Origin: a virus
Length of the DNA stretch: 52,523 nucleotides
IMG/VR virus record: IMGVR_UViG_3300047560_002701
Location: 1 to 52,523 of that record
Strand: one strand, 5' to 3'
The notes beneath the pieces were generated by a model that saw only the letters and a list, made by a program, of their open reading frames with translations, made no database searches and was not told the origin of the DNA. A program made the translations under genes and the position numbers. Of this stretch, positions 1 to 52,523 are shown piece after piece (the first letter of the stretch is position 1; every line of letters starts with the position of its first letter).

Positions 1-150
1 TCCTTATGGCACGATAAAATTTACAATCTTGATTTTTGGATGCGGATTTATGAATTCTTTGACGATTGGGATAATTGGAATCAAATCCAATATACACTTT
101 ATTGTTTATGGTATTTCTGGCACTATAGATGGTATAAATATTCATGCTGA
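1..150 (+). CDS. Hypothetical protein, 3' part only
   Basis: The reading frame is open from the first base and ends at TGA 148-150, giving the last 49 residues of a protein that starts outside the window. The visible part is unusually rich in aromatic residues (many Trp, Tyr and Phe) and has several Asp in a DDWDNW stretch. I do not recognise it. It is followed by a terminator, so it is probably the last gene of the preceding operon. Confidence 0.5.
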   Translation, partial: SLWHDKIYNLDFWMRIYEFFDDWDNWNQIQYTLYCLWYFWHYRWYKYSC

Positions 151-170
151 TACTCCGTTATAGTATTAGA

Positions 171-207
171 GTCTGTGGGAACGCCAATTCCGTGACAGAC
201 TTTTTTA
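171..207 (+). terminator. Rho-independent terminator
   Basis: GTCTGT (171-176) pairs with ACAGAC (195-200), and an inner GGAA (178-181) pairs with TTCC (188-191). A run of six T follows at 201-206. It separates the partial upstream gene from the next transcription unit, whose promoter begins immediately after it. Confidence 0.8.
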
Positions 208-236
208 TTGACTTATTTTACTATTTATGTTATAAT
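208..236 (+). promoter_or_regulatory. Sigma70-type promoter with extended -10
   Basis: TTGACT (208-213), a 17-bp spacer and TATAAT (231-236), with TG at 228-229 forming an extended -10. The expected start of transcription is near 243, 33 bases before the ATG at 276. It is the first of five very similar promoters in the left 8.1 kb, all near the host consensus. Confidence 0.85.
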
Positions 237-275
237 TTATGAAAATTACTTACTATAGAGGACTATGGGATTAAT

Positions 276-428
276 ATGAAACATCTATATGATTTCTTCA
301 GATCAGTATTTCATAACGTAGTAATTCACCCCATTCTCCCATTTCTACCTAGAAAGTGGGCAAAATGGTTACATGAAAAGAATGGTAAATGGGCTTATCC
401 TGATGGACCTTTTAGTGGACTAGATTAA
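276..428 (+). CDS. Small hypothetical protein (50 aa)
   Basis: ATG 276 to TAA 426-428. It is the first gene after the promoter at 208-236 and the next gene begins one base after its stop. The protein has a hydrophobic and aromatic N-terminal half (HPILPFLPRKWAKWL) and a C-terminal KWAYPDGPFSG segment. A purine-rich GAGGAC lies about 13 bases upstream, a rather distant ribosome site. No function is recognised. The start, stop and tight packing with neighbours support it as a real small gene. Confidence 0.6.
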   Translation: MKHLYDFFRSVFHNVVIHPILPFLPRKWAKWLHEKNGKWAYPDGPFSGLD

Positions 429-429
429 T

Positions 430-696
430 ATGTCACATGAACAAGACAAACTAAAACATTCTAAACGCAGACATAATACCGATTCAGTTATTCAAAAAAG
501 AAGAAAACTTCTTAAAGAATATAATATGGATCAGAATAATAGTGTTTATATCAGACAATATCACAGACTATCTAAAATGAATGGTATCAACTGTGGTAAT
601 CCTGGTTGTATGTTGTGTATTAACCCTAGAAAGTATGGTGAAAAGACCATTCAAGAATTAAGTTTTGAACAAACAGAAAAATGGAGTGAAGAATGA
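430..696 (+). CDS. Conserved small phage protein with Cys cluster
   Basis: This is an 88-residue protein whose N-terminal third is highly basic (HSKRRHNTDSVIQKRRKLL). A C-x4-C-x2-C cluster (CGNPGCMLC, about residues 55-63) is followed by INPRKYG. I remember a similar CGNP..C..C...RK pattern in small uncharacterised phage and bacterial proteins, so it is probably a metal-binding conserved hypothetical, perhaps DNA- or RNA-binding. It lies one base after the preceding stop and overlaps the next gene by ATGA, which suggests translational coupling. Confidence 0.7.
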   Translation: MSHEQDKLKHSKRRHNTDSVIQKRRKLLKEYNMDQNNSVYIRQYHRLSKMNGINCGNPGCMLCINPRKYGEKTIQELSFEQTEKWSEE

Positions 697-1220
697 TTGA
701 ATTAAATCAAAAGGTTTGGAATGAGTTGGTATTTGATTTTGGTAAAAGGTTGGGTCAAGGTCGAACTATTGATCAATCATTGCAATGTTTTCTTGAAGAT
801 TATTGGACAGAACTAGATAATATGGCAAGTCAAGCTTCTGTTGCAAAGTATAAACCTGATTATGAACCAGAGAAGGATTTTGTAACCAAGAAGTACCTAG
901 AAGAAAAGAATAATATTCTTTGGAATTATGTTTATAATCTGAATAGAGAAATTGGTGAGTTAAGGAAGAAAGTTAACCTTATAGACAATATGAAGGTTAA
1001 TGGTCCAACACCAAAGTATCCCAATAATATTCCTCCGACACATGAGTATCCACTGGATTGGTATAAGATTACTGCACATTCAAATGCACAAGATAATCAA
1101 CCAATTAAAGGTTTGACTCCAGGACGGGTTGCAACCACTGGTTATATGCAAGTAACTGATGCACAGTATACCCCAGAACAAATTGAAGAATGGTCTAAAG
1201 TTAGATTTACTCCGAAATGA
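693..1220 (+). CDS. Hypothetical protein (175 aa)
   Basis: It starts in an ATGA overlap with the previous gene and ends in another ATGA overlap with the next, so it sits inside a translationally coupled chain. The first 110 residues look mostly helical, with Trp-rich segments and a short charged coiled-coil-like stretch (YNLNREIGELRKKVNL). The C-terminal part is Pro-rich and probably extended. No catalytic motif is visible and I do not recognise the family. Confidence 0.65.
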   Translation: MIELNQKVWNELVFDFGKRLGQGRTIDQSLQCFLEDYWTELDNMASQASVAKYKPDYEPEKDFVTKKYLEEKNNILWNYVYNLNREIGELRKKVNLIDNMKVNGPTPKYPNNIPPTHEYPLDWYKITAHSNAQDNQPIKGLTPGRVATTGYMQVTDAQYTPEQIEEWSKVRFTPK

Positions 1221-1402
1221 TAAGTAAAGAGGTGGTGTCTGAGTTATATTCCAAAGCATATTCGGATATATTAGAACCATATCGTGTGTTTAAAAATGGT
1301 ACACCATATTTTGATTATCTTGTTACAGATCAAATTGAAAGTAAAATACGATATCGTTTTGCAGAATTGTTAGAGGAATATATAAGAAATAAAGAGGATT
1401 GA
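1217..1402 (+). CDS. Hypothetical protein (61 aa)
   Basis: ATG 1217 overlaps the preceding stop by four bases (ATGA), and the gene ends one base before the next ATG at 1404. The product is a small, acidic, probably helical protein (SELYSKAYSDILEPYRVF, ending in LLEEYIRNKED). No known family is recognised. Its support comes from the coupled gene packing and the absence of any competing frame. Confidence 0.6.
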   Translation: MISKEVVSELYSKAYSDILEPYRVFKNGTPYFDYLVTDQIESKIRYRFAELLEEYIRNKED

Positions 1403-1403
1403 T

Positions 1404-1628
1404 ATGAATTTGTTCAAGTATATATCTGCAAGAAGCAGACTTGTGGAGATTAATAAGACGGTCGAGGCCATGGGTGGTGAAGAAGCACCATCAATGTTGT
1501 TAGCTCAACAGGAGATGACCTCAGACGAAGTAACTTATTTCTTTTACAAGACCATATCAGATATCATATATACTCTTTTATTCTTGATAATTTTGATTGG
1601 TGGTTATGGAGTAACAGATGCCATTTGA
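1404..1628 (+). CDS. Small single-pass membrane protein
   Basis: A 74-residue protein with a soluble N-terminal part and one strong hydrophobic segment near the C terminus (about residues 50-70, IIYTLLFLIILIGGYGV). That suggests a tail-anchored or single-pass inner-membrane protein. There is no signal peptide. It overlaps the next gene by 11 bases. It could act on the host membrane, but nothing in the sequence says how. Confidence 0.6.
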   Translation: MNLFKYISARSRLVEINKTVEAMGGEEAPSMLLAQQEMTSDEVTYFFYKTISDIIYTLLFLIILIGGYGVTDAI

Positions 1629-2013
1629 TAATGAAACTAAACGCGAATGTCCACATTGCGGTAAAGAAATTGGTGGAGGTAGAGGTAACCTTAAAACTCA
1701 CATAAACAAATGCAAAACCAAACTTGGTATTGTAGATGAACCTGAAACCCTTAATGTAATTGAAGGAGATAATATGTCACTTTTTGTTGAAGTAAATTCT
1801 GTTGATAAACAATGTCAAGTTATTATTAATTTGGATCATGTATTCGAAATCACCCCACTTGTAGCTGGTGGTTGTATTCTGATGTTTAATGATGGTGCAG
1901 GTAAGTATGATATGAAGGTATCAGATTCTTATGAATTGTTCCGTCAGTTTGCTATGCAGACTGTATCATCTGAAGACATTCAAAAGAAGATTGAATCTAT
2001 TAAGAAGTCGTAA
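1618..2013 (+). CDS. C2H2 zinc-finger protein with a second start inside
   Basis: The 131-residue product begins with a C2H2-like finger (CPHCG, then H and C in THINKCK, about residues 11-33). A linker leads to a second domain starting at Met53 (MSLFVEVN...). An excellent Shine-Dalgarno, AAGGAGAT at 1763-1770, lies four bases before the in-frame ATG 1774, so a second 79-residue protein lacking the finger is probably made from the same gene. The second domain looks like a small mixed beta fold (QVIINLDHVFEI, GGCILMF) and is not recognised. The gene closes the small-gene operon, just before the promoter at 2017. Confidence 0.7.
   Translation: MPFDNETKRECPHCGKEIGGGRGNLKTHINKCKTKLGIVDEPETLNVIEGDNMSLFVEVNSVDKQCQVIINLDHVFEITPLVAGGCILMFNDGAGKYDMKVSDSYELFRQFAMQTVSSEDIQKKIESIKKS
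1763..1776 (+). promoter_or_regulatory. Internal ribosome binding site and start codon
   Basis: AAGGAGAT (1763-1770) and ATG (1774-1776) lie in frame within the zinc-finger gene. This is a far better ribosome site than the one for the upstream start at 1618. It is expected to give a separate C-terminal product of 79 residues. Confidence 0.65.
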
Positions 2014-2016
2014 TGG

Positions 2017-2046
2017 TTGACTTCTAATTGTCTTTTGTGATATACT
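2017..2046 (+). promoter_or_regulatory. Sigma70-type promoter, probably leaderless
   Basis: TTGACT (2017-2022), an 18-bp spacer and TATACT (2041-2046), with TGA before the -10 as an extended element. The -10 ends only seven bases before the ATG at 2054, so the transcript should begin at or within a base or two of the start codon. Confidence 0.75.
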
Positions 2047-2053
2047 ATACATT

Positions 2054-2608
2054 ATGAATATTTTTTATCTTGACAAAGATGTTAGTCGTTGTGCCGAAAT
2101 GCATAACGACAAGCATTGTATTAAAATGATTCTTGAATATGCTCAACTTCTTTCTACTTCTCATAGGGTCATCGACGGTACTTTGTCTGTTGAATTATCT
2201 AATAACGGACGTAAACGAAAGGTCTTTCGGTTACCTGATGGTAGGGATAATGTTCTGTATTCTGCTACTCACATCAACCACCCTTCGGCTATTTGGGTAA
2301 GACAATCTCTTGATAATTATTTTTGGTTGTTTGACTTGTGGATCGAACTCATGAAGGAATACACTTATCGTTATGGCAAAAATCATAAGTGTGAATTTCT
2401 TATTGATACACTATCATTTGCACCTGATAATATTTCTAGTGGTCTATTCACTGAACCAACACCAGCTATGCCTGATGATATAAAAGTACCAGGTGACTCT
2501 ATTGCATCTTACAGAAATTACTATATAAAGAATAAGACACATCTGGCTTCATGGTCAGGTAAAGTAAATTCACGTCCAATTCCACAGTGGTATCAAAATG
2601 CAGGATAA
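2054..2608 (+). CDS. Conserved T4-like phage protein (MNIFYLD family)
   Basis: A 184-residue protein that I remember as a common conserved hypothetical of marine T4-like phages. Its pattern is MNIFYLD, then a DKH..KM motif (residues about 19-25), AQLLSTSHR, NHPSAIWVRQS, EYTYRYGK, a PAMPDD segment and YRNYY near the end. The conserved His and Asp residues suggest metal binding or catalysis, but I know of no proven function. The start is fixed by the conserved N terminus, although no Shine-Dalgarno is present. It overlaps the next gene by 11 bases. Confidence 0.75.
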   Translation: MNIFYLDKDVSRCAEMHNDKHCIKMILEYAQLLSTSHRVIDGTLSVELSNNGRKRKVFRLPDGRDNVLYSATHINHPSAIWVRQSLDNYFWLFDLWIELMKEYTYRYGKNHKCEFLIDTLSFAPDNISSGLFTEPTPAMPDDIKVPGDSIASYRNYYIKNKTHLASWSGKVNSRPIPQWYQNAG

Positions 2609-3185
2609 TTTAGATGAATACTATTACTTCTCTACACCTATCTTTAGAGAAGAGAATTTAGACTTTTTGGAAGATTTAAATAATCTTTGTGATGAAAAAT
2701 TGTCTGAATGCCAAGACGATGAAATCTGTAATCATGTCCTTCTTGAACCAGACTCAAGGTTGGATGGATTTTGCACACACTTAAATCAGACTGGTTGGGA
2801 TCTGTTAGTACTCCAGGGTTATGACCTTGACAATTTTGAGACCTATACTGGTGATTTATGGTTACATGAACACAAGAAGAATTCATATGTGGATACTCAT
2901 TCACATGGTTTTGGCGCACAGATATCCGGTTTCTATGTATTAAATTGTGGGGATGATTCACCTAAGATGGTTATTCATGATCCTAGACCAACTAAGGTAC
3001 ATTCACAACCACCAGAAAAAGATTGTTGTGACTTGACATATGCATCAACAAAGGTCAATTTTACTTTGAGTAAAGGACATATGTTCTTTATGAATTCTTG
3101 GTTGCAACATTCATTTAATATGAATTTTTCTGATACAAGTCTAAGATTCATACACTTTAACTTATACCTACAACCAAAGTCGTAA
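2598..3185 (+). CDS. 2OG-Fe(II) oxygenase family protein (1 of 4)
   Basis: A 195-residue protein resembling the phage group of putative 2-oxoglutarate/Fe(II) dioxygenases (TIGR02466-like). It has a His-x-His pair (H101, H103) in DTHSHG followed by SGFYVLN, and a distal His171 in SWLQHSF near the C terminus. Such enzymes use iron, oxygen and 2-oxoglutarate to hydroxylate substrates; the substrate here is unknown. It overlaps the preceding gene and is followed within four bases by the FmdB-like gene. Confidence 0.7.
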   Translation: MQDNLDEYYYFSTPIFREENLDFLEDLNNLCDEKLSECQDDEICNHVLLEPDSRLDGFCTHLNQTGWDLLVLQGYDLDNFETYTGDLWLHEHKKNSYVDTHSHGFGAQISGFYVLNCGDDSPKMVIHDPRPTKVHSQPPEKDCCDLTYASTKVNFTLSKGHMFFMNSWLQHSFNMNFSDTSLRFIHFNLYLQPKS

Positions 3186-3189
3186 AAAT

Positions 3190-3471
3190 ATGCCAACTTA
3201 TCAATTCTTAAATAAAGAAACAAATGAGGTTGAAGAATATCTCATGTCTTATACCAAACTTGAGGAGTTTAAGGAACAAAATCCTCATTTGGAACGATAC
3301 TTTACACCAGAAAATCTACCAGTTTTCGGTGATGGTATGCGTATGAATGTTCCTGGTATTAGTGGAGGCGATCCTGCGTTTGAGCATGGTGTTATTGAAA
3401 GGATTAAACAAACTGTTCCGGGTAACAACCTAGGCAACACCCACAAAACAAGAGGTTCAAAGTGGGTATAA
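3190..3471 (+). CDS. FmdB-like small protein without zinc cysteines
   Basis: This 93-residue protein begins MPTYQF and contains EEYLMSYTKLEEFKEQNPHLE, which resembles FmdB-family regulatory proteins annotated in marine T4-like phages. The CxxC pairs of cellular FmdB zinc ribbons are absent, so it would be a degenerate form. It may still bind DNA or act in transcription, but this is inference. It lies between an oxygenase and phoH in the same orientation. Confidence 0.6.
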   Translation: MPTYQFLNKETNEVEEYLMSYTKLEEFKEQNPHLERYFTPENLPVFGDGMRMNVPGISGGDPAFEHGVIERIKQTVPGNNLGNTHKTRGSKWV

Positions 3472-3492
3472 TAACAACCATAAAGGAACAAT

Positions 3493-4194
3493 ATGGCAAC
3501 AAAGAAAAGGACCGCGGCCGAAGAAGCACAAAAACAACACTTTTCAATTAGAAACATACAACCATTAACAGAGAATCAAGAGAGAGCGTTTCAAGCATAT
3601 TTTAACGGTAAACACATAGCCTTAACTGGTTCAGCAGGAACTGGTAAATCATTTCTTGCAATGTATTTGGCATTAAAGGAAATTATTAAAGAAAATGGTC
3701 AAGGTTATAATAGGTTAATTATCGTAAGGTCGGCAGTTCCGACAAGAGACTTGGGTTTTGTGCCTGGTACACTAGAAGAAAAGTCTAAGATATATCAAGA
3801 TCCTTATAAAAATATAGCTAATGAATTAATTGGGAGAGGCGATGCGTGGCATTTTCTTATTAACAAAGAGATTATCGAATTTCAGACAACTTCTTTCTTA
3901 CGTGGTCTTACTTTCAATGATTGTATCATTATCTTTGATGAGTTTCAGTCTGCTACATTTCATGAAATAGATACTGTACTAACTCGTATAGGTGAGAATT
4001 GCAGATTCATTCTTTGCGGTGACTTTAACCAGAATGATTTGAGTATTAAGAGAGAGAAATCTGGATTTGAAACTGCTTTAAATATATTGAAAAATATGGA
4101 AGATGTTGAAGAAATCAGATTTACTATATCTGATGTTGTTAGGTCTGGTTTCGTTAAAAATTATTTACATGAAAAAGAGAGACAAGGATTATAA
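3493..4194 (+). CDS. phoH: PhoH-like P-loop ATPase
   Basis: A 233-residue PhoH-like protein. Walker A is GSAGTGKS at residues 46-53 and Walker B is IIIFDE ending at residue 150, followed by the conserved FQ and the RSAVPTRDLGFVPG, CGDFNQND and SDVVRSG motifs. PhoH-like proteins are single-domain ATPases related to helicases and are among the commonest marker genes of marine phages. Their role in infection is not settled. A good ribosome site (AAGGAAC) precedes ATG 3493. Confidence 0.93.
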   Translation: MATKKRTAAEEAQKQHFSIRNIQPLTENQERAFQAYFNGKHIALTGSAGTGKSFLAMYLALKEIIKENGQGYNRLIIVRSAVPTRDLGFVPGTLEEKSKIYQDPYKNIANELIGRGDAWHFLINKEIIEFQTTSFLRGLTFNDCIIIFDEFQSATFHEIDTVLTRIGENCRFILCGDFNQNDLSIKREKSGFETALNILKNMEDVEEIRFTISDVVRSGFVKNYLHEKERQGL

Positions 4195-4195
4195 T

Positions 4196-4378
4196 ATGGA
4201 AGAAAAAATGATTAATTTGGAGATTCCGATCTCTGAATTGAATAGACTTTTTGCTGTGCTGGCTGAACAGAAGTCAGTTTATGAACAAAAATACACACAT
4301 GTTAATTCTTTGATTACATTACTTCAAAAACAATCTGTTGCTCAGATTAGTGATATTGCAAACGGCGAAAATGTTTAA
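4196..4378 (+). CDS. Small hypothetical protein (60 aa)
   Basis: I take ATG 4196 as the start because AAGGA lies eight bases upstream and the frame further upstream overlaps phoH. The product is a small amphipathic, probably helical protein (NLEIPISELNRLFAVLAEQKSVYEQK) that may form a coiled coil. No family is recognised. It begins two bases after the phoH stop and overlaps the exonuclease gene by eight bases. Confidence 0.6.
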   Translation: MEEKMINLEIPISELNRLFAVLAEQKSVYEQKYTHVNSLITLLQKQSVAQISDIANGENV

Positions 4379-5045
4379 TTATTGTCCTCCTATGATTTTG
4401 CCTGACCTGGTGTCTGAAACCAGGTCAGATGGCAGCAGAGTCTATGTCACACCTGAAGGAGAAAGTTTCTCCTCCGTCACCACCGTGGTAGGACACCACA
4501 AGAAAAAAGTGATCGCAGAGTGGAGAAACAAGGTAGGTCACGAAACTGCCAACAAAATCTCAGCACAATCATCTAAACGCGGTACAGGGGTGCATACACT
4601 TTGTGAACGGTATTTAATGAATGAGAAGACCATTGGAAAGGGTGTCATGCCGGATGCCCTTGAAATGTTTAGGTCTATTCAACCACATCTCAACAAGATC
4701 AATAATATTCACTACCTTGAACAGGCATTATGGTCCAAACAATTACAATTAGCTGGAAGAGTGGATTGTATTGCAGAATATGAAGGTCTTCTGTCTATTA
4801 TCGACTTCAAAACTTCTAGAAAAATTAAAACACTAGAACAAATTACAGATTATTTCTGGCAAACTACAGCCTATGCCTTAATGTATGAAGAACTGGTAGG
4901 TCAACCGATTGATAATCTAGTTATTATCATGGCTGTAGAACACGAACAACCGTTAATCTTTCAACAAAAAACGGAAAAACATATTGAAGGTTTGGTAAAA
5001 GTAATACATGACTACAGAACAGAGACTAACAGAGTTCAAAGATAG
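4371..5045 (+). CDS. PD-(D/E)XK exonuclease, MGME1/RecB-like
   Basis: I choose ATG 4371 (224 aa), which overlaps the preceding stop; the frame is open further upstream but without a good start. The protein shows the order of a RecB/MGME1-type nuclease: RGTGVH (GxxxH motif), then LAGRVDCIAEY with the active-site Asp, then LSIIDFKTSRK (the D...D/ExK motif), and a QTTAYALMYEE helix. This family of single-strand DNA exonucleases is frequent in marine T4-like phages and is thought to act in recombination or DNA repair. The final 38 bases overlap the next gene. Confidence 0.8.
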   Translation: MFNYCPPMILPDLVSETRSDGSRVYVTPEGESFSSVTTVVGHHKKKVIAEWRNKVGHETANKISAQSSKRGTGVHTLCERYLMNEKTIGKGVMPDALEMFRSIQPHLNKINNIHYLEQALWSKQLQLAGRVDCIAEYEGLLSIIDFKTSRKIKTLEQITDYFWQTTAYALMYEELVGQPIDNLVIIMAVEHEQPLIFQQKTEKHIEGLVKVIHDYRTETNRVQR

Positions 5046-5190
5046 AATTGAAATCTGTAGAAAATGTGAACATTTAAATACAGTTCTTGTTCAATGTAAA
5101 GTATGTGGATGTTTTCTCCACGCAAAAGCAAGAATGGAAGGTCAAGACTGTCCCAAAGGAAAATGGGTCTTGACAAAAGGAGAGGAATGA
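5008..5190 (+). CDS. Zinc-ribbon protein (DUF6171-like)
   Basis: A 60-residue protein with cysteines ordered as C-x2-C (CRKC), C-x2-C-x-C (CKVCGC) and a final CPKGKW. This matches the small zinc-ribbon proteins of T4-like phages that I remember as DUF6171. The role is unknown; a nucleic-acid or protein-binding zinc module is likely. Its 3' end contains the -35 box of the tmRNA promoter, so the two functions share DNA. Confidence 0.7.
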   Translation: MTTEQRLTEFKDRIEICRKCEHLNTVLVQCKVCGCFLHAKARMEGQDCPKGKWVLTKGEE

Positions 5191-5198
5191 TATATAAT
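5170..5198 (+). promoter_or_regulatory. Consensus sigma70 promoter of the tmRNA
   Basis: TTGACA (5170-5175), a 17-bp spacer and TATAAT (5193-5198), both perfect consensus boxes. The expected start near 5205 lies just upstream of the acceptor piece of the tmRNA. The promoter lies largely inside the 3' end of the zinc-ribbon gene. Confidence 0.85.
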
Positions 5199-5267
5199 AC
5201 AAGGATTCGTTGATGTTGACAAAATAGGTCACCTTGGACGGGAGTTCGACTCTCCCCACCTCCACCA

Positions 5268-5341
5268 AAAGCACATTGGGCACCCTGGTTAACGATAACA
5301 CCTGAACCCAATCTTAATCATTGTAACAGTGTGCTTCTGAT
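5268..5341 (+). other. Intervening segment of the pre-tmRNA
   Basis: This stretch between the two tmRNA pieces should be removed on maturation. AAGCACA (5269-5275) pairs with TGTGCTT (5330-5336), and TTGGG (5276-5280) pairs with CCCAA (5307-5311). These helices continue the acceptor stem and hold the two halves together, as in known permuted tmRNA precursors. Confidence 0.75.
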
Positions 5342-5450
5342 GGGGGTGTATTGGTTTTCGACAGGGGATAGTAAAGGTCAACGGAGAATCGGCAAAGCTA
5401 AAGTCGTTAGGATTGGGAGTTCCCGGTCAAAGAGGCAAATTAAATTAAAC

Positions 5451-5489
5451 GCAAACGATGACGTTTATTCTTACGCACTAGCTGCTTAA
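5451..5489 (+). other. tmRNA tag reading frame
   Basis: GCA AAC GAT GAC GTT TAT TCT TAC GCA CTA GCT GCT TAA encodes ANDDVYSYALAA and a stop. The resume codon is GCA, and the preceding bases end in TAAAC as in many tmRNAs. The C-terminal ALAA matches the degron read by ClpXP-type proteases. The AND start resembles proteobacterial tags more than cyanobacterial ANN-type tags. Confidence 0.9.
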
Positions 5490-5543
5490 GCGGGGTTTGG
5501 GGGTTCCTTGTCAAATAATACCCCCTCTAATTTTGAGGGTGAC

Positions 5544-6161
5544 ATGAGTTTTTCTGAAGATGGTTTTGAAGTAGTAAGATCCTTCATAAATCCACAAACA
5601 ATGAATCTATTGAAGCACGAATATCATACACTACTGGACTTATTGTTTGAAAATCAAACATATAGTGAACAATCTATCAAGTTTCCAACAGGAGAAGTAC
5701 TGACCTGTTTCAATTGGTATTCTCCAGTATTCACTGAATCTCTGTCCAAGTTATTGCAAAATAAAGTAGAAGAAATTGTAGAAAAGAAATTAGTTCCAAC
5801 ATACAGTATGGTGAGAACCTATAAAACTGGAGATGAATTATATAAACACAGAGACAGGCCGAGTTGTCAATACTCTGTTACTATGCCAATATTGACATCT
5901 ATTAATTGGCCTATATACATAACTGATAGAAAAAATGTTAACAGAAAAGTATACCTAAACGAAGGTGATATGCTTGTTTATGATGGTTTTCTGGAACATT
6001 GGAGAGAAAAATATGAAGGTGAAAAACACACACAATGCTTCCTACATTGGGTTGACGTTAATGGAAAATATAAATACCTAAAATATGACGGAAGAGCCAA
6101 TTTAGCTCTACCAATGGTGAAAATAACAGAAGAAAATGAAGCTTTCTTCAACAAACACTAA
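5544..6161 (+). CDS. 2OG-Fe(II) oxygenase family protein (2 of 4)
   Basis: I choose ATG 5544 (205 aa). A TTG at 5508 would extend the frame but lies within the probable 3' region of the tmRNA. A GAGGGTG ribosome site precedes ATG 5544. The iron-binding HxD is H102-R-D104 (KHRDRPSCQYSVTMP), followed by a strand-rich core and a distal His152 with Arg154 in FLEHWREKYEG. These features fit the 2-oxoglutarate/Fe(II) dioxygenase fold. The substrate is unknown. The ribosome site can pair with CCCTC at 5523-5527, so translation may depend on the structure at the end of the tmRNA. Confidence 0.75.
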   Translation: MSFSEDGFEVVRSFINPQTMNLLKHEYHTLLDLLFENQTYSEQSIKFPTGEVLTCFNWYSPVFTESLSKLLQNKVEEIVEKKLVPTYSMVRTYKTGDELYKHRDRPSCQYSVTMPILTSINWPIYITDRKNVNRKVYLNEGDMLVYDGFLEHWREKYEGEKHTQCFLHWVDVNGKYKYLKYDGRANLALPMVKITEENEAFFNKH

Positions 6162-6282
6162 TCAGCAGGTAACAAATCACATTAGATTATGCAATTTTGA
6201 TTCAAACGGGATCTTACAAATCCCATTCCTAAAACACTCCAAAATATAAAAAGCGAAAAAGTCTATTCGTAACTGGAGACCA

Positions 6283-6325
6283 AGAGGCTTCAGGGATTGA
6301 TCCCTTTGCCTCGTAATCGAGAGGT
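6283..6325 (+). promoter_or_regulatory. Structured leader of the RlpA-like gene, possible switch
   Basis: GAGGC (6284-6288) pairs with GCCTC (6308-6312) around an inner hairpin AGGGA/TCCCT (6292-6296 and 6301-6305, loop TTGA). The same CCTC (6309-6312) can instead pair with GAGG (6321-6324), the ribosome site of ATG 6335. The AGAGG upstream and the AGAGG of the ribosome site therefore compete for one CCTC. A further small hairpin, GGGAT/ATCCC, lies at 6208-6224. The gene-free stretch 6162-6334 holds nothing else I can identify. Confidence 0.45.
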
Positions 6326-6334
6326 AAGAAAACG

Positions 6335-6691
6335 ATGTATTCGAAACATCTAAAATCTAAACTTTTGTCATTTCTTTTTATGACATTGTTATCAAGTAAC
6401 TTATTAGCAGACCAGATAGGTATTGCATCCTGGTATGGAATTCCACATCACGGAAAAAAGACCGCATCAGGTGAACGGTATAATATGCATGGACTGTCGG
6501 CTGCACATAGAAAAATCAAATTAGGTACAAAGGTAAAAGTAACTAATCTTGAAAATAACAAATCAGTAATTGTCAAGATCAATGATCGGGGACCTTTTGT
6601 TCGTGGTAGAATACTTGATTTATCACTAGGTGCCAAAAAAGTATTAGACATGGATGGAACCACCAAAGTGTCAATTAAAATTTTAGATTGA
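6335..6691 (+). CDS. Secreted RlpA-like double-psi beta-barrel protein
   Basis: A 118-residue protein with an N-terminal signal peptide (about residues 1-25: basic start, LLSFLFMTLLSS core, cleavage near LLA-D). The mature part is a single RlpA-like domain with ASWYG, KTASGE, AAHRKIKLGTKVKV and INDRGPF, the last holding the Asp used by RlpA lytic transglycosylases. RlpA cleaves peptidoglycan strands lacking peptide side chains. Here it may act in the periplasm on the host wall during lysis or infection. It lacks the SPOR domain of many bacterial RlpA proteins. Confidence 0.85.
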   Translation: MYSKHLKSKLLSFLFMTLLSSNLLADQIGIASWYGIPHHGKKTASGERYNMHGLSAAHRKIKLGTKVKVTNLENNKSVIVKINDRGPFVRGRILDLSLGAKKVLDMDGTTKVSIKILD

Positions 6692-6716
6692 CATTGATTC
6701 TCCTTTGTGATATAAT
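6688..6716 (+). promoter_or_regulatory. Consensus sigma70 promoter with extended -10
   Basis: TTGACA (6688-6693), 17 bp and TATAAT (6711-6716), with TGA directly before the -10. It overlaps the stop codon of the RlpA-like gene and drives gp33 and gp59, whose first ATG is at 6741. The expected leader is about 18 bases and carries AGAAGTGAT as a ribosome site. Confidence 0.85.
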
Positions 6717-6740
6717 TACATTTTTAGAAGTGATATTACT

Positions 6741-6971
6741 ATGGCCTCCAAACCAAACATAGAAGAAATAAAAAAGTTTAGTCTGATGATAGACGAACTG
6801 GCATCCGAATTGGGTTGTACCCGATTGGATGCCATATTGTTTCATTGTGATAAGACTGGATTAGAAGTTGAGGTTGCAAGTACCTTGATTTCTAATGCTC
6901 TTAAATCCAGAATACGCGAAGAATCTGAACGTGAAAACCTAGTTAAGAGGAGTTCAAGACTGCCTATATGA
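6741..6971 (+). CDS. gp33: Late-transcription co-activator (T4 gp33-like)
   Basis: A 76-residue protein that resembles gp33 of marine T4-like phages: PNIEEIKKFS, LGCTRLDAILFHCDKTGLEVEVASTLIS, and a basic to hydrophobic tail. In T4, gp33 links RNA polymerase carrying the late sigma gp55 to the sliding clamp gp45 and so couples late transcription to replication. Its position directly before gp59, as in T4 where genes 59 and 33 are neighbours, supports the call. It overlaps gp59 by four bases. Confidence 0.75.
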   Translation: MASKPNIEEIKKFSLMIDELASELGCTRLDAILFHCDKTGLEVEVASTLISNALKSRIREESERENLVKRSSRLPI

Positions 6972-7588
6972 ATCTAGAAGAAAATACGGGGTTTGCAGCC
7001 TATGCAATATACAACGCTATTCATCTACACTTCACCAGCAGTTCTTATAATTTTCAAAAATATAATGGTAAGACTAACGTATCAAAAGATTCCTTTCTAA
7101 AACGAAAGGACAAATACCACTTCTATAAACTGTCTAGAAAGTATTCAATTGAAGAATTAAAAGACTTCTTTATTGCAAATTTCTTAGACACTAGTGTGAA
7201 GTGGGTAGGTGATATTTCGGGTGAAGAAGGTGAAAAGTCCTACTTAAAATGGAAGAAACGCAAAGAGAGTTTGTCTTATATTTTCCAGAATGATATTGAT
7301 TTCTTATTGGATCAGGTAAAGAAACCAGATCATCTTCTGGTTGTTAAGTCAGGTAACTATCCTAAACTACTTGAGGTAACAATGCAAGGTAGAGTTGAGG
7401 TAGAAACCACCTGCATTCTTAATGACATGATGAACTTCTTACCTATGTGGAACAAAAAGATAACGGATGATATTATCTGGCCAGACTGGAGAATGAAAAT
7501 AGATAAGTATACACCATTCATCGAATATAACAAAACTAAATATAAATTATTGTTGACAAAGAAGATTAAAGACCATGAAGAAACCTGA
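6968..7588 (+). CDS. gp59: Loader of gp41 DNA helicase (T4 gp59-like)
   Basis: A 206-residue protein close in length to T4 gp59 (217 aa). It shares the recognisable N-terminal half KRKDKYHFYKLSRKY, then LKDFFIANFL and WVGDISGEEG, as in gp59 (RRDKYFFQKLSEKY, WIGDIS). gp59 binds fork DNA and gp32 and loads the replicative helicase gp41. The C-terminal half is all-helical and less conserved. The gene overlaps gp33 and the next gene, in a gp33, gp59, nucleotidase, gp32 order. Confidence 0.85.
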   Translation: MNLEENTGFAAYAIYNAIHLHFTSSSYNFQKYNGKTNVSKDSFLKRKDKYHFYKLSRKYSIEELKDFFIANFLDTSVKWVGDISGEEGEKSYLKWKKRKESLSYIFQNDIDFLLDQVKKPDHLLVVKSGNYPKLLEVTMQGRVEVETTCILNDMMNFLPMWNKKITDDIIWPDWRMKIDKYTPFIEYNKTKYKLLLTKKIKDHEET

Positions 7589-8069
7589 TGTTAGTGTTAT
7601 TTACGTTGATATGGATGGAGTCATTGCAGACTTCAGAAAGGCATATCTTGAGATGTTTAATGTCGATCCTATGGATTCTCACTTACACAAGTCCATGAGA
7701 AAGAATTGGGATAAGTTTGTTGATGAAGGTGGCTTCACCGAATTGGACCTTATGCCAGATGCAATGATTGGCCTTAACTATCTTAAAACAATAAAGAATA
7801 TTCCTATTGAGATTCTATCATCCACTGCAAATGAGAAGCAGTATGATATGATCTCATCTCAAAAGAAAAAGTGGTTGGAAAACCACAAAATCAACTATCC
7901 TGCAAATTTTGTTCCTGGTAAAAGGTACAAGAGAGATTATGCAGAGAAAGGTGCCATTCTCATTGATGATACTTTAGAAACAATCGAGCAATGGAACGAA
8001 TCTGGTGGTGTTGGTATCTATCACACCGACTGGATAACGACTACAACCATTTTGAACATGTATATATAA
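7575..8069 (+). CDS. HAD-family 5'(3')-nucleotidase-like protein
   Basis: A 164-residue HAD-superfamily protein. Motif I is DMDGVIADF (nucleophile Asp12 and acid/base Asp14), motif II lies in EILSSTA, and the final acidic motif is ILIDDTLETI. The DMDGV form and size fit phage 5'(3')-deoxyribonucleotidases that dephosphorylate nucleoside monophosphates. It overlaps gp59 by 14 bases and precedes the gp32 promoter, a position consistent with a nucleotide-metabolism role during replication. Confidence 0.8.
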   Translation: MKKPDVSVIYVDMDGVIADFRKAYLEMFNVDPMDSHLHKSMRKNWDKFVDEGGFTELDLMPDAMIGLNYLKTIKNIPIEILSSTANEKQYDMISSQKKKWLENHKINYPANFVPGKRYKRDYAEKGAILIDDTLETIEQWNESGGVGIYHTDWITTTTILNMYI

Positions 8070-8073
8070 TTGG

Positions 8074-8102
8074 TTGACAGTTGTTTTTTGTTATGTTATA
8101 AT
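8074..8102 (+). promoter_or_regulatory. Perfect-consensus promoter of gp32
   Basis: TTGACA (8074-8079), 17 bp and TATAAT (8097-8102), with TGT before the -10 as an extended element. It gives gp32 its own strong transcript with a leader of about 54 AT-rich bases. In T4, gp32 represses its own translation by binding an unstructured leader, and this leader could serve similarly. AGAGGT before ATG 8163 is the ribosome site. Confidence 0.88.
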
Positions 8103-8162
8103 ACGTTTTTTATTATGATTAAGTGGACAATCCGATAATACACCGTTATATAGAGGTATAAA

Positions 8163-9065
8163 ATGTCATTTGCAAATCTTAAGCGTCAATCAGGCAATTT
8201 GGATAAGTTAGCTAAGGCGCTTGAACAAATCAGTTCTTCAAACGAAGGTGCAGGTAATCAGGACAATTTCTGGAAACCTGAAGTTGATAAGGCAGGCAAT
8301 GGTCTTGCAACAATTCGTTTTCTCCCAGCACCAGAAGTCGATGGTGATGATTCTCTGCCTTGGGTAAAGATCTTCACACATGGTTTCCAAGGTCCAGGCG
8401 GATGGTTTATTGATAACTGTCTGACCACCAAGAATCAGCAATGCCCTGTTTGTGAATCAAACTCTGCATTGTGGAACTCTGGCATCGAAGCAAACAAGCA
8501 GATTGCTCGTGATCGTAAACGTAGACTTTCATATATTGCTAATGTCTACATCGTTTCTGATCCTAAACACCCAGAAAACGAAGGTCAAGTAAAACTGTTT
8601 AAGTTTGGTAAGAAGATCTTCGATAAGATCACCGAAGCAATGAATCCTCCTTTTGAGGATGAAACTCCTATCAATCCCTTTGATATGTGGGCAGGTGCAA
8701 ACTTTAAGTTGAAGATTCGTAAGGTGGCTGGTTATCAGAACTATGATTCATCTGAATTTGAAGATTCATCCGTTCTTGGTAACTTTGATGATGCCAAGTT
8801 GGAATCAATCTGGAAGATGGAACACTCACTGCAAGAACTGGTTTCTGATAAGGAATTCAAGTCTTATGATGATCTCAAGAAGAGGTTGGATCGAGTCCTA
8901 GGTCAGGCGGTAGAACGTCCTAAGACCACAGTGGAAACCATCAAGGAACAAACTCGTTCACAACCAGTTAAGGATGAACGTGATGACACTCCTTGGGAAG
9001 ACACTTCAACAGTAGAGGAAGATGACGATATGGCATACTTCAGAAACTTGGCTGAAGAAGATTAA
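8163..9065 (+). CDS. gp32: Single-stranded DNA-binding protein (T4 gp32)
   Basis: A 300-residue protein, similar in size to T4 gp32 (301 aa). The N terminus has the basic FANLKRQSG element used for cooperative binding. The core has zinc ligands in the gp32 order: His73, Cys86, Cys94 and Cys97 (THGF...NCLTTKNQQCPVCES). FKFGKKIFDKI and INPFDMWAGANFKLKI belong to the OB-fold core. The C terminus is strongly acidic (WEDTSTVEEDDD), the tail that contacts other replication proteins. It coats single-stranded DNA at the fork and works with gp59. Confidence 0.93.
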   Translation: MSFANLKRQSGNLDKLAKALEQISSSNEGAGNQDNFWKPEVDKAGNGLATIRFLPAPEVDGDDSLPWVKIFTHGFQGPGGWFIDNCLTTKNQQCPVCESNSALWNSGIEANKQIARDRKRRLSYIANVYIVSDPKHPENEGQVKLFKFGKKIFDKITEAMNPPFEDETPINPFDMWAGANFKLKIRKVAGYQNYDSSEFEDSSVLGNFDDAKLESIWKMEHSLQELVSDKEFKSYDDLKKRLDRVLGQAVERPKTTVETIKEQTRSQPVKDERDDTPWEDTSTVEEDDDMAYFRNLAEED

Positions 9066-9076
9066 TCTCCTAATAA

Positions 9077-9104
9077 AAACCCCGCTTCGGCGGGGTTTCT
9101 TTTT
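9077..9104. terminator. Bidirectional terminator with TTCG loop
   Basis: AAACCCCGC (9077-9085), loop TTCG and GCGGGGTTT (9090-9098) form a nine-pair hairpin. A T-rich tail (9099-9104) follows on the plus strand, and A-rich sequence lies on the other side, giving a T tail for minus-strand transcripts. It separates the convergent gp32 and minus-strand tail genes. Confidence 0.92.
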
Positions 9105-10764
9105 ATCTATAACTTACCAATTGGTCATTTCGGACCTTTTTTTCTCCATTAAGTTGATATGAGGTACTACCTCTCACATTTGTACTGATGTTATTGTTTG
9201 TGTTAAATATAGGTTGATCAGTTATTGATCCTATAGTCAATCTTTCATTCTGGGACATAACATCATTATATCTTGTTCCTGTTGGTGATGCCAATGTCAT
9301 TTGTTCGGCCACAGATTTGTCAATATATTTTTTTATACTGGTTATCTGTTCCAAAGACCAATCACCCCATGACATATCAACACCCCATTGGCCACCTTGT
9401 TCTTGCACATAGTCTCTGGCTCTTTGTGTGGTGTTTCTTTCAAACCATTGTCCTATAGATTCATCTGTTCCCCATTGACCGCCATGTTTTTTATTATATT
9501 CAATTGATTGTTGTCGTAGTTCTTCAAATGATGTTGGTATTTCAATATCATTCCTTTCAATATAGTCAATTGCTTTCTCCACAGCAAAAGAACCACCTAT
9601 ACCACCAACAATAGCACCTACCGCTGTTCCAAACACTGGTACAATTGAACCTATCATTGCACCTAAGGCCGCACCTCCTGCACCTCCAAGACCTGTAGCC
9701 ACTATCTTTGACAGTTCCTTTTTGGCTTCTGTGTCTGAAATTTCACCTTTACTATGTTTATAGTATAGAGTACCAACTTCATAAGCAAGAGTCGCAAGGC
9801 CTACGGCACCTAAAATCTTTCCAAATTTACTTATAGTTTTGGCCACTTTCGAAGAAGTCTTTTCAACTTTTTCAGCAGTTGGTTTTGGTTCTTCAACCGT
9901 TGGTTCAACCGGTTTTGGTTGGGATCTCTGTTCTTGTGATTTCTTAAATCTTTCACTGCCTCTAGTTGGTTTTTTTGTTTGTTTGGTTGCTTTTCCAGTA
10001 CCCTTTTCACCTTTCGTCTTTTCTTTGGGTTTCTCCGGTTCTTCAACCTTTGGTTGATCAATCTTAGTGCCTTTTGGTGGTTTAGGACCTTTTGGTGGTT
10101 TTTTCGGTTTTCTCATTAATGCTTTTCTGGTAGCCCAAGCCCCGGCACCAGCTGCAAGTAATCCTCCGCCAGCGGCCAGAAGACCACCACCAATACCTTT
10201 AACCGTATTAAGAATTGATTCAAATGGATTAACTCCATCAGCGGAATCAGCACCTTTACCATCTACTTTAGGAATCAATCCAGCAATCATTGCTTTAAGA
10301 TTATCGTCAGATTGCTTTCGTATCTTTTTCTCTTGTTTCAGTAAAGCAAGTTCTTCTTTTTTCTTTCTGTCATGTGATTTCTTTAACAACACATATATTT
10401 TGGTGACGATATCTGTGACACCATCATCACGTTTTAAAGGAACTACACTACTTGAATTGAAGTGTGCATAAAGTGGATCTTTCGTTCTAGTTCTCTTTTT
10501 ACCACCAGCAAAATGTTGAATATCTTCATTTGTTCTGCCCATCATTTTTCCGAGCAAAACGGTTGGAAGCGCGGAGCCTCCCGAAAAAAATTTCACGACA
10601 TTTAAAGGGTCAAATTTCTCTTTGATCCTAGTGCGTTTCGCAGTTATCTTTTGAGAGACAGAAGATCCTATTGATTTACCAATACTTTCATCAGACAACA
10701 ACTTCTCAACTATCAAATCAGATAGTGATCTACTACCAACGTTTCTTGCTTCTGAATAATTCAT
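9103..10764 (-). CDS. Tape-measure-like tail protein, glycine-zipper paralogue
   Basis: A 553-residue virion-type protein. Residues 1-100 are paralogous to the neighbouring 534-aa protein (shared KEKFDPLN, GGSAL, LLG(K/R)MMGR and DI.HFAG). Residues about 190-212 and 355-395 are Gly/Ala-rich hydrophobic segments with a glycine-zipper pattern (GGAGGAALGAMIGS). A Lys/Pro/Glu-rich linker spans about 217-305. Two GGQWG repeats (428-432, 457-461) follow. Its place after the tube-like and chaperone genes, and its length near T4 gp29 (590 aa), suggest a tape-measure or hub role. Membrane-active segments could help DNA entry. The function is inferred. Confidence 0.55.
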   Translation of the reverse strand: MNYSEARNVGSRSLSDLIVEKLLSDESIGKSIGSSVSQKITAKRTRIKEKFDPLNVVKFFSGGSALPTVLLGKMMGRTNEDIQHFAGGKKRTRTKDPLYAHFNSSSVVPLKRDDGVTDIVTKIYVLLKKSHDRKKKEELALLKQEKKIRKQSDDNLKAMIAGLIPKVDGKGADSADGVNPFESILNTVKGIGGGLLAAGGGLLAAGAGAWATRKALMRKPKKPPKGPKPPKGTKIDQPKVEEPEKPKEKTKGEKGTGKATKQTKKPTRGSERFKKSQEQRSQPKPVEPTVEEPKPTAEKVEKTSSKVAKTISKFGKILGAVGLATLAYEVGTLYYKHSKGEISDTEAKKELSKIVATGLGGAGGAALGAMIGSIVPVFGTAVGAIVGGIGGSFAVEKAIDYIERNDIEIPTSFEELRQQSIEYNKKHGGQWGTDESIGQWFERNTTQRARDYVQEQGGQWGVDMSWGDWSLEQITSIKKYIDKSVAEQMTLASPTGTRYNDVMSQNERLTIGSITDQPIFNTNNNISTNVRGSTSYQLNGEKKVRNDQLVSYR

Positions 10765-10774
10765 CTAGAATCTC

Positions 10775-12379
10775 TTAATTTCTTAGTATTGCCGGCAAAT
10801 CGGAATTATCTTCTTCCATAGTATAAACAACTTTATCACCAGGCTGATATGTGAAGTTGACATTGTTTCCAACACTAAACAAAGAAACACTTTGTTTCAG
10901 AGTTTCTTTTATTTCTTTGTTTTCGGTTGAAATGTTTGACATATAAGTTCCAACTTCTTTCTTAGGGGTTTGTGCAGTAGTCTTGCTCATCAATTTAGCT
11001 GAAAACTCTTCTGAACTCACCTTAGTGGCCAACTGGGTAGGTTCGGTTCTGGTCTTAGTTGTTTGTGCGGATTTATTTGCATTATTCTTTGTGGAACTGG
11101 ATACAGATTGAACTTCAGATGTTTTGTTTGCCGATTTATCCTGCATTTCAGATGAATCCTTTGGTTGACTGTATTCATCGGATACTAATTTGTTCTGTAT
11201 ATTTGCACCCTGTATTTGTTCAACTGTTCCTTCTTTAAATCCTTCAACCTTCTGCATAGCGTTCATGATAGATGTTCTTTCTGAGGGTGTATACTCACTC
11301 ATAATTTTGTCTGATCCACCCACAGCAGATAAAACAGAATTTCTATACATACCAGTATCGTTTTCGGATGGTGGTGCATATCTCGCAATTGCTTCAGACA
11401 ATTTGAGGTTCCTGTATGATTTTCCGGAAAAAATCAATTCCTCTTTAGCTTTTCTTCCGACTTCATATGACGGAAAAATAGCAAAACGTCCATCCGTTCC
11501 TATAGCACCTTGACTTTTGGCAAAGGGACCATATTCTATGTTGCCAGGATTATTATTTCTCCAATTTCTCCTACCTTTTTGTTTTTCCACAGAACCATCT
11601 GGCCTTTTAACAATATTGTATCCTTCTCCAGTTTCAACAACTGAAGCAATAACATTACTTCCATAAATCACAGCCGCAGCTCCGGCAGCAACGGTTGCTG
11701 CTCGTCTTACACCAGAAGATATTGCTGAAAAAACTCTCTCTGAAGTTCCAGTTCCACCCTTGGTTTTATCGTCAGGTTTTGTATCACTTTCTTTTCTTTT
11801 TTTGTCTTCATCTTTCTTCTGTTCTTGTTGCTTTCTGGCTTTTTCATTGATTTTCTTTGCCTTCAGTGCAACCTTTTTAATTTGACGAATGACTTCTTCA
11901 TTACGTCTTTGTTCTTCTTCAATGCGTTCTTGTTGAAAGTCCTTTCTCAATTGTGCTGCAAGTTTTTCATCATCATCAATTGTTTTGAACAACGTATATA
12001 ACTTGCCTAAGGCATCAGCAAAACTATCATTAACTCTAATATTATCTTGAGTCCTTTTGACCATACCCAGTAATAGCGGATCTTTCTTTTGTTTTGCCTT
12101 GCCTGTGCCTGCAAAATGTTCTATGTCTTGAGAACTTCTTCCCATCATTCGACCTAGAAGTGCAGGACCAAGTGCAGATCCACCCATCATCATCTTCGCA
12201 ATATTTAATGGATCAAATTTCTCTTTAATACCAGTAACATTGGCCAAAAGTGATTCAGATATAGACTGGGAAAAAGAAGAAGAGATGCCTTCTCCCGAAA
12301 GCAATCTCTCTGTGATTTGATTTGATAGTCCAGACTGTCTTATTTGTCTAGCACTAGAATAAGATAATTTATTGGCCAT
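10775..12379 (-). CDS. Tape-measure-like tail protein with muralytic domain
   Basis: A 534-residue protein with the same N-terminal 100-residue domain as its downstream neighbour. A charged helical region follows (about 135-200, KDFQQERIEEEQRRNEEV), then a short Ala-rich hydrophobic stretch (about 225-248). Residues about 271-385 form a wall-degrading-type domain: RNNNPGNIEYG, GRFAIFPS.E.G..A, SEAIARYAPPSENDT. I have seen this pattern in phage transglycosylase or lysozyme-like proteins. It probably degrades the cell wall during infection, a job done by the gp5 lysozyme in T4. The start abuts the stop of the gp51-like frame. Confidence 0.65.
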   Translation of the reverse strand: MANKLSYSSARQIRQSGLSNQITERLLSGEGISSSFSQSISESLLANVTGIKEKFDPLNIAKMMMGGSALGPALLGRMMGRSSQDIEHFAGTGKAKQKKDPLLLGMVKRTQDNIRVNDSFADALGKLYTLFKTIDDDEKLAAQLRKDFQQERIEEEQRRNEEVIRQIKKVALKAKKINEKARKQQEQKKDEDKKRKESDTKPDDKTKGGTGTSERVFSAISSGVRRAATVAAGAAAVIYGSNVIASVVETGEGYNIVKRPDGSVEKQKGRRNWRNNNPGNIEYGPFAKSQGAIGTDGRFAIFPSYEVGRKAKEELIFSGKSYRNLKLSEAIARYAPPSENDTGMYRNSVLSAVGGSDKIMSEYTPSERTSIMNAMQKVEGFKEGTVEQIQGANIQNKLVSDEYSQPKDSSEMQDKSANKTSEVQSVSSSTKNNANKSAQTTKTRTEPTQLATKVSSEEFSAKLMSKTTAQTPKKEVGTYMSNISTENKEIKETLKQSVSLFSVGNNVNFTYQPGDKVVYTMEEDNSDLPAILRN

Positions 12380-12574
12380 TTATCGTTTTGAATTATTCTT
12401 TTGTTTTATCTTCTCATTCTCTTCTTCCACATGTCTAATCAATAATGTAATATAAATTTCTCTTTCCCACGGTAACATATTTTCCAATTCTGTCAAACTA
12501 TACTTGTGGTGTTGCATTAACGAAAAATTCGTAGTATAATAGTTCTTCAGATTATCATGACGAAAAGTTAGACG
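12380..12574 (-). CDS. gp51: gp51-like C-terminal extension reached by -1 frameshift
   Basis: This minus-strand frame has no ATG, GTG or TTG before the conserved part begins. It opens just after a TGA four codons upstream of the slip site. Slipping -1 at TTTTTTC joins it to gp26 and adds 64 residues, for a fusion of about 303. It encodes LKNYYTTNFSLMQHHKYSL, TELENMLPWEREIYITLLIRH and a basic end. That pattern (L..HH.YSL.E...M.PWERE) is like gp51-type or tail-chaperone T domains. ATG 12517-12515 would give only 45 residues and cut the conserved region. The stop at 12380-12382 abuts the next ATG. Confidence 0.7.
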   Translation of the reverse strand, partial: RLTFRHDNLKNYYTTNFSLMQHHKYSLTELENMLPWEREIYITLLIRHVEEENEKIKQKNNSKR

Positions 12575-13290
12575 AAAAAATCCTCAAGTCCCTCCACATG
12601 TATTACATGGTCGAAACCACATCTACTGCACTTAACATCCAAAGTCTTATTCAATTTAGGAAGATTATCAAAGAAACTTTCTATCTTACTGAATTGATTA
12701 TGACTTAGTGATTCAATAAAAGAAATCAATTCTTTCTTTGGTGTTTCACTTGCATAGTAATACTGTTCACCATCAAAAACATAATCAATACTATCAACAA
12801 TCATATTGATAGCCAGTTCTGTTATGTCTTTAACTTCAGCAAACTGTTTTATTGATCCAAATTTTGGATAATTCAACTTTATAAAGATCTGTTCCGTCAA
12901 TTGTATAAGACTGTCTTCAGAAGTTTTATCTGCTTTAATTTCAAGAATGTCAACACTTGTTTCCATAATGTTTCCACATTCTCTACCTTCGACCTCATTG
13001 TTGCATCTATATTTCAAATCTACTACTTCACCAATCGATCTGGCTCTCAGATTTAAAAAGTAATATTCAATATCAACAACAGGTAAAGAATCAAAATCGA
13101 TATCTTCGTTAATTGTACAATTAATTAAAACTTGTTTTATGTTCTTCTCGATGGTATCCGAATCATCTGCTTCTAATGCCATCATCAAATTTTTCTGTTC
13201 TTTGACCAAAAATGGTCTAAATTTTATAATGGTTCCCGATAACGGTAATGTTATATCATAAACCGGTGTGTCAATTTTTGGCAAAGCCAT
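12568..13290 (-). CDS. gp26: Baseplate hub assembly chaperone (T4 gp26-like)
   Basis: A 240-residue protein beginning MALPKIDTPVYDITLPLSG and continuing FRPFLVKEQKNLMMALE, the signature of gp26 in marine T4-like phages. A zinc-ribbon-like cysteine set is split between YRCNNEVEGRECG and the C-terminal KCSRCGFDHVIHVE. GGAGG precedes the start. gp26 acts in baseplate hub assembly in T4. The slippery heptamer at the 3' end suggests that part of the product continues into the gp51-like frame, as with gpG/gpGT tail chaperones. Confidence 0.82.
   Translation of the reverse strand: MALPKIDTPVYDITLPLSGTIIKFRPFLVKEQKNLMMALEADDSDTIEKNIKQVLINCTINEDIDFDSLPVVDIEYYFLNLRARSIGEVVDLKYRCNNEVEGRECGNIMETSVDILEIKADKTSEDSLIQLTEQIFIKLNYPKFGSIKQFAEVKDITELAINMIVDSIDYVFDGEQYYYASETPKKELISFIESLSHNQFSKIESFFDNLPKLNKTLDVKCSRCGFDHVIHVEGLEDFFV
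12574..12595 (-). other. Programmed -1 ribosomal frameshift site
   Basis: On the minus strand the heptamer T TTT TTC (12580-12574) is in the correct phase for gp26 codons and lies one codon before the gp26 stop. GGAGGG (12595-12590) lies nine bases upstream, like the Shine-Dalgarno element that stimulates dnaX frameshifting. No strong downstream hairpin is obvious. Confidence 0.7.
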
Positions 13291-13312
13291 AGTTTAAAAA
13301 CCTCCAAATCAA

Positions 13313-13897
13313 TTATAGTCCAAAAATACCTGATATTCCTTGAACTCCCAAGTTATTTGCAATAGAATTAACAGTACCTTCTTGCCAATTAGTGTAAGCA
13401 AAGACCACAGTTAATCTATGATAGTTGTCAGCCGTCCAATCCAAATCTAATTGATTCACCACTAAAGGATACGCATCAATCAAAACCGATTTATATGTGA
13501 CCTTGTTTTGCATATCATATTGTGTGATAGCAATGTCAGTCGAATAATTGTTTTTATACTTGAAGTTATACGTTGAAGAAGGATTGATATATTCCATCCA
13601 TTGATCAAAAAACAACCTTTCTTGCATATCACCACCAACAATAAATGTCATTTGAACATCGTTGTACATGGTTTGATATGGATACTTTTGTAGTGGTGCA
13701 GAACCAATCTTTCTTTCTGTTGTAGCAAAAGTTCTTCCAGGCAACTCAGTAACTTCACATCTAAAGTTTAACTGTTGTGCAACATCTTTATAGAATGGAG
13801 CTAAAGCAACAGGTATAGGAATTTGCACATCAAAACGTGATGGTCTAGCTAAATCTTTTTTGAAAGTGGATACAAAGTCTCTGACATTGGATCTCAT
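13313..13897 (-). CDS. Tail tube or tube-initiator-like protein
   Basis: A 194-residue protein with the pattern of T4 tube-family proteins (gp19, gp54, gp48 fold): FKKDLARPSRFDVQIPIP, RCEVTELPGRTFATTERK, YNDVQMTFIVGGDMQERLFFDQWMEYINP, YDMQNKV and YPLVVNQLDLDW. Similar proteins in marine T4-like phages lie beside gp26. It could be the gp54 tube initiator or a gp19-like tube subunit. The true gp19 normally lies with gp18 in the head region, so gp54-like is my preferred reading. It is directly upstream of gp26 in the same operon. Confidence 0.65.
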   Translation of the reverse strand: MRSNVRDFVSTFKKDLARPSRFDVQIPIPVALAPFYKDVAQQLNFRCEVTELPGRTFATTERKIGSAPLQKYPYQTMYNDVQMTFIVGGDMQERLFFDQWMEYINPSSTYNFKYKNNYSTDIAITQYDMQNKVTYKSVLIDAYPLVVNQLDLDWTADNYHRLTVVFAYTNWQEGTVNSIANNLGVQGISGIFGL

Positions 13898-13898
13898 T

Positions 13899-14519
13899 TT
13901 AATTTTCTCTTATTTCTTGTAGTGAATCTTGCCAAACTGTTGATACTGGTGCCTTTCTGAACGCTTGTACAGGTAACATACACGCCACATCCCACTCATC
14001 AGGCATTACAGCCAAAACTCTGGACTTTATATGACTGTTCAGGTATCTCTTTACACAGGGCCTAAACTCTTTATAACGTCTTGTGGTTTGAAGTATATCA
14101 TAAGTAATCTTGACTCGTTTTATCTCGTCATTATCATCATAAATTGCCCTGCCCATGAGTTTGTTTAGAAATACAGCACGATAAGCTGGCGGCAAATAAT
14201 GAAAATTCAGTCCAAGAAAACCATCTGAATATTTTTCAAGAGGCATGACCAAAGGAAACATATCATAATAAGGCAGATCGGCTTTAGTCTTAGGATTATA
14301 GTAATAAAAATACAGACCACCTAAAAGGAACTTAGTGTTGGTGCCCAGTAAAAATTTATTTCTATATCTTTCCTTCTCTGAATTGATATCTCTTCGTATC
14401 AATCCTGGATTTTTAATTTGTGTTACCTTATTATTGAGCCAACGAATCGACTCGCGACTCATCATTTGAAGTTGAGCCGCTGATTTATTTTGTGTAAGTT
14501 CTGTTAGTTTGGATGCCAT
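13899..14519 (-). CDS. Conserved T4-like virion-region protein
   Basis: A 206-residue protein with conserved-looking stretches: LYFYYYNPKTKADLPYYD, FPLVMPLEKYSDGFLGLN, FHYLPPAYRAVFLNKLM and a basic C-terminal half (RRYKEFRPCVKRYLNSHIKSR). I remember it as a conserved protein of marine T4-like phages next to gp4. In T4 the neighbour of gene 4 is gene 2 (DNA end protector), so a DNA-end or head-completion role is possible. I cannot prove homology. It lies one base from the tube-like gene. Confidence 0.6.
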   Translation of the reverse strand: MASKLTELTQNKSAAQLQMMSRESIRWLNNKVTQIKNPGLIRRDINSEKERYRNKFLLGTNTKFLLGGLYFYYYNPKTKADLPYYDMFPLVMPLEKYSDGFLGLNFHYLPPAYRAVFLNKLMGRAIYDDNDEIKRVKITYDILQTTRRYKEFRPCVKRYLNSHIKSRVLAVMPDEWDVACMLPVQAFRKAPVSTVWQDSLQEIREN

Positions 14520-14527
14520 GACAGTAT

Positions 14528-14998
14528 TTAGTTGAGCATTAATTCGTTTTCGGTCAAGTATTTAAATTCAATACCATCAGTGGAACACATAACCACAAAC
14601 GTCCATTTCCTATCTTTGCAGTAATCAATTGCTGCCTTCCATTTGGCTTGATTGACACCCCATGTGACAACTTCTTGAATATATTGTTTAGTCACTCGAC
14701 TCTTCTTTGTTGGTGGTTTGGACTGTTTCTCTGGTTTGACCTCGACCATCATGGTCTTTATGTTGCCATCTTTAGTTCTCACCTTCACGATGAAGTCTGG
14801 AAAGTACCTGTGTCTTCTTCCATCGACAGGAGAGATATATGGAATGGCCATTTCTTCCGATGACCAAGAGAGAATGTCTGGTCTTTTGTCGAATGTGTCC
14901 ATCACCTTGCATTCCCAAGATGACCTATAGATTATGTTTGTTGGATCACCATTATACTTTTGTGGATTTCGTGGTGAAAATTTGCCTTTATACGCCAT
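14528..14998 (-). CDS. gp4: Head completion nuclease-like protein (T4 gp4)
   Basis: A 156-residue protein with the gp4 (gp50/65) signature: AYKGKFSPRNPQKY, GDPTNIIYRSSWECKVM, WSSEEMAIPY, GRRHRYFPDF, MVEVKPE and WGVNQAKWKAAIDYC. The E..Y / PDF / EVKP pattern is that of a TnsA-like PD-(D/E)XK nuclease fold. T4 gp4 acts late in head completion, after DNA packaging. It is the first gene of the minus-strand operon and is divergent from gp48. Confidence 0.88.
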   Translation of the reverse strand: MAYKGKFSPRNPQKYNGDPTNIIYRSSWECKVMDTFDKRPDILSWSSEEMAIPYISPVDGRRHRYFPDFIVKVRTKDGNIKTMMVEVKPEKQSKPPTKKSRVTKQYIQEVVTWGVNQAKWKAAIDYCKDRKWTFVVMCSTDGIEFKYLTENELMLN

Positions 14999-15031
14999 AA
15001 ATACTATATATAAAAATTTCTAGGTACCTAA
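14997..15031. promoter_or_regulatory. Divergent gp4/gp48 intergenic region
   Basis: These about 33 bases must hold the starts of two opposite operons. ATAAATA (14997-15003) reads toward gp48 like a T4 late box and overlaps the gp4 start codon. A second AT-rich element, TATATATAAAA, lies at 15006-15016. TAGGTACCTA (15021-15030) is a perfect ten-base palindrome just before the gp48 ATG. Confidence 0.4.
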
Positions 15032-16213
15032 ATGGCAACAATCGACATACTACCTCTCAGCATAGACGGTGTGAGACCACCACTAAATCTGCTGTATGAG
15101 TTATTCTCTGGTAAAATAAACACACAGAACTTGATGTATCCATTGGACTTAGCGACAAATCCAAATTATGGTCACGCAGTACAATTCACTGCTTTTGATT
15201 ATGAATATCCTTTAGCGTCTGCTGTTGGTAATGTATTCAATGCAGATAATTTGACTGATGCATTAGGCAGATTAGGAAACTTGGCTGCGGATCCTCAAAC
15301 ATTTAATCCTATGGGGTTGAGACCCAGAAAGACAGCACCTCTGGCAACAATATCGTTATACATGCCAGACACTTTAGCATTTGATTATAACCACAATTAC
15401 GGTGAAATAAGTTTAACTGAGACTTTAGGTGGAGCCGCGTTATTGGGTTCTGCAATTGCTGATGTTGGCGCCAAAATGCAGGGCAAAGATGACAGTAACG
15501 GAAATTACACACAATTATTAGCCAAAGGTGCATCACTGTATGGAGTATCCAAGTTTGCGGGACAAGACATAGCTGGAGTTCTTGGTAATGCCATGAAGAC
15601 AGTTCCAAACCCGCAGTTGCAATTGTTATATAAGGGTATTGGTCTTAGAGAGTTTCAATTTGAATTTAGATTCACACCAAATTCCAAAAAAGAAGCACAG
15701 TCGGTCGAAGAGATTATCAAATCTTTCACCTACTATTCCGTACCTAGACTCCTGGGCGCTCAGAGTCACCAATATCTAGAACCACCACAGATATTTCAAA
15801 TTAAATTCGCATTCACTGGTGGAACAGGTTTATCTGGTGCTGTGTCCGACTTCTTTAGAAATATAGGAACAAACATTCTAACAAGTCAAATATCAGGTAG
15901 TTTGTTTGGTTCGAACCCACTAAACTCAAACACAGCACCAACAGCCAAAATATTTGAAATATATAGTGATTGTGTTTTGACCAACATGAACATTGACTAT
16001 GCACCTAATGGTTGGGCTGCACACGATGATGGTTATCCAGTTGAAATCAGATTGACCTTACAGTTTAAAGAATTGGACATTGTAACGAAAGACAATATAC
16101 GTCCTCCAAACACAGCTGGTTTTTTTGGGGGCAACTTAGGACCGACTAATTTACAGGACGCGGTCAGACAATCATTCCCTTCATTCGATCAAATGTTTCC
16201 AAATTTAAAGTAA
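15032..16213 (+). CDS. gp48: Baseplate tail-tube cap (T4 gp48-like)
   Basis: A 393-residue protein starting with PLSIDGVRPPLNLLYELFSGK, followed by LMYPLDLATNPNYGHAVQF, as in gp48 of marine T4-like phages (T4 gp48 is 364 aa). The C-terminal half has the tube-type fold with RLLGAQSHQYLEPPQIFQI and YPVEIRLTLQFKELDIV. gp48 sits on the hub and starts tube polymerisation with gp54. It is the first gene of the long plus-strand baseplate operon. Confidence 0.82.
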   Translation: MATIDILPLSIDGVRPPLNLLYELFSGKINTQNLMYPLDLATNPNYGHAVQFTAFDYEYPLASAVGNVFNADNLTDALGRLGNLAADPQTFNPMGLRPRKTAPLATISLYMPDTLAFDYNHNYGEISLTETLGGAALLGSAIADVGAKMQGKDDSNGNYTQLLAKGASLYGVSKFAGQDIAGVLGNAMKTVPNPQLQLLYKGIGLREFQFEFRFTPNSKKEAQSVEEIIKSFTYYSVPRLLGAQSHQYLEPPQIFQIKFAFTGGTGLSGAVSDFFRNIGTNILTSQISGSLFGSNPLNSNTAPTAKIFEIYSDCVLTNMNIDYAPNGWAAHDDGYPVEIRLTLQFKELDIVTKDNIRPPNTAGFFGGNLGPTNLQDAVRQSFPSFDQMFPNLK

Positions 16214-16219
16214 TAAGCG

Positions 16220-16840
16220 ATGAAGTATTTTCAATCATTACCACTGTTGTCAATGAAAGACCCCAATAATAACACTATTGTGGTCAACAATCTACTATCA
16301 AGAAATTATTTTCTTCCTAAGTTAATAAAAAACTTTTCTCTATTCTATGAATATGAAATAAAAGAAGGTGACACACCAGAGAACATTGCATATAGATATT
16401 ATGATGACATATATCGTTATTGGATTGTTCTGTACTCAAATAACATTTTAGACTTTCAAGCTCAATGGCCATTAACAACATCTGAGTTTGAATCGTATTT
16501 AAAAGATAAGTATAAAGATGTTGGTGGTCAGAGCATTATTGCTTATACACTGTCCACTGTACATCATTATGAGAAGTTAATATACACCTCAGAGAACACA
16601 TCAAGCAAAGAAAAACTGACAAGAATTAATATTGATGAAGGCACATATAATTCATTGATGGAATCCAGCGTAGAAAAGACAAAATCTGGTGTCACATATA
16701 GAATGAGAATTACCAAAAATGCAGTCTCAATTTACAATTATGAATTTGAATTGAATGAGAGTAAGAGAAAAATAAATCTACTGAAGAAAGAATACTCCAC
16801 AGACGCAGAAAAACAATTTCAAGATTTGATGGTACAATAG
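16220..16840 (+). CDS. gp53: Baseplate wedge protein (T4 gp53-like)
   Basis: A 206-residue protein, near T4 gp53 in length (196 aa). It shows YYDDIYRYWIVLYSNNILD and QWPLTTSEFESYLKDKYKDVGG, equivalent to IYGNPQLYWVLLMCNDNYDPYYGW and YKNVGGDQ in T4. The segment YEIKEGDTPENIAYRYY is LysM-like. gp53 joins wedges into the ring around the hub. It lies six bases after gp48. Confidence 0.85.
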   Translation: MKYFQSLPLLSMKDPNNNTIVVNNLLSRNYFLPKLIKNFSLFYEYEIKEGDTPENIAYRYYDDIYRYWIVLYSNNILDFQAQWPLTTSEFESYLKDKYKDVGGQSIIAYTLSTVHHYEKLIYTSENTSSKEKLTRINIDEGTYNSLMESSVEKTKSGVTYRMRITKNAVSIYNYEFELNESKRKINLLKKEYSTDAEKQFQDLMVQ

Positions 16841-16841
16841 T

Positions 16842-18260
16842 ATGGATATTCTGAATACTATTACAGAGTTAGGTGAAATAACTGTAACAACTTCAAGATA
16901 TGATTCGATTAACGAACCAACAAGAAGTTCTACTGTTTCGCAGATTAAAAACTTATCTTACCCAACCGACTATAATCTAAGAGAGGTAAGATTAACAAGC
17001 GCCACAATAGGTGATCTTGACCTTAAAGAGTATTTGGTTGAGTTAAATTACTTTGAAGACATATACAGTAATTTTGTATCAGGTAAAATTGTACTCTCTG
17101 ACTCAGTGGGTGTTATTTTTCTTGGTGGTTTAAATGGTAGTGAATCACTATCATTAGAGTTTGCTAAAGGTCAAGGTGGAAAAACAATAAAACAAACTTT
17201 CAGAATATTCTCATTGTCTGATAGGCATCATGATATTAGTCACAGTTATGAGAACTTCACATTGAATTTTTGTTCAGAAGAATTATTGATGTCTGAAAAG
17301 TATAGAATCAGTAAGTCATACAAAAACAAAACAATATCAAATATCATTGAAGACTTACTAAAAAACGCTCTAAAAACAAATAAAGACCTGAACATAGAAC
17401 AATCTTCTGGCAATTATGACTTTGTGTTGCCCAACAAAAAAATTTTTGAAACCATCAACTGGTTGTCGTCATACGCTTTGCCGTATTCTAAGCCAGGCGC
17501 GGATATGATATTGTTTGAGAATGCAAAAGGTTATCATTTTAAGTCATTGCAATCATTGTACGAACAAACTCCTATTTTTGAGTTTGAATATAATCCTAAA
17601 AATGTCAAGTTGAATTATCAACAGAATTTTTTCCACACCCAAACACACAACATATTCAATTTGGAAGTTATGAATAACTTCAACACATTGGATGCAACAA
17701 ATAAGGGTGTTTTTAATAATCGTCTAATAACTATTGATACAATCAATAGAACTAAAAAAATTACAGATTTTAAGTATGATGAATACTTCAGTAAGAGCAA
17801 GAAACTGAATAGAAATGATGTTACTACAAATAATAAGAATCAGGTATATGTAGATAGGTTCAATAAAGCCTTGTATGATAGTCCTCCCGACGATAAGGAC
17901 GCAGGTAAATTGCAGGTGTGCATTGGAAACTCAGAACAATATAACACCAGATACCTAAAAGAAAATTCTGATTATATACCAAAAGATTTCTTTATTGAAA
18001 AAAGTTTCTCACACAGAAACGCACAATTGTTATTATCAAATTATATAAGAATAAAGATTGTAGTTCCAGGAAACTCCGACATACTGGTTGGTTCTGTAGT
18101 AACAGTTAAGGTGTTCGAAACAAAACAGATAACAAAAAATGATGTTAAAAAAGAAGACACATATCTATCTGGAAAATATCTGGTGACCGCGATCAGACAC
18201 ATAATAAATTCAACAAGATACACCTCAGTTATTGAACTTGCAAAAGAAAGCAACATATGA
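16842..18260 (+). CDS. Baseplate hub protein (gp27/gpD-like)
   Basis: A 472-residue protein. The N-terminal half has a hub-type beta domain (LREVRLTSATIGDLDLKEYLVELNYFE is its start) and NFCSEELLMSEKYRISKSYK. The C terminus (GSVVTVKV, YLSGKYLVTAIRHII, YTSVIELAK) is typical of gp27/gpD-type hub proteins of contractile tails. It overlaps the OB-fold spike gene by four bases, the usual hub then spike order. I assign it as the gp27 equivalent on fold pattern and position. Confidence 0.65.
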   Translation: MDILNTITELGEITVTTSRYDSINEPTRSSTVSQIKNLSYPTDYNLREVRLTSATIGDLDLKEYLVELNYFEDIYSNFVSGKIVLSDSVGVIFLGGLNGSESLSLEFAKGQGGKTIKQTFRIFSLSDRHHDISHSYENFTLNFCSEELLMSEKYRISKSYKNKTISNIIEDLLKNALKTNKDLNIEQSSGNYDFVLPNKKIFETINWLSSYALPYSKPGADMILFENAKGYHFKSLQSLYEQTPIFEFEYNPKNVKLNYQQNFFHTQTHNIFNLEVMNNFNTLDATNKGVFNNRLITIDTINRTKKITDFKYDEYFSKSKKLNRNDVTTNNKNQVYVDRFNKALYDSPPDDKDAGKLQVCIGNSEQYNTRYLKENSDYIPKDFFIEKSFSHRNAQLLLSNYIRIKIVVPGNSDILVGSVVTVKVFETKQITKNDVKKEDTYLSGKYLVTAIRHIINSTRYTSVIELAKESNI

Positions 18261-18574
18261 TAAACAAGAACACTTTTCTAGGCAGAGATGATTTTATTTG
18301 GTGGATTGGTGAGATTGAGAATAGAAAAGATCCACTCAAGTTGGGTAGATGCCAAGTCAGAATATCGGGATGGCACACAGACAGTAAGGAACAATTACCC
18401 ACCATAGACTTGCCTTGGGCTCAGGTTATACTACCAGTCAACAACTCAAGAGTAATCAATCCACCAAACCTTGGTGATTGGGTTGTGGGATTCTTCATGG
18501 ACGGAGAGAATGCACAGTTTCCATTGATAATGGGTGTTATACCTGGCATCAAACAAGATCAACAAAATACATAA
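18257..18574 (+). CDS. Spike OB-fold domain (gp5 N-terminal part)
   Basis: A 105-residue protein matching only the N-terminal OB domain of T4 gp5: WWIGEIENRKDPLKLGRCQVRISGWH, then LPWAQVILP, NPPNLGDWVVGFFMDGEN and FPLIMGVIPG. T4 gp5 also has a lysozyme domain and a C-terminal needle in one chain. Here the gene ends right after the OB fold and the needle is a separate gene. The OB domain should sit on the gp27-like hub at the tail tip. Confidence 0.8.
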   Translation: MINKNTFLGRDDFIWWIGEIENRKDPLKLGRCQVRISGWHTDSKEQLPTIDLPWAQVILPVNNSRVINPPNLGDWVVGFFMDGENAQFPLIMGVIPGIKQDQQNT

Positions 18575-18588
18575 GACAGGTGATATAA

Positions 18589-19476
18589 ATGGCAGAGCAA
18601 CCACCTAAACCTAGTGTTTCGCCGCAACCAACATCAACTTCGTTTACAACAGTAACAAACAACATAAAGTTCACAGATAACTCGGCGAACCTGCAAAAAA
18701 AGGTTGATAGCACAAAAATACAGGAACAAAATCCTTGTCCAAAATCGGATAGTGGTATTCAGTGGGGAAAAAGTAAAACCACCGGCGTTAAATGGTCTGG
18801 TGGTGGTTTCTCATTAACAGAATATAATCCACCAAAACTAACAAAGAAAGCCGGACCCAACGGTGGCCCGGCCGTTGGAACTCCAACAACAAATACTCCA
18901 TATCAAGATATTAGATGTGGAAATCTTCTAGATAAACCCATTGAATTCAAATGTAGTTTGGTATCAAACATTAAATTGAAATCTTGTTTGTTCCAATTCG
19001 AAGCACAAATTGAAAACTACATTGATGAACAATTGAAGATTGCTTGGTCATACATACAATCATTATTTCCAGGTGTTGACTATTTCATCAAGTTGGCAAA
19101 CACAATATGTAGAGTTCTAAATGAATTTCAACGTGTTATGTGTATCATACAACAGATTATGGAATGTATATTGAGTACAATACAATTCGTAACACAATTA
19201 GTTTCATGGGCACTATCATTACCAATGCAGTTCTTAGCCAATCTTATGCAATGTATAACTGGGTTTTTAGGAGGAATAACTGGTGGTATGACTAGTTTGC
19301 TTCGTGCTTTAGGCATGGCATTCTCTTCCATATTCAAGTGTAAAGGTTTTGAATGTGCCTCTATCACCAGTGCATACGACATTGGTGATACTGCTGCCGG
19401 TGTAGGAACAGATTTCACACAAATTGACGATGAGTGGGCAAAAGATTATTCAAACTCAACCGTGAAAACACAATAG
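18589..19476 (+). CDS. Hub-region protein with hydrophobic helices
   Basis: A 295-residue protein. The first 110 residues are Pro/Thr/Lys-rich and probably disordered. From about 120 there are helices and many Cys (CIIQQIMECIL, LMQCITGF), with long hydrophobic stretches (about 195-245) including GFLGGITGGMTSLLRALGMAF. The C terminus is acidic. It lies between the spike OB and needle genes, so it probably links or fills the hub, or inserts in the membrane. I do not recognise the family. Confidence 0.55.
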   Translation: MAEQPPKPSVSPQPTSTSFTTVTNNIKFTDNSANLQKKVDSTKIQEQNPCPKSDSGIQWGKSKTTGVKWSGGGFSLTEYNPPKLTKKAGPNGGPAVGTPTTNTPYQDIRCGNLLDKPIEFKCSLVSNIKLKSCLFQFEAQIENYIDEQLKIAWSYIQSLFPGVDYFIKLANTICRVLNEFQRVMCIIQQIMECILSTIQFVTQLVSWALSLPMQFLANLMQCITGFLGGITGGMTSLLRALGMAFSSIFKCKGFECASITSAYDIGDTAAGVGTDFTQIDDEWAKDYSNSTVKTQ

Positions 19477-19485
19477 GTCTTTATA

Positions 19486-20523
19486 ATGGCTACAGAAAAT
19501 ACAAATTCACATATTGATGACCGTTGGGATGCATTCACTACAGAGCCTGTTCCTGATTTTGATGGTGATTATTGCCACACACATCAGACGGAATGTGGTC
19601 ACATAAAAATGATGAGTGATACTCCAGACCAAGAGTTCATTCTAACACAACATGCTGATGGTTCTTACAGAATGTATCTACCGGGTGGAAAGATACAAGA
19701 AAAGGTCGAAGGTGATTTTGTACAATTAGTGGTAAAGAATAATAAAATTTGGATAAAAGGTAGTTCATTAATACATGTAGATGGTCATGCAAACATTAAC
19801 GTGGGTAAAAACGCATATGTTGGTGTCGATGGTGATTTGGACGTGTATGCAGAAGGAAATGCAAGATTCACAAGCAAAAAGACATTGACACTACAAGGTG
19901 AAAGTATCAACATTGTGGGTAAGAATGAGATATCTTCGTCAACTAAAGAGTACACTTTCCCCAACACCACAATTCGTGGTGATCTTCATGTAAATGGTAC
20001 CATACATGCTTTAGGTGAGGTGTATACAACTTCATCTATGTTCTCACAGTTAGGTTATTTAACACCAGGTTCTTTGGTTGTTGGTCCATTAGCATATGCA
20101 ATGGAAAAACATATGATGATACTCAACTTTGTGACAATAACCGCGGTTGGTATAAACCCCATGTTGCCTTTCAGTGTAATGGTATCAGCAACAGGACCCA
20201 CTTTCATCGAATCAATGAGTTACATGAACATCAGTGTTCTTGGTGCATTAAGTATTGATGCTGGTGGTATAATCGACATATTGGCTGGAGGTGCCACTAC
20301 CATTGAATCTGGTGGTGCTGCAACCATTGATGCTGGTGGTGCTGTTGAAATTGCCGCAGGTGGTCTTATTGACATTGCGGCTGGTGGTGCTGTAGGCATT
20401 CAAGGTTCATTTGTATCCATTGAACCAGACCTTTCTGTTGGATGGTTACTTTCTATTCTTGGTCACATTCACGGAAACGGAAATATGGGTACTCCGACAA
20501 CTCCGCCTATTCCGGGAACCTAA
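19486..20523 (+). CDS. Spike needle beta-helix with metal-tip motif (gp5C-like)
   Basis: A 345-residue protein with spike-type repeats (VKNNKIWIKGSSLIHVDG, ANINVGKNAYVGVDGDLDVYAEG), as in the gp5 C-terminal beta-helix. A Gly/Ala-rich repeated part follows at about 245-305 (INIDAGG / IDIAAGG-like units). The end LGHIHGNGNMGTPTTPP resembles the His-bearing tip of phage spikes. It should form the trimeric needle that pierces the outer membrane. In T4 this is part of gp5; here it is its own gene. Confidence 0.7.
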   Translation: MATENTNSHIDDRWDAFTTEPVPDFDGDYCHTHQTECGHIKMMSDTPDQEFILTQHADGSYRMYLPGGKIQEKVEGDFVQLVVKNNKIWIKGSSLIHVDGHANINVGKNAYVGVDGDLDVYAEGNARFTSKKTLTLQGESINIVGKNEISSSTKEYTFPNTTIRGDLHVNGTIHALGEVYTTSSMFSQLGYLTPGSLVVGPLAYAMEKHMMILNFVTITAVGINPMLPFSVMVSATGPTFIESMSYMNISVLGALSIDAGGIIDILAGGATTIESGGAATIDAGGAVEIAAGGLIDIAAGGAVGIQGSFVSIEPDLSVGWLLSILGHIHGNGNMGTPTTPPIPGT

Positions 20524-20541
20524 ACGTAACATAAATAAAAG

Positions 20542-20937
20542 ATGGCAACAACACTACAAAAATTATATTCGGATATAGACCTTAGGTTTATTCCACAGCC
20601 AGGAACAAAAGACATAGCTTTAAGTTATGATGAACAGGCTGTCATAAGGTCTATAAAAAATCTTTTATTAACAAAACCATATGAAAGGTTGTTTCAGCCC
20701 ACACTGGGGTCAAACATTGACAACTTACTTTTTGAACCAGTTACTCCACTAACTGCAAGTTTGTTGAGAGATGAAATAACAAGAACCATAAACAACTTTG
20801 AACCTAGAGCCACAATCGCAAGTATTGATATTGTTGATTATGCTGAACAAAATGGTTACAAAGTCTCTCTGTTTTTCTATATCTTGAATAGAACAGAACC
20901 AACGGGTGTTAGTTTGGTATTAAAACGTTCACGATAA
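20542..20937 (+). CDS. gp25: Baseplate wedge protein (T4 gp25-like)
   Basis: A 131-residue protein, the same size as T4 gp25 (132 aa), with DIDLRFIPQPGTKDIALSYD, VIRSIKNLLLTKPYERLFQP and the EPR core motif in NNFEPRATI. gp25 is the lysozyme-like-fold wedge subunit that nucleates sheath assembly and is conserved in all contractile injection systems. An ATAAATA box lies five bases before the ATG, too close to serve a normal leader. Confidence 0.9.
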   Translation: MATTLQKLYSDIDLRFIPQPGTKDIALSYDEQAVIRSIKNLLLTKPYERLFQPTLGSNIDNLLFEPVTPLTASLLRDEITRTINNFEPRATIASIDIVDYAEQNGYKVSLFFYILNRTEPTGVSLVLKRSR

Positions 20938-20950
20938 TACCCAGGCATCA

Positions 20951-20959
20951 TAATAAATA
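20951..20959 (+). promoter_or_regulatory. Possible late promoter box before gp6
   Basis: TAATAAATA at 20951-20959 resembles the T4 late -10 box (TATAAATA) and lies 28 bases before ATG 20988 in a non-coding stretch. The genome is AT-rich, so chance occurrence is quite possible. AAAAAGGT nearer the gene is the ribosome site. Confidence 0.4.
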
Positions 20960-20987
20960 TAAAAAAATAAACAAAAAGGTTCAATAA

Positions 20988-23075
20988 ATGGCCGGAGCTA
21001 ATTCACAAACATCCCTTGTCGGGTTAGATTTTGATACAATAAAATCAAATCTAAAAACATTCTTGAAATCTCAGGACACCTTTAAGGATTATAATTTTGA
21101 AGGTTCTGGCCTATCAGTATTGCTTGATGTACTAGCATATAATACACAATACAATTCATTCTATCTTAATATGGTAGCAAATGAAATGTTTTTGGATACT
21201 GCACTACAGAGATCTTCTGTGGTATCTCATGCTAAATTATTGAATTATACACCAAGATCATCAACATCACCATCTGCTTTTGTTGATGTTATAGTCAACA
21301 ATGTTACATCAGGAAGTTTAACTCTTCCTGCATATACCAATTTTATGTCAGAGTCTATTGATGGTGTAAATTATAATTTTGTTACAGCAAACAGTATAAC
21401 CATTAATGCTAATACCACAAGCAACACGGTTACATTCACTAACGTAGAATTAAAACAGGGTATTCCTTCTACATTCTCTTATGTTGTAAACTCAACCAGC
21501 AACCCTAATTATATTTTTGAAATACCAGACAACAATGTAGATACAAATACAATACGTGTTACTGTAGGTGAATCATCTTCAAACACTTATTATGAAACAT
21601 ATGTAAAGTCCTCTTCTTTCTTGTCTCTAAATTCAGACAGTAAGATATACTTTATACAAGAAGCTATAAATGGAAACTATGAGATATATTTTGGAAATGG
21701 AGTTCTTGGTAAGAAACTCAAAGACGGGAACATAGTAAGTATATCATATATTACAACACAAGGCAATATGTCCTCAGGAGCAAATAACTTTGTACTGATG
21801 GATAATATCAGTGGTTTTTCTTCCGTTACGGTAAATGGAAAAATTGCCGCATATCAAGGTTCAGAGAAAGAATCAATTGATTCAATTAAGTTGCAGGCAC
21901 CAAAGTCTTTCGCAGCACAGAATCGTGGAGTCACCAAGAACGACTACATCACGCTGTTGCAACAAAACAGTGTTGGTGTAACCTTCGATGCGGTTAACGT
22001 CTGGGGTGGTGAGGAGAACGATCCTCCTGTCTATGGTCAGGTGTTCGTATGTTTCAAACCATCAGGCGCATACACACTGACAGAAACACAGAAGCAGAAA
22101 CTAATCAATGACGTTATCAAGCCAATCTCGGTTGTTACTGTTGAACCAAAGATCGTTGATCCTGATTACACATTCATTAAAATAAATGCAAATGTTGTAT
22201 ACGATCCGTCTAAAACCAATCTGTTGCCTAGTCAAATAGAAGAACTTGTAAAGGAAACTATTACAAATTTCGGTTCTTTCACGTTGAATAGTTTCAATTC
22301 AACCTTCATGTCAAGTGAATTGACAACCGAAATAAAACTATCACACCCATCCATTGTGACAAGTGAGTTGTCTATACAATTGCAGAAGAAATTCTATCCC
22401 AATCTGACAACACCAACAACATATAACTTCTATTTTGGTACAGAGTTGGATAGAGGTATGTTCCAGAGTTCGATTGGAAGTTATCCATCAGCTCAATTCA
22501 GAGATCCATTAAACTTTAACACAATCGTTAATGGTGTATACATTGAAGAATTACCTTCATCTACTGGTGGTGTCGAATCAATATCAATTCTGAACCCAGG
22601 GTTTGGTTATCAATATCCACCAACAGTGACAATTTTGGGTGACGGTCAAGGTGCAACGGCGAATGCTGTTATCAATACAAGTGGACAGATTAGAAGAATT
22701 GACGTTACAAATTCAGGCAATAACTATACAAGTGCTATACTGTCGATAACACCTTCAACATATGACACCACAGGAAGAAATGCAGCTGGTGTTGTTAATC
22801 TGGAAGGAAGATACGGTACACTCAGAAGTTTCTATAACAACTCTCGTTTTGTGAAAACTGTATTCAAGAATAATGTTGGAACAATAGATTACAATCAAGG
22901 TATTATCACTCTCAATTCTTTTGATCCAATACAGATTGATAATCCATTGGGTCAATTAACATTATCAGTTAAACCTAAATCAACCATATTATCCTCTTCA
23001 TATAATAGAATACTATCTTTAGATCCTTTCGATCCAAATGCAATAACTGTTAATATCATTGCTAAGACTCAATAA
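20988..23075 (+). CDS. gp6: Baseplate wedge protein (T4 gp6-like)
   Basis: A 695-residue protein (T4 gp6 is 660 aa) starting with LVGLDFDTIKSNLKTFLKSQDTF and SVLLDVLAYNTQYNSFYLNM, the gp6/gpJ-family signature. The middle has FAAQNRGVTKNDYITLLQQN and VNVWGGEENDPPVYGQVFV. A GFGY beta module (about residues 528-590, SISILNPGFGYQYPP) is inserted near the C terminus and is shared with other baseplate proteins here. gp6 forms the inner ring of the baseplate. Confidence 0.9.
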   Translation: MAGANSQTSLVGLDFDTIKSNLKTFLKSQDTFKDYNFEGSGLSVLLDVLAYNTQYNSFYLNMVANEMFLDTALQRSSVVSHAKLLNYTPRSSTSPSAFVDVIVNNVTSGSLTLPAYTNFMSESIDGVNYNFVTANSITINANTTSNTVTFTNVELKQGIPSTFSYVVNSTSNPNYIFEIPDNNVDTNTIRVTVGESSSNTYYETYVKSSSFLSLNSDSKIYFIQEAINGNYEIYFGNGVLGKKLKDGNIVSISYITTQGNMSSGANNFVLMDNISGFSSVTVNGKIAAYQGSEKESIDSIKLQAPKSFAAQNRGVTKNDYITLLQQNSVGVTFDAVNVWGGEENDPPVYGQVFVCFKPSGAYTLTETQKQKLINDVIKPISVVTVEPKIVDPDYTFIKINANVVYDPSKTNLLPSQIEELVKETITNFGSFTLNSFNSTFMSSELTTEIKLSHPSIVTSELSIQLQKKFYPNLTTPTTYNFYFGTELDRGMFQSSIGSYPSAQFRDPLNFNTIVNGVYIEELPSSTGGVESISILNPGFGYQYPPTVTILGDGQGATANAVINTSGQIRRIDVTNSGNNYTSAILSITPSTYDTTGRNAAGVVNLEGRYGTLRSFYNNSRFVKTVFKNNVGTIDYNQGIITLNSFDPIQIDNPLGQLTLSVKPKSTILSSSYNRILSLDPFDPNAITVNIIAKTQ

Positions 23076-26000
23076 TGGATATTGTAAAAACTTCACTCTT
23101 AGTACCTTCACAGTTACCTGAGTTTATCAGGGACGATGAAAATTATTCCAATTTTGAACTGTTCCTCAAATCATATTATGAGTGGATGGAACAGGCCAAT
23201 AATGTTCTGGGGTACTCAAAGAATTTATTATCTTATCAAGATATTGATGAATCATCAAACACATTTTTAAATTACTATGTTGGTGATTTTCTTCAGTACT
23301 TTCCTAAAGACTCTCTGATTTCACAAGAAACTGCATTAAAGGCTGGGAGAGAATTATACCAATCAAAAGGAACTCCAGCAGCATATCAATTCTTGTTTAA
23401 GGTCCTTTTTGATTCTGAGTTTGATATATTCTATACCAAAGAAGCTGTACTGAAAGCATCAGCAGGAAATTGGTATGTTGCTAAGAGTCTAAAGTTATCA
23501 ACAAATGACTATCGATTCTTAAACATAAACAATTATAGAATCTTTGGCGAGTCTTCAAAATCTATTGCTACCATTGAAAGTTCTGTTATTGTTGGTAACA
23601 AAATTGAAGTATTCATTTCCAACATCGAAAGATTGTTTGAGTCGGGTGAATTTGTTAGAGTTCTTGACAATAGAAATCAAGATGTAACAATAGACGGACA
23701 ATTATTAAGAGCTAAGATCGTAGGCCAGGTAAGTCAGGTCAATATTGATCCTAAAAACAGAGGTTTACAATACGTTGTAGGTGACCCTGTAATCGTCTAT
23801 GGTGGTCTGAATGATGCGAATGGTGTTGGTGCTATAGCAAGAGTTAAAGAAACCACAACGGGTTCTATTGAAAGAATTAACGTAATTAGTGGTGGGTTTG
23901 GTTACAGATTAAACCCAAACACAAAGATCAATATCACACCAACTAATGGTGCAGCGGCACATGTATTCTCTTATGATCCTGATCCTAAGAATACAGCTAA
24001 CGTAAACTTTGCATGTAATAATAGTATAACTTTCTCAAGATATACCACCATAGGCAATACAGTATATTCTTTTTTTGATCTGAAACCAGGCGCAAATGCA
24101 AACACAAGATTGGTTGATGCTCTAACCTTTGAATCATTCATAACATACCCAATATCATCAGTAAGATTGGATAATGGTGGTGGTGGATTTGCACAGACTC
24201 CACAAATTACAGCAACCTCTATATACAAAACCAATAATGATGCTGATATTGATATCAGTTCTTTGGGTATCCTTGGACCTATACAGATAATAAACCCAGG
24301 TTTAGGTTATGTTGCAAACGATAAGATTAGATTCTCGGGTGGTTATGGTTATGGTGCATACGGAAATGTAAAGACGGTCTCAGCAAACGGTCAGATATTG
24401 TCAGTAGAATATATTCAATCTACAGACGGAATATATCCACTGGGTGGAATGGGATATAAACTCAGTTCATTACCAACATTAAACGTGGAGTCTTCCAACG
24501 TTCTTGCATCAAATGCATCTCTTGTTGTCACCTCAATCTTAGGTGATGGTGCCGTGATGGTTCCAATCGTAAACAGAGTTGGTTCCATCAGCACAATAGA
24601 ACTTGTTGAAAATGGCGAAGACTATTCAAGTACACCTAATGTATCATTGAAGGTTCAAGATATTGTTGTGTCGAATGTATTCATCTCCAATCTTCCTAAG
24701 AAAGATGATATCATATACCAGGGTGACAGTTTATCTCTGTCAACTTATCAAGCAACAGTTAACTCCATTTCTCTGTTGACACCATATTCTGATCCACAAC
24801 AGTCACTTTATAATCTGAGAGTGTTTAATTACAACACCAATCCAGATACAAATAAAGAATTGAAGATTGATAGTAGAGGTATCGGCCTGGTTATGGCTAA
24901 TACCAAATATAGTTCTGACTATAATACTTTTGGTGTAAGAAACTACGGTGACGGATCAGCAAAGGCAACAGCATCATTCTTGAACGGTCTTGTTATCGGT
25001 CAAGGAACATACTTAAGTAAACGTGGCCACCTGAGTTCATTCAACGTACTACAGGATGAAAACTATAACAATTACACCTATCAGATAACTGTTAAAAAGG
25101 AAATTGCAAAGTATAGAGAAGTATTACTGAATCTTCTGCACCCAGCAGGAACAAAAGTTATTGGTAGATACTCATCCAAATCAAATTCAAGTTTCAATCT
25201 AGAAAGTTCAACAAGTTACTTTGATGGATTACCATTGAAGGCATACACAAATTATCCAGCATCGTCATTATCAATGACAGTGCCTATCATTGACAGAACA
25301 AATATTCTATTGTACTCTGAACAAATTGATAATGCAGTTTGGACAAAAGAAGGATCTATCACAGTATCTGCAAACAGCAGCATCTCTCCTGATGGAAGAA
25401 CTACAGCCGACTTGGTGACTTCTGGTTATAATGAAAGTGTATCTCAAACGATTAGTGTTGACAGTGGAAACACATACACTGTTTCTGTATACGTCAAAGC
25501 ACCGGAATTTACCTTAACTGTTGCAACACTTGATCTACAATTCTCAGACACATCAAACGGTTCTATTGCTTATATTGATTCAAATACGCAATCAGGAAAT
25601 GTAATAAGTACCTCTAATGTATTAAGTTCGGGTACGATTAGTTCTGGTGATGGATGGTATAGAATGTGGATGACTTATATACCCACATCAAACACAATAA
25701 CATTAAATACAAAATCATTAACTCTCGGAGTATCCGAATATAATGTTTGGGGATTCCAAGTAGAGAAATCTAATGTATTGACCAGTTATATTCCAACAAC
25801 TGCAAATTCAGTAACATATGGACCTGATATTTGGCAAGTTGTCAAGAGTAATAACACAATTGTTTTCGATAATCTGGCTGGTGCAAATATTGCAAACATT
25901 GTTTTTGCAAATAACACAATAGTAGAAGCACAACCAACAAACGGACCTTACATAAGTTCTGTTGTGGACTCGGTTGACTATACCACAAATACTGCTATAT

Positions 26001-26410
26001 TGAAAACCAACACTTGGTTGTTCTTTGCAAATGTAGCAACAGTTAGTGGTAATGTAGGTTCAAACGTAATAAATATTAAAACAGTAACCAACTCATATAA
26101 TATTATCAACAATGGTGTATACTCTAACCCATTGTATCCGGTAACTGATATTGTGTTTGTTGGAGATACAGTTGTTATAGCCAATAACTCACAGAGAACT
26201 GTAAATCATGTAGATTATATTAACAACATGATTTACCTGGATTCAAATTTAACAAGCAATGTTTCTTCTTACCTATCAGTTAGAAGAACCTTAAACACAA
26301 CAAACGTAAACATTTGGGGTCCTGTAGGAACAATTTACTATCCAGAATTGACTACAGAAGATGGCCGCAACCTAGTAACAGAAGACGATAGAATTATTAT
26401 CCTGGGGTAA
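23075..26410 (+). CDS. gp7: Baseplate wedge protein (gp7-like) with inserted binding module
   Basis: A 1111-residue protein starting directly on the gp6 stop (TAATG). The N terminus (LPEFIRDDENYSNFELFLK, YYEWMEQ) and RELYQSKGTPAAYQFLFKV fit the gp7-like wedge proteins of marine T4-like phages (T4 gp7 is 1032 aa). Four or more G.GY/GGGGF beta modules lie at about residues 265-525. Residues about 745-910 form a carbohydrate-binding-like insert (NILLYSEQIDNAVWTKEG, SPDGRTTADLV, GWYRMWMTY, WGFQVEKS). The end ELTTEDGRNLVTEDDR is typical for baseplate or fibre ends. Confidence 0.72.
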   Translation: MDIVKTSLLVPSQLPEFIRDDENYSNFELFLKSYYEWMEQANNVLGYSKNLLSYQDIDESSNTFLNYYVGDFLQYFPKDSLISQETALKAGRELYQSKGTPAAYQFLFKVLFDSEFDIFYTKEAVLKASAGNWYVAKSLKLSTNDYRFLNINNYRIFGESSKSIATIESSVIVGNKIEVFISNIERLFESGEFVRVLDNRNQDVTIDGQLLRAKIVGQVSQVNIDPKNRGLQYVVGDPVIVYGGLNDANGVGAIARVKETTTGSIERINVISGGFGYRLNPNTKINITPTNGAAAHVFSYDPDPKNTANVNFACNNSITFSRYTTIGNTVYSFFDLKPGANANTRLVDALTFESFITYPISSVRLDNGGGGFAQTPQITATSIYKTNNDADIDISSLGILGPIQIINPGLGYVANDKIRFSGGYGYGAYGNVKTVSANGQILSVEYIQSTDGIYPLGGMGYKLSSLPTLNVESSNVLASNASLVVTSILGDGAVMVPIVNRVGSISTIELVENGEDYSSTPNVSLKVQDIVVSNVFISNLPKKDDIIYQGDSLSLSTYQATVNSISLLTPYSDPQQSLYNLRVFNYNTNPDTNKELKIDSRGIGLVMANTKYSSDYNTFGVRNYGDGSAKATASFLNGLVIGQGTYLSKRGHLSSFNVLQDENYNNYTYQITVKKEIAKYREVLLNLLHPAGTKVIGRYSSKSNSSFNLESSTSYFDGLPLKAYTNYPASSLSMTVPIIDRTNILLYSEQIDNAVWTKEGSITVSANSSISPDGRTTADLVTSGYNESVSQTISVDSGNTYTVSVYVKAPEFTLTVATLDLQFSDTSNGSIAYIDSNTQSGNVISTSNVLSSGTISSGDGWYRMWMTYIPTSNTITLNTKSLTLGVSEYNVWGFQVEKSNVLTSYIPTTANSVTYGPDIWQVVKSNNTIVFDNLAGANIANIVFANNTIVEAQPTNGPYISSVVDSVDYTTNTAILKTNTWLFFANVATVSGNVGSNVINIKTVTNSYNIINNGVYSNPLYPVTDIVFVGDTVVIANNSQRTVNHVDYINNMIYLDSNLTSNVSSYLSVRRTLNTTNVNIWGPVGTIYYPELTTEDGRNLVTEDDRIIILG

Positions 26411-26413
26411 TCA

Positions 26414-28012
26414 ATGTCAACAGTTAAAATTTCACAGTTATCAGAGATAACTCATTTAAACACAAACACAGCCAACACACTAATTGTTGGTGTTGACATT
26501 CCATCAGGTGTCACTGGTAAAATAACAGCCACAACACTAGCACATGGACTGTACTCACACAATCCATTAAATGTGGGAAATAATGAAATTCTATTTCCAG
26601 ACACAGTAGGTCAATTTTCAGGTAATAGTTCAAATTACCTACAAGTTAATTTGCAAAACTTTGATGCAAACGGAACTGCTGACTATATTGTTACTGCTGA
26701 CTTGGGTAATGATGTAACAAGTTACATTGATATGGGTATAACCAATTCAGAATACTCAAATACAAATCCCTTTAACAGTCTAGGAACAGCAATAGAACAG
26801 CTCAGTGGTTACCTTTATGTTAAAGGAAATACTGCGGGTGGAAACCTAGTTATTGGTGTTACTGATCCTAACAGAGAAATACGTTTTATTTCTGGTGGTA
26901 TAGATAAAGAGAATGTAATATACACAATCTCAAACACTGGAATTATATTAAATAACAACAGCAATATCAAGTTTAAAGATTCATCACAACAAGATACGGC
27001 TGCGGCACCAGCAAATTATACACAATCTGCATTTGACAAGGCAAACACAGTAAACACATATGCTTACTCAGCCAATACCTGGTTGCAAGCAAACACTGGT
27101 TCTGCCTTGGCCGCAGCAAAAGTATACACAGATACCGCAAACACTTATATTCAATCAAAATACCTTGCAAACAATTCAGGCGCTTTGTTCAATGGTGTAT
27201 TAAACATTGGCGACAAACTAAATGTTAATGGTTCTGTGATTCTTGCAAATACTAATTTCTCTGCAACTCAAGCAGCATTCACCATAGCAGCATGTCCTAT
27301 TGGTGATATTCAAACACCATCAAATGATGGTTATATGATACATATATCTGGTAAACAGAATGTTGCATCTAGATTAGTTATCGATTCATTTGGTGCAAAC
27401 ACTTATGGTCTACTTGCGGGAAGAACTGCAAGAGGTACTCCTACTGCACCACAAGCTGTTGCAAATAATGATATTCTATTAAGAATGTCTGGTAATGGTT
27501 ACGGTTCTACTCAGTTTGCACCACTAGGTATTGCAAGAATTGATATTGTCGCATCAGAAACTTATACTGATGCGACAAGGGGTTCTAGAATTGAGTTCTG
27601 GAACATTCCAAATGGTTCCAATACACTCAACAGAATAGCAACATTCAATGGTGAATCTGTAGAATTTACTGGTCATGTAGAGCCTAAGAAAGGTTTTGTA
27701 TTAACACCAAATGTTATCTCTGGTTCTACAACAACTCTTAATATAGATATTGCAAACAACTCACTATATAAATGCAGTAGTACTGGTGGTTTGACCGTTA
27801 ATTTAAGTGGGTTCCAGTTTGGTAAAGTTGTTGAATTGTGGTTTGTTAATACTGCTGGTTCAACACAGACGGTAACTCATGGTTGTTATTCTAATAACTC
27901 TACCATTAACTCAACATCATTCTCAATGCCTGCATCAAGTTCTGCATATCTAAGATACTTCAGTATTAATGGTGACTTAGCTAACACTTATGTATCAATT
28001 CAACACGCATAA
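26414..28012 (+). CDS. Baseplate or fibre-associated structural protein
   Basis: A 532-residue protein beginning MSTVKISQLSEITHLN, a start I remember from structural proteins of marine T4-like phages. It contains Asn/Thr-rich fibre-like segments (SAFDKANTVNTYAYSAN) and a beta-rich C terminus (LWFVNTAGSTQTVTHGCYSN). It lies between gp7 and gp8, so a baseplate-attached fibre or plug is plausible. No enzymatic motif is visible. Confidence 0.6.
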   Translation: MSTVKISQLSEITHLNTNTANTLIVGVDIPSGVTGKITATTLAHGLYSHNPLNVGNNEILFPDTVGQFSGNSSNYLQVNLQNFDANGTADYIVTADLGNDVTSYIDMGITNSEYSNTNPFNSLGTAIEQLSGYLYVKGNTAGGNLVIGVTDPNREIRFISGGIDKENVIYTISNTGIILNNNSNIKFKDSSQQDTAAAPANYTQSAFDKANTVNTYAYSANTWLQANTGSALAAAKVYTDTANTYIQSKYLANNSGALFNGVLNIGDKLNVNGSVILANTNFSATQAAFTIAACPIGDIQTPSNDGYMIHISGKQNVASRLVIDSFGANTYGLLAGRTARGTPTAPQAVANNDILLRMSGNGYGSTQFAPLGIARIDIVASETYTDATRGSRIEFWNIPNGSNTLNRIATFNGESVEFTGHVEPKKGFVLTPNVISGSTTTLNIDIANNSLYKCSSTGGLTVNLSGFQFGKVVELWFVNTAGSTQTVTHGCYSNNSTINSTSFSMPASSSAYLRYFSINGDLANTYVSIQHA

Positions 28013-28020
28013 TAAAAACT

Positions 28021-29385
28021 ATGGCAAATAAACAACTCTTGACATACGGATCAAAATTATTTTCTGTAGAAAGTGTGTACTTCTCACCGGTTGTTACCAT
28101 TCCTCCAGAATATAAAATTATTTCATCTCTGTACTTTTTCCTATCAAAAGTACAACCATGGGATGATGATAATGATCCTGAAGCACCAAGACAAGATCAA
28201 AAATATTTAAAACAAGTTGCAAAAAATATTTTTATTGTTAAGCACATCACATCAGGTGATATTTCTCCTGTAATCAAAAGAATAGATTGGGAATCAGGAT
28301 CAATTTATGATTATTATCGTGATGACATTGATATGTTTCAAGAAGACGAGAATGGTTATCCTGTATTGAGTTATTATGTCAGAAACAGATACGATCAGAT
28401 TTTTAAATGTCTTTGGAACAACAACAATTCTGCATCAACAGTAGAACCATACTTTGAACCAGGCACATATGGAACAAACAACATATTCTCCGGTGCCGAC
28501 AATTACAAGTGGAAATATATCTACACGATTGATACTGCACTTAAAAATAGGTTCATGGATACCACCTGGATTCCTGTTCCTGCTACAAAAGGAACTGTTA
28601 ATCCACTTGCATCTGCTGCAGGTTACGGTAATATTGATGTAATCAATGTGACAAATGGTGGTTCTGGGTACGATCCCGCAAATGCAATCATAACCGTAGC
28701 GGTCACTGGAGACGGTTTAGGTGCAACCGGTACTGCATATTCATCAAACGGATCTATAACCAAGATTGAAGTCAATACTACTGGTGCAAACTATACCTAT
28801 GCAAACGTTTCGATAAGTTCTTCTAGAGGTACAGGTGCAGTAGCTATCGCGCCAGTATCACCTATCGGTGGCCACGGTTTTGAAATTGAATCTGAATTAG
28901 GATGTTCCCATGTTATGATTACTTCACAATTCAATGGTTCAGAATCGGGGCAACTACCAACTGATATGAGTTTCCACCAGGTTGGAATAATAAACAGTCC
29001 GGTAACCATCAGTTCTCCAAATAGTATTGCAAATGGAGCAATATACAAAACAACAACAGACTTAATTGTTTCTTCCGGTTTCGGTCTCTATCAAAGTAAT
29101 GAATATGTCTATCAGGGAAATAGTATAACAGACTACAGTTTTATTGGAAAAATTTTAAGTTTTGATCCAGCATCCAATGTTATTAAGTTAATAAATACAC
29201 AAGGAACATTAATTATCAATGCTCCTGTTTTTGGTGAATCTTCCAAAACTACAAGAACATTGTTGTCATATAACACTCCCGAATTTGTAACATTGTCTGG
29301 AAACATTTTCTATCTAGAAAATAGATCCGCAGTTCAAAGAAGTAGTGATGGCATAGAACAATTTAAAGTCGTACTAAGATACTAA
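28021..29385 (+). CDS. gp8: Baseplate wedge protein (T4 gp8-like)
   Basis: A 454-residue protein with gp8 signatures: YFFLSKVQPWDDDNDP, ISPVIKRIDWESGSIYDYY, and YFEPGTYGTNNIFSGADNY followed by KWKYIYTID. T4 gp8 is 334 aa; the extra length is mainly an inserted pair of GGSGY-type beta modules (about residues 205-285). gp8 is a dimeric wedge subunit that contacts gp7 and gp10. Confidence 0.85.
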   Translation: MANKQLLTYGSKLFSVESVYFSPVVTIPPEYKIISSLYFFLSKVQPWDDDNDPEAPRQDQKYLKQVAKNIFIVKHITSGDISPVIKRIDWESGSIYDYYRDDIDMFQEDENGYPVLSYYVRNRYDQIFKCLWNNNNSASTVEPYFEPGTYGTNNIFSGADNYKWKYIYTIDTALKNRFMDTTWIPVPATKGTVNPLASAAGYGNIDVINVTNGGSGYDPANAIITVAVTGDGLGATGTAYSSNGSITKIEVNTTGANYTYANVSISSSRGTGAVAIAPVSPIGGHGFEIESELGCSHVMITSQFNGSESGQLPTDMSFHQVGIINSPVTISSPNSIANGAIYKTTTDLIVSSGFGLYQSNEYVYQGNSITDYSFIGKILSFDPASNVIKLINTQGTLIINAPVFGESSKTTRTLLSYNTPEFVTLSGNIFYLENRSAVQRSSDGIEQFKVVLRY

Positions 29386-29394
29386 GGTAAAGAA

Positions 29395-32300
29395 ATGGCA
29401 CTGAATTTTAACGTTGATCCGTATTACGATGATTTCGACGCATCTAAAAACTTTCACAGAATATTGTTTAAGCCTGGTGTCGCAGTTCAAGCCAGAGAAT
29501 TAACACAATCACAGTCTATTCTGCAAGATCAGATAACAAAATTTGCAGATAACATATTCAAACAAAATTCTCCAGTAACTGGTGGACAAGTTACAACAAA
29601 CTTCAGTTGTTACTATATTAAACTGAAGTCAACATATAATGAAATTTCGTTTGACGTTACTGACTTTGATGGTCTTTTAGTACAAAATAGTACTGGTTCT
29701 GTAAGGGCCCGAGTTCTCGCAACTTCACCTTCAACAGGTGATGGTGGTGACCCACCAACACTGGTAGTATCTTACCTAACGCAAGGTCGTTTCGTTGATA
29801 ATGATATCATCTATGATACAAATTCAAATCTTGCAGCACAAGCAGTAGAAACTGAATCTACTGGCCTTAGTTCAACTGCATCTATTTCAAGAGGCGTTTT
29901 CTATACCTTAGGAAATTTTGTACAAGTAAACGAATCTACTGTTATTCTATCGAAGTATGATAACACACCAACACTTAGAGTTGGTTTAACAATCACAGAA
30001 AGCAATGTAGATTACATTGACGATCCATCACTTCTTGATCCTGCAATCGGTGAATCCAACTATCAGGCACCAGGTGCAGACCGTTACCTAATCTCACTGA
30101 AACTTGATTCCAGACCTATCCAGTTTGGTGATGATGCGGACTTCATCGAACTTGTCCGTATCGAGGAGGGTTCTGTATACAAAATGGTCGATGGTTCCGT
30201 TTATGCAACCATTGACGATTACTTTGCAAAAAGAGACTATGAAACCAATGGTGATTATGTAGTAAATGACTTCAAGTTAACACCAAAAACGGATACTGCT
30301 AACAGTCAGAACTACATCATGAGTGTTGGTAAAGGTCTGGCATATGTGCATGGTTATCGTGTTGAGAATCCTGCTCCTATTGATATCACATCACCAAGAG
30401 CAAGAACACAGGAATCACAGAACAACAATCCAGTTTACATCAATTACGGAAATTATCTGTATGTAAATAACGTTAGAGGCAATACCTCATTCTATGATGT
30501 AACTACTTCAGAATCTGTAGATATTCACTGTGTACCATACGAACACATTTCAACAAGCACACAGACTGCATATAACTCAACAGTAATTGGGGTAGCTAGA
30601 ATAAGAAATTTTGAGTTTGACACCTCACTTGGTTCATATTCAAACACTGCATCTTACATATACAAGGCGTATATACATGATGTACAAACATATTCACTAT
30701 CAGCTAACGTAGTATCTGCCACATCCAACTCAGTTGTATTGGCGACAAATTCTTCTTCTGCAAACGGTGCATATGTTGGTGTCAACATAACCATTTCAAA
30801 AGGAACAAATGCTGGCGACTATCGTTACATAACCAGTTATGATGCTGTTACCAGAACTGCAACCCTTAACCAAAACTGGACTGTTGTACCAGATTCAACA
30901 TCAGTATATATTCTAGACTTTGATATTAAAGATGCAGAATCTGTTGTAACTGCAACCAAAACATCAACACCTTATCTGTTACAGTCAAGATCAAATATTG
31001 CAACAAGTGGTAAGACTGGAAATGTGGCCAGTGGAGACACCATATTAGAGAATCCACTTGTACCAGAATTGATCTTCAATGTTGGAAATCAATATGTATC
31101 ATCAATAACAGATACATCATACACCACAACACAAGAATTTAGAAACATTGCTTTCACAAGTACTGGTGTTGGTTCAATTTCAGCACAATTAAACTATGAA
31201 GGTGAATATCTAAATATCATTAGACACCTTGGAACACCAGGAACAACTCTATCAAATGACCTGGTAAGACAAAACTATACCATTGTCTGTGTCAACAAGG
31301 GTTCTAATTCAACAATCAATGTTGGTGATGTCATTCCTTGGACCACACCAAATAGATCAGTAACACTTGATGATGATGCATCTATTGCAACATTCACTTC
31401 AAATGATCTTTCACCATTCACTGCAACCGTGATCGCAAAGGTGTTTGTGGAAAATGGTAATGACACCTCACACATTCTGAAGATTAAAAACTACATTAAG
31501 GCAAACGGTGCAACCATCGTCACCAACGGAACTCAAGTAAATGTAAACACATATGTTGATGATACTCCATTAACATCTTCAGGTCAAGTTTACATTAAAC
31601 AAGCAGGCCTTGTTGATCCTGGCAGAAAACAATCATTGTATCTATCTGACGTTAAAGAAGTTGTTAGAATCATAGACACACTGAGTGTTGATAATTTGCC
31701 AACTGTAGAGATGGTAAACAGTCCACTATATGACATTACCAACAATTACATATTCAATAACGGCCAAACCGATACGTTCTATGACCATGCATATCTGACT
31801 TTAAGACCGGGCGCAAGTCAACCAAAAGGTAACATACTGGTGTTCGTGAATTACTACCAACATTCTGGTGGTGATGGTTACTTCAGTAAGTTATCTTATA
31901 TTGATAATGCGACTCTAAATGATGATTACAAGAATCTTCCTGTTTACAGAAGTACTAGTGGTAAGGCATACAATCTGAGAGACTGTATTGATTTCAGACC
32001 AAGCAGAACAAATGCAACTACAGATTTTGTATTGAGAACATCAAATCCAGGTGACACCACAAAGAAAGGAACATACATTCCTTCTGACACAACAGTATTC
32101 ACTTGTGATTATGCATATTATCTGGGAAGAAAGGATAAATTGATTTTAACTAAAGACCGTTCGATACAGATTATCGAAGGTTCTCCTTCTTTAACTCCTG
32201 TTCCACCAGCAGAACCTGATGCATCTCTTGTAATTGCAATTCTGACACACAATCCATACACTGGGTATCTACCTTCTGAAACCAGTCCTAGAGGTCTTCC

Positions 32301-35300
32301 AGACCTATCTGTTGACAAGGTTCAACATAAGAGATATACGATGAGAGACATTGCTGGATTAGAATACAGAATAAGCAATGTCGAATACTACACATCACTG
32401 TCTCTGTTAGAAAAGAATGCAGAATCATTACAGATTTCGGACTCTTATGGACTGAACAGATTCAAGAATGGTATTCTTGTTGATGACTTCTCTGGATATT
32501 CCACATCTGATACCTATAGTGAAGACTTCTTCTCTTCTATCAATAGAAGAACTAGACAGATGACTTGTGCTCAATTGGTAAACAATTATCCTCTGAGAAA
32601 CTACAACCTGTTGCAGAATCTGGGTAACCTGTCACCATCAATTGCAGCTGCACTGAACTACACTATCAATAGAGATAATGAGGTTAATTACTACACATTA
32701 CCATATACCTCTGCGAATCTGACTTCACAGAAAATTGCAAGTAGATCAGTAAATATTAACCCATTCTCATTCTCTTTGAGTGAAGGTGTGGCCTCATTGT
32801 CACCAAACATCGACAACTGGGTTGACAATACAGCAGCACCATCATTATTAATTGTTGATCCTAATCTACAGGTATTCAGACAATCCAACACTGTAAACGT
32901 CTTGCAAGTAGGTGACTGGCAGACCATTTCTTCTGTGACAGTACAAACAGGATCAACAACTTCTTCTTGGGGTGGACAGACTGTGGAAGAAAACCACAGA
33001 GGTGAGGACTGGGGATTCGGCATGAACGTTGGTCGTGTTACCAACTGGGGAGGTTCATCAACCACATCATTCTTCCAAACGACCACACAGCAGTTACAAA
33101 ACAACATTATGGGTTTCTACAACAATATTGGAAACACATATTCGTTGAACAACGGTTACCTAACTGATATCAGTATTCTGCCATGGATGAGAGCTCAACA
33201 AATTGCTGTTAGAGTGAACAACCTGTTGCAAAATGCAACTCTGCATACATTCTTCGATGGCACCAATGTTGATGGTTATGTTAGAAAGGCCAACATTATC
33301 GAACTGACAAACGTATCAGGAACATTTGTTGATAATGATGTTGTTGGATATATGAGTGCTTCCAATTTCGTTCCTACTGCTAGAATTCTTGGTGTCAAGA
33401 ACTATGCAAACACCAACAGTGTTAGATTGTATGTGGCGGGTGATCCTTTCACAACACAATATTCTAACACTGCAACTCTGGTTAGTGCTGTATTCAACAC
33501 AAGTGGTTCTTACCAAAGTTCACCTGCAAGTGGTACAATATCTTCAACCAGTCACTACGGTGGTCGTGTACAGAGAGCAAACTCTTCAACACAATTACAA
33601 CTTAGCAACCTAGCACCGGCAATAAGTGGTTACTATAATGGTAATACCATTTCATTCATGACTGGTTCAAGTGCAGGTAGAAGTGCAATAGTATCAGGAT
33701 ATGACGGCGCAACAAAAACAATTACACTGAACTCTGCATTGACTTTTGCCAACAATGATATTTACTCGATAGGTGACTTCCATAGTGACACCGACGGTAA
33801 CTTCTATTGCATCTTTAACTTGCCAGCAAATGTCTTCCATTCAGGTGAAAGAGTATTCCGTGTTGACAATAGAATAGGAACAAACGCAAGCAGTTCCACA
33901 ACCCATGCACAAGCAAGTTTCTATGCACAAGGTTTGGCATCAACTTCACAAGCATTAGACTTTGGTGCTTCTCCATCAGGTGCAAAGAACACATTCACAC
34001 AAACAAACAACAGAACCCTTGTTTCAAACTTCTCACAAACATCAGAATCATCTTGGGCTGCATCAAACCCTTGGGATCCAGTTGCACAAACATTCATTAT
34101 TGACGCTGTTAACTATCCTAACGGTGTATTCTTGAAGAGTTTGAAAATATTCTTTGCAACCAAACCATCTATTGATAACTCACCAATTACACTTTCAATA
34201 GTGGGAACTTTAAATGGTTATCCAAATGGTGAAACACTGGACCACAGTATTGTAACTGTACCAAAAGATAAAGTGAAAACTTCTTCATCACCACACTATC
34301 TGGATCCAAATTCTTATACTGAATTTACATTTAATTCACCAGTTTATATTCAACCAAATACATTATATGCATTCATATTAAAGTCTGCATCAAATGAGTA
34401 TACACTTTGGTCTGCATTTAATGGTGATAGTGCATTGGCATCTTCTGTTAGAAACCTTCCAACAGATCCTCTACCATCATCAATCACTAAGATCAATTCA
34501 GCACCATATGTTGGAAGTTTGTTCAAGTCACAAAATGCACAGACATGGACAACAGACCAGAATGAAAGTTTGATGTTCACGATTGAAAGATGTGTATTCG
34601 ATATCACGAAGACGCCATCAATTAGATTCGTTGTTCCCAAGATGCTTCCACAAAGAGCATTGATCGAACAGAGTATCGAATATGTACTGAACGCAAACAA
34701 TGTTGTGGCTAACAACTCATCAACTTCAAATACAACAATGTATGTTGATGCATTTAATGTTACTACAACTGATTTCTTGCCTACTTCAACAACTATTCAG
34801 TATTCTTATTCATCTACATTGCCTAACGGTACATCACCAGGTACAATCAGTATCAATCCTGGTAAACTTGCAGCGTCAATGCCAGAGAACATACATCTGG
34901 ATGATGGAAATGGTAGAAGAATATTGGATGCAAACACTGATTCATCATTCTCTGTGTATGCACAACTTCTTTCTGTAAGTAACACAGTAAGTCCTGTACT
35001 TTCTGACGCTGGTCTTACAGTATATGCAATTGAACATAAGATCAATAACTGTGAATTGTCCAATACTCTAATCACTGTTGCTAATACAGGTTCAGGTTAC
35101 AATGCAAACACAACACTTGTAACAGTATCTGCACCAACAGGTAAGAATGGTGTACAAGCATATGCTGTTGCTAATGTTGCAAATGGTACAATTCAATCAG
35201 TATACATCACATACCCAGGTTCTGGTTATATTGAGACACCAAGTATAACAATTCTTGACGCAAATACAACTCCAGGAACAGGCGCTAATGTAATCATTTC

Positions 35301-35754
35301 AGGTGAAACATCCACCTCTGGTGGTCCTGCACTATCTAAGTATGTTACAAAGAGAGTAACACTTGATGCGGGATATGATTCAGGTGACTTGAATGTATAC
35401 ATGACCGCATACAGACCAGTCGGAACAGATATTCAAGTATATTACAAGATACTGAATAGAAATGACACAACCAACTTCTCTGATGTTAATTGGAATCTGA
35501 TGACTAAGATCAGAAACAGTGATGGTCTATACGCACAAGCTAGAGGCGACTTCTATGAATATGTGTTTGCACCTGGTATAAATGGTTCTGCAAACGGATA
35601 TGTTTCATACACAACAACATCTGGGTTGTCATATACATCATTTAGTCAGTTTGCAATAAAGGTCGTGTTGACAACTAGTGACAAGACCAATATTCCTATT
35701 GTACAAGACATTAGATGTATAGCACTTCCACAAAACGCAACTACAATATTCTAA
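29395..35754 (+). CDS. Giant baseplate/fibre protein with DUF4815-type N terminus
   Basis: A 2119-residue protein, the largest in the window. The N terminus (FNVDPYYDDFDASKNFHRIL, GVAVQARELTQSQSILQDQI) matches the DUF4815-type baseplate proteins of marine T4-like phages, where it takes the place of gp9/gp10. The middle and C-terminal parts are beta-rich, with SGYY, GAKTFTQTNNRTLVSNF-like fibre segments and one or two GSGY modules near residue 1900. It should connect wedges with long fibres. Confidence 0.75.
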   Translation: MALNFNVDPYYDDFDASKNFHRILFKPGVAVQARELTQSQSILQDQITKFADNIFKQNSPVTGGQVTTNFSCYYIKLKSTYNEISFDVTDFDGLLVQNSTGSVRARVLATSPSTGDGGDPPTLVVSYLTQGRFVDNDIIYDTNSNLAAQAVETESTGLSSTASISRGVFYTLGNFVQVNESTVILSKYDNTPTLRVGLTITESNVDYIDDPSLLDPAIGESNYQAPGADRYLISLKLDSRPIQFGDDADFIELVRIEEGSVYKMVDGSVYATIDDYFAKRDYETNGDYVVNDFKLTPKTDTANSQNYIMSVGKGLAYVHGYRVENPAPIDITSPRARTQESQNNNPVYINYGNYLYVNNVRGNTSFYDVTTSESVDIHCVPYEHISTSTQTAYNSTVIGVARIRNFEFDTSLGSYSNTASYIYKAYIHDVQTYSLSANVVSATSNSVVLATNSSSANGAYVGVNITISKGTNAGDYRYITSYDAVTRTATLNQNWTVVPDSTSVYILDFDIKDAESVVTATKTSTPYLLQSRSNIATSGKTGNVASGDTILENPLVPELIFNVGNQYVSSITDTSYTTTQEFRNIAFTSTGVGSISAQLNYEGEYLNIIRHLGTPGTTLSNDLVRQNYTIVCVNKGSNSTINVGDVIPWTTPNRSVTLDDDASIATFTSNDLSPFTATVIAKVFVENGNDTSHILKIKNYIKANGATIVTNGTQVNVNTYVDDTPLTSSGQVYIKQAGLVDPGRKQSLYLSDVKEVVRIIDTLSVDNLPTVEMVNSPLYDITNNYIFNNGQTDTFYDHAYLTLRPGASQPKGNILVFVNYYQHSGGDGYFSKLSYIDNATLNDDYKNLPVYRSTSGKAYNLRDCIDFRPSRTNATTDFVLRTSNPGDTTKKGTYIPSDTTVFTCDYAYYLGRKDKLILTKDRSIQIIEGSPSLTPVPPAEPDASLVIAILTHNPYTGYLPSETSPRGLPDLSVDKVQHKRYTMRDIAGLEYRISNVEYYTSLSLLEKNAESLQISDSYGLNRFKNGILVDDFSGYSTSDTYSEDFFSSINRRTRQMTCAQLVNNYPLRNYNLLQNLGNLSPSIAAALNYTINRDNEVNYYTLPYTSANLTSQKIASRSVNINPFSFSLSEGVASLSPNIDNWVDNTAAPSLLIVDPNLQVFRQSNTVNVLQVGDWQTISSVTVQTGSTTSSWGGQTVEENHRGEDWGFGMNVGRVTNWGGSSTTSFFQTTTQQLQNNIMGFYNNIGNTYSLNNGYLTDISILPWMRAQQIAVRVNNLLQNATLHTFFDGTNVDGYVRKANIIELTNVSGTFVDNDVVGYMSASNFVPTARILGVKNYANTNSVRLYVAGDPFTTQYSNTATLVSAVFNTSGSYQSSPASGTISSTSHYGGRVQRANSSTQLQLSNLAPAISGYYNGNTISFMTGSSAGRSAIVSGYDGATKTITLNSALTFANNDIYSIGDFHSDTDGNFYCIFNLPANVFHSGERVFRVDNRIGTNASSSTTHAQASFYAQGLASTSQALDFGASPSGAKNTFTQTNNRTLVSNFSQTSESSWAASNPWDPVAQTFIIDAVNYPNGVFLKSLKIFFATKPSIDNSPITLSIVGTLNGYPNGETLDHSIVTVPKDKVKTSSSPHYLDPNSYTEFTFNSPVYIQPNTLYAFILKSASNEYTLWSAFNGDSALASSVRNLPTDPLPSSITKINSAPYVGSLFKSQNAQTWTTDQNESLMFTIERCVFDITKTPSIRFVVPKMLPQRALIEQSIEYVLNANNVVANNSSTSNTTMYVDAFNVTTTDFLPTSTTIQYSYSSTLPNGTSPGTISINPGKLAASMPENIHLDDGNGRRILDANTDSSFSVYAQLLSVSNTVSPVLSDAGLTVYAIEHKINNCELSNTLITVANTGSGYNANTTLVTVSAPTGKNGVQAYAVANVANGTIQSVYITYPGSGYIETPSITILDANTTPGTGANVIISGETSTSGGPALSKYVTKRVTLDAGYDSGDLNVYMTAYRPVGTDIQVYYKILNRNDTTNFSDVNWNLMTKIRNSDGLYAQARGDFYEYVFAPGINGSANGYVSYTTTSGLSYTSFSQFAIKVVLTTSDKTNIPIVQDIRCIALPQNATTIF

Positions 35755-35757
35755 AAC

Positions 35758-35991
35758 ATGGCATTATTGAAAGTAAGAGACAATATACACCTAGTAAGAG
35801 ATTCTGAAACAGGGGCACTGATTAACAAAAATCATAGTGCCCTACAGGAATATATTGAGAAAAGGAAGTTCCTTGAATCTCAGAAACACGAACTAAATAA
35901 AGTAAAGTCTGATATAGAAGATTTAAAAGATGATCTAGGTGAAATTAAAGCTTTAATGTACAAACTACTGGATAAGAATTCTCATGGCTAA
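35758..35991 (+). CDS. Small coiled-coil structural protein
   Basis: A 77-residue protein: MALLKVRDNIHLVRDSETGA, then a Lys/Glu-rich heptad region (about 30-75, ESQKHELNKVKSDIEDLKDDLGEIKALMYKLL). I remember small proteins of this form beside fibre genes in marine T4-like phages. It probably trimerises and joins fibre to baseplate. It overlaps the next fibre gene by eight bases. Confidence 0.65.
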   Translation: MALLKVRDNIHLVRDSETGALINKNHSALQEYIEKRKFLESQKHELNKVKSDIEDLKDDLGEIKALMYKLLDKNSHG

Positions 35992-38347
35992 TACAGTTTC
36001 CCAAATCAGTTATAATAATACTTTCGGCGACTGGGTAGTTGCAACAAATTCATTGATACGAGAAAACAATGATTTTGCCGCAAACAACTTTGTTAAACCT
36101 ACGGGAACTCTTTTTCTAAATGAACCCACTCTCGGTTTACAGGTAGCAAACAATGCAATCGTTGCAGGTCAATTACAGGTAACAGGTGTAGGTTCTTCTG
36201 CTCTAGTACAAAACAACCTTCGCGTTGACAGACAAGTATATTTCACAAATACCACATTAGGTTTGGTCAACTCAGGCCAAGCAAATATTGGTGGTATATT
36301 GATGGCACTTGGTTCAGGTACAAGTCTTTACGCCGCAAACTCGGTGCATATCAGTGGCACCACCAGAATGAACAGTACTGTGATTATCACAGGTAATACA
36401 AACATATCAAATACTGTTTACATCTCAGGTACAACAAATATTTCCAATACTGTCTATGTAACAGGAAGTGGAAGTATGACTGGTTCACTTGTAATCGGTG
36501 GTTCAGCAGCCGCTATTGGTGCTATACAGGCCAACTTCCTAAAAGGAAATACTGGTGTAGATACTACCACCATGACATCCAATATCATTAGAAATACTGG
36601 TATTGCATACACAGACACATTACAAGCAAACAACCTTGTAACAACAGCCAACTTAATTGTTACTGGCGCAAGTTACTTTGACGTTATCAACGCAAATACT
36701 GCATTTGTTGGTCCTAAAATATCCATTTCAAGTCTGTTTGATGCCAATTCTGCGGCAGCATTCTTCGGTTCTGTAAAGACAAACAGTGATTTGGTTGTTG
36801 GCGGCAACTTTGTAATTAACGGAACAACCGTATACAACTCCAATACTCTGATTATCAGTTCAAATCTTCCAAATCAAAACTGTTTGTTTGGAACATTCAG
36901 AACAGCACAAACCGGAAATTCATACATCAAATGGAATGAAACCAACAAGTATTGGGAAACAAATGACGTTTTCACTGGTACATACTATAGGTTGTTAACA
37001 GACCAGTATGCCAATAACTCACTAACAAATTCAAGTTCTTCGAATGTTGCCACATCTTTCGTGGCCAATACAATATACACCTATTCACAAGCAGCATTTG
37101 CTCTAGCTAACACAACAGCATCAACACTGTCTGCTAATACTTCTACACTAAGCAACTCAATAAGTGTAATTCAAGGTGTTGATCTTACACAGAACACCAA
37201 TATAACCAATCTAACAAATTGGTTGAGTTCTAATGTGTCTTATACACAAGCAATCAACAATGCACAGAACTCAGCAATAACAATTATACAGGGTGTTGAT
37301 AACACACAGAATACAGTCATCAACAACCTATCAAACTCTCTGACATCAAATGTTACATATCTGAATGGTATTGCAAATACACAAAATAGTACAATAACGT
37401 CTGTAAACAATTATGCACAGTCCGCGTTCGACAGAGCAAATAATGCGTCAGCCGCATTAACATTTAATGGTTCTACTGGTTCTGCAAATGCAAATGCCGC
37501 AGGTTACCTGGTTATAACTGGCAATACTGGTGTATCTGTAGTAGGTTCTTCAAATATATTGACGATTAACCTGCCACAAGACCTTAGACAATCAGCAAAT
37601 CCTTCGTTCACCACTATAACATCATCTGTTGCTAATGGTACTGCACCATTCTCCGTAACTTCGTCTACGATGGTTAATAACCTAAACGCACAGTATATTG
37701 GTGGTCAACCATTATCATACTTCGGTGATGCTGCAAACCTATCAGGAACCATACCTTCAGCAGTTCTAGGAAATTCAGCACTGTTTGTTGGTACTTCATC
37801 AATATCATTAAACAGAACTAGTGGCACACAGACACTAACGGGAGTTAGTATTGATGGTTCTGCCGGTTCAGTTATGGCAAATACCATAACAGGAACAACA
37901 TTATCAAGTAGTGTTGCAAACTCATCCATAACTTCACTGGGCACATTAACAGCATTAAATGTTAATGGTGCAATGTCACTTACTGGTAACCCAGCAATAA
38001 CAGGACAAGCTAGTGCGACAAAGGGATATAGAGAAGGTGTGGTTGCAGTAGGTACTGTTTCAAGTCCAACAAACTTAGACTTGTCTCTAGGTAATGTATT
38101 CACTCTAACTCTGGCTGCAAGCACAACACTTACATTCACTAATGTTCCTTCTTCTGGTTCAGTGTGTTATGTAACTCTTGTTATTACACAAGACGGAACA
38201 GGAAGTAGAAATCCATCATTCTCACCAACACCCAGATGGACAGACAGTTCTGCACCTACGTTATCCGGCGCAAATAAAATAGATGTATTGACTTTCTTGT
38301 GTGTTGCAGGAAGTTTCTACGGTTCTTATGCAATGGCAAATATGTAA
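35984..38347 (+). CDS. Tail fibre protein 1
   Basis: A 787-residue fibre-type protein. The N terminus has SYNNTFGDWVVATNSLIRENN, which probably attaches to the baseplate. Repeats rich in Asn, Thr, Ser and Gly follow (for example NISNTVYISGTTNISNTVYV at about 140-165), with helical linkers at about 355-490 (SVIQGVDLTQNTNITNLTNW) and a compact beta-rich C-terminal domain. The halogenase gene follows with a gap of 17 bases. Confidence 0.75.
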   Translation: MANTVSQISYNNTFGDWVVATNSLIRENNDFAANNFVKPTGTLFLNEPTLGLQVANNAIVAGQLQVTGVGSSALVQNNLRVDRQVYFTNTTLGLVNSGQANIGGILMALGSGTSLYAANSVHISGTTRMNSTVIITGNTNISNTVYISGTTNISNTVYVTGSGSMTGSLVIGGSAAAIGAIQANFLKGNTGVDTTTMTSNIIRNTGIAYTDTLQANNLVTTANLIVTGASYFDVINANTAFVGPKISISSLFDANSAAAFFGSVKTNSDLVVGGNFVINGTTVYNSNTLIISSNLPNQNCLFGTFRTAQTGNSYIKWNETNKYWETNDVFTGTYYRLLTDQYANNSLTNSSSSNVATSFVANTIYTYSQAAFALANTTASTLSANTSTLSNSISVIQGVDLTQNTNITNLTNWLSSNVSYTQAINNAQNSAITIIQGVDNTQNTVINNLSNSLTSNVTYLNGIANTQNSTITSVNNYAQSAFDRANNASAALTFNGSTGSANANAAGYLVITGNTGVSVVGSSNILTINLPQDLRQSANPSFTTITSSVANGTAPFSVTSSTMVNNLNAQYIGGQPLSYFGDAANLSGTIPSAVLGNSALFVGTSSISLNRTSGTQTLTGVSIDGSAGSVMANTITGTTLSSSVANSSITSLGTLTALNVNGAMSLTGNPAITGQASATKGYREGVVAVGTVSSPTNLDLSLGNVFTLTLAASTTLTFTNVPSSGSVCYVTLVITQDGTGSRNPSFSPTPRWTDSSAPTLSGANKIDVLTFLCVAGSFYGSYAMANM

Positions 38348-38364
38348 TTAAACTTATAGTAATT

Positions 38365-39972
38365 ATGAAAAATGAAATTGAGTCTATTATCATCGTTGGA
38401 GGTGGCAGTTCTGGTTGGATGACCGCAGCTGCCATTATCAAAAACCTACCAAATATAAAGTTAACCCTAATAGAATCTCCAAACATACCAATCATCGGTG
38501 TGGGTGAAAGTACCTTAGGACACATTAATGAATATATGCATTTTATCGGTCTCAAAGACGAAGACTGGATGAAACACTGTAATGCAACATATAAAACATC
38601 GATAAAGTTCACCGACTTTGCTAACAACCCACAAGAAAAACCCACATCATTTCATTATCCATTTGGTTGTTTTGATTTCACAGATAAACCCACTGGAATA
38701 ATGGATTGGTTTATATACAAAGCCAAGAATCCAGACACACCCAACAGCAACTTTGCTGAATTCTATCATGACGCTGTTTTTATGATAGATGAAAACAAAT
38801 TGACAAAAAATGAAAATGGTTGTATAAGAAATTTCATTTTCAATAGGGATACCGCATACCATATGGATGCCTCACTCTTTGGAAATTATCTAAGAGATCA
38901 TATCTGTAAACCAAATAATATCAGACACATACTATCTAATGTGAAGGACATCAAACTGGACAAAGAGGGTGCAGTGACATCCGTTGTTACTGACTCGGGT
39001 GAATATGATGCGGACCTGTATATTGATTGTACTGGATTTAAATCTCTGATATTAGATCAGAAAATGAAAGTGCCTTTCATGTCGTTCCATGATACACTAA
39101 TGAATGACAGAGCAATTGCAACTATTATTGACTATGTTGATAAAGAAAAGGAAATGGAATCAGTTACAAACTGCACTGCTATTGAGTGTGGTTGGGTGTG
39201 GAACATTCCATTATGGAACAGAATAGGAACTGGTTACGTTTATTCAAGTGAATTCGCAACCGAAGAACAAGCATTAGAACAATTTAAGAGACACCTAAAG
39301 TCAAACAGAATGATATGTCAAGATGATGATAGGGTTGAAAAGGCCGAATACAGACATATCAAGATAAGGCATGGTGTACATGAACAATCTTGGGTAAAAA
39401 ATGTTGTTGGTATAGGACTGTCAAATGGATTTATCGAACCATTAGAATCAACAGGCCTTATGTTGACACATGAAGCAATTTTAAAAATGGTGAACATACT
39501 TAAAACTCGGAATTGTGTAGTCACAAAATTTGATGTGGATGGTTACAACTTCAATCTTAGACAACAAATTCTAGGATTTAAAGAATTCATCTCTTTACAT
39601 TATGCATTAAGTGCCAGAAGAGATACTCCATATTGGAAAAAAGTATCTCAACAAATAACATATTGTCCTTCGATGTTGGATAAAGAGACTGGATCAAATC
39701 AGTATGCGAATGTGTCCAATTTCGGAATATCAAAAAGAGAATTCAATTCAGATATGGGTGGAATACCATATATTGCAGCAGGAATGGGTTTAAATCCAGT
39801 GGATGATCGTAGAGTAGATTTTATAAATAGGTTACAAGATTCCAATGCTGATGAATATTTTTGGGCAAGGACGAGAGATGTGTGGGAACTTCACGTTAGA
39901 GATTTGAAAAGGATATTAAAGAGGTTGCCAACACACTATAAATATCTTTTAGATAATATTTACAACAAGTAA
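38365..39972 (+). CDS. Flavin-dependent (tryptophan-type) halogenase
   Basis: I take ATG 38365 (535 aa); the frame is open further upstream but overlaps the fibre gene. FAD-binding GGGSSG is at residues 12-17 and IGVGESTLG follows. The catalytic Lys is most likely Lys77 in TYKTSIKF. The halogenase motif WxWxIP is W277-V-W279-N-I-P282. GFIEPLESTG (356-364) carries Glu361 and Ser362, matching Glu346/Ser347 of PrnA. These enzymes use reduced flavin, oxygen and halide to halogenate aromatic substrates. A cyanophage relative (VirX1 of Syn10) is known to iodinate diverse substrates. Confidence 0.92.
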   Translation: MKNEIESIIIVGGGSSGWMTAAAIIKNLPNIKLTLIESPNIPIIGVGESTLGHINEYMHFIGLKDEDWMKHCNATYKTSIKFTDFANNPQEKPTSFHYPFGCFDFTDKPTGIMDWFIYKAKNPDTPNSNFAEFYHDAVFMIDENKLTKNENGCIRNFIFNRDTAYHMDASLFGNYLRDHICKPNNIRHILSNVKDIKLDKEGAVTSVVTDSGEYDADLYIDCTGFKSLILDQKMKVPFMSFHDTLMNDRAIATIIDYVDKEKEMESVTNCTAIECGWVWNIPLWNRIGTGYVYSSEFATEEQALEQFKRHLKSNRMICQDDDRVEKAEYRHIKIRHGVHEQSWVKNVVGIGLSNGFIEPLESTGLMLTHEAILKMVNILKTRNCVVTKFDVDGYNFNLRQQILGFKEFISLHYALSARRDTPYWKKVSQQITYCPSMLDKETGSNQYANVSNFGISKREFNSDMGGIPYIAAGMGLNPVDDRRVDFINRLQDSNADEYFWARTRDVWELHVRDLKRILKRLPTHYKYLLDNIYNK

Positions 39973-39987
39973 TCTCTGTTATAAACA
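39973..39987 (+). promoter_or_regulatory. Late-type promoter element, copy 1
   Basis: TCTCTGTTATAAACA lies just after the halogenase stop and 15 bases before ATG 40002. It matches the element at 42993-43007 in 14 of 15 positions. TATAAACA is one base from the T4 late box TATAAATA. Confidence 0.55.
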
Positions 39988-40001
39988 ATAGGGCAATAAA
40001 A

Positions 40002-40304
40002 ATGTTAAGAAGAATAACTGTGTTTCACAGATGTGATAGAGATCCTAAGGGACTTTTCAGAATCAAAAATGCATGTATGAGAAAACTGGATGATCCAGTT
40101 GAACTACCTCAGTATAGAGGTGATGTTGCTTGGACCGAATTTCTCAGAGTTTTCTGTGAAGTACACAGAAAAACAATCATAGAAAGTGGACTAGTTATTA
40201 CACCAGAAGATACTGATTTTGTGGCTTTATACAAAGATCCTTTAACAGGCAAAGATATCATTATTTCCGATCTTGAATCAATCATCAATCTTATCAAAGA
40301 GTAA
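40002..40304 (+). CDS. Hypothetical protein (100 aa)
   Basis: A 100-residue protein between the halogenase and the glycine-rich protein. It starts MLRRITVFHRCDRDPKGLFR and contains WTEFLRVFCEVHRKTII and FVALYKDPLTGKDIIISD, with an amphipathic C terminus. I do not recognise a family. The fold looks mixed alpha/beta with no signal peptide. Its own late-type promoter suggests expression with virion genes, possibly as a small structural or chaperone protein for the neighbouring adhesin. Confidence 0.6.
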   Translation: MLRRITVFHRCDRDPKGLFRIKNACMRKLDDPVELPQYRGDVAWTEFLRVFCEVHRKTIIESGLVITPEDTDFVALYKDPLTGKDIIISDLESIINLIKE

Positions 40305-40307
40305 AAC

Positions 40308-41414
40308 ATGCCAGGTTCAATACTTTTCAGACAATTATCTCCAGCTGGGTCAATTTCAGCATCATCGGGACAATCTGGAAATGTAACAATACCTTTTGGT
40401 GTTAGAAAGATCAATGTCTCTTTGGCCGGCGGTTCTGGAAATCCAGGAAATCCAGGAAATTCTGGAGGAAATGGTAGCGGCGGATCGGCCGGCAACTCAG
40501 GCAACCACTCAGGAACAGGAGGCCAAGGTGGCGGTGGTGGCGGAGGCGGTGGTGGTGGATCACAATCTCACGTTGGTGTTTGCCCAGGGTATTCTTGGCC
40601 AGGACCACTACCATTCGACTCAGGTTCGGGGTATAATGGAAGTCCGGGCCAATCAGGACATGCAATACAAGGCGCTGGTGGTGGTGCTGGTGGTGCTGGT
40701 GGCCACGGAGGCAGATATAATGGCAGTTGGGGTGGTGACGGACAATCAGGACAATCCGGCGCTCACGGACAAAACGGGTTTGGCGCTGGTTCAGGAAACT
40801 CTGGACATGGTGGAAACCCAGGAAACCCAGGCAGTTCAGGTGGTTCATCCAGTTTTTACATACATTCCGCCTCAGCAGGAAATGGTGGCACAGGAGGATC
40901 AGGAGGATCCTCCGGTAATCCTGGAAATCCAGGAGTACATGGTTATGGAAATGCCGGAGGAAACTCTGGAAGGGGATTAGGCGGATCACACGGTTATAAT
41001 GGTGATAATGGTGTATATTGGCCACACGGTCCATCAAACGGAAGAACATTCTTTTTAAGTGGAACACCAGGACATTCCGGACATTCCGGTTTAGGCAATC
41101 ACGGAAATGTGGGTGGCGGTCCTGTTGGTCACGGTTATCCAACAGGAGTAGGTGGTTCTATTCCCGGATGGTATGCATCCTCTAGAGGAGGAAATGGTGG
41201 TGGCGGAGGTGGCGCAGGGTCAAATAACGGATCAGGCGGAAATGGTGGCCACGGAGGAAATTCTGGACATGGGGCTTCAGGAGGAAACGCAGGAAACCCA
41301 GGAAACGCAGGTTCATCATCATCACACAATTCAGTAGTAGTACCAAGTCGATCATCCCAATCATATTCAGTTGGTTCGGGTGGTTCATTAACAATTAGTT
41401 GGAGCAGACAATAA
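40308..41414 (+). CDS. Glycine-rich adhesin-like tail protein
   Basis: A 368-residue protein. A short N-terminal beta region (VTIPFGVRKINVSLAGG) is followed by about 300 residues dominated by Gly, Ser and Asn (GNPGNPG, GGNGGHGG, GQSGQSG). The C terminus is again beta-like (YSVGSGGSLTISW). Glycine-rich stretches of this kind form polyglycine-II sandwiches in gp38-type adhesins such as that of phage S16, which bind host receptors. The base composition is richer in G and C than its neighbours because of Gly codons. A receptor-binding role is inferred. Confidence 0.65.
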   Translation: MPGSILFRQLSPAGSISASSGQSGNVTIPFGVRKINVSLAGGSGNPGNPGNSGGNGSGGSAGNSGNHSGTGGQGGGGGGGGGGGSQSHVGVCPGYSWPGPLPFDSGSGYNGSPGQSGHAIQGAGGGAGGAGGHGGRYNGSWGGDGQSGQSGAHGQNGFGAGSGNSGHGGNPGNPGSSGGSSSFYIHSASAGNGGTGGSGGSSGNPGNPGVHGYGNAGGNSGRGLGGSHGYNGDNGVYWPHGPSNGRTFFLSGTPGHSGHSGLGNHGNVGGGPVGHGYPTGVGGSIPGWYASSRGGNGGGGGGAGSNNGSGGNGGHGGNSGHGASGGNAGNPGNAGSSSSHNSVVVPSRSSQSYSVGSGGSLTISWSRQ

Positions 41415-41752
41415 TGATCGAAACTTTCGATTTCACCTACAAAATAACAACTGTAGATATCATGCATGGAACTCTGGAAATACAATTTACTCCAGATGAT
41501 GATGATTTATCGCCAATCATGTTAAATCAACCACTGTTGATTAAACCATATTTTGAAATCCTGGATGCAGAAGGAAAAGAAATTTATACATCACAAGATC
41601 AAGTTCCTATCGAAGAACATTTGAAATACTCTGTTATTATGGGTGCACCATTCACACAATGGAGAAGACAACAACTGATGATTGATAATTTCAACTCTTT
41701 GGTTGAAGCAACAGGGCACATACAAGCAAATACTCTGAATATTTCTTTTTAA
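41414..41752 (+). CDS. Hypothetical virion-region protein (112 aa)
   Basis: ATG 41414 overlaps the stop of the glycine-rich gene (TAATG), so the two are probably translationally coupled. The protein is acidic and beta-rich (FDFTYKITTVDIMHGTLEIQF, then PDDDD) with a helical C terminus (FTQWRRQQLMIDNFNSLV). It is not recognised. Coupling suggests a partner, cap or chaperone of the adhesin-like protein. Confidence 0.6.
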   Translation: MIETFDFTYKITTVDIMHGTLEIQFTPDDDDLSPIMLNQPLLIKPYFEILDAEGKEIYTSQDQVPIEEHLKYSVIMGAPFTQWRRQQLMIDNFNSLVEATGHIQANTLNISF

Positions 41753-41770
41753 TTGACTTGAGTTTATATT

Positions 41771-42367
41771 ATGTTATTGACTTCTGTAAAGATAAAGACG
41801 GACTTTTGTTATTGGGATGATTTATTCTGTAGTGAAGAACTTGATGAAATAACGGATTACTGTAATTCACTGGTTCTATCTGAAGGAAAAATTGGATTGG
41901 AAGCTGGTGTTCTTTTTGAAAAGACCAGAAAATCAAAAATAGGTTGGGTTATAAGAAATGATGACAACCACTGGTTTTTTAGGAAGATGGACAGCGCCAT
42001 CAACAAATTAAACAATGAGTATTTTGGATTTGATATCTACTCCTTAGATAAAATGCAATATACCGTATACGATGGTCATGGTGAACACTACACATGGCAC
42101 CACGACATGTTGATGGATTCCGAAAACATGAATGATTTTGTTTCAGAATCTCAGAGAAAGTTATCTTGTGTACTACAGTTGTCTGATCCAAAAGAATATA
42201 ATGGTGGTGACTTGGAACTTTTTGTTAATGGACAAAATGTTAACATGAAAAAGAAGAGAGGTTATATGTCTGTATTTCCGTCATTCGTGAATCACAGAGT
42301 AACTCCACTACAAAGTGGTTTAAGGAAAACATTGGTGGCTTGGTTTACTGGTCCTGATTGGAGGTAA
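41771..42367 (+). CDS. 2OG-Fe(II) oxygenase, PKHD type (3 of 4)
   Basis: A 198-residue protein with a complete dioxygenase signature: HxD at His110-x-Asp112 (YTWHHDM), CVLQLSDPKEYNGGDLEL as the core, distal His175 in FPSFVNHRVTPL, and Arg185 in SGLRKTLVAW as the likely 2-oxoglutarate ligand. This closely fits PKHD-type (PiuC-like) hydroxylases. Its substrate may be a protein or sugar on the virion or host, which is inference. Confidence 0.85.
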   Translation: MLLTSVKIKTDFCYWDDLFCSEELDEITDYCNSLVLSEGKIGLEAGVLFEKTRKSKIGWVIRNDDNHWFFRKMDSAINKLNNEYFGFDIYSLDKMQYTVYDGHGEHYTWHHDMLMDSENMNDFVSESQRKLSCVLQLSDPKEYNGGDLELFVNGQNVNMKKKRGYMSVFPSFVNHRVTPLQSGLRKTLVAWFTGPDWR

Positions 42368-42369
42368 TA

Positions 42370-42969
42370 ATGGATTGTAATGAAATGGAAGGTGAAGATT
42401 TTATCAGAGTATACGACAAAGTTGTTAGCAGACAATTTTGTAGAGGAATAATAGATTATTTTGATTGGTGCAAACAGAATCAAAAAACCTGGTGTAGAGA
42501 TGATCCTGCCTTAATTAAAAAAGATGAATCTGTTAAGGTGAATCCAAGTTGTTTTGATGAAATATCTTTTGCAGAAGAACACCTTTCTGGATATATTGAA
42601 GAATTTAATAATGTATTTTGGAATGAATGTTATCCATCATATGTAGAAGAATTTGATGTGATAAGGGATATGGGAAACCACAGCATTTTCACCTACAAAA
42701 TACAAAAAACAAAACCATCAGAGGGATATCATATATGGCATTGTGAAGGTGATAGTAGACTGAGATCAACAAGAATATTTGCTTATATACTATTTCTCAA
42801 TGACGTTCCGTCTGGCGGAGAAACCGAATTTCTTTATCAAAGAAAACGTGTTGATCCCGCAGAAGGCAGATTGGTTATTTTTCCTGCAGCATACACACAT
42901 ACACATAGAGGCAATCCACCATTAAGGGGAACTAAATACATCATGACAGGTTGGGTAGAATTTGCATAA
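42370..42969 (+). CDS. 2OG-Fe(II) oxygenase-like protein with HxE (4 of 4)
   Basis: I choose ATG 42370 (199 aa), two bases after the previous stop. The protein has the core of a phage dioxygenase group: EGYHIWHCEGDS, FAYILFLNDVPSGGETEF, LVIFPAAYTHTHRGNPPL and KYIMTGWVEF. The iron motif reads His124-Cys-Glu126, HxE instead of the usual HxD. I remember similar WHxE forms in other phages, so it is a family trait and not decay. Distal His177 or His179 and Lys189 could complete the site. Confidence 0.75.
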   Translation: MDCNEMEGEDFIRVYDKVVSRQFCRGIIDYFDWCKQNQKTWCRDDPALIKKDESVKVNPSCFDEISFAEEHLSGYIEEFNNVFWNECYPSYVEEFDVIRDMGNHSIFTYKIQKTKPSEGYHIWHCEGDSRLRSTRIFAYILFLNDVPSGGETEFLYQRKRVDPAEGRLVIFPAAYTHTHRGNPPLRGTKYIMTGWVEFA

Positions 42970-42992
42970 TACTTCCGACACATACAAAGTTG

Positions 42993-43007
42993 TCTCTGTT
43001 ATAAATA
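42993..43007 (+). promoter_or_regulatory. Late-type promoter element, copy 2
   Basis: TCTCTGTTATAAATA contains an exact T4 late box, TATAAATA, at 43000-43007. It lies in the 69-base gap before ATG 43039. The upstream TCTCTGT is shared with the element at 39973-39987. Confidence 0.65.
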
Positions 43008-43038
43008 GTATACGAACACATTATAAAGAGATACTAAA

Positions 43039-43383
43039 ATGGCCGCAGGTTATCAAGACTTATTCATAGAACAAGGAACAACATTTAGTACAGAAATAAA
43101 TTTAGATGACTCATACGGAACTCCATATGACTTAACCAATTTTTCTGTAAAGTCTCAAGCAAAGAAGTCATATTATACAAACACGATTTCTTTAGAATTC
43201 GACGCATCAATAATAAATCCCGCAGCAGGAACAATAAGTATTTCCGCCGATGCACACACAACAGCAAATATCGCACCGGGAAAAATGGTATATGATGTAA
43301 TCATTACGGAATTGGACACAGGCACAGTCACTCGGGTGTTGGAAGGACAAATTTTCTTATCACCATCAGTAACAAGTTATTAA
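43039..43383 (+). CDS. Small beta-sandwich baseplate/fibre protein
   Basis: A 114-residue protein: DLFIEQGTTFSTEINLDD, GTPYDLTNFSVKSQAKKSY, GKMVYDVIITELDTG and VLEGQIFLSPSVTSY. The DLFIEQG...D..G.P.DL pattern is like the N-terminal domains of phage baseplate upper proteins (BppU-type) in many marine phages. It probably forms an adaptor between baseplate and fibres. It is the first gene after the late promoter at 42993. Confidence 0.65.
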   Translation: MAAGYQDLFIEQGTTFSTEINLDDSYGTPYDLTNFSVKSQAKKSYYTNTISLEFDASIINPAAGTISISADAHTTANIAPGKMVYDVIITELDTGTVTRVLEGQIFLSPSVTSY

Positions 43384-43384
43384 A

Positions 43385-43693
43385 ATGTCTATTAATGTCA
43401 GAATAAATCGTCCTTCTCCGGTTAGAATACAAGGCACCACAACCTTTGTGGGTTCCGCTAGTGTGCAAGTAAGATTTGAAGAAATAAAAAGTATAGCAAA
43501 CTCCGCAGTTATACTTGCTCAGGCCGCGTTCGATACAGCAAATACAAAATACAGTTCATCCGGAGGACACATTTATGGAGATGTTATTGTAGATAATGAT
43601 TTAATTGTAGATAATGATATATTGGTTAGAAATGGCATTTACGCCAACACAGTATACTTGCCGGCGCAAACTATTGACGCAGGATCTTTTTAA
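43385..43693 (+). CDS. Small fibre-associated protein
   Basis: A 102-residue protein. The N-terminal part is beta-like (VRINRPSPVRIQGTTTF), a helix follows (ANSAVILAQAAFDTANTKY), and the C terminus has short repeats (VIVDNDLIVDNDILVRNG). The ending AGSF resembles DGGTF and DGGSF, the ends of the neighbouring 635- and 235-residue fibre-cluster proteins. A shared C-terminal signal is possible. It sits one base after the preceding gene. Confidence 0.6.
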   Translation: MSINVRINRPSPVRIQGTTTFVGSASVQVRFEEIKSIANSAVILAQAAFDTANTKYSSSGGHIYGDVIVDNDLIVDNDILVRNGIYANTVYLPAQTIDAGSF

Positions 43694-43699
43694 TAAATA
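43692..43699 (+). promoter_or_regulatory. Possible late promoter box before fibre 2
   Basis: AATAAATA at 43692-43699 resembles the T4 late box and lies 32 bases before ATG 43732 in an AT-only stretch. It is weaker evidence than the boxes at 39973 and 42993, because similar AT strings occur by chance. Confidence 0.35.
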
Positions 43700-43731
43700 A
43701 TAAAATATAAATTATAACACAGGACAAAAAA

Positions 43732-45639
43732 ATGGCAATTAGCAACACTAATATTTTAATCAAACGTTCCGGCACAACATCAAGTCCAACAAGTTTGAAA
43801 TCGGGTGAACTTGCGTATTCATATGTTTCAAACACATTATTCTTTGGTACTACCGAAGGAAACGGCGTAGTTAATGTTGGCGGACAATACTACACATCTA
43901 CAGTAGACAATGCAACAAGTGCAAATACTGCATCAACTTTAGTTAAACGCAACACAAATGGTGCGTTCTACGGAAGATTATATGGACTTGCTAATTCTGC
44001 CATTATATTAAACACGGCAAGAGACTTTAGTATTTCTGGTGGTGATATTACTGCCAGTGCTCAAAGTTTTGATGGTTCCGGAAATGTCGTATTAAATGCA
44101 TCATTAAATAATATTTCCGGACTAACATCCGGTCAATATGGTAGTGCAACCGCAGTTCCAGTAATTTCAGTCGCTGCTAATGGTAGAATAACCTCTATAA
44201 GCACTAGTGCAATTTCAACATCTATTAATATTTTAGGAGATAGTGGTGGATCACAAACTGTAGCTGGCGGAAATACTATTACTTTTGATGGTACAACCGG
44301 TATAACAACTACTACTTCAGAAAATAAAGTAACATTTGCCGTTGATAATACAATACTGAGATCAAATACCGCTGGTGGTACACAAGTAATTGATACTAAT
44401 ATATCAATATCAAAAGATTTAAGTGTTACTGGCAACTTAACCGTATTAGGTAATACCACAACAATTAACGTCAACGATTATGTCGTTGAAGATCCTATGA
44501 TCTATCTGGCAGGTAATAATTATACTTCAGATATTGTTAATATTGGTTTTGCAGGAAACTATTATGATGGTTCCGTAGAAAGACACACAGGTTTCTATAG
44601 AGCACATGATAATAAAAAATATTATCTGTTCGATAATTATATTCCAGAACTGAGTGGAAATAACCAAGTAGATAGAGCAAACACCAGTTTTAGGGTTGCT
44701 ACACTTACTGCAAATATCGATGGAAGTTATATCACCAACTCAACAATCAGTTCATCATCAATCGAGAACTCTAATTTTACTGGAGGAACGATTGGGCAAC
44801 TTTTCAATGACCTCTCCGTAACAGATGGTGGTACTGGTGCATCATCATTCAACGCTGGTCAAATCATCGTTGGTAATGGTTCAGGTGCATTACAACAAAT
44901 TGCAAACGTAACTACTTCGGTTACAGGTTCTCTTGGTACTACAAAGACAATCACATCTTTAACTACAGATGCGTGGGGCAGACTAACTGCATATACTGCA
45001 TCAGATATATCTGGTCTTACTGTTGCTCAGGGTGGTACAGGAGCATCCACATTCTCTTCTGGTCAATTGATTGTTGGTAACGGTACAGGTGCATTACAAG
45101 CACTTGCGAATACAGGAACATCAGGCACTTATGGTTCCACTTCCCAAGTTCCAGTTATTACCACAGATGCATACGGCAGAGTTTCTAGTGTTACTAACAC
45201 ATCTATTGCAATTAGTGCATCTGCAATTACATCTGGAACTCTTGCGGTAGCTCGTGGTGGTACAAACAATAATACCTTCGACAACAATACACTAACATAT
45301 TTCAATGGAAGTGCAATTGTTTCATTGGCAAATGTATCATATTCGGTAACAGGAAGCGCAAGTGCCAACAGCACTTTAACTGGATTGACAGTAGACAATT
45401 TTGGCAGAACCAGCGCAGCAACATTTTCTGCAATTTCTGGTCTTACTGTTCCACAAGGCGGTACTGGAATAGCTTCAGCCACAACAAACGGCATCATCTT
45501 CGGAAACGGAACCGGTGCTTTTGGTGTTACTGCTCTGGCTGGTTCCGGATCAGACCAAACTTGGTCTAACCAAATTCTTACTGTTACCAATGCTGGTGTG
45601 CCTGTTTGGGCTTCTGCTATGGACGGGGGCACTTTCTAA
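43732..45639 (+). CDS. Tail fibre protein 2
   Basis: A 635-residue fibre protein. The N terminus (NTNILIKRSGTTSSPTSLKS, GELAYSYVSNTLFFG) is a fibre head I have seen in marine phages. The body contains repeated fibre units GLTVAQGGTGASTFSSGQLI and VGNGTGALQ at about residues 365-460 and again near 575-600, separated by YGSTSQVPVITTDAYGRVSS. It ends in MDGGTF. These repeats fit trimeric beta-structured fibre shafts. Confidence 0.75.
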   Translation: MAISNTNILIKRSGTTSSPTSLKSGELAYSYVSNTLFFGTTEGNGVVNVGGQYYTSTVDNATSANTASTLVKRNTNGAFYGRLYGLANSAIILNTARDFSISGGDITASAQSFDGSGNVVLNASLNNISGLTSGQYGSATAVPVISVAANGRITSISTSAISTSINILGDSGGSQTVAGGNTITFDGTTGITTTTSENKVTFAVDNTILRSNTAGGTQVIDTNISISKDLSVTGNLTVLGNTTTINVNDYVVEDPMIYLAGNNYTSDIVNIGFAGNYYDGSVERHTGFYRAHDNKKYYLFDNYIPELSGNNQVDRANTSFRVATLTANIDGSYITNSTISSSSIENSNFTGGTIGQLFNDLSVTDGGTGASSFNAGQIIVGNGSGALQQIANVTTSVTGSLGTTKTITSLTTDAWGRLTAYTASDISGLTVAQGGTGASTFSSGQLIVGNGTGALQALANTGTSGTYGSTSQVPVITTDAYGRVSSVTNTSIAISASAITSGTLAVARGGTNNNTFDNNTLTYFNGSAIVSLANVSYSVTGSASANSTLTGLTVDNFGRTSAATFSAISGLTVPQGGTGIASATTNGIIFGNGTGAFGVTALAGSGSDQTWSNQILTVTNAGVPVWASAMDGGTF

Positions 45640-45674
45640 CATCTGACTATATAATTGTTTAACAGGAGTTTGTT

Positions 45675-46382
45675 ATGAACAATGAAAACTATTTAAATTA
45701 TTACATTGAAACAATGACCAGTACTTTGACTGATGTTATTGTTAGGAATGTCTCTCTTCAGGCAACCAATAAATTGCATGAGGACACAATCAAGGAATAT
45801 GAAAAAACAGTTGAGGCACTTGACGCAGAGATTGGTAAAATAAACCAATCAGGTAGCAATCAAGTGCAACAACTGGAATCCGAAATTTCCAGCAAGGATG
45901 AAAAGTTAAATACTTTAGAATCTGAAATTTCTAGTAAGAATCAAAAGTTAAATACTTTAGAATCTGAAATTTCTAGTAAGAATCAAAAGTTAAATACTTT
46001 AGAATCCGAAATTTCCAGCAAGGATGAAAAGTTAAATACTTTAGAATCTGAAATTTCTAACCTACACCATGAATTGAATAATTTAAGAAATATGAGACAA
46101 CAGTATGAGAATTCAAAATCTCAACTTGAACATATTGATACTTTTCGAAATGAACTGGACAAAGCTAGAAAAGAACTTGATGTATTGAAAGATGAAAATG
46201 AGAATTTAAAATCTCAACTTGAACATATTGATACTTTTCGAAATGAACTGGACAAAGCTAGAAAAGAACTTGGTGTATTGAAAGAGGAAAATGATTATTT
46301 AAAATTAACTCCTGCCAAAAGAAAAAAATACGACGAAGAAAAATCAAAATTGTCAATTATCGAAGATGGTGGAAGTTTCTAA
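45675..46382 (+). CDS. Long coiled-coil protein with internal repeats
   Basis: A 235-residue protein preceded by a strong ACAGGAG ribosome site. After a 55-residue helical head it holds four and a part copies of a 14-residue repeat (LESEISSKDEKLNT, about 68-128), then two copies of a 31-residue repeat (KSQLEHIDTFRNELDKARKE...). The whole protein should be a long coiled coil. It ends IEDGGSF. Similar proteins lie in fibre clusters of marine T4-like phages and may stiffen or assemble fibres. Confidence 0.7.
   Translation: MNNENYLNYYIETMTSTLTDVIVRNVSLQATNKLHEDTIKEYEKTVEALDAEIGKINQSGSNQVQQLESEISSKDEKLNTLESEISSKNQKLNTLESEISSKNQKLNTLESEISSKDEKLNTLESEISNLHHELNNLRNMRQQYENSKSQLEHIDTFRNELDKARKELDVLKDENENLKSQLEHIDTFRNELDKARKELGVLKEENDYLKLTPAKRKKYDEEKSKLSIIEDGGSF
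45876..46058 (+). repeat. 42-bp tandem repeat, 4.4 copies
   Basis: Units start at 45876, 45918, 45960, 46002 and 46044 (last one partial). The outer units share the spelling GAATCCGAAATTTCCAGCAA and the inner ones the spelling GAATCTGAAATTTCTAGTAA, so recent duplication of a two-unit block is likely. The unit equals 14 codons, two heptads, and keeps the coiled-coil phase. Confidence 0.9.
46118..46303 (+). repeat. 93-bp tandem duplication
   Basis: Two nearly identical copies (46118-46210 and 46211-46303) code for 31 residues each. They differ at only a few bases towards the 3' end (for example GATGTATTG against GGTGTATTG). The high identity points to a recent duplication. Confidence 0.88.
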
Positions 46383-46385
46383 ACA

Positions 46386-48671
46386 ATGACTGTAGCAAAT
46401 ACCACAATACAAATAAAAAAATCACTAGTCAGTGGTGTCACACCATCATCTTTGGCGAATGGTGAAATAGCCATTAACCAAGCAGATGGTAAATTATTTT
46501 ATTCTAATCCAACTGGTGGTATTTCCTACATTAAAAATTCACAGTCATTTTCAACAATAAATGCAGATGGCTCACTAATTCTAGCGGGATCGCCATCTGA
46601 TATACTATCTTTTGCGAATGGTCAAGGAATAGTTGTCAGTGGTAATACCTCATCAAAAGTTATATCCTATGCAATTGATTCATCTGTTGTAACTTTATCT
46701 GGATCACAAACTTTAACTGATAAAACATTTGCAAGTAGTAGTTATGGAACATATCCTATAAGAGTAAAGGATATCATCGAAAATGATGTATTTAAAATTT
46801 ATGATTCTGGTGGTGGTGTTGTTTCCACGTGGTTAACTGCAACATATCTCTACTTCAATAACCTGAAATGGCCAAATGTTGATGGAACAAACGGCCAAGT
46901 ATTAACTACTAATGGTTCTGGAACTTTATCTTGGTCAACAATTGGGTCTGGTTCTGGATTCGTAACAACATCCGGCACAGAAACACTAACCAATAAGACT
47001 CTAACTGATTCTAGTACCTATTTCCAAGACGAATCAGACAATTCAAAGAAACTACAATTTCAGTTATCAGGTATCAGCACTGCAACAACTAGAACATTAA
47101 CGATACCAAATGTTAATGGTACTATCATAACAACAGGTGATAGTGGTACAGTTACTAATACTATGTTATCCGGATCAATTGCTAACGCTAAATTAGCCAA
47201 TTCAACCATTTCCGGGGTATCATTAGGAAGTAACCTAAACACATTGACTATTGGTACTGGATTAAGTGGTACTAGTTATAATGGATCTAGTGCTGTAACA
47301 ATAGCTATTGATTCATCTGTTGCAACATTAACTGGTTCACAAACATTATCTAATAAGACGTTAAGTTCTCCAATTGTAACAGGTAATATAAATGGAGATG
47401 TTTCTTCAACGGGATTACTTAAAAGTTTAAACTCTGTAGGAGATGAAGGTGGTGAAATCGTACTGGCTATACCACAAACAAATACAACAATTGCCAATAA
47501 TGTAGTTATCGATATTTATCAGAATAAACTTCGATTCTTCGAACAAGGTGGGTCGGCCCGTGGTTTTTATGTTGATATAACATCCGGTTCGGGTGGTGCA
47601 TCAACAAATTTAGCAGGCAGTAGTGGAGATGTTACCTTATCTGGAACACAAACATTAACCAATAAAACTCTAACTGATTCTAGTACCTATTTCCAAGACG
47701 AGACTGATAACACCAAAAAATTACAATTTCAGTTATCAGGAATTAGTACTTCCACCACAAGAACATTAACAATACCAAATGTTAATGGTACTATCATAAC
47801 AACAGGTGATAGTGGTACAGTTACTAGTACAATGATTAACAGAACAAATCTAGATGCAGATTTGTTAGATGGTCAACATGGAAGTTATTATTCTCCGTTA
47901 AGTTATACACAATCGGCATTCGATAAATCAAATACTGTTACTAATATAGCACAAGGTGCATACGATACAGCTAATGGAATTATAAGTTTACAATCTGGAA
48001 TCAACAGTACTCAAAATACTAATATCACTACTGCTACTAATCTAGCACAAGGTGCATATAATCAAGCAAATACTGATTATACAACAATATCATTAACATC
48101 TGGAACTTATGGCAATACCGCATATATTCCATCAATAACCGTTGCATCTAATGGTAGAATTTCATCAGTTAGTTCACAACAGATTAATCTATCAACTTTG
48201 ACAATCGGTACTGGTCTTTCTGGAACAAGTTATAACGGATCAGGTGATGTTACTATTGCTATTGATTCCACAGTAGCAACATTAACTGGAACACAAACAT
48301 TATCTAATAAAACACTAAAACCATATAACGTTATATCTTCCGCAGGTTCATCCATTAGTTATGAAGGCGGTGAACAATATACTTACGGAAGTACTTCTCC
48401 AACTAGTGTTTTTTCTTATAGTGCATCAACTTATCGTTCATCAAAATTAATAGTACAAATAACACAAGGTACAAATTATCAAGTTTCTGAAATTATGATT
48501 ATACATAACGGCACTACTACCACGATGACAGAATATGGTGTTATGTCTACTAATGGATCTTTAGGAACATTTACCTCAGATATAAGTGGTGGTAATGTTA
48601 GACTATTATTGACACTAGGATCAGCAACATCATCTACAGTAAAAACTTCATATACACTTATAGTATCATAA
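46386..48671 (+). CDS. Tail fibre protein 3
   Basis: A 761-residue fibre protein. The head is TVANTTIQIKKSLVSGVTPS, then SLANGEIAINQADGKLFYSN. The shaft has repeated cassettes NKTLTDSSTYFQDE, LQFQLSGIST, RTLTIPNVNGTIITTGDSG at about residues 205-260 and 428-480, and TIGTGLSGTSYNGS units at about 289 and 610. The C-terminal domain (VFSYSASTYRSSKLIVQI, MIIHNGTTTTMTEYG) is a separate beta domain, probably receptor-binding. The cassettes are shared at DNA level with the next gene. Confidence 0.75.
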   Translation: MTVANTTIQIKKSLVSGVTPSSLANGEIAINQADGKLFYSNPTGGISYIKNSQSFSTINADGSLILAGSPSDILSFANGQGIVVSGNTSSKVISYAIDSSVVTLSGSQTLTDKTFASSSYGTYPIRVKDIIENDVFKIYDSGGGVVSTWLTATYLYFNNLKWPNVDGTNGQVLTTNGSGTLSWSTIGSGSGFVTTSGTETLTNKTLTDSSTYFQDESDNSKKLQFQLSGISTATTRTLTIPNVNGTIITTGDSGTVTNTMLSGSIANAKLANSTISGVSLGSNLNTLTIGTGLSGTSYNGSSAVTIAIDSSVATLTGSQTLSNKTLSSPIVTGNINGDVSSTGLLKSLNSVGDEGGEIVLAIPQTNTTIANNVVIDIYQNKLRFFEQGGSARGFYVDITSGSGGASTNLAGSSGDVTLSGTQTLTNKTLTDSSTYFQDETDNTKKLQFQLSGISTSTTRTLTIPNVNGTIITTGDSGTVTSTMINRTNLDADLLDGQHGSYYSPLSYTQSAFDKSNTVTNIAQGAYDTANGIISLQSGINSTQNTNITTATNLAQGAYNQANTDYTTISLTSGTYGNTAYIPSITVASNGRISSVSSQQINLSTLTIGTGLSGTSYNGSGDVTIAIDSTVATLTGTQTLSNKTLKPYNVISSAGSSISYEGGEQYTYGSTSPTSVFSYSASTYRSSKLIVQITQGTNYQVSEIMIIHNGTTTTMTEYGVMSTNGSLGTFTSDISGGNVRLLLTLGSATSSTVKTSYTLIVS
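47253..47335 (+). repeat. 83-bp cassette identical to 49136-49218
   Basis: From GGTACTGGATTAAGTGGTAC to the final ACTGG, the 83 bases at 47253-47335 are identical to 49136-49218 in the next fibre gene. A second shared block (CTCTAACTGATTCTAGTACC and onward, at about 46998, 47668 and 48880) occurs three times across the two genes. Confidence 0.88.
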
Positions 48672-48703
48672 TCATTTTTAACGCTCGCGGATAGGGAAAC
48701 GAG

Positions 48704-51700
48704 ATGGCAAACGAATTTATCGTAAAAAATGGTGCAATTGCACCAAATATACAATTAACCGGATCATCATCTGGTTCAACAACTATTGTTGCAGACGGCA
48801 CCGCATCAGGAACTTTAACTCTTCCCTCCACTACTGATACTTTAGTTGGCAGAACAACCACAGATACATTAACCAATAAAACTCTAACTGATTCTAGTAC
48901 CTATTTCCAAGACGAGACAGATAACACCAAAAAATTACAATTTCAGTTATCAGGTATCAGCACTGCAACAACTAGAACATTAACGATTCCAGATGTAAGT
49001 GGTACTATCGTTACTACTGGTGATACTGGTACTGTTACCAATACAATGTTAGCTGGATCAATTGCTAATGCTAAATTAATCAATTCAACTATTTCTGGTG
49101 TCTCACTCGGAAGCAATTTAAACACATTAACAATCGGTACTGGATTAAGTGGTACTAGTTATAATGGATCTAGTGCTGTAACAATAGCTATTGATTCATC
49201 TGTTGCAACATTAACTGGCACACAAACTTTAACTAATAAGACATTAACTACTCCTACCATAAGTGGATTAACTTGGCCTGCCGGTACTGGAACAAATGGT
49301 CAGGTATTAACTACTAACGGAAGTAATGCATTATCGTGGTCTACTGTTTCATCTGGTGGTTCAAGTGCTTTCAATGTATGTAGCTCAAATAATATTGTAA
49401 GTTGTATTAGTGGTAATGGTGGTTACGGTTCTTATAATTTCTTCGCGGGAAAATGTGCTGGACAATCCAATACAACCGGAAGTTGCAATAACTTCTTTGG
49501 CAAGTATGCTGGTTGTTCCAATACAACCGGTTCTTATAACAACTTCTTAGGTAGTAGTGCTGGTCGAAATAATACAACCGGTTCTAATAACAACTTCATT
49601 GGTAATAGTGCAGGTTCTTCTAATATATCGGGAATTCATAATACGTTCATTGGTAATCAGGCGGGTTATTCTAATACATCCGGCAATTATAACTTCTTCT
49701 TAGGTAAGAGTGCTGGTTATTGTAATATCAATGGTTATTATAATATCTTTATAGGATCGTATACTGGTTGTAAGAATACTACCGGATATGGTAACAACTT
49801 TATCGGTAGTTTATCTGGCAGAAATAATATAGCTGGTAATTATAACAACTTCTTTGGTATTAGTGCTGGTTATTGCAACACCTATGGTTCATATAACAAC
49901 TTTTTTGGGTATAATTCGGGTCGAAGAAATGATGGCGGTCGTTATAACAACTTCTTAGGTAAGAGTGCTGGTTATTCAAATTATTGCGGGCATTGCAATA
50001 ACTTCTTCGGTGCTTTTGCTGGTTGTAATAATTATCTCGGCAGTAACAATAACTTCTTCGGTACTTCTGCTGGTTTTTGTAATACCAATGGTTATTATAA
50101 CAACTTCATTGGATCATGTGCTGGTTATTATAATACAACCGGTTCTAATAACAACTTCTTTGGTTTGTGGGCTGGTAACAAGAATACAACTGGTTATGAG
50201 AACAACTTCTTCGGATCATACGCTGGTTATTGCAATACAACTGGTTATATGAACAACTTCATTGGTAAAAAAGCTGGTTACAAGAATACAACTGGGTACG
50301 GTAATAATTTCATAGGTGCATATGCTGGTCAGTGCAATACATCTGGTTATTATAACAACTTCATTGGGTATACTGCTGGTTGTTCCAATACATACGGTAC
50401 AAATAACAACTTCATCGGTAAGGGTGCCGGGTTGTTCAATACAACTGGTTCTCAGAACAACTTCATTGGTTCGAATGCTGGTTTTAGTAATACAACTGGT
50501 TCAAATAACAACTTCTTAGGTACTCAGGCTGGTTTTTCCAATACATCCGGTATTAATAACAACTTTTTTGGTTTTTGTGCCGGTCGATTTAATACAACCG
50601 GTAATTATAACAACTTCTTTGGTTTTTGTGCTGGATATTGTAATACAACCGGTTCTCATAACAACTTCATTGGTTCGAATGCAGGTAGGTGTAATACAAC
50701 CGGTTCTAATAACAACTTCTTTGGTAAATTGACTGGTCTAAGTAATACAACCGGTACTAATAACAACTTCATTGGTAGTTATGCTGGATATTGTAATACA
50801 ACCGGTGCAAATAACAACTTCTTTGGTTGTAATGCTGGACGTACATCTGTTAGTGGCAACCATAACACCTTTATCGGTCTTCAGGCTGGATATTGTAATA
50901 AATCTGGTCATGGTAATAATTTCTTTGGGTATAATGCTGGTTATTATAATACCACAGGATATAGTAACGTCTTCATTGGTTATTCTGCTGGTATGAAAAA
51001 TACAACTGGTTATTATAATAATTTTATCGGTCCATACTCTGGTAGATATTCTACTACCGCAACCAACAACAACTTCATTGGTCCGAACACAGGTAAGTGT
51101 AATACAACCGGAAGTTGCAATAACTTCTTTGGCAAGTATGCTGGTTGTTTGAATACAACTGGAAATAATAACAACTTCTTTGGTGCATATGCCGGATATT
51201 GTAATACAACCGGTTATAGTAACGTCTTCATTGGTAAACAGGCTGGTAAATTTAATTCAGCTGGTTATTGTAACAACTTCTTTGGTGCATATGCTGGATG
51301 TTGTATAACAACTGGAATTAACAATACTATTATTGGTGGGTATTTTGGATCAACAGGCTTATCTAATACTATCTTCCTTAAAGCAGGATCAAACTGTTTA
51401 CAAGTAACTGGTTCAGGCACATTCTCAATTAATGGTTCATCACCAGTATTAGCCGGAGTCAGAGAAAAAATTACAGTATCCGCTACAGCAGCTACAGGTA
51501 CAATAAATCTAGATGCTTCTACTCAAAGTATTTTATATTACACTACTGCATCAACTGCAAACTGGACATTAAATGTTAGAGGTTCATCTACAGTAACATT
51601 AAATTCACTTATGGCCACAGGTGAAAGTATGGTGGTTGTGTTTAGGGCAACAAATACTACAGCATACTATTGCACTTCATTTACTATCGATGGAGTTGCA

Positions 51701-51835
51701 GTTACACCAAAATGGCAAGGCGGTACTGCACCATCTGCCGGAAATGCTAATAGTACTGACTCTTATTCATATACTATTGTAAAAACTGGATCAGCAACAT
51801 ATACAGTTTTTGCTTCACTTACTAAGTATGCTTAA
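48704..51835 (+). CDS. Tail fibre protein 4 with 38 17-residue repeats
   Basis: A 1043-residue protein. Residues about 1-235 repeat the shaft cassette of the previous fibre. About residues 239-884 are 38 copies of a 17-residue unit, consensus NTTGSNNNFIGSYAGYC, with N, G, N-F-G and A-G conserved and Cys common near the end. This pattern resembles YadA-head-like beta-rolls and other NTTG..N.FIG..AG repeat proteins. The last 150 residues form a distinct beta domain (ATGTINLDASTQSILYYT, VVVFRATNTTAYYCTSF). A trimeric adhesive fibre is the likely role. Confidence 0.8.
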   Translation: MANEFIVKNGAIAPNIQLTGSSSGSTTIVADGTASGTLTLPSTTDTLVGRTTTDTLTNKTLTDSSTYFQDETDNTKKLQFQLSGISTATTRTLTIPDVSGTIVTTGDTGTVTNTMLAGSIANAKLINSTISGVSLGSNLNTLTIGTGLSGTSYNGSSAVTIAIDSSVATLTGTQTLTNKTLTTPTISGLTWPAGTGTNGQVLTTNGSNALSWSTVSSGGSSAFNVCSSNNIVSCISGNGGYGSYNFFAGKCAGQSNTTGSCNNFFGKYAGCSNTTGSYNNFLGSSAGRNNTTGSNNNFIGNSAGSSNISGIHNTFIGNQAGYSNTSGNYNFFLGKSAGYCNINGYYNIFIGSYTGCKNTTGYGNNFIGSLSGRNNIAGNYNNFFGISAGYCNTYGSYNNFFGYNSGRRNDGGRYNNFLGKSAGYSNYCGHCNNFFGAFAGCNNYLGSNNNFFGTSAGFCNTNGYYNNFIGSCAGYYNTTGSNNNFFGLWAGNKNTTGYENNFFGSYAGYCNTTGYMNNFIGKKAGYKNTTGYGNNFIGAYAGQCNTSGYYNNFIGYTAGCSNTYGTNNNFIGKGAGLFNTTGSQNNFIGSNAGFSNTTGSNNNFLGTQAGFSNTSGINNNFFGFCAGRFNTTGNYNNFFGFCAGYCNTTGSHNNFIGSNAGRCNTTGSNNNFFGKLTGLSNTTGTNNNFIGSYAGYCNTTGANNNFFGCNAGRTSVSGNHNTFIGLQAGYCNKSGHGNNFFGYNAGYYNTTGYSNVFIGYSAGMKNTTGYYNNFIGPYSGRYSTTATNNNFIGPNTGKCNTTGSCNNFFGKYAGCLNTTGNNNNFFGAYAGYCNTTGYSNVFIGKQAGKFNSAGYCNNFFGAYAGCCITTGINNTIIGGYFGSTGLSNTIFLKAGSNCLQVTGSGTFSINGSSPVLAGVREKITVSATAATGTINLDASTQSILYYTTASTANWTLNVRGSSTVTLNSLMATGESMVVVFRATNTTAYYCTSFTIDGVAVTPKWQGGTAPSAGNANSTDSYSYTIVKTGSATYTVFASLTKYA
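49418..51355 (+). repeat. 51-bp repeat array, 38 copies without indels
   Basis: Unit 2 starts at 49469, unit 34 at 51101 and unit 38 at 51305, all exact multiples of 51 bases. The array therefore spans 1938 bases with no insertion or deletion. Each unit carries a form of AATACAACCGGT, then AACAACTTC and GCTGG. Units 2 and 34 are identical over 49 bases. Confidence 0.95.
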
Positions 51836-51914
51836 TGGAACTTACAACTAATCAAATAACTCAAGACCTGGTTTTATAATGATATGGTAATAACATCGGA
51901 ATCACAATAATAAA

Positions 51915-51968
51915 ATATCTCCAACTGGAACTCATATATAATGTATGAGCCAGATTAGTTGGAGATAT
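51915..51968 (+). promoter_or_regulatory. Hairpin covering the ribosome site of the last gene
   Basis: ATATCTCCAACT (51915-51926) pairs perfectly with AGTTGGAGATAT (51957-51968), and CTCATA (51931-51936) pairs with TATGAG (51944-51949). The GGAG at 51961-51964 is the ribosome site for ATG 51970 and is fully inside the stem. The rest of the gap 51836-51914 shows nothing clear. Confidence 0.75.
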
Positions 51969-51969
51969 A

Positions 51970-52523
51970 ATGAAAAAGATTTTAATTGCTACACCATGTC
52001 TTGATCAAAAAGTAGATGCATATTTTGTACACAGTCTATGTGAATCAATCAAACTAGGATTAAAACACAACCTAGATATTAGGTGCGTGTTTCTTGCCAA
52101 CGAAAGTATTTTACCTATGGCTCGAAACGAATTATTTGCACTTGCATACGATGAAAATTATGATACGATGGTATTCATAGATGATGACGAAAGTTGGGAT
52201 GAAAAATCATTGATCGAAATTATCTTATCAGACAAAGATGTTATTTCGTTACCGGTAGTCAATAAAAGCGATAAAGATATTGCTTTTAATGTTTGGTATG
52301 ATAAGGATGATAAAAAGGATACTGACGGTTATATAAAAATTAATAAATGTGGATCTGGATTCTTAAAAATTTCACGCAAAGTTATAGAAGACTTGTGGGA
52401 ATCTAACACAGAACTAGTTTTTCGTAATAAAAAACTTAAAAACATATGCGAATATACATATGATAATGGAAGTTTTGTCGGTGAAGATGTTACATTATCA
52501 AACAAAATTAAAGACCTTGGTTA
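51970..52523 (+). CDS. Glycosyltransferase-like protein, 5' part
   Basis: ATG 51970 with GGAG six bases before it; the frame stays open to the window end (184 codons). The start KKILIATPCLD, MARNELFALAYDE and the acidic FIDDDESWDE motif (metal and sugar-nucleotide binding, DxD type) fit a GT-A-fold glycosyltransferase as found in marine T4-like phages. SGFLKISRKVIEDLW and GEDVTLSNKI belong to its later half. It may glycosylate DNA bases, virion proteins or host sugars. The 3' end lies beyond the window. Confidence 0.75.
   Translation, partial: MKKILIATPCLDQKVDAYFVHSLCESIKLGLKHNLDIRCVFLANESILPMARNELFALAYDENYDTMVFIDDDESWDEKSLIEIILSDKDVISLPVVNKSDKDIAFNVWYDKDDKKDTDGYIKINKCGSGFLKISRKVIEDLWESNTELVFRNKKLKNICEYTYDNGSFVGEDVTLSNKIKDLG

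Follow-up and report, generated by a model that had tools for sequence, protein, structure and literature searches.

Genomic setting of the locus

The stretch of DNA analysed here, hereafter the window, is a virus record of 52.5 kb carrying T4-like replication and tail genes. Homologues of PhoH, gp59, gp33, gp32, a gp6-type baseplate wedge, gp53 and others are encoded in it, which confirms the T4-like phage setting claimed in an earlier note on this DNA. Around the locus of interest, the genes are arranged in the order PhoH, PD-(D/E)XK exonuclease, tmRNA, gp33, gp59 and gp32 (Table 1). A small DUF6171 gene lies between the exonuclease and the tmRNA, with its end overlapping the tmRNA promoter, and an oxygenase-like gene (5508-6161) follows the tmRNA, ahead of gp33, gp59 and gp32. 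This latter gene matches PHROGs labelled 'ferrochelatase' and has no Pfam match. It was considered as an obligate partner of the tmRNA and rejected, as the search for viral relatives found no more than two, both distant and neither of them at a locus with a tmRNA match. Near the tmRNA there is also a second oxygenase-like gene (2598-3185), with matches to 2OG-Fe(II) oxygenase families. Elsewhere in the window, a metabolic gene is found among structural genes, namely an ORF of 557 amino acids (38299-39972) that matches the phage tryptophan-halogenase family phrog_2928 (E 2.1e-155).

Table 1. Features of the tmRNA locus and its conserved neighbours, in window coordinates.
Feature	Position	Strand	Evidence
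PhoH-like ATPase, conserved neighbour	3493-4194	+	PF02562, E 4.1e-48; synteny
PD-(D/E)XK exonuclease, conserved upstream neighbour	4338-5045	+	phrog_298, E 3.5e-70; synteny
Sigma-70 promoter: TTGACA 5170-5175, 17 nt, TATAAT 5193-5198	5170-5198	+	12/12 consensus match
Acceptor piece, first in gene	5204-5267	+	RF04321 match, sequence, fold
5' stretch of acceptor piece, pairing with second piece	within 5204-5267	+	RF04321 match, sequence, fold
T arm	5240-5256	+	sequence, fold
Acceptor 3' strand	5257-5263	+	sequence
Discriminator A, then encoded CCA	5264; 5265-5267	+	sequence
Intervening segment, 74 nt, probably removed on maturation	5268-5341	+	analogy with bacterial two-piece tmRNA (removal)
Coding piece, second in gene: acceptor 5' strand, D-like region, tag frame	5342-5489	+	RF04321 match, ARAGORN
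Acceptor 5' strand GGGGGTG; G3 (5344) pairs with U5261	5342-5348	+	sequence
Tag reading frame: resume codon GCA 5451-5453, ANDDVYSYALAA, stop TAA 5487-5489	5451-5489	+	ARAGORN, sequence
3' tail, last part of alpha_tmRNA model; probable mature 3' region	5490-5528	+	alpha_tmRNA alignment to 5528
gp33-like late-promoter regulator, conserved downstream neighbour	6741-6971	+	phrog_254, E 2.2e-13; synteny
gp59 helicase loader, conserved downstream neighbour	6968-7588	+	PF08993, E 1.9e-13
gp32 single-strand DNA-binding protein, conserved downstream neighbour	8163-9065	+	PF08804, E 4.5e-47

Identity and anatomy of the permuted tmRNA gene

Positions 5204-5528 of the window constitute a complete circularly permuted (two-piece) tmRNA gene. 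When the whole window was searched with cmscan, the Rfam model RF04321 (tmRNA_permuted) matched 5204-5489 on the plus strand with 109.6 bits (gathering score 47, E 1.5e-20), the alignment covering the full model (positions 1-213 of 213). The match is far above chance, and a second search recovered it too (E 3.5e-24). The alphaproteobacterial model RF01849 (alpha_tmRNA) matched 5166-5528 with 66.3 bits, also over its gathering score of 50, and the betaproteobacterial model RF01850 (beta_tmRNA) reached 76 bits, just short of its gathering score of 84. Independently, ARAGORN called a permuted tmRNA (tmRNA*) with the tag (A)ANDDVYSYALAA*. These results bear out the earlier note, which had recognised a circularly permuted tmRNA and had suggested the Rfam permuted models as a check. 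Its placing of the CCA end at 5267, of the start of the 5' acceptor strand at 5342 and of the end of the tag frame at 5489 was right as well.

The permuted order can be read directly, the CCA (5265-5267) lying upstream of both G1 (5342) and the tag frame. As had been proposed, all seven acceptor pairs form, between CACCTCC (5257-5263) and GGGGGTG (5342-5348), and the third of them, G5344-U5261, is the G3-U70 pair that confers alanine identity. The T arm reads GGGAG/TTCGACT/CTCCC (5240-5256). When 5204-5535 was folded alone, the minimum-energy structure contained the T arm, the acceptor stem and the precursor helix described below (z -2.46). Thus, all parts of an active tmRNA are present: a 7/7 acceptor stem with G3-U70, a CCA, a T arm, a resume codon, a tag that retains the C-terminal ALAA degron, and a promoter.

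The promoter, which had been described as a consensus one, matches the sigma-70 consensus at 12/12 positions with a spacing of 17 nt. Upstream of 86 viral permuted-tmRNA loci, sigma-70 sites matching at 12/12 were found in 9 and at 11/12 or better in 20; the same search in 1720 shuffles returned 0 and 6, respectively. Such a consensus site points to transcription by the host polymerase, and the phage tmRNA gene is therefore probably expressed early in infection.

The precursor helix and selection on RNA structure

In the window, the two ends of the intervening segment form a helix of 10 bp (5269-5278 / 5327-5336), separated from G1 by 5 nt (CTGAT, 5337-5341). Over 37 phage loci this precursor helix has a mean length of 10.4 bp, compared with 4.4 in shuffled loops. 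Counted together over 33 distinct phage loci that are syntenic, the acceptor stem and the precursor helix are 95.3% paired, and two-sided changes are seen at 16 of their 18 pairs. For these loci the covariation score comes to 0.607, whereas shuffles give 0.175 and slid controls no more than 0.143; the rows scored are joined pieces rather than continuous genes, each made by linking the acceptor strands to the intervening segment's flanks. Covariation of this strength indicates that the gene is under selection as an RNA.

Within this variable stem the G-U pair is constant in 33/33 phage loci while neighbouring pairs swap, a constancy that is partly built in, as the script extracting most of the loci demanded G3 and U70. 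The pair is present in every syntenic ARAGORN or Rfam call (one of them, L150, read by eye). Seven apparent exceptions were treated as mis-registrations by the extraction script; we corrected the viral rows among them and left out three bacterial ones. We also considered whether the variety of acceptor stems might be a phage peculiarity, for example against nucleases, and rejected this since bacterial permuted tmRNAs vary likewise. The intervening segment itself spans roughly 27 to 172 nt in phage permuted tmRNAs (e.g. L135, L201, L214), longer and more variable than the bacterial segments seen here, which are mostly 22-50 nt.

A fixed place in aquatic T4-like phages

We then looked at the position of the gene in other phages by two independent routes. 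Relatives were first identified through gp32, and 28 of their loci extend 5.4 kb or more upstream of that gene. In 25 of these, ARAGORN or Rfam finds a permuted tmRNA at the same place; neither method found one in the remaining three, which are close relatives (L131, L136 and L153). The second route used a DNA pattern of the T arm and acceptor, which is blind to neighbouring genes. Of the viral permuted tmRNAs picked in this way, a non-random sample, 33 of 49 among the matches listed sit in the syntenic place, defined by a same-strand exonuclease upstream or by gp33, gp59 or gp32 downstream, many of the loci being short. The phages Mosig and Melnitz share the place as well, their tmRNA lying between a PD-(D/E)XK nuclease and a gp33-like gene. 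Cyanophage S-H9-2 keeps the order of PhoH, the exonuclease, gp33 and gp32 and lacks the tmRNA among them, and its record gives no RF04321 match. RF04321 gave no match in any of the five cyanophage records and the one Caulobacter phage record searched, and matched one of two single-cell marine virus records. Together, these results show that the permuted tmRNA recurs at one fixed place across a broad group of aquatic T4-like phages, where it is probably long established, and also that it is dispensable for the phage, being absent from L131, L136, L153 and the S-H9-2 module.

Relation to known permuted tmRNAs

The earlier note had implied that a permuted tmRNA in such a phage was new. This is not borne out, as Buchholz et al. 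described a two-piece tmRNA in phage Melnitz in 2022 and counted 53 two-piece forms, 50 of them aquatic, among 133 unique phage tmRNA structures (PMC9004378); a tmRNA database of 2025 holds 79 unique phage sequences (PMC11915505). What is new here is the fixed syntenic place, the S-H9-2 module without a tmRNA, the covariation and the absence of SmpB (see below). The tmRNAs of Melnitz, a Methylophilales phage, and Mosig, a Pelagibacter phage, resemble that of the window in being two-piece, in matching RF04321 and in belonging to T4-like aquatic phages without SmpB. They differ from it in their tags, GEDNFALAA and ANDNYVPVDYALAA as against ANDDVYSYALAA. A glutamine riboswitch is reported to accompany the Melnitz gene and is not a defining feature (PMC9004378). 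At the window gene such a companion was rejected: a search of the window at the gathering score detected no glutamine riboswitch of the glnA type, and neither did one of 4900-6400 that admitted E values up to 1. An 8-kb stretch of Mosig gave none at the gathering score either, although Mosig is credited with one (PMC9004378). Mosig also has a manA-family RNA (RF01745, 64 bits; L213:7372-7579), some 3 kb downstream of its tmRNA.

Among bacterial forms, the betaproteobacterial permuted tmRNA (RF01850) shares the permuted order, a similar 5' piece and tags such as ANDERFALAA with the phage genes, and some relatives reach 148 (L053), 140 (L015) and 132 bits (L200) with that model. The phage genes nearly always encode the CCA, whereas several of the betaproteobacterial genes fetched do not encode it in full. 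In many bacterial permuted genes (loci L338-L342, L344 and L368-L372), the final A is not encoded, the acceptor strand being followed by ACCC or ACCT. The alphaproteobacterial form (RF01849) is likewise permuted, and the window scores above the gathering score of its model. Bacterial alpha genes nevertheless form a separate group on the tree and have a C-rich T arm (CCGGGGGCGGTACCCGG), unlike that of the window. The tmRNAs of the mycobacteriophage Bxz1 group and of Bacillus phage G have the standard gene order. These one-piece tmRNAs are likewise encoded by the phage (PMC4131195).

The nearest relative of the window tmRNA is that of viral contig IMGVR_UViG_3300046011_002303 (L179), with 85% identity over 187 columns. 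It shares the 5' piece, being the only other viral contig matched by the 5'-piece pattern, and differs in its tag, AANDADYGVYALAA as against ANDDVYSYALAA. The same pattern, applied to the genome collection in search of an identical bacterial tmRNA for host assignment, matched nothing. On the tree, every row is viral in the starred sets that include the window, counting sets of no more than half of the rows. Mosig and Melnitz fall beside the alphaproteobacterial tmRNAs with modest support, whereas the window does not. A quick tree nests the bacterial permuted groups among the viral ones; the bacterial genes came from 300 genomes of a single order plus 398 of the phylum to which it belongs, with an Achromobacter genome at the centre of the sampling. 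In AU tests on about 210 columns, a single clade was rejected neither for all permuted genes (p 0.86) nor for the bacterial (p 0.62) or the viral ones (p 0.29).

Recurrence at one genomic place suggests that the gene may have been inherited within the phage lineage. On this view, phage ssrA need not mark a recent host switch, as it was taken to do for Melnitz (PMC9004378). A bolder scenario, in which aquatic T4-like phages are an old reservoir of the permuted tmRNA from which some two-piece bacterial lineages received it, seems to us rather unlikely. Settling the direction of transfer would bear on how the permuted tmRNA arose in separate bacterial lineages.

Function of the phage tmRNA

The host presumably has a tmRNA of its own, so the benefit of a phage copy is not obvious. 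Several functional options for phage tmRNA have been proposed (PMC9004378) and are weighed here. The best reading, judged from gene content and sequence, would be the one put forward in the earlier note, that the phage supplements or takes over trans-translation; an active supplement to the host system is, in our view, probably what the gene provides. It would work as follows. Host RNA polymerase would transcribe the gene from the sigma-70 promoter, probably early. In the precursor, the acceptor stem is extended by the helix across the intervening segment, as the covariation shows, and by analogy with bacterial two-piece tmRNA, host tRNA-processing enzymes would excise this segment, leaving an acceptor piece with its CCA and a coding piece. 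Host AlaRS would charge the tmRNA through G3-U70, and host SmpB and EF-Tu would bring it to ribosomes stalled on broken mRNAs, where translation would resume at GCA and append AANDDVYSYALAA, a tag whose last residues form the usual ALAA degron. Both the tag and the TLD are conserved. As the phage destroys host nucleic acids and mRNAs are being cut, supplemented rescue would return ribosomes to phage protein synthesis. The main benefit is most likely that ribosomes are kept free while mRNAs break in lytic infection.

The supplement would depend on host partners. SmpB was not found in any of 22 phage records, comprising 19 related ones (four of them of 168-174 kb), Mosig, Melnitz and the window, while control genomes were positive as expected. 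A phage-supplied SmpB was therefore rejected and host SmpB is needed; by its gene content, the phage must rely on the host for SmpB, AlaRS, EF-Tu and the processing enzymes.

Could the gene instead be a passenger, a functionless fragment of host ssrA or the remnant of an integration site acquired by chance? ssrA is a common integration site of prophages, and fragments of it are found in them (PMC9004378). Here, the gene is complete, its promoter matches at 12/12, its place is kept across diverse phages, and it is surrounded by a T4-like replication module with no integrase among the proteins scanned. The strong covariation brings this explanation close to refuted, and we regard it as extremely improbable. 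The ribosome-rescue RNA is rather a recurrent gene at one spot in widespread aquatic T4-like phages than a chance pick-up, and the recurrence of a gene selected for its structure argues that trans-translation is worth carrying in lytic infection.

Given an active gene, its main role might lie less in rescuing ribosomes than in marking host or phage proteins for degradation, so as to recycle amino acids or to time the infection. Such specialised tagging was proposed for Melnitz by Buchholz et al. (PMC9004378), and early expression from a consensus sigma-70 promoter would fit it. Yet tmRNA has no known means of selecting proteins by identity, the phage tag is similar to ordinary bacterial ones (ANDxxxALAA) and nothing in the sequence indicates selectivity, so we think this role quite unlikely. 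The phage RNA might also act against the host system, titrating SmpB as a competitor, a role that has been proposed for mycobacteriophage DS6A and its TLD-only tmRNA. That the phage brings no SmpB would suit an inhibitor, and a TLD-only phage tmRNA expressed in E. coli does inhibit the endogenous tmRNA (PMC11915505; PMC4131195). We nonetheless hold inhibition to be very unlikely at this locus: unlike in DS6A, the coding piece is complete in the window, including its resume codon and an ALAA tag, and tags that mostly end in LAA are retained across the phage loci, none of which an inhibitor needs.
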